20,213 nucleotides of DNA, from IMG/VR virus record IMGVR_UViG_3300036859_000694, positions 1-20,213 of that record. One strand, written 5' to 3'. The position numbers and the translations under genes were made by a program. The DNA is from a virus. Of this stretch, positions 1 through 20,213 are shown in pieces (position 1 is the first letter of the stretch; every line of letters starts with the position of its first letter). The notes under the pieces were generated by a model that saw only the letters and a program-made list of their open reading frames with translations, did not search any database and had not been told where the DNA came from.

Positions 1-42
1 CAGGCGGAGCTTCAATTCCTTCGTCTTGACGAGTCGCTTCAT
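1..42 (-). CDS. Start of a leftward early phage gene (partial)
   Basis: Only the first 14 codons lie in the window, beginning MKRLVKTKELKLRL and running off the left edge. The start is supported by a GAGG ribosome-binding element about nine bases upstream and by a consensus promoter at 106-135 with a leader of about 57 bases. The gene is divergent from the repressor at 149, which is where a temperate phage usually places cro or another first early gene. The visible peptide is basic, but it is too short to name. Identity as a Cro-like or early regulator is inference from position alone. Confidence 0.6.
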   Translation of the reverse strand, partial: MKRLVKTKELKLRL

Positions 43-54
43 GGGGGCTAACCT

Positions 55-73
55 CACAGATTCACCGTCTGTG
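55..73. promoter_or_regulatory. Inverted repeat, candidate repressor operator
   Basis: CACAGA and TCTGTG form perfect six-base arms around a seven-base centre. The site lies in the leader of the leftward early gene, between its promoter and its start codon. Phage repressors commonly bind such dyads in the divergent region. Binding by the repressor at 149 is inference. Confidence 0.45.
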
Positions 74-97
74 CACCGAGCGCGGACCGCTCGTGCA
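72..97. promoter_or_regulatory. Second inverted repeat at the early promoter, candidate operator
   Basis: TGCACCGAGCG is mirrored by CGCTCGTGCA, a ten-base dyad with one extra base in the left arm and a five-base centre. It covers the predicted leftward transcription start near 99 and touches the neighbouring dyad at 55-73. Its arms do not share an obvious sequence with that dyad, so the two may serve different proteins. Confidence 0.45.
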
Positions 98-105
98 ACA
101 CGCCC

Positions 106-135
106 TCAATATGGGGCCAAGTCTGTCCTTGTCAA
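106..135 (-). promoter_or_regulatory. Consensus sigma70-type leftward early promoter
   Basis: On the minus strand there is a perfect TTGACA -35 box (135-130), an 18-base spacer and a TATTGA -10 box (111-106). The predicted start near 99 falls at the candidate operator and gives a leader of about 57 bases to the ATG at 42. The promoter sits upstream of the repressor start in the divergent gap, as expected for the lytic promoter of a lambda-like switch. Confidence 0.65.
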
Positions 136-148
136 GAGGGCAATTCGA

Positions 149-721
149 GTGCCGCCAAAGCCGACCCCAAAAGCGCATCCCATCGGCTTGCGGATCAAGC
201 AGATACGAGAGTTTCTCGGCCGCCCACGACGTTCGTGGTCTCAGGGGGAACTGGCTAAAAAGCTCGGAATGGACGTGCGCACCCTGCGGCGCCGGGAGGC
301 CGATGGCAAGCTCTCCGGCAAGGAGGCGGCGGCACTCGCGGCGGTGGCGCGCTGCGACGTGGGTTGGCTACTAACCAGTCATGGACGGCCTCCAGGACAG
401 GCCAAAACGGCCCTTGCCGGGCGCCAGGACAAGCTAACGGTCATCCGGGAGAGGGAAGGGCGCGATTCGTACTCTGGCGTGCGCGGCGGGGAGGACACAC
501 GTTCCGAGCCGTCGGAATCCCTGAGCCCGCAACAGATCGCCGACGAAGTCAGCGAGGTCCTCGCCCCCCTCATCCTGCAGCTCGCGGAGAAGGGCCCGCT
601 CGTGGCGGCCCGCTGGCTCCTCACCGCGGCGGCGGAGGCGAACGATCAAAGCGTGAGTGACGTGCGATCCCTAATCGACCTGGCGCGCGACTTCTTGTGG
701 CGCGCGGAGCGCGTCGGGTGA
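149..721 (+). CDS. HTH-domain phage repressor (CI-like)
   Basis: This is a 190-residue protein with an N-terminal helix-turn-helix of XRE type at about residues 14-70, including SQGELAKKLGMDVRTLRRRE and the following AAALAAVARCDVGWLL. In this family such a domain recognises operator DNA. The C-terminal part (about 110-190) is helical and may serve oligomerisation; I see no LexA-like Ser/Lys protease motif. The GTG at 149 was chosen because AAGAGGG lies eight bases upstream. The frame is open further up to a TTG at 26, but that would run through the divergent promoter. The gene heads a plus-strand operon with 725-922 and 919-1341, opposite the leftward early gene. Its role as the lysogeny repressor is inferred from fold and position, since no operator binding can be shown here. 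Confidence 0.7.
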   Translation: MPPKPTPKAHPIGLRIKQIREFLGRPRRSWSQGELAKKLGMDVRTLRRREADGKLSGKEAAALAAVARCDVGWLLTSHGRPPGQAKTALAGRQDKLTVIREREGRDSYSGVRGGEDTRSEPSESLSPQQIADEVSEVLAPLILQLAEKGPLVAARWLLTAAAEANDQSVSDVRSLIDLARDFLWRAERVG

Positions 722-724
722 TCG

Positions 725-922
725 ATGAGAATCGCCGGGGCGCTCCGGCAGCTGATCCTCGTCAACGAGCTCGCCCACACGCGGACTGGCCTGCGGCAGC
801 TGATCGGGTGGCTCGCCATGATAGCTGACGACTTCAGCGCGCACGGTGCCAATGTGGATGATCTCCGCTGGGAGATTCGGCGACTGGAACGCGAGCTGCG
901 CCGACGGAGCGGAGCAAAATGA
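725..922 (+). CDS. Small helical protein in the repressor operon
   Basis: This 65-residue protein is not one I recognise. It starts three bases after the repressor stop and overlaps the next gene by an ATGA. The sequence is leucine- and arginine-rich, with a middle helix containing GLRQLIGWLAMIADDF and a charged C-terminal helix ending in RRLERELRRRSGAK. It has no signal peptide, cysteine or clear catalytic motif. Tight spacing on both sides makes it a real member of the lysogenic transcript, where a co-regulator or exclusion factor could be expected, but nothing in the sequence decides that. Confidence 0.55.
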   Translation: MRIAGALRQLILVNELAHTRTGLRQLIGWLAMIADDFSAHGANVDDLRWEIRRLERELRRRSGAK

Positions 923-1341
923 CGGCCCGACCGTTCGCGGTCCTACTACTGGTGTTGGCTGCCCCGCGCGCGGGCGGCGCCCAAATCCCAGGCGATAGCG
1001 TGCGCTTCCGGATCCCCGGCGCCGCATGGCAGTATGGGACGATCATCCTTCCGCCAGGCGATAGTCTCCTACACGTGCGTCAGGGAGAGCTGACAACCGG
1101 AGTCTCTCTTCTTCGGATTCAACGCTTGGATCGGTGGCAGCGCCTCGATCGTGGTGACGTCATTACCTGGATGGTCTCCGGCTGCATGATTGCGGGTGCG
1201 TTAGCCGCGTTCCTCGTGCCTGAACCAGATCGCCCCGACCCGCTGGCAACTGGAGCGGTTGGCGCGGGGATGGGATTGGTCTTGGCCCTTGTCACCCTAG
1301 AGATCAGTCCGGGGCGCTGGAGAGTCGTAATCTCCCGCTAG
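919..1341 (+). CDS. Exported membrane-associated protein, Gemmatimonadota-like
   Basis: This 140-residue protein has a clear N-terminal signal peptide (residues 1-22, ending AGGAQ). A short beta-rich region follows, with the pattern DSVRFRIPGAAWQYGT and then LLRIQRLDRWQRLD. Two hydrophobic segments (about 82-98 and 111-127) and a closing GRWRVV complete it. This layout resembles small uncharacterised exported proteins that I associate with Gemmatimonadota chromosomes; that is recall, not a search. The start overlaps the upstream gene (ATGA) and GGAG lies four bases before it. Sitting in the repressor operon, it would be made in the lysogen and placed at the envelope, so superinfection exclusion or lysogenic conversion is a reasonable inference. 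Its stop overlaps the convergent gene at 1338. Confidence 0.6.
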   Translation: MTARPFAVLLLVLAAPRAGGAQIPGDSVRFRIPGAAWQYGTIILPPGDSLLHVRQGELTTGVSLLRIQRLDRWQRLDRGDVITWMVSGCMIAGALAAFLVPEPDRPDPLATGAVGAGMGLVLALVTLEISPGRWRVVISR

Positions 1342-1724
1342 GGATGACGATTCGCCTCCATCGCCGCCTCGAGATGAGAGCGGAACTCGTCGTGATCCAG
1401 GATGGTCCCCAACCGATAGACGGTTCCACCGGTGCCAACCACCGCCATAGGCCTGCCGCCAAGCCCCCAGCCGGTCTTGATGGTCTCGAGCTTTGCGAGC
1501 TGCAGCTCGGCGGTGCCGGAGAACATCCCAAGCTTCACCTTCAGCGTGCGTTTGGTGATCAACACCTCCGCCAGACGCCAGCTCCACACCGCCAGACCGA
1601 TGAGCACCAGTCCCCAGATGAGCGTCTTGACATTGAACAGCAGGGCGAGGCCGACGATGCCGACCAAGATTGTACCACCGCTCGGCTGCGGGCGCGTCCG
1701 GTAGATGATCTCCGTGGTCTCCAC
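1338..1724 (-). CDS. Two-helix membrane protein with bacterial PH domain (bPH2-like)
   Basis: This is a 128-residue protein. Residues 1-17 are cytoplasmic, and two closely spaced hydrophobic segments cover about 18-50. A C-terminal domain then has the hallmarks of bacterial pleckstrin-homology domains: ITKRTLKVKLGMFSGTAELQLAKLETIK, then AVVGTGGTVYRL and a final HDEF...LEAAM helix. Such membrane-anchored bPH2 proteins occur widely, but their roles are mostly unknown. The GTG start has GAGGA six bases upstream. The gene lies 71 bases downstream of the toxin-antitoxin-like pair, with no visible terminator between, so the pair's promoter may also read it. It is convergent with 919-1341, the two stops sharing CTAG. 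A lysogen envelope function is inference. Confidence 0.65.
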   Translation of the reverse strand: METTEIIYRTRPQPSGGTILVGIVGLALLFNVKTLIWGLVLIGLAVWSWRLAEVLITKRTLKVKLGMFSGTAELQLAKLETIKTGWGLGGRPMAVVGTGGTVYRLGTILDHDEFRSHLEAAMEANRHP

Positions 1725-1795
1725 GATGGATCCTCGCGGGCAGGTGGTGCGGCCTCAAGTAACCGCGCAGCCGCCCGCCCGCAATGGTACGAATC

Positions 1796-2218
1796 TCACG
1801 TGGGCTGATGCACTCGCTTCCGCGCCCGCCGCGCCTTCCGGGACCGTGGCGGGCGGCCGCGGGGCGACCGGTTCTCGAGATAGGTCCACAGCGCCGCCCG
1901 CGTCACGAGCCAGTCGTGGCCTCGCTTCTCCGCGACGAGCCGCTGCTTGCGAATCTGCCACCGCAGCGTGCTCGGGGCGAGGCCCGCTTCCCGGGCCGCC
2001 TCGGACAACGTCAGGTATTCCGCCGGCGAGCTGATCTGCTCGAGCACCGGGTGCGGATAATGCGCGCTTGCCTCCAGGATCTCGAACTCAATCAGATGGT
2101 CCGCGCGGTCGAAGTGCGCGAGGACCCCGCGCGCGACCTGGACGGTCCGCGCGCGCGCGACCGTCGGAAGGAGCGTGATGCTCAGGGCGTCCGCCTCATT
2201 GTCGTAGGTCGCGTGCAT
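1796..2218 (-). CDS. DUF2283 protein fused to a helix-turn-helix domain, probable antitoxin
   Basis: This is a 140-residue protein. Residues 1-52 match the DUF2283 pattern well: start MHATYDNEADALSITL, middle ARTVQVARGVLAHFD and end LIEFEILEAS. Residues 65-112 hold a helix-turn-helix with YLTLSEAAREAGLAPSTLRW and a wing-like RLVAEKRGHDWLVTRAALWTYLE, as in excisionase or MerR-like DNA-binding domains. A basic tail rich in Arg and Pro follows. DUF2283 genes are often next to DUF4258 genes in toxin-antitoxin-like pairs. Here the start codon shares one base with the stop of the DUF4258 gene (TGATG), indicating coupled translation. The HTH fusion makes it the likely autorepressor of the pair, probably acting on the dyad at 2475-2496. 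Confidence 0.72.
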   Translation of the reverse strand: MHATYDNEADALSITLLPTVARARTVQVARGVLAHFDRADHLIEFEILEASAHYPHPVLEQISSPAEYLTLSEAAREAGLAPSTLRWQIRKQRLVAEKRGHDWLVTRAALWTYLENRSPRGRPPRSRKARRARKRVHQPT

Positions 2219-2463
2219 CAGTCGTACTCCCCGATTCGGTAGACCGTCTGGATGAAGACGTGGCCCGCCTGCTGAATCCAGACGACGCTGTACGCCTTGT
2301 TCTCGATGCGGAGTGTGGAGGTCCAATGTTCCTCCCCCTGGCGCACGAACTCCAACTCCCGGCGCCCATCCTGCAGGACGCGCCGCACGACTTGGCGGGT
2401 GATCTGGGCCTTCCGCATCTCGCGGACGGCGTGTTGGGAATAGATGATGTGGAGGGGGCTCAT
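2218..2463 (-). CDS. DUF4258-like RelE-fold protein, probable toxin
   Basis: This 81-residue protein shows the DUF4258 pattern: IIYSQHAVREMRKAQITRQVVRRVLQDGRRE in the N-terminal helices, then strands TSTLRIENKAYSVVWIQQAGHVFIQTVYRI. The family is predicted to have a RelE/BrnT-like fold, and several related proteins cleave RNA. No experimental activity should be assumed here. It is the first gene of a two-gene operon with the DUF2283-HTH gene. The ATG at 2463 lies only about four bases after the predicted transcription start and has no Shine-Dalgarno sequence, so the messenger may be nearly leaderless. Position at the lysogeny end suggests a prophage stability or defence cassette; that is inference. 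Confidence 0.72.
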   Translation of the reverse strand: MSPLHIIYSQHAVREMRKAQITRQVVRRVLQDGRRELEFVRQGEEHWTSTLRIENKAYSVVWIQQAGHVFIQTVYRIGEYD

Positions 2464-2473
2464 GGTACAGGGT

Positions 2474-2501
2474 AATATACACGATAGCGGGTATATGTCA
2501 A
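2474..2501 (-). promoter_or_regulatory. Promoter of the toxin-antitoxin-like operon
   Basis: On the minus strand there is a perfect TTGACA (2501-2496), a 16-base spacer and TATATT (2479-2474), close to the sigma70 consensus. The predicted start near 2467 gives a leader of only about four bases to the ATG at 2463. The pair can therefore be expressed independently of the late operon. Confidence 0.72.
2475..2496. promoter_or_regulatory. Inverted repeat inside the promoter, candidate autoregulatory operator
   Basis: Perfect six-base arms ATATAC and GTATAT flank a ten-base centre and fill the space between the -35 and -10 boxes. A protein bound here would block the promoter directly. The HTH-carrying antitoxin encoded by the second gene is the obvious candidate. 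Confidence 0.6.
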
Positions 2502-2515
2502 GAGGGGGGAGGGAA

Positions 2516-2540
2516 CCCGCCCAGAGGCAGCCTGGGCGGG
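2516..2540 (-). terminator. GC-rich hairpin downstream of the late operon, weak terminator candidate
   Basis: CCCGCCCAG and CTGGGCGGG form perfect nine-base arms around a seven-base loop. The hairpin lies about 80 bases beyond the last late gene, which stops at 2618. On the minus strand it is followed by TTCCCTCCCCCC rather than a T-tract, so it is not a textbook intrinsic terminator. It would insulate the toxin-antitoxin promoter from late transcription if it works. Confidence 0.35.
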
Positions 2541-2550
2541 GGGAGGGGGG
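2534..2550 (+). other. G-rich tract with G-quadruplex potential
   Basis: The plus strand reads GGGCGGGGGGAGGGGGG, which supplies at least four runs of three or more G separated by single bases. It overlaps the right arm of the hairpin at 2516-2540. On the late (minus) transcript the same stretch is C-rich. Confidence 0.45.
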
Positions 2551-2553
2551 TGC

Positions 2554-2582
2554 TGGCGGGATGGTGGCGGGACGGTGGCGGT
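2554..2582. repeat. Short 11-base tandem repeats
   Basis: TGGCGGGA begins at 2554 and 2565, and TGGCGGTT begins at 2576. This gives almost three copies of an 11-base unit close to one turn of the helix. The tract lies in the 150-base gap between the late operon and the toxin-antitoxin-like pair. Function is unknown. Confidence 0.45.
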
Positions 2583-2617
2583 TATGCCGTTAGGCAGCTT
2601 GTTGGCAACGCTGCGAC

Positions 2618-2953
2618 CTACCGGCGGATCATCTCCTGCATGAGGCTATCCGCTAGGGCGTTCGTCTGGCCAGCCTTCTCGATCACCGCTTGGAACGCCG
2701 CGTACATCGCGTCTCGCTCGAGGGAGCTGCGGCCCACGTAAAAGGCTGCCACGAGCGACGACGCCCAGCAGCAGACGAGGATCGCACTCCACAGAATGAC
2801 GAGGGCCGGCAGCGTCAGGCGCGCACCGGCCCGTCGTCTTACTTGCTGAGACCCAGCAGGACCAGGATCACCAGCAGGGGCCCCGTGACTTCCTTCGTCC
2901 GCCACAAGTCGCGGAAGAAATTCGGGCGCGCGCGCTTTTCGGCGTCCTCCCAT
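2618..2953 (-). CDS. Last gene of the lysis module, single-pass membrane protein, start uncertain
   Basis: If read from the ATG at 2953 this is a 111-residue protein overlapping the spanin-like gene by 115 bases. The overlapped part has no recognisable domain. The convincing part is a strong transmembrane segment (about residues 48-73, LPALVILWSAILVCCWASSLV and onward) with two adjacent cysteines, followed by a helical charged tail ending in LMQEMIRR. A later GTG at 2905 is possible. No ATG, GTG or TTG occurs between it and the transmembrane segment, so some overlap is needed. A partner embedded partly in the spanin-like gene recalls Rz/Rz1 architecture, but there is no lipobox, so it should not be called Rz1. 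Function unknown. Confidence 0.45.
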   Translation of the reverse strand: MGGRRKARAPEFLPRLVADEGSHGAPAGDPGPAGSQQVRRRAGARLTLPALVILWSAILVCCWASSLVAAFYVGRSSLERDAMYAAFQAVIEKAGQTNALADSLMQEMIRR

Positions 2954-3441
2954 CGGACCCCCAGGGTGTCAAGTTGGAAGGCGAGTGAATCCACCCGCGC
3001 GGCCGCATCCGCGCGCGCGGTGTCCGCGTTCGCGGCCCGCGCCTCGCAGTTCAGGACCACCAGGCTGCATCCCGCCTGCTCGGCTTCCACGGCCGTGGCA
3101 GCACCCTCCAGGCGCTCGCCGGTGCCGCGATCGCCGCGTGCGCGTGCTTGCGCCGCCAGTTCTCGGATGGCCCACACGCCGGCGGTCGCGGCTTCCTGGG
3201 CGACGCCCCACCCGCGATAGACGCGTGCCGAGTCCTCCCGCAGTCGCGCGGCTTCAGCTGCAGCCGCGGCCGCGCGCACCCGCCAGGCGGCGGTTGAATC
3301 CCGCTCGGCCTTCAGCTCGGCGCGCATCGAGGCCACGGCGGGATCCGCGCGCGGGCTGATGATGCCCAACACACGCAGGGCAACGACGCCGGCGACGACC
3401 GCGGCCGCGACGGCGAGCACCGACCCGAGGACGCCCCTCAT
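2839..3441 (-). CDS. Membrane-anchored coiled-coil protein, spanin-like
   Basis: This is a 200-residue protein. Residues 5-28 are an N-terminal transmembrane segment. A long Ala/Arg/Glu-rich helical region (about 35-165, with stretches like MRAELKAERDSTAAWRVRAA) looks coiled-coil, with one CSLVVLNC cysteine pair near 124-131. A short hydrophobic stretch near the C-terminus (LLVILVLLGLS) closes the protein. Inner-membrane spanins have the first two features; the hydrophobic C-terminus is unusual. The ATG overlaps the stop of the JAMM-like gene (ATGA). Its place after the endolysin in a lysis module supports a spanin or other envelope-disruption role, but the sequence itself does not identify one. 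Confidence 0.5.
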   Translation of the reverse strand: MRGVLGSVLAVAAAVVAGVVALRVLGIISPRADPAVASMRAELKAERDSTAAWRVRAAAAAAEAARLREDSARVYRGWGVAQEAATAGVWAIRELAAQARARGDRGTGERLEGAATAVEAEQAGCSLVVLNCEARAANADTARADAAARVDSLAFQLDTLGVRWEDAEKRARPNFFRDLWRTKEVTGPLLVILVLLGLSK

Positions 3442-3860
3442 GGCTCGTTCACCTGGACCACCGCCGTCGTGTAGAGGATGGGATCCCCGCGTGCCATCCA
3501 TACCAGGCGGTCCCCACATACGATGGCGTCAAGGGCATACCCGCCACGCCGGAACGCGACCGCATCGGAGGTCTCCACGGTCGTCCCGGGGAACAGGTAC
3601 CAGCACCGGTCGGCCCCCGGGTGGGAATGCACGCGGCCCAGCGTGTGGGGCGGGCAGGGCTCGCGCGCCACCGTGTGCGTGCGGGTGGCCGTCGGGTCGG
3701 GGGTCACCACGACGGAGTCGACCCAGACCGTGGCGCCATCGTTGGCTCCGATCAGACACCCCTGGCGCTCAGTGGGGCTGAGCGCGAACAGCGTGAGGGT
3801 CGCCTGCGCCGGTCGGGTCACTACCATCCGGAGGACCAGGACCACGATCGTGAGGGTCAT
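3438..3860 (-). CDS. Exported JAMM/JAB-like metallopeptidase candidate
   Basis: This is a 140-residue protein. Residues 1-20 are hydrophobic and could be a signal peptide or anchor. The rest follows the JAB/MPN pattern: Glu31 in SPTERQGCLIG, a strand with VWVDSVVV, then HSHP at 78-81, and Ser98-Asp99 before AFRRGGYALDAIVCGDRLVWM. JAMM enzymes use Glu, two His and Asp around zinc. Here the gap from HSHP to the Asp is longer than usual and Ser sits next to Asp rather than three residues before it, so activity is uncertain. Four cysteines (35, 69, 86, 115) suggest disulphides outside the cytoplasm. The ATG overlaps the upstream stop. Lambda gpK carries a JAMM domain fused to NlpC; here the tail NlpC gene lacks one and this protein sits in the lysis module. 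Confidence 0.55.
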   Translation of the reverse strand: MTLTIVVLVLRMVVTRPAQATLTLFALSPTERQGCLIGANDGATVWVDSVVVTPDPTATRTHTVAREPCPPHTLGRVHSHPGADRCWYLFPGTTVETSDAVAFRRGGYALDAIVCGDRLVWMARGDPILYTTAVVQVNEP

Positions 3861-4675
3861 CGCCCACGCCCCCCGCGCCGCAGGGCGAACAGCACGACGA
3901 GCGTCCCATCGTGGGTGCTGCACTCGGAGCGCCGGCGCCAGACCTCGGACAGTCGCAGCGTGTCGCCGCTGCGCAGCAGCTCTGCCCAATGCGCGTAGAG
4001 GCGACCCTGCCCGCGCTCGGGGAAGTCCTGCGTCCACCAGATGCTGTCCGGTCGGCCGACGACTAGCCGTGATACCGCCACGGCCGGCACCACCGGCGCA
4101 CCGGCACGAGCGGTGCAGAGCGGTCCCGTCACCGGCGCGGGGAGCGAATCGAACCGCACGCCGTTCAGGATCACGATCGTATCGCCCGCCGGCGCCACGA
4201 TCACGAACCCATGGAATGGGGGCAGGTACAGCTGCAGCTCTTGGCCATAGGCCGTCGAGTCGAGTGTCGCGCTGCCCATGTGGAAGGGATTGAACAGCTG
4301 CTTGGGTGCTTTCTGCGCGGCGGCCGCGGCGGGCAGACCGACGAGCAGCGCCAGGAGCAGCGCCACTCGAGCGGCGATTCTCCCCAGCGCCCAGATGGCC
4401 GCGAGCGCGCCACCGGCGTCCCAGACCAGATCCCGATAGCTGAACGCGTCGCAGAGCGGCGGCCAGGGCTGCGGTCGGCCTTTCCTGACCCAGATCCTGA
4501 ACCGCACGAGCTCGACCAGCTCAATGCCGATCGCTCCCGCGGCGAATAGACCGAGGCGCGTCCATGGCGAGGACGTCAGCGCCGCGATGCCGAGCCAGTA
4601 CGCGACCGCGTAGACGAAGTGGTCGAGCTTGTCGAGACCGAACCAGGAGTCGCGGGCGAGCCAGCTAGCGCGCAT
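3857..4675 (-). CDS. Two-part membrane and exported protein next to the endolysin
   Basis: This is a 272-residue protein. Residues 1-100 form a small helical membrane domain with DKLDHF at 15-20, a Glu-rich turn IELVELVRFR and FSYRDLVWDAGG at 78-89, a pattern seen in VanZ-like and DUF2279/YfiM-like proteins. Residues 101-121 (RVALLLALLVGLPAAAAAQ) look exactly like a signal peptide inside the chain. Residues 122-272 are a beta-rich domain of unknown type, with one short-spaced cysteine each near 185 and 250. It may be a natural fusion, or an internal GTG at the RV of the signal could give a second product. It starts inside the endolysin gene (11-base overlap) and its stop overlaps the next start. 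A role in lysis or envelope remodelling is inference. Confidence 0.5.
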   Translation of the reverse strand: MRASWLARDSWFGLDKLDHFVYAVAYWLGIAALTSSPWTRLGLFAAGAIGIELVELVRFRIWVRKGRPQPWPPLCDAFSYRDLVWDAGGALAAIWALGRIAARVALLLALLVGLPAAAAAQKAPKQLFNPFHMGSATLDSTAYGQELQLYLPPFHGFVIVAPAGDTIVILNGVRFDSLPAPVTGPLCTARAGAPVVPAVAVSRLVVGRPDSIWWTQDFPERGQGRLYAHWAELLRSGDTLRLSEVWRRRSECSTHDGTLVVLFALRRGGRGR

Positions 4676-5408
4676 GGGCAGACGCCTCGGGCATAGGCCA
4701 CGCACCGAGCAGGCGCGCCAGGCGCCACTCGGGGAAGCCAGGGTGGAGATCGCTCTTGTCGGGGCGGAGCAGGGCGTGGTGCACGACGCCGGCGAACGCC
4801 GCCCAGCGGGTGCGATCGGCCGGGCCGAGCCATTCCGCGGCGCGGGGCAGCGCGGCCTGGATGCCGAACCGCTCGCACAGCCAGCGCACGAGGCGGCACG
4901 TCGCATCGATCTGGGGCTCGTCGTAGGCGTCGAACCACTCGAAGCCGCGCCAGCCCTGCGGAATCCGATACACGCGGCCCAACTCAAACAGCTTGTCCAC
5001 CATCCCGAGCGAGCGGCCAATGCCCCACAGCTCATCCCCCCGACGGGTCAGCGCACCTTCGCTGCAGAGCTCGATCCCGATCGTCCGCCGCTCGAGTGGC
5101 CCGTCGCCGAGACCGACGTGGAACGCCCAGCATTCGGGCGGGAACGTCTCGTAGATTGTGCCGTCGCGCTCGACCAGGTAGGCGGTGCCGACGCGCAGCT
5201 GGTCCCCGGGGAGCGCGCCCACCTTGCGATCGATCGTCCACCAGCGATAGGTCGAGCGCGCGGAGCCCCCCACCGTGTGGTGCAGCACGATCGTCTGCTT
5301 CTCACACGTCTGGGGGATGTACTGGCTCGTCGGGAGGCGGAGCGCCGTGCGATCGATCGCGGGTTCTGGCGCCGGGCCGACGAGCCCGGGCCACACGCGA
5401 TGCGTCAC
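4665..5408 (-). CDS. N-acetylmuramoyl-L-alanine amidase endolysin (Amidase_2)
   Basis: This 247-residue enzyme of the Amidase_2/PGRP family would cleave the bond between N-acetylmuramic acid and L-alanine in peptidoglycan. The first zinc ligand lies in VLHHTVGG (His43 or His44). The central VERDGTIYETFP, CWAFHVGLGDG and TIGIELCSEG strands are typical. The C-terminal VVHHALLRPDKSDLHPGFPEW supplies the second His and the Lys-Asp-Pro-Gly-like motif. There is no obvious signal peptide or separate wall-binding domain, so it probably needs a holin. The GTG at 5408 is chosen because it overlaps the stop of the preceding membrane gene (GTGA); the frame is open much further upstream, but that is a shadow of that gene. 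It is flanked by membrane proteins, a standard lysis arrangement. Confidence 0.88.
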   Translation of the reverse strand: MTHRVWPGLVGPAPEPAIDRTALRLPTSQYIPQTCEKQTIVLHHTVGGSARSTYRWWTIDRKVGALPGDQLRVGTAYLVERDGTIYETFPPECWAFHVGLGDGPLERRTIGIELCSEGALTRRGDELWGIGRSLGMVDKLFELGRVYRIPQGWRGFEWFDAYDEPQIDATCRLVRWLCERFGIQAALPRAAEWLGPADRTRWAAFAGVVHHALLRPDKSDLHPGFPEWRLARLLGAWPMPEASAHAR

Positions 5409-5854
5409 AGCGGCGCTCCAGGGGGGACGGGGCTCCCGCCCGACGCGCGCGCGCGGAGGACGTCGCCCAAGCGCGCACCCAGCCGGCTCGACAGGAAGGC
5501 GTTGAACGCCTGCGGGCCGAGCGAGTAGACGAGCACGAGCAGCACGTACGCGAGGAAGGTCCAGCTGAGATCGCGTCCGTTGGTGTCGCCCGCCTGACGC
5601 TGGACCTGTTGCATCCCGAACCGGATCAGCCCGGCGAGCACCACCATCAGCGTGATGAAGTACGCGACTTTGGAGCGGCTCGGGCGGCCGTCGGGGCCGT
5701 AGAGGTCGCACCAGAAGTAGATCGGTTCGAGGATGAAGGCGAAGATCTTGGCGCTCGGTTGGCCCGCCCGATCGCGGGCGCGTCGCCCGATCACGCTGCC
5801 GACGAGGAGGCCGACGAGGACCGCAAGGGCCAGGACACCGAACTCGATGGTCAT
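5405..5854 (-). CDS. Three-helix membrane protein, holin candidate
   Basis: This 149-residue protein has three predicted membrane segments: about residues 4-23 (FGVLALAVLVGLLVGSVIG), 63-80 (VAYFITLMVVLAGLIRFG) and 101-118 (FLAYVLLVLVYSLGP). Between the first two lies a basic and aromatic loop with IYFWCDLYGPDGRPSRSK, and a basic tail follows the third. It overlaps both neighbours by four bases, being placed directly before the amidase. Size, topology and position fit a class I-like holin, which would form the lesion through which the endolysin escapes. I do not recognise the family, so the holin call rests on topology and neighbours. Confidence 0.55.
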   Translation of the reverse strand: MTIEFGVLALAVLVGLLVGSVIGRRARDRAGQPSAKIFAFILEPIYFWCDLYGPDGRPSRSKVAYFITLMVVLAGLIRFGMQQVQRQAGDTNGRDLSWTFLAYVLLVLVYSLGPQAFNAFLSSRLGARLGDVLRARASGGSPVPPGAPL

Positions 5855-6150
5855 GGTCGCTGGGCCGTCTGACGCTCGAGCTGGCGCTCCACGCGCTCAA
5901 GGACTGCGCCAATCCGCGCGAGCTGCTCGCCCTGCCCCTGCACGCGTTCCATCAGTCGATCGACGCTCAGTTGTAGTTGTCGGACCGTCTCACGATCGGC
6001 TAGGTAGGGGTCCTGCGTGCGGATCATCTCGGCGACATCAATGCGACTGACGGTCTGGCGACCCCAGGCGAACCAGGCGCCGCCACCAGTCAGGACGATA
6101 CTGAGCAGCGCCGTGATGAGGACGTGACGCCAGCCGTTCCCGTTCGCCAA
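5851..6150 (-). CDS. Single-pass membrane protein with coiled coil, first gene of the lysis module
   Basis: This is a 99-residue protein with one membrane segment (about 9-29, VLITALLSIVLTGGGAWFAWG) and a long C-terminal amphipathic helix (about 55-95, with heptad spacing in VRQLQLSVDRLMERVQGQ and IGAVLERVERQLERQ). Small proteins of this type often accompany holins or act as lysis regulators. The TTG at 6150 is the only sensible start in frame and has GAGGGAGG just upstream, a strong ribosome-binding site. It lies about 20 bases downstream of a strong intrinsic terminator, so its expression may need readthrough or a late antiterminator. Its stop overlaps the next start (ATGA). Confidence 0.6.
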   Translation of the reverse strand: MANGNGWRHVLITALLSIVLTGGGAWFAWGRQTVSRIDVAEMIRTQDPYLADRETVRQLQLSVDRLMERVQGQGEQLARIGAVLERVERQLERQTAQRP

Positions 6151-6171
6151 TGCGCCTCCCTCGGCCAGGGG

Positions 6172-6210
6172 GGAAAAACAAAGCGGGGGCGATCCGCATG
6201 GATCGCCCCC
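6172..6210 (-). terminator. Strong intrinsic terminator ahead of the lysis module
   Basis: GGGGGCGATCC (6185-6195) and GGATCGCCCCC (6200-6210) form a perfect 11-base-pair stem with a four-base loop. On the minus strand the stem is followed by GC and then TTTGTTTTT, a classic rho-independent signal. It separates the 6320-6652 gene from the lysis genes that start at 6150. Confidence 0.85.
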
Positions 6211-6319
6211 GTGGGCATTGCCTCTGGTGGTGCGCTGGCGCGGCCCCTAGACGCAGCCGCGCGCTTGAGGTTCTACGATACAAACCGGTCGGGGCGAAAT
6301 CAACCCCGCCGAGCTGGAC

Positions 6320-6652
6320 CTACGCCGGTGTCGCCTCTGCCACAGCCGGGAGCGGATTCGTCGGCTGCACCGACTTCAGCTTGAGCACCTGCGCGAAGCA
6401 CGGGATGCAGAGATTCACCCGCGCGACCGGGAGCGCCATGATGTCCCGCACGATCTGCGGCACCGGCACCGCGGCCACGTCCACGACCTCTCCGCTGTTC
6501 GGCAGCTGGCCCATGATGATTCGTACCACGATCGGCACGCGCACCGGCGTCCCGTCTCGCTCAATCGTCGCCAACCAGATGCTCTGCCCGCAGGCGGAGC
6601 AGGGAATCCGCGTCTCGTCGACGCCGGGCTGGAGCTGCAGCTTCGTCGCCAT
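6320..6652 (-). CDS. Small protein with two CxxC knuckles
   Basis: This is a 110-residue protein of unknown function. CSAC at 18-21 and CIPC at 82-85 could join into one four-cysteine zinc site. The part between is beta-rich and hydrophobic (VRVPIVVRIIMG, VVDVAAVPVPQIVRDIM). The ending LPAVAEATPA looks disordered. The ATG at 6652 has GGAGGT six bases upstream, a strong site. The gene is divergent from the lipoprotein at 6729 across a 76-base gap and ends in front of the terminator at 6210-6172, so it may form its own short transcript. It has no signal peptide and is probably cytoplasmic. A zinc ribbon is inferred from the cysteine pairs only. Confidence 0.6.
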   Translation of the reverse strand: MATKLQLQPGVDETRIPCSACGQSIWLATIERDGTPVRVPIVVRIIMGQLPNSGEVVDVAAVPVPQIVRDIMALPVARVNLCIPCFAQVLKLKSVQPTNPLPAVAEATPA

Positions 6653-6692
6653 ACTGAAACCTCCGACTTGATTGTTGCGTCCGGCCTACCAG

Positions 6693-6710
6693 CTGCCCAT
6701 CATTGGGCAG
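6693..6710. promoter_or_regulatory. Inverted repeat in the gap between divergent genes
   Basis: CTGCCCA and TGGGCAG form perfect seven-base arms around TCAT. It lies in the 76-base gap between the minus-strand CxxC gene and the plus-strand lipoprotein, just upstream of the lipoprotein's AAGGAG. Neither strand has a T-tract after it, so an operator or leader hairpin fits better than a terminator. No convincing promoter could be placed in this gap. Confidence 0.4.
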
Positions 6711-6728
6711 ACCTCAAGGAGTATGAAC

Positions 6729-7550
6729 ATGCGCATCGTACCTGTGCTGCCATTTTGCTTCATCGCCGCCTCGGCCGCGTTCATTGCCTGTGGCGAGCCG
6801 ACCACGCCAGTGCCACCTCCGGCTGGTTCAGCGATCGTCAAGCTTCTGGTCGCCGATCCCGATACGGGGTTCTGGCTCGGGGGCTCGATTTCGCTCTCTA
6901 GCCTCGTCACGGGCGCGGTCACCGAGGACGGTGATACCATTCCCGCACCGCCCGTCACATGGAGCATCCCGGCCGGGTTCGTCCGCACTGGCGACCTCCT
7001 GACCGCCACCCGCGAGGCCCGCGGCGCGCTCGTGCCGAGCATTTCAGCTCCTGCCAGCGTATCGAAGACCGCGGCGGGCACGTCGCACGCAGGTGCGGTA
7101 TCGGCCAGCATCCAGATCTCCTCGCTCGACAACTTGGCGACCCGCCGGTGGGGGTACGAGTACCGCTGCTATAGCGGCAAGGACGCCCAGGGCAACCTCG
7201 TCACCGACTCGACGTGGGTCACGATGTACGGCGGGGAGATCAGTTACGATGTGACGCCGTGGCCCGGAGTGTTCTATGCCTTCGTCCGGCCCGACAGTCA
7301 GCGCGTGATCCACGCCTGGGCCGGCGGCGCCGTGGACACGCTCATCAATCGGAACGCGAGTCAGCAGATCCTCGTGCAGGACACGCTCGCAACCGGACTC
7401 TACCTGCGTGGCGACACCACGGGTGTCGCGGCGCAATGGACGCGCCGCGTGTCCGATAGTCCAGTGATCTACCGGCTGGACGCGCCCGGCGTCTGCCCGT
7501 CCGCCACGTGGGCCTCTGGCTCGGCGTTCGAGCTGCGCGAGAGTCGGTAG
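6729..7550 (+). CDS. Secreted lipoprotein moron on the opposite strand
   Basis: This is a 273-residue protein. A lipoprotein-type signal (PFCFIAASAAFIACGEP) places the modified Cys at residue 21, though Phe at -3 is atypical. A proline-rich linker TTPVPPPAG follows, then beta-rich regions with two immunoglobulin-like stretches (about 30-115 and 120-265) and a cysteine pair candidate (CYSGK near 156 and GVCPS near 256). The second ATG is chosen because AAGGAG lies seven bases before it; the first ATG at 6723 is only one base away. It is the only plus-strand gene inside the late region, a typical moron position, and ends five bases before the convergent late gene. Such genes may change the lysogen surface. 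The style resembles Gemmatimonadota lipoproteins, and function is unknown. Confidence 0.65.
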   Translation: MRIVPVLPFCFIAASAAFIACGEPTTPVPPPAGSAIVKLLVADPDTGFWLGGSISLSSLVTGAVTEDGDTIPAPPVTWSIPAGFVRTGDLLTATREARGALVPSISAPASVSKTAAGTSHAGAVSASIQISSLDNLATRRWGYEYRCYSGKDAQGNLVTDSTWVTMYGGEISYDVTPWPGVFYAFVRPDSQRVIHAWAGGAVDTLINRNASQQILVQDTLATGLYLRGDTTGVAAQWTRRVSDSPVIYRLDAPGVCPSATWASGSAFELRESR

Positions 7551-7555
7551 CGCCT

Positions 7556-8035
7556 TCACCGCCCGATCCATGCATAGCGCCGCAGGAGCGCCTGCACCTC
7601 GCCGCGCAGACGCCCAGGCGGCACTGTCAGCGCCACCACCTCGTACTCCGCCCACCACGCTTGGGCCATGACCTCGGCCGGGGCGGAGGCGGGGCCGCGC
7701 CGCCAGAACTCCTCGTCATGGAGCCACGCCTTCGCCACGGCGTTCGCCGAAAAGCCGGAGCCGCGCGCGACCTCCTCGCGCGTCACGATCTGCTCGCGGA
7801 AGAGCGTCTCCCGGCACCCACCGCACAGGTAGACGTCGACGTCAGGGATTCCGCCAATGGTCGGTAACTTCGCCCGCGTGCGCGCGAGGAGGTCGGCTGG
7901 CAGGCCGCCCCACCAGGCCAGTCCGTCCGCGGGCACGACGGCCGTGCTGCAGCAGCGCGGGGGGCCTTCTCCGGCATCCCGATCGACGGGCGCGCCCGGC
8001 GGGGTGATGCCCCGCTCGCTGGCCCAGGTCCTCAC
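7556..8035 (-). CDS. Small protein following the tip gene
   Basis: This is a 159-residue protein I do not recognise. A Pro/Gly-rich N-terminus carries CC at 28-29, and a possible metal site CGGC at 71-74 follows DVDVYL. A helical C-terminal half rich in Trp and Arg follows (FSANAVAKAWLHDEEFWRR, VMAQAWWAEYEVV). The GTG at 8035 overlaps the stop of the tip gene (GTGA) and has AGGAGG four bases before it; an earlier GTG at 8056 lacks such a site. Co-translation with the tip gene suggests a tail-associated or fibre-assembly role, but no motif shows it. The gene ends against the plus-strand lipoprotein. Confidence 0.55.
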   Translation of the reverse strand: MRTWASERGITPPGAPVDRDAGEGPPRCCSTAVVPADGLAWWGGLPADLLARTRAKLPTIGGIPDVDVYLCGGCRETLFREQIVTREEVARGSGFSANAVAKAWLHDEEFWRRGPASAPAEVMAQAWWAEYEVVALTVPPGRLRGEVQALLRRYAWIGR

Positions 8036-11000
8036 GTGACCTCCTGCGCGACCCACGTCACCTGATCGCCAGCTACTGGGATCGCACTCTCGGTGGTGTC
8101 GGTTGCCGTCGTATACGTGACCCCATTGTACGCCTCGGGGTTCGTTCCACCAGCGTCGCCACCACGGATGATGAAACTCCCGGTCGCATCGTGCACAATG
8201 AACGATTTTGCCCGGAGGCGGATATCGTCGTTCAGACCGATCCCGGAAACGACGATCGGCTTCTGCTCCTCAGTCCACGTCGACGTCCCAGCCGATGCGC
8301 GGTTGTACTGGAAGGTTGCCCGCTCAACCCACCCCCCAACACCGTCGTTCGAGTCGATCGCCACGGTGAGCGAGACGTTCGGATCGGTCAACGGGTTGGA
8401 GAGGGTTACCGAGACGAAGTAGTGCACCGTGTAGGTGTCGTCGTTCGCCCCCGCCGGGTCCAGGTTCACTTCAGCGGTATTGCCCACCACCGTGATCGAG
8501 TTGCCGCTGGCGAAATCGTCCGTCTGCGGCGTCGTGGTGCCCGTGTTCACGATCTTGGTGCGCGAGGTGAATCCGGTCGCCGTCACATCAAGCGCCTGTA
8601 TCCGCATCCGATGCTTGGCCCCAGCACCGGTCCCGAGCGTCTGCGAGAAGGACACATACTGACCGCCCTTGAAGAAGATCATGGGCGCACTCTGGTAAGT
8701 CTGCGTGAACGTGATCGCCACGTCACCGTCCGTATCCGGCCCCTGCACCGTGCTCTCCTCGCGGTGCCGGTAGAGCGCGTAGACCACGCTGCCCTCATAT
8801 ATCTTTGCAGTCGGCTCCATCGACCCGTAAAGTCGGTTGCTGCTATTGATCGCGTTATAGAGCCGCTGCTCGGCGTCCTCGTCGAGCTCCTCGATCTGGA
8901 AGTAGTCCACCTGCGTCGTGCCGGGTATGCCGGTACCGTTGTAGTTCACCGCGATGAATGGTCTGATCCAGACGACGTTCGCGTCCAGCGGCGAGGGATT
9001 CCGGGGATCGGCGGAGGCCACCGGACTCCCGAGCCCATCGTCCGTCGCACCCTTCACCCAGCCGGTGCGCTCGACCCATCCCTGCGCCACGGTTCGGGGG
9101 TCGTTGGTAATGCAGACGTAGGCATAGCCGCCGTTGTTGTTCCCGGGACTGCCATCTGCCTTGAACGTCTGCAGCCCGATGTAGACGATGTTGTTGACGC
9201 CGGGATTGGACCCGTCGACGGTCTGTCGATAGCGAGCGCGGAAACGATAGAGCTTGCTCGGGTTGAACGGCAGGCTGCGCGGGAAAATCCGCCACATGTA
9301 GCCAGCTGCCTGCAGGACGTTCGGCCCGACGGTGGCGACGCCGACCGTAGAGACCAACGTCTCGGTCGCCGACCCTGCACTGTCCCAGCCTTGGGTGTTC
9401 GGCGTCTCCTCGAAGCTCTCGCTGAAGAAGATGCCCGCGCGCTTCTCAAGACTGTGCGCGACCAGCGCCCCGATCGCAGCGGTACGATGGACCTTCGTGA
9501 TCAACTCTTCGCTGCTGTTGAGCGTCGTGAACGCTACGGCCCGCTTGACGACGCCCGTGGCGACGGAGTCGGCCGTATCCGGGTCGGCCGCGAGCGGCTT
9601 CGCGAAGAGGCGGTTCAACGCCTTGGCGCCCGACTCAAGCAACCCACTGTGCCCCGTGAGCCCGTCGGTCGTCGTGAACCGCCCGGCGTAGTGGCCGTCG
9701 CTGAAGGCCCCTGAACGCAGGATCGCGCCGCTCGACAGCCGGTTGCCGAGAATCTTGGCGAAGCTCGCCCCGTCGACCACACTGTCGATCGTGTCCACGT
9801 CTGCGGCGAGGGCCTTGGCGTAGAGGCGATTCACCAGCTTCCCGCCCGACTCCTGCATCGCGCTACCCGCGTGACTGGCGTCGGTGAGGTTCGCAATGAT
9901 CGCCTGGACCGTCGCCCCACCGCCGGCCCGCAGGAGGTTCGCCGCGACCCGGTTCAGCACCCCCACCTTCGAGAAGTCCACCTCACCGCTCGTCAGGGCC
10001 GTGAGCTTCACCACGTCCCGGAGCAGGCCCACAGCCACCGAGTCAGCGGTGTCCGGATCGGCGGCCAGCGCCTTGGCGAGCAGGCGGTTCACCGGCTTCC
10101 CGCCCGACTCGTTGATCCCCGATCGCAGAGCGCCAGGCAAGAGATCACCGGTTGGCCGCAAGATCTTCAGGAATGCATCGTCGTAGCGGTACGTGCTGGA
10201 CACTGTCATGTTCGCGGCAGTGAATTTGAGACGCACATATTTCGCGCCGACTGGAATCGTCACCTCGCCGGTGGACAGCTGGTAGGGCGCCGCGCTGATC
10301 TGCGTCGAGCCGTTGCCGCTGATTACGATGGCGTCCTTGTCTACGATCGCCAGACTGAAGAAAGCCGTACCGTCCCCGGAGACACGACCGCAGTAACCTC
10401 CCCACTGCACAACGTCGCCGGGCTGCACCTCATGGAGATGGAGGTTTCCATCCCCATCCAGATTGAATACATCCGTCGGTACAGCAACAGTGACTTCGCA
10501 GTAGCGATTGCCGGTATGGGCGTTAACTGCGTTCGTTGGGAACGAGATGGCGCCACCCTGAGTCCAGAACACACCGCCATCCTCGAACCCGCCCTCGGTG
10601 AGTACATCGCCGCCGTGGCTGCGCTTTCGATTGAGCAGCTGGCGGCGATGCGTCATCAGGAGCTTCTTGTAGGTGGTGCCCTCAGGCGTCCCGTCCAACG
10701 AGTCAGGATCCGCTGCCAAGGTCTTGGCGAGCAGGCGGTTGATGACCTTCCCGCCCGACTCTTTCACGTTCGCGTGCGCACGCTCGCCGGCCGAGTCCAC
10801 GACATCGCCCTTCAGGGCGATGTGACCATCATCATAGAGCCCAGGCCGTCGACGTTTGCCGATCGCGTCGTCGTATTGGTCATCGGCAAACGCAGGGCGC
10901 GCGATCACCTTCACCGCGGCGCCGGCGACCCCGGTGCACGCGGCGCCAGGGTAGGGCGTGACCGTGATATAGACCTTCTGGGCGAAGGTAAAGATGGTCG

Positions 11001-13341
11001 CCGTGTCGATCACGGCTGCACCATCCGCGTCGAGGGCGGCGCAGGTACCAGTGCCTTCGGCCGGGAAGGGAAAGACGGTGGTGGTGGCCCACTTCGCCGA
11101 GACGAACCCCGTCGCCTTCACGGAGAGCACGAGACGCTTCCCGCCCACGAACTCGGCCGTGACGGTCAGGAGGGCCCCTGCTTGCTGGTCCCATATGCGG
11201 CTGCGGCGGAACACGGGGGCCGACTCTCGGCCAGCACCCGCGGCGAGCTCGTAGGCGAAGGCCCCGATCTTCACCGTCCCGTTCGGGGCGACCGTGCCGA
11301 CGTTGTTCACGGTGGCGCGGCCGCTCGCGTCGGTGTTCACTGCAGCCGCGGCACGGATCTCAGTATCGGTGGGCTCCGTCCCATCCACCTTCGCGGCGGC
11401 TTTCACGGACAGGGCGTTCCGCGTCTGGACGATGAGGTTCACCTGCCCGGTGGCGAGGATCTCGATCTCGACCGAATCCACCCCCGGGTTCGGCGTCGTC
11501 ACGGTCGTGTTGCCCGACACCCACGTGCTGCGGATGCCGAGGGTGTTCACGGCGCTGATGCGGACGTTCCACAGCTCCTCGGTGACCGGGTAGACGTAGA
11601 TCAGGGGCACGTCCGAGCCCGGCACGCGCCCGAAGCTGTCCCAGTCCGCATCGGTGTTCCGCTTCGCCTGGATCTCGTAGTAGTCGATGAACGCGTCATC
11701 GGACTTGGTCCAGGTCGTCTTGATGCGGCCGACGTACGTACCGTCCTTGAGCAGCAGCGCCTGGGCCGCGCTCGAGTCGAGCACCAGCGCGGTCGGGGGC
11801 GTGCATGTGAATGGATCCGGGAGCCCGGTATCCGGAATCGCGGGCTGCGCCACCTGCGCGTCGAGGTCATAGACCGTCGGCTCGTACTCGGTCAGAATCG
11901 CCTGGACCGTCGCATCGGGTGCGAGGAGCAGCGCCACCACCCAGAAGGGCTTGTCGACCCACGCCGGTGTCGGCTGGGTCACCTCGACGATCTCGCCAAT
12001 CCGCACGGCGAGCGCCGATTCCTGCAGCGTGCAGATGGCCGCGATGCCCTCCCGGCCCTCCTTGAGCAGCGTCATCCCGATCTGCTGGGCCCGGAGTCGA
12101 TTGTCGGTGAAGGGCAGCTCCAGCTCGAGCCGCGACTCGTAGCCGTTGTCCTCCACGAGGTACGGGTTGGCCGCGCCGGGCTCCGGCCATTGGACGATGT
12201 CGGGCTGCGCCTCCCGGCCGGGGTCCACGTAGTTCACGCGGATGACATTCGGCGCGTCGGCCGCGCCCGGGAGGATAAACGACCAGGAGCCCTCGACCGT
12301 GTTAGTCTCGTTGATCTTGAAGCCGGAGACGGCCTGCTGCCGGCGGATCACGAGCCGCCACTTGTCGCCTTCATTGACCCACTGGCCGCGGCACGCCGTG
12401 CCGAGCTGCGCGAGGATCTCCTGGATGGTGAGACCGGTGTCCACCCACCCGTTCAGCGTGAACCGCTTCTGGGTGCCCCCGCCGGGGATCGAGACCAGCT
12501 CGTCGCAGTAGTTGGCGCCGTCGATGACACTCTGGTCGTCGATGTTCGCGGCGGGCACCCCGAAGCCGTAGATCGGCGAGAGCAGGAAGTCCCGGCCGCA
12601 GAGCGCGGGATTATCCGAATGCTTCCAGAGCCCGTCGCGCGGATCGTGGACCCGGTTGCCCCGGATCTGCGCGGTGATGCGGGGGATGCCGCTCGGGAAG
12701 ATGTCGTTGTTGAACCACAGCTCGAAGCGTGTGTAGGCCACCCCACGGCCCTGCGCCGCGGCCGGCCAGAACGTGGGGAAGAGCGTATTGAGCCGCGCGT
12801 CGACGGCCTGGCCGGTGCTGCCGAGGTGGTGGGCGTACTCCAGGTGCTTGATCCCGCCCTGGTTCGGGACCACCGCGGAGAATGGGCTCTGCACCACCCC
12901 AGCGGCATTGATCGCCTTGCGGTCATCAAACCAGACGTCAGCGATGCCCGCGATGTCGCCGCCATCCCGGGAGCCGTGACACCAGGCCCCCGCCATGACC
13001 AGGCGTCGGCGTTCGAGCGAGCCGAGGTGGACGCGGATGTCGATGAGGATATTACCGACCCGCGCGGTGCCGTAGAGCAGCGGCAAGGGTTCCTCGGCGC
13101 TGGCGCGATTCTCGAGGATGGCGCCCTGCCGATCGGCGAGGCTCCTCGGCCGGTTGAGCCCGCTCAGCGCGATGCTCGCGCCGCTCGTGATCATGATCTT
13201 CGCGAGCTGCCAGTTGCCCGTGGTGAAGCCAACGACCGCGCCCCCGACGATGAGCACGACGCCGGCGATAAGCCGTCCTACTTTGCCGATTTGGCCCTCC
13301 TCGCGCTGACCCGGGGGCGCCGTTGCGGCGTCAGCGCCCAC
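8032..13341 (-). CDS. Tail tip/central fibre protein, J-like, receptor binding
   Basis: This is a 1769-residue protein. Residues 20-65 are a glycine-rich hydrophobic stretch (LIAGVVLIVGGAVVGF, ITSGASIALSGL). Residues 80-500 resemble the conserved part of lambda gpJ-type tip proteins (PLLYGTARVGNILID, WFNNDIFP, NPALCGRDFLLSPIYG, YCDELV). A fibronectin-type III-like domain follows at about 510-620 (WTKSDDAFIDYYEIQA). Beyond it are four ESGGK repeats (861-1259), two jelly-roll-like regions (about 905-1050 and 1302-1494) and a beta C-terminus. The C-terminus has an H-type-lectin-like ITFTQTYQSAPMIFF near 1540. It would cap the tail and bind the host surface. The GTG at 13341 overlaps the NlpC gene by 64 bases and lacks a ribosome-binding site. 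The true start may be further in, where GAGGAGG precedes an in-frame ATC at 13290. Confidence 0.85.
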   Translation of the reverse strand: MGADAATAPPGQREEGQIGKVGRLIAGVVLIVGGAVVGFTTGNWQLAKIMITSGASIALSGLNRPRSLADRQGAILENRASAEEPLPLLYGTARVGNILIDIRVHLGSLERRRLVMAGAWCHGSRDGGDIAGIADVWFDDRKAINAAGVVQSPFSAVVPNQGGIKHLEYAHHLGSTGQAVDARLNTLFPTFWPAAAQGRGVAYTRFELWFNNDIFPSGIPRITAQIRGNRVHDPRDGLWKHSDNPALCGRDFLLSPIYGFGVPAANIDDQSVIDGANYCDELVSIPGGGTQKRFTLNGWVDTGLTIQEILAQLGTACRGQWVNEGDKWRLVIRRQQAVSGFKINETNTVEGSWSFILPGAADAPNVIRVNYVDPGREAQPDIVQWPEPGAANPYLVEDNGYESRLELELPFTDNRLRAQQIGMTLLKEGREGIAAICTLQESALAVRIGEIVEVTQPTPAWVDKPFWVVALLLAPDATVQAILTEYEPTVYDLDAQVAQPAIPDTGLPDPFTCTPPTALVLDSSAAQALLLKDGTYVGRIKTTWTKSDDAFIDYYEIQAKRNTDADWDSFGRVPGSDVPLIYVYPVTEELWNVRISAVNTLGIRSTWVSGNTTVTTPNPGVDSVEIEILATGQVNLIVQTRNALSVKAAAKVDGTEPTDTEIRAAAAVNTDASGRATVNNVGTVAPNGTVKIGAFAYELAAGAGRESAPVFRRSRIWDQQAGALLTVTAEFVGGKRLVLSVKATGFVSAKWATTTVFPFPAEGTGTCAALDADGAAVIDTATIFTFAQKVYITVTPYPGAACTGVAGAAVKVIARPAFADDQYDDAIGKRRRPGLYDDGHIALKGDVVDSAGERAHANVKESGGKVINRLLAKTLAADPDSLDGTPEGTTYKKLLMTHRRQLLNRKRSHGGDVLTEGGFEDGGVFWTQGGAISFPTNAVNAHTGNRYCEVTVAVPTDVFNLDGDGNLHLHEVQPGDVVQWGGYCGRVSGDGTAFFSLAIVDKDAIVISGNGSTQISAAPYQLSTGEVTIPVGAKYVRLKFTAANMTVSSTYRYDDAFLKILRPTGDLLPGALRSGINESGGKPVNRLLAKALAADPDTADSVAVGLLRDVVKLTALTSGEVDFSKVGVLNRVAANLLRAGGGATVQAIIANLTDASHAGSAMQESGGKLVNRLYAKALAADVDTIDSVVDGASFAKILGNRLSSGAILRSGAFSDGHYAGRFTTTDGLTGHSGLLESGAKALNRLFAKPLAADPDTADSVATGVVKRAVAFTTLNSSEELITKVHRTAAIGALVAHSLEKRAGIFFSESFEETPNTQGWDSAGSATETLVSTVGVATVGPNVLQAAGYMWRIFPRSLPFNPSKLYRFRARYRQTVDGSNPGVNNIVYIGLQTFKADGSPGNNNGGYAYVCITNDPRTVAQGWVERTGWVKGATDDGLGSPVASADPRNPSPLDANVVWIRPFIAVNYNGTGIPGTTQVDYFQIEELDEDAEQRLYNAINSSNRLYGSMEPTAKIYEGSVVYALYRHREESTVQGPDTDGDVAITFTQTYQSAPMIFFKGGQYVSFSQTLGTGAGAKHRMRIQALDVTATGFTSRTKIVNTGTTTPQTDDFASGNSITVVGNTAEVNLDPAGANDDTYTVHYFVSVTLSNPLTDPNVSLTVAIDSNDGVGGWVERATFQYNRASAGTSTWTEEQKPIVVSGIGLNDDIRLRAKSFIVHDATGSFIIRGGDAGGTNPEAYNGVTYTTATDTTESAIPVAGDQVTWVAQEVT
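9565..10761 (-). repeat. Four copies of a 24-residue ESGGK module in the tip protein
   Basis: Copies start at residues 861, 1078, 1164 and 1236 (DNA 10761-10690, 10110-10039, 9852-9781, 9636-9565). The consensus is ESGGKxxNRLxAKxLAADPD followed by TxDS. The first three share the 15-base string CTTCCCGCCCGACTC at 10747-10761, 10096-10110 and 9838-9852. The copies separate other domains, with a jelly-roll-like region between copies one and two. Confidence 0.8.
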
Positions 13342-13772
13342 AGGGTGTAGACGCGGCTATCGGGCGACAGCGAGCTGCGGTCTATCCACGCCACCCCGGT
13401 CTCTGGGGTGGCGCTGACGCACCAGGGGTCGGTGTAGACGAGCATGCCGAGCGGCTCCGTGCGATCGTCCGGGGCCGTCACGATGATGTCGCCCGCGCGG
13501 ACGAACGGGAGCGTGACGACCTCCGCGCCCAGGCTACGGAGGAGCGCATCGATGCCCCCGACGGCGCGGAGCGCACGCAGCGCCGTGCGCTTGCTGGTCC
13601 AGGTCGGTACCTGGGGCACCACGTCCCGGCAGAACATCTCGTACAGCGCCGCTCGGGCGAGCGCCGCGCAGTCCGTTTGTCCCCACACGTAGGGCTGCCC
13701 GCGGACGGTCTGAGCCCACACGAGCAGGCGCGTGCGCCATTGGGGGTGCCGGAAGACGATCGAGGCGCTCAC
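13278..13772 (-). CDS. NlpC/P60-like tail peptidase (DUF6950-like)
   Basis: This is a 164-residue protein. QPYVWGQTDCAALARAAL at about 24-41 contains the nucleophile Cys of NlpC/P60-type peptidases. Two strands, TLPFVRAGDIIV and GMLVYTDPWCVSA, fit the rest of the fold. A canonical His after the nucleophile domain is not evident, as in the DUF6950 group, so activity is uncertain. In siphoviruses such proteins (lambda gpK) sit in the tail tip and help peptidoglycan entry. The GTG at 13772 overlaps the upstream stop (GTGA). The basic C-terminus (RRPRVSARRAKSAK) overlaps the start region of the tip gene. It lacks the JAMM domain of lambda gpK. Confidence 0.72.
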   Translation of the reverse strand: MSASIVFRHPQWRTRLLVWAQTVRGQPYVWGQTDCAALARAALYEMFCRDVVPQVPTWTSKRTALRALRAVGGIDALLRSLGAEVVTLPFVRAGDIIVTAPDDRTEPLGMLVYTDPWCVSATPETGVAWIDRSSLSPDSRVYTLWALTPQRRPRVSARRAKSAK

Positions 13773-14395
13773 CGCCCGGGCCGATCCCCAGGGCGCACGG
13801 GGGGCTGGACGGTCGCTGGCGCCCGGGTGCCCCAATAGATCATCCGCCGGCCGAGCGACGCCGTGTGCTGGAAGAACAGATCACCGGCGAAGTGGTGCTG
13901 GTGGCTCACGAGGTTCGCGACGATGCCACGGACGCGCTCAAGCGCGAGGTAGCCCACGACGCGGGTCCGAATGGAGACGGTCCCGCCCTTGTGGTCCCGA
14001 TCCTCCTGGACCGCGTAGCCCTCGAGCTGCAGCCCTTCGAACAGGAGCAGGGGGCTATCCTTGACCGTGCCGAGGACGGGATCGAGGGCCGCCCGCCAGA
14101 TGCGTACCGTGCGGCCGCGCTGGTTGCTGCTGAGCAGCGCGGCAATGATCGTTTGGTCGACGCCGCTGAGGCGCAGCTCCACCCCCTGGGCCCGCTGGTC
14201 CGCCGTCTCCTCGACGCCGCCGAATTCCAGGAGCCCGCCGACGGCCTGCCAGTTGACCGCGTTCCAGGTGATCTGCTGCGTGCCGGTCGTCAGCCGGATC
14301 GGGCCACCTGAGAAGGTGATCTCGAGCAGATGGACGAACTCGCCTTGCTCCGCCGCGATCGCGGCCGCGAAGCCGGGCCCCAACGTGCGGGGCAT
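13769..14395 (-). CDS. Tail hub/minor tail protein (DUF2163-like)
   Basis: This is a 208-residue protein. FVHLLEITFSGGPIRLTTGTQQITWNAVNW starts a beta domain typical of hub-like minor tail proteins. GVELRLSGVDQTIIAALLS, TVRIWRAALD and LLLFEGLQLEGYAVQEDRD follow. The end reads HQHHFAGDLFFQHTASLGRRMIYWG, a GD-x-FF...WG signature seen in DUF2163-like tail proteins just before NlpC peptidases. Its place between the distal tail protein and the NlpC gene fits. The start shares one base with the upstream stop (TAATG) and the stop overlaps the next GTG. It probably forms the ring at the tail end to which the tip attaches. Confidence 0.68.
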   Translation of the reverse strand: MPRTLGPGFAAAIAAEQGEFVHLLEITFSGGPIRLTTGTQQITWNAVNWQAVGGLLEFGGVEETADQRAQGVELRLSGVDQTIIAALLSSNQRGRTVRIWRAALDPVLGTVKDSPLLLFEGLQLEGYAVQEDRDHKGGTVSIRTRVVGYLALERVRGIVANLVSHQHHFAGDLFFQHTASLGRRMIYWGTRAPATVQPPVRPGDRPGR

Positions 14396-15006
14396 TAGAC
14401 CGCCTCCCGGAAGACAAGAGTGAGGTCCGCAAGAATCCCGACCACGCCGGCCTGGGGGAGCTCGGGCCGTTCGTGAATCACGGCCCGGAACAGCACGTTG
14501 TCGATCGTGACCACCGCATTGTCGGCTGGCGAGCCGCCCACGAAAATGGGGGGGTTGATCGGGATCGCCGCGGCGCCACCGGCGGTCGTGTTCACGTTCG
14601 CCGTGATGTCGTAGACCGGGTTCAAGCCGGCGAACCGGAGGATGTCGCCCTGGCGCAGCCAGTTCGGCGTCGAGACCGGGCACCCGTCCAGGTTGATGAG
14701 GCTGCCGGTCTGGGCCGCGCCGTTCACGAGCGGCGCGCCGCCACCTGCCCCGTAGCGCGCCTTGTAGAGCAGGTGCTGGATGTCGAAGATTATGCCGTTC
14801 CGCCAGAACTCGTTGATCGCGGCGATGAACGCGCGACCGTCGGCGCTCTGGAGATCGAATGGGCGATAGGTTTCTGTCCAGATTCTTCCCGCGTTGCCGA
14901 TGGCGCGGAGCTGTCCCTTGCCGGACAGGCCCCAACTCTGCAGACCCCCGGGGTAGAGCGGCGGTGAAGAGCCGTTCGGTCTGATCGCGCGTGGCCAGGC
15001 TGGCAT
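14395..15006 (-). CDS. Distal/minor tail protein
   Basis: This 203-residue protein follows the tape measure gene directly (TAGATG junction). The N-terminus is Pro/Gly-rich and then WGLSGKGQLRAIGNAGRIWTETYRPFDL begins a helical and beta region (ADGRAFIAAINEFWRNG). A central domain holds LRQGDILRFAGLNPVYDIT and a PINPPIFVGG strand, common to distal tail or tube-cap proteins, and the protein ends in VVGILADLTLVFREA. The family is not one I can name. Position immediately after the tape measure and before the hub makes a Dit-like or lambda gpM-like role likely by analogy. Confidence 0.6.
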   Translation of the reverse strand: MPAWPRAIRPNGSSPPLYPGGLQSWGLSGKGQLRAIGNAGRIWTETYRPFDLQSADGRAFIAAINEFWRNGIIFDIQHLLYKARYGAGGGAPLVNGAAQTGSLINLDGCPVSTPNWLRQGDILRFAGLNPVYDITANVNTTAGGAAAIPINPPIFVGGSPADNAVVTIDNVLFRAVIHERPELPQAGVVGILADLTLVFREAV

Positions 15007-17313
15007 CTATCGTCTCACCGCGCGCGCGGCCGCGACCGAGCTGCGCACATTGTCGGCCATGATGCTCGAAATCGTCCCCCGCTGCTCCCGCAGCATCCGC
15101 TCGACATCGCGGGAGTCGATCGCCTGCACCTCGAACCGATTGGTCTGGTGGACGGTGACCGCGCCCCCGACGCCAGCGCCGGCCCGCATGGTGCTGGGAG
15201 CTGCGGAGGCATCCGCGGCCACGAACCGGCCCAGCGTGGGAGCCACCGGCACCATGCCTCGCTCAAGCCCCATGACGAACCCGGCGGACGTCTGGAGCCC
15301 GAGATCGCGCATGACCTGGCTCGGCGACGCGATCTTGAGGAGCTTCTTAAGCTCTCCCGTGATCGCGTCCTCCGCGATCTGGGCGATGATCCGCCTGACC
15401 GACGCCATCATGGAGAGGCTGCCGTCGATGAACCCCCGCCACAAATCGCGGCCGAGCTCGACCCCGGCCTTCTTCAGGTCGCCGCCGAACGCGCCCAGGC
15501 CCAGACCGGCCAGCCCCGGCTTTCCAGGCTGCGCCTTGGTGAGGTCCGCCAACGTCGCCTTGGTCTCCTTGGCCTCGGCCCGCAGGGCGGCGAACTGGGT
15601 CCGGCTATCCTCGAGGATCCCACGGAGGAACGCACCGATACTCTGACGCAGATTGCGGACGGTGTCCTTGAGCTTCTGCCAGGGGCCTTTCTGGCCGGCG
15701 TTGGCGTTGATCTCGCGCTCGAGGCGCTCAATCGTCGCCGCCGACTCAGCGACCCAGCCCTGGAGCGCCGCATTGATGTCGTTCCCCGCCATCCGCGCCG
15801 CGTTCCCCATGGCCCCGAGCATGCCGGGCATACCCTTCGGGATCTTCGCGAGCCACCGGAGGATGAACTCCACCGAGTCGGCGACGGCGGCCTTCATCTC
15901 CGTCCAGAGCAGCACAAACCGCAGTTTCGCGACGTCCCAGTCGCTAATGAGCAGGAAGGCCCAGGTGCCGAGGGCGGCGATCGCGGCGATGGCGGTCCAG
16001 ACCGGCAGGCTGAGACTGGCGGCAAACACCGACAGCCCCACGATCGCCTTGCCGAGGAGGGTGATGCCTGTGATGGTGAGACCGACGGCGCTGATCACCA
16101 TCCCGATGCCGCTCACCACGCCGCCCAGGATGACGAGGACCGGGCCGAGCGCCGCGGCAAGCGCGATGCCGATCAGCACCAGCTTCTGCACCGCGGGGTT
16201 CAGGTTCGTGAAGCGTGTGGCCAGGACCGAGACGACGCTGGCGACCTTCAGCATGACCGGCATGATCTGGGTCGCGAGCTGCAGCCCGGCGACCTGGAGC
16301 TGCGCCAGGAGCTGGCGGAACTTGAACCCAGGCGATGCCGCCGCGCGCTCGAACGCGGTGCTGAGCGCCCCCGTGCTGTGTTCGATCTTGCTCGTCATGT
16401 CCACGAACTCGTCGCCCTGGGCGCTGGCCGTCGCCAGGACGCCGGCGAGGGCGCGGACGTTGGGGATGAACGCCGCGATCGCGTCGAGGTTGCCGTCGAA
16501 CTTGCCGATCAGGTCGACCAGCGTCTGCGCCAGGCCGCGCTCCCGCACGGAGCGGCGGACGTCATCCAGCGTCAGGCCAACCGCCTTGAGGGCATCGACA
16601 CCCTCCTTGCTCTGCTTGAAGAGGAGTCCCAACGTGCCGCGGAGCGCCGTGACGGCCTCTTCCGCATCGACGCCCAACCGCGTGAAGCTGGCCACGAAGC
16701 CGCCCACCTGGGCGAAGCTGACCCCGAGCTGCGAGGCGATCGGGATGACCCGGCCGAGCACCGGCGCCAGTTCCGAGGCCTCGGCCTTGCCCTGCTTCAC
16801 CGCCTCGAGGAGCTGATCCGTCGCCTCGGCCGCGGTGAGGCCGGTCTTGGCGTAGGCCAGCATGGCCGAGGTCACCGCCGACGCGACCTCGCCGGTCTCG
16901 CCCAGGCCCACCGCGCTCGCCTTGGCGGAGAGCCGCACGACATCCATCGCGGCTGCGGTGGTGAGGCCGGCGGACGTGACGCGCAGCAGCGCGCGGGCCA
17001 GCTCAGTGGGCCCGCGGCCCACCGCCGGGCCGAGCCGGAGCAGCTCCTGACGCCAGACGGCCACCTGCTGGCCCGCCGCCTCCGTCAGGGTCTCCACCTG
17101 CGTCATCGTGTCGTCGTAGGTGACGCCGAGCTTCGTGATCGCACCGGCGGCGAGCACCGTCGGCAGCGTGATGCGCATCGAGAGCATGGAGCCCGCCGCG
17201 GACATCTGCTGCCCCACCATCCGGAACTTCCTGCCGACGCGACCCAAGACCGTGCTGATCTGGGTATCGTCGCCGATGATGTCGACACGGAGCTTTTTAA
17301 AAGGCGTGGTCAT
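15007..17313 (-). CDS. Tape measure protein (TP901 type)
   Basis: This 768-residue protein is probably the template that sets tail length and is ejected with the DNA. The N-terminal TP901-type core includes VTYDDTMTQVETLTEAAG, LRVTSAGLTTAAAMDVVRLSAKAS, VTSAMLAYAKTGLTAAEA and VPIASQLGVSFAQVGGFVA-like segments. A hydrophobic block at about 373-453 (LVLIGIALAAALGPVLVILG and onward) may cross the inner membrane during entry. A charged helical region follows (about 455-600), then ELKKLLKIASPSQVMRDLG, a motif frequent near the ends of such proteins. The start overlaps the chaperone stop (ATGA). It is short for a lambda-length tail: at about 1.5 angstrom per residue, 768 residues would give roughly 115 nm (rule-of-thumb estimate). 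Confidence 0.92.
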   Translation of the reverse strand: MTTPFKKLRVDIIGDDTQISTVLGRVGRKFRMVGQQMSAAGSMLSMRITLPTVLAAGAITKLGVTYDDTMTQVETLTEAAGQQVAVWRQELLRLGPAVGRGPTELARALLRVTSAGLTTAAAMDVVRLSAKASAVGLGETGEVASAVTSAMLAYAKTGLTAAEATDQLLEAVKQGKAEASELAPVLGRVIPIASQLGVSFAQVGGFVASFTRLGVDAEEAVTALRGTLGLLFKQSKEGVDALKAVGLTLDDVRRSVRERGLAQTLVDLIGKFDGNLDAIAAFIPNVRALAGVLATASAQGDEFVDMTSKIEHSTGALSTAFERAAASPGFKFRQLLAQLQVAGLQLATQIMPVMLKVASVVSVLATRFTNLNPAVQKLVLIGIALAAALGPVLVILGGVVSGIGMVISAVGLTITGITLLGKAIVGLSVFAASLSLPVWTAIAAIAALGTWAFLLISDWDVAKLRFVLLWTEMKAAVADSVEFILRWLAKIPKGMPGMLGAMGNAARMAGNDINAALQGWVAESAATIERLEREINANAGQKGPWQKLKDTVRNLRQSIGAFLRGILEDSRTQFAALRAEAKETKATLADLTKAQPGKPGLAGLGLGAFGGDLKKAGVELGRDLWRGFIDGSLSMMASVRRIIAQIAEDAITGELKKLLKIASPSQVMRDLGLQTSAGFVMGLERGMVPVAPTLGRFVAADASAAPSTMRAGAGVGGAVTVHQTNRFEVQAIDSRDVERMLREQRGTISSIMADNVRSSVAAARAVRR

Positions 17314-17962
17314 GGGTGCTTGCGAAGGTCCTCACCACCGAAGAGCGCGTTCAACTGCTCCACGAGTGCCAGCTGTTCGTCAGGGGACTGTGCCCGGCGG
17401 GGGCCGAGGAACGTGAAGAACTGGGATGCCGCTACCGACTTGCCATGCATCAAGCGGGCGGTGACCACCGCCAGGGACCAGGCCCGCGCATCCGCCCGCC
17501 GCTCCGCCGCTTCCATCCGGGTACAGAGGAGATCGAAGGTGCGCGGCGTGAGCACCCCGAACTCCGCGTCGGTTAGCCCGAGGTCGAACCGCGCGAACGC
17601 CCAGCACTCGGCGAGCGTGAGCGCCTGACGAAAGGGGCGGGCTCCCCGCCGCCCTCGCCTTCTGCCGACGGCTCCGCGCTGTTCGCGTCTCGGACGGCGA
17701 CCAGCCGCTCGGACACGTACCCGATGTTCCCCGGATGGAGCAGCTTCCCGACTGCCTCGAGCGTCAGCTCCGGGTCCTCATGCGTCAGGCACGCGAACAC
17801 GAGTGCCCGGAGCTCTCGGAATCCGAGCTTCTCCCAGGCCTCCGCCTGGGCGAAGTCGCGCTTGGTCAGATCCTCGACGAGGATCAGCGCGTTGAAGTCG
17901 AGAAGCAGATGGCGTTCGCGATCAAGCGTGATCGCCACCTGCTTGGGGGTCTGGGTCGCCAT
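17310..17962 (-). CDS. Tail assembly chaperone, long frameshift product (gpG-gpT-like)
   Basis: The long product reads frame 0 from 17962 to 17630 (111 codons), slips back one base at CCCTTTC, then continues to 17310 (106 more residues, 217 in total). After the slip the sequence is RQALTLAECWAFARFDLGL and onward, TDAEFGVLTPRTFDLLCTRM, then ADARAWSLAVVTARLMHG. This matches the T-domain layout of siphovirus chaperones, which bind tail tube and tape measure. The C-terminal frame has no Shine-Dalgarno site near its first GTG at 17555. Its coding pattern continues upstream to the slip site, which supports the fusion. Its stop overlaps the tape measure start. Confidence 0.8.
17573..17962 (-). CDS. 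Tail assembly chaperone, short product (gpG-like)
   Basis: This is a 129-residue protein. Residues 1-100 are the structured G domain: VAITLDRERHLLLDFNALILVEDLTKRDF, then FRELRALVFACLTHEDPELTLEAVGKLL and VSERLVAVRDANS. The tail after the slip site (VRRSRSPSAGRSRGSTSG) is Arg/Ser-rich and looks like filler from an out-of-frame read of the T region. The ATG has GGAAGG seven bases upstream. It lies between the tail tube and tape measure genes, the conserved position of lambda G. It would be the major product, with the long form made at lower level. Confidence 0.82.
   Translation of the reverse strand: MATQTPKQVAITLDRERHLLLDFNALILVEDLTKRDFAQAEAWEKLGFRELRALVFACLTHEDPELTLEAVGKLLHPGNIGYVSERLVAVRDANSAEPSAEGEGGGEPAPFVRRSRSPSAGRSRGSTSG
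17630..17636 (-). promoter_or_regulatory. Programmed -1 frameshift site CCCTTTC
   Basis: The heptamer CCCTTTC reads C-CCT-TTC in the frame of the gene that starts at 17962, matching the XXXYYYZ rule for tandem -1 slippage. It lies 19 codons before the frame-0 stop, and the -1 frame is open from here to 17310. The sequence downstream is GC-rich and could fold, but I did not find one clear stem or pseudoknot. Confidence 0.78.
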
Positions 17963-17977
17963 CGAAACGCCTTCCGG

Positions 17978-18409
17978 TTAGACCAGGGTCGGAACCCCGG
18001 TGATCTTCAGCTTGGCGCTGGCCGTGAGCTTGCCATCGTGTGGCGCCGCAGGTTCGAACCCGGTCACGAAGGCGGCGAAGGTCCAGGTCGTCACGCCGGC
18101 GTCCGGGAACACGAGCTGGAAGTTCGTCTTGGTCCGGTCATTGAGCTTCTTGATAAGCCCCGCGGCCGCGCCATGCGTTGCCGACCCCGGCAGGAAGTGG
18201 AGGTCCAGGCCGATCTCGCCCGATCGCTTGATCGTGGCGATCGCCTCTTCCCATCCCTGCGGGCTCTCATGGTCCGTCGCGTCTTCGGTATCGAGCCCGA
18301 TGCCCGGGCCCGAGATGCTGATGACCTTGGCGACGGGGGTGAACGTCTCGGGACCGCCGCCGTCACCCATTTTGAGAACTGTCCCGCGGGCACTCAGCGC
18401 GTCTGCCAT
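17978..18409 (-). CDS. Major tail tube protein
   Basis: This is a 143-residue protein. It starts MADALSARGTVLKMGDG and has ETFTPVAKVISISGPGIGLDTEDATDHESPQGWEEAIATIKRSGEI, the signature of TP901-1/lambda-type tube proteins. LHFLPGSATHGAAAGLIKKL, TNFQLVFPD and TWTFAAFVTGFEPAAPHDGKLTASAKLKITG follow. It would polymerise into hexameric rings of the tail tube. The ATG has GAGGGAGG nine bases upstream, a strong site suited to the most abundant tail protein. It lies just before the chaperone gene, the conserved order. Confidence 0.9.
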   Translation of the reverse strand: MADALSARGTVLKMGDGGGPETFTPVAKVISISGPGIGLDTEDATDHESPQGWEEAIATIKRSGEIGLDLHFLPGSATHGAAAGLIKKLNDRTKTNFQLVFPDAGVTTWTFAAFVTGFEPAAPHDGKLTASAKLKITGVPTLV

Positions 18410-18413
18410 GGCC

Positions 18414-18875
18414 TTACGCCTCCCTCGTCTTCAGGTATGACCGCCACACCGGAGGGTGCGCGGCCGCCACGTGCTGTTCGATCGCCTGCCGCCCCTCGAG
18501 CGTCTGATACGGACAGGAGCGGCAGTTGAATTGCGGCAGTTCGGCCCACCGGTCCTCCCGCCAGGGCGCGTCGGGCGACAGGTCCATGGGCGGCGGCGGA
18601 TCATCTTTCTCGCCGGCGCTCGTCGCGGACGCTGCCGCGGCGCTCTCGAACCGGCCGGTCGGTGCGGCGGGATCGTCGTACGAGAGGGCAGATGGGCCCA
18701 GCTCGCCGCGCCGCACGTCGATCGCCTCCAGTACCCGCACCCGGCCACCGGCGACCTTGGGGTTGTCCCGCTCTGCAGCCTGGAGGCGATCGAGATCCTC
18801 GATCGTGGCCGCACCCGCGACGAACGCCACCGCCCCTCTGGTGTTCATCAGTGTGATCTCGGTCGCCTCGCTCAC
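18414..18875 (-). CDS. Small protein with C2H2-like zinc finger in the tail operon
   Basis: This is a 153-residue protein. Residues 1-55 begin VSEATEITLMNTRGAVAFVAG and continue as helices. A low-complexity Ala/Ser/Pro linker covers about 65-105. The C-terminal region holds Cys118-x2-Cys121-x13-His135-x4-His140, close to a classical C2H2 finger, ending in a basic HPPVWRSYLKTREA. The GTG at 18875 overlaps the stop of the terminator gene (GTGA) and a GGAGG lies eight bases before it. It sits between tail terminator and tail tube. No standard tail role for such a finger is known to me. An alternative is a disordered linker protein with a structural zinc. Confidence 0.6.
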   Translation of the reverse strand: MSEATEITLMNTRGAVAFVAGAATIEDLDRLQAAERDNPKVAGGRVRVLEAIDVRRGELGPSALSYDDPAAPTGRFESAAAASATSAGEKDDPPPPMDLSPDAPWREDRWAELPQFNCRSCPYQTLEGRQAIEQHVAAAHPPVWRSYLKTREA

Positions 18876-19327
18876 AGTGCCGCCTCCGGATCGTTTTCCT
18901 TCGTGGCGAACGACACCAGCAGGTCCAGCGCCAAGGCGCCGTAGATGCGATCCCGTTCCTCTGCGTCGAAACTGGACGCCTGCTCCTCGATGTCCCGGCA
19001 CAGCCCGCTCAGCGTCGGATCGCCGCGGAGCGTCTTGATCACCCACACGTACAGCGGATCCACGATCGCGTCGGGTGGCTCACCCGTGACCCGCAGTTCG
19101 ATGCGCACCGAGAGCGCATGCTCGAGGCCGGGGTCGTGATCCATCCGGGTGACGTTCTCACCGACCCCACCCCGGCCGGGTCCGACGTATACCACCGCGG
19201 CGGGAAGCCTGTCCGAATCAATCGGGCGCGTGCGGTACCGGTGCACATTCAACGCCGGTGGTTTGTCCGCTGCGTCCGTCAGCTTGGCGACGATCGCCGC
19301 CAGGACCAGCTCCCGCTTACTCGCCAC
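18872..19327 (-). CDS. Tail terminator/minor tail protein (lambda gpU-like)
   Basis: This is a 151-residue protein. MASKRELVLAAIVAKLTDAA, then VHRYRTRPIDSDRLPAAVVYVG, LEHALSVRIELRVTGEPPDAIVDPLYVWVIKTL and DRIYGALALDLLVSFATKEND match the alternating helix and strand layout of gpU-like terminators that end tail elongation. It is placed between the neck proteins and the tail tube, the usual site. The start is GTG with only a weak purine stretch, and it follows the previous stop by three bases. The assignment is by layout, not by a unique motif. Confidence 0.65.
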   Translation of the reverse strand: MASKRELVLAAIVAKLTDAADKPPALNVHRYRTRPIDSDRLPAAVVYVGPGRGGVGENVTRMDHDPGLEHALSVRIELRVTGEPPDAIVDPLYVWVIKTLRGDPTLSGLCRDIEEQASSFDAEERDRIYGALALDLLVSFATKENDPEAAL

Positions 19328-19330
19328 GGA

Positions 19331-19657
19331 TCAGCTCGGCGGCAGCCGCACAGCCTGGACCGTGACGGTTACGACCTGGTCATACGTGACGGCGCAGATC
19401 GCGCCGAACCGCGCCGGCGCGAACGGCCCGATGATGCGCTCCTGCCCGGCCGGGACGGCCACCGCCACGTTGTGATCGAACCCCTGGCTGCAGAGGGCGA
19501 CCGAATCGACCGCGACGTTGCACGCGCCGGCACCCGCGTTCTTCACGTGGAGGTACGTATCGCCGTCGTTCGCGAAGGTGTCCCCGCCGGCCGCAGCCGC
19601 GACGTACGCGGGAGTCAGCCCGCTGAGCGCGATGCTCGCTACGACTAGTGCCGCCAT
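19331..19657 (-). CDS. Beta-rich small structural protein near the head-tail junction
   Basis: This is a 108-residue protein. TPAYVAAAAGGDTFANDGDTYLHVKNAG, CNVAVDSVALCSQGFDHNVAVAVPAGQERIIGPF and FGAICAVTYDQVVTVTVQAV are all strands with Gly turns, a layout I associate with small beta-sandwich proteins between head and tail genes in many siphoviruses. The role (decoration, neck or fibre) is not settled. The ATG lies three bases after the upstream stop. Three cysteines (46, 56, 87) may form one disulphide in the virion. Confidence 0.6.
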   Translation of the reverse strand: MAALVVASIALSGLTPAYVAAAAGGDTFANDGDTYLHVKNAGAGACNVAVDSVALCSQGFDHNVAVAVPAGQERIIGPFAPARFGAICAVTYDQVVTVTVQAVRLPPS

Positions 19658-19660
19658 TTG

Positions 19661-19948
19661 TCAGACCCTCCGCAGGAGGATGCGCGTCAAGCCACCCTCG
19701 TCGATGCGCCGGTGATCCCTGTTGAACCAATCTTCCGTGCCGACCATGATCGGGTCGCCGATCGCGAAGCCTGTCGGAATCCTGCCCGTCGCCACGAGCA
19801 CCGTTGGAGCAGCGACGAGGACCTCGGTGTCCGACAGCACCACCTCGTCCATGATCTCGAAGTGTCCCCAGGTGGACTGGTCGCCGAGGAGGACGGCGAC
19901 GCCGCCCGTGTCCTGGAGCATCTGCTCCAGTTCAGCGACCGAGAGCAC
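19661..19948 (-). CDS. Head-tail joining protein (lambda gpFII-like)
   Basis: This is a 95-residue protein. After an N-terminal helix (VAELEQMLQDTGG) come strands VAVLLGDQSTWGHFEIMDE, PTVLVATGRIPTGFAIGDPIMVGTEDWF and a closing DEGGLTRILLRRV. The arrangement mirrors lambda gpFII, where a GD-x-hydrophobic-x-hydrophobic-G-x-x strand pair is followed by an arginine-ended strand. gpFII completes the head so that tails can attach. The GTG start follows the preceding gene by three bases. The resemblance is by pattern and position. Confidence 0.65.
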   Translation of the reverse strand: MLSVAELEQMLQDTGGVAVLLGDQSTWGHFEIMDEVVLSDTEVLVAAPTVLVATGRIPTGFAIGDPIMVGTEDWFNRDHRRIDEGGLTRILLRRV

Positions 19949-19951
19949 GGC

Positions 19952-20200
19952 CTACGGCTTGGCGGCGTCGCCCGCCTTGCCGCCCGCCGCACCGGCGCCC
20001 TTGCCAGCACCGCCCGTGTCGTCGGCCTTCTCGGACTTTGCAGCGGCACGCCGCGCCTCGGACACCGTCAGGCGTTGCTCCTCGATCGCGCCCGCCTGCT
20101 CCAGCTGCTGGGCGATCTTCCTGTCCTTGATCTCGACGGGGGTGTTGGGCGGGAACACCTCGTTGTCGATCTTCACCGTGTGCTTCGTCACGTACTCCAC
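19952..20200 (-). CDS. Small head-region protein with disordered Ala/Gly tail
   Basis: This is an 82-residue protein. The first 48 residues (VEYVTKHTVKIDNEVFPPNTPVEIKDRKIAQQLEQAGAIEE) form a compact beta-beta-helix unit common in small phage head-region proteins. The tail from about 49 is Ala/Gly/Lys-rich and low in complexity (GGAGKGAGAAGGKAGDAAKP). The start is a GTG with a full AGGAGG six bases upstream, at the right edge of the window. It precedes the head-tail joining gene, so it belongs to the head or neck block. Function unknown. Confidence 0.6.
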   Translation of the reverse strand: MEYVTKHTVKIDNEVFPPNTPVEIKDRKIAQQLEQAGAIEEQRLTVSEARRAAAKSEKADDTGGAGKGAGAAGGKAGDAAKP

Positions 20201-20213
20201 GCGGAACCTCCTG

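Follow-up and report, generated by a model that had tools for sequence, protein, structure and literature searches.

In this study, we show that positions 3438-3860 (minus strand) of the window, a 20,213-base IMG/VR virus record that is classed as linear and is therefore probably a fragment, hold a real gene of a tailed phage, and that its 140-aa product, P0001, is likely, from its residues and its profile match, to adopt a diverged JAMM/JAB fold. Our explanation as a whole, to which we give an even chance, is that P0001 is an accessory gene product of a late/lysis cassette, a small stand-alone protein of this fold whose catalysis would be altered or lost. The even chance refers to the whole explanation and the higher estimate to the fold alone, and the rival explanations weighed below overlap with the main one. 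Because the JAMM serine is misplaced, export is uncertain and our searches found no relative, we regard P0001 as a curiosity and not as a demonstrated lysis enzyme; so far its gene is a lone orphan encoding a putative enzyme. If it were active in the envelope, JAMM peptidases would gain a role in lysis, and as a pseudo-enzyme it would offer a natural test of the drift that a JAMM site can undergo.

The coding status of 3438-3860 is indicated by composition and by gene packing. The GC contents of the first, second and third codon positions (0.69/0.54/0.88) resemble those of the tail genes, and with 0.16 per codon its codon usage scores like that of the phage's structural genes. Moreover, the gene is joined to each neighbor by a 4-bp ATGA: one contains the stop of 3857-4675 and the start codon of the gene, the other the stop of the gene and the start codon of 2839-3441. 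Taken together, the codon statistics and these overlaps show that it is a real gene, one of a compact run that is probably transcribed together. The antisense reading frames at 3478-4293 and 3359-3781 have strongly negative codon scores and were rejected as genes, and the other-frame ORFs across 3438-3860 were likewise ruled out by codon statistics.

The sequence-only reading placed this gene in a phage lysis module, and that location is borne out by one family match and by the topology of overlapping genes on one strand. The match is to an N-acetylmuramoyl-L-alanine amidase, the endolysin, at 4665-5408 (-) (Amidase_2, E=1.8e-16). The remaining assignments come from topology: a putative holin-like membrane protein, for which about three TM segments are predicted and no family or phage match was found (5405-5854, -), a putative XhlA-like protein with one TM segment and a coiled coil (5851-6150, -), and an Rz-like protein with an N-terminal TM segment ahead of a long, Ala-rich coiled coil, the presumed inner-membrane spanin (2839-3441, -). 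Family searches with the holin-like, XhlA-like and Rz-like genes gave no convincing match, and the lysis-module context is a reasonable one in which holin and spanin are named from topology only.

Directly upstream of P0001, 3857-4675 (-) encodes a short VanZ/YfiM-like membrane protein (the first ~105 aa, with a weak YfiM match) and then, in frame, a signal-peptide-bearing protein. A stand-alone homologue of the membrane part, 56% identical, is encoded in another virus contig (L257/L259), and because this homologue ends after the membrane part, 3857-4675 is either a fusion or two overlapping genes. The second part carries a textbook signal peptide, VALLLALLVGLPAAAAAQ, and may have a GTG start of its own at 4366. 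The homologue (L259:10906-11211, -) lies beside TM/coiled-coil, DUF5675 and Rz-like genes, and since it recurs in the lysis region of another virus, the VanZ/YfiM-like gene may be a conserved lysis-cassette gene. In L257/L259 this region has no JAMM gene. The P0001 gene is accessory to the lysis module and, in the few examples seen, not a conserved part of it.

The JAMM motif is EXnHS/THX7SXXD (PMC300881). A JAMM site made up of Glu31, HSHP and Asp99 had been proposed from the letters of the gene, and these residues are indeed present (Glu31, His78-Ser79-His80-Pro81, Asp99; codons of the HSHP at 3618-3629, -), but the serine and the spacing of the motif are not. Glu31 aligns with the JAMM Glu in 12 of 12 gpK JAB rows (alignment A6) and also falls within the Pfam match described below. 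H78-S79-H80 supplies the H-S/T-H zinc-ligand element of JAMM/MPN+, and the distance from Glu to His, 47 residues, compares with 45-68 across 40 JAB domains and 45 in AfJAMM. The X7-S-X-X-D that should follow the second His is absent, and Tyr and Pro stand at those positions in P0001. The nearest downstream candidate is ETSD (context V-E-T-S-D-A-V-A-F), 8 residues beyond the canonical place, in which Glu96 aligns with the JAMM serine. The canonical Ser and Asp positions were filled as such in all 40 sampled JAB domains, a set partly chosen by an [STPA]xxD pattern. D99 pairs with the JAMM Asp unprompted in two of four MAFFT modes and not in the others; alignment A6 also pairs them, but was picked for that pairing. 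Starting at D99, the register of JAB domains is preserved in P0001 as far as a cysteine at D+16. We do not file P0001 as a canonical JAMM metalloprotease, because it lacks the serine/spacing element for which we looked; it could still work like one, since it has every metal ligand and the acid-base Glu.

The profile evidence agrees with a plausible relationship to JAMM/JAB proteins that stays below formal thresholds. Pfam Prok-JAB (PF14464) matched residues 28-83 (E=0.001) at 19.4 bits, under its cut-off of 25 bits; many chromosomal matches to the same model are likewise sub-cut-off at 19-25 bits, and these, judged by size, are probably RadC. Within residues 28-83 P0001 shares with the family the E..G.L.G and GxVHSHP elements, whereas its Asp half contributes no score. 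When GRVHSHP was kept fixed and the rest of P0001 was shuffled, none of 10 controls gave a Prok-JAB match, and therefore the Glu31-Gly-x-Leu/Ile region contributes to it. The combination of E..G, H[ST]HP and a downstream D arose in about 5 of 100,000 composition-matched shuffles of P0001, a rate scaled up from 1 of 20,000 shuffles. In hhalign against the gpK/JAB domains, 0 of 200 shuffles reached the score of P0001, the aligned part being only residues 72-83. With a profile HMM of the 40 JAB domains the score of P0001 was low, about 5 bits, and 4 of 2000 shuffles exceeded it; a gpK-centred HMM missed P0001, and PHROG, NCBIfam and PDB searches with P0001 returned no match.

Further support for the fold comes from the cysteines. 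The four that had been noted are present, at positions 35, 69, 86 and 115. In AfJAMM, a disulfide (C74-C95) joins a Cys of the beta4-alpha2 loop (H69+5) to a Cys of beta5 (D80+15) (PMC300881), and the counterparts in P0001 would be Cys86 (H80+6) and Cys115 (D99+16). Among the 40 JAB domains, 8 have the loop Cys, 8 the beta5 Cys and 7 both. The bacterial JAB domains with this pair (L358, L364, L368, L370, L371, L374, L375) read HSHPDC...SICDG, and their second Cys stands at exactly D+16, the same as in P0001; in contrast to P0001, they retain HSH-x7-SxxD. Random placement of four cysteines would give both a loop Cys and a beta5 Cys with a chance of ~4%. We therefore take the register of Cys86 and Cys115 as moderate, independent support for a JAMM fold and for D99 as its third ligand. 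AfJAMM (PDB 1R5X / 1OI0; PMC300881) resembles P0001 also in being a small stand-alone domain, and P0001 differs from it by an 8-residue loop insertion, a Glu in place of Ser77 and a hydrophobic N-terminal extension of ~9 residues.

Structure prediction added little weight. AlphaFold2 with the P0001 sequence alone was uninformative (pLDDT 35). With 12 forced gpK JAB rows it gave a mean pLDDT of 49 and a pTM of 0.46, from an alignment that had been picked to bring E, H and D into the same columns and that biases the model towards JAMM. This model shows the JAMM element order, that is, helix 17-27, five strands (32-38, 44-48, 51-54, 64-66 and 73-79) and helix 99-105, but because its alignment was selected for motif agreement it is not taken as proof. 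In a fold search of the same model against the PDB and viral structures, nothing reached E 0.001. The insignificant matches include a RadC, a viral deubiquitination hydrolase and chain V of the yeast 26S proteasome, which we take to be Rpn11 by usual naming.

The alternative that survives best is that P0001 has no JAMM fold at all and is an orphan exported protein in which HSHP arose by chance. The low score with the 40-domain HMM and the poor AlphaFold models favor it, as does the outcome of our homologue searches. No homologue was found in related-locus searches of IMG/VR and GTDB genomes, by tblastn in phages and plasmids, or in 80 + 399 + 194 genomes of three phyla, where weak short matches appeared only in the 80-genome set; these negatives are limited by the 8-mer back-translation search, which is insensitive for a single protein. 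However, the Pfam match at E=0.001 disappears in the controls that keep GRVHSHP, the E..G...HSHP...D arrangement is rare in shuffles and the cysteine pair lies in register, so that we give chance resemblance a real but minority probability.

On the explanation that we prefer, a diverged JAMM/JAB fold, alpha1 would span approximately residues 17-27, Glu31 would start beta2, His78 and His80 would sit on beta4 and Asp99 would open alpha2. A Cys86-Cys115 disulfide would brace the zinc loop, as in AfJAMM, and zinc would probably still be bound through His78, His80 and Asp99; Glu31 would hold the water. With a loop longer by 8 residues and a Glu in place of the oxyanion serine, catalysis would be either altered or lost. 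The likeliest role would be peptide or isopeptide hydrolysis, or else zinc-site-dependent binding, late in infection.

The same two changes, Ser to Glu and the 8-residue insert, speak for a JAMM-fold pseudo-enzyme that keeps a zinc or structural site, performs no hydrolysis and binds lysis or envelope proteins. The mutation S128A in Csn5, at the equivalent of the JAMM serine, abolishes activity (PMC300881). On the other hand, a pseudo-enzyme would have no need of the metal ligands and acid-base Glu that P0001 keeps in full, and nearby Thr/Ser residues could stand in for the serine. We consider such a pseudo-enzyme unlikely, while giving it some weight.

Whether P0001 leaves the cytoplasm depends on its hydrophobic N-terminal segment, MTLTIVVLVLRMVV (3819-3860, -), which may be a signal or anchor, or beta1 of the fold. 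The sequence-only reading described a signal-like N-terminus. The hydrophobicity that it pointed to is indeed unusual, as the 10-residue KD over the first 14 residues is 3.05 compared with at most 1.79 in 40 JAB domains, residues 3-14 resemble an h-region, and Ala-Gln-Ala stands at 18-20. However, there is no charged n-region, Arg11 sits inside the hydrophobic run, and in a 19-residue window the KD of 1.38 stays below the TM threshold. The putative signal also overlaps helix alpha1 of the JAMM fold, around which the sheet curls in AfJAMM (PMC300881). Since cleavage after Ala20 would strip most of alpha1 from mature P0001, a cleavable signal is in tension with an intact JAMM fold; the segment could instead be an anchor that stays uncleaved, or beta1 of a cytoplasmic protein. 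Export of P0001 is accordingly uncertain on these sequence features.

These features bear most directly on the proposal, made when the gene was first read, of an exported cell-wall peptidase or envelope factor. Such a metallopeptidase would act in the periplasm, where its disulfides would form, and would aid lysis by cutting stem peptides of peptidoglycan or an envelope protein. The hydrophobic N-terminus, the Ala-Gln-Ala, the even number of cysteines and the amidase and spanin-like neighbors speak for it. Against it stand the atypical signal just described and the loss of most of alpha1 that cleavage would entail, together with the absence of the canonical catalytic serine and the absence of the gene from the one other phage seen with a VanZ/YfiM-like gene in its lysis region. 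Moreover, because the Cys86/Cys115 pair is a JAMM feature that also occurs in ordinary bacterial JAB domains, the cysteines are no argument for export. We regard an exported cell-wall peptidase as possible but unsupported, and improbable. The narrower version, a secreted or membrane-anchored lysis-cassette zinc peptidase of JAMM fold in which a Glu replaces the oxyanion serine and a disulfide braces the lengthened zinc loop, and which would cut peptidoglycan cross-links or an envelope protein during phage lysis, is a long shot.

Lysis cassettes often carry accessory genes at their edges. This would accommodate a cytoplasmic protein, a JAMM-type deconjugase or a counter-defence accessory factor, whose gene sits in the late operon by happenstance, and bacterial JAB proteins usually do act with ubiquitin-like and E1-like partners (PMC1779556), but no such partner was recognised within the 20,213-base window, the N-terminus is hydrophobic and the active site is altered, which leaves this role distinctly improbable.

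In phages, JAMM/JAB domains have been described in tail-assembly proteins fused to NlpC (PMC1779556). The lambda gpK-type tail proteins (JAB + NlpC/P60) are, like P0001, phage-encoded and carry the G-x-V-H-S-H-P motif, but their JAB domain is fused to or lies next to NlpC/P60 at the tail tip, whereas P0001 is unfused and lies ~9.4 kb from the NlpC-like gene of this virus, in the amidase run and not in the tail cluster. That tail-tip gene (13278-13835, -) encodes a DUF6950 protein with no JAB match, in agreement with the earlier remark that it lacks a JAMM domain. A GxVHSHP scan of IMG/VR returned mostly gpK JAB-NlpC proteins, and a scan for HSHP...CW returned no JAMM.

Relatives of the tail module were found in IMG/VR through the tail-tip protein, the nearest (L094) being 52% identical there. 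No homologue of P0001, of the amidase or of the VanZ/YfiM-like protein was found in the tail-relative loci fetched, and in L007 and L008, the two examined in detail, other genes follow the tail tip. A Prok-JAB search of the tail-related virus and phage records (34 + 9, several of them fragments) found no JAB at the tail tip; the only match, in G039, was to an unrelated protein in the head-gene region. Given these searched records, it is unlikely that the NlpC gene once carried a JAB domain that now persists separately as P0001. A stand-alone Prok-JAB-like protein with a GRWHKHAAP motif is encoded in the head-gene region of one tail-module relative (L244:1468-1980, +; contig 3300020152_000004).

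Two further observations concern the genes beyond the Rz-like gene. A 111-aa ORF with one TM segment at 2618-2953 (-) overlaps the Rz-like gene by ~115 bases; codon statistics favor a later start, and it is a possible second spanin-like component. Beyond it, a DUF4258 protein (2218-2463, -) is directly followed by a DUF2283 + HTH_17 protein (1796-2218, -), and the two genes look like a toxin-antitoxin-type pair.
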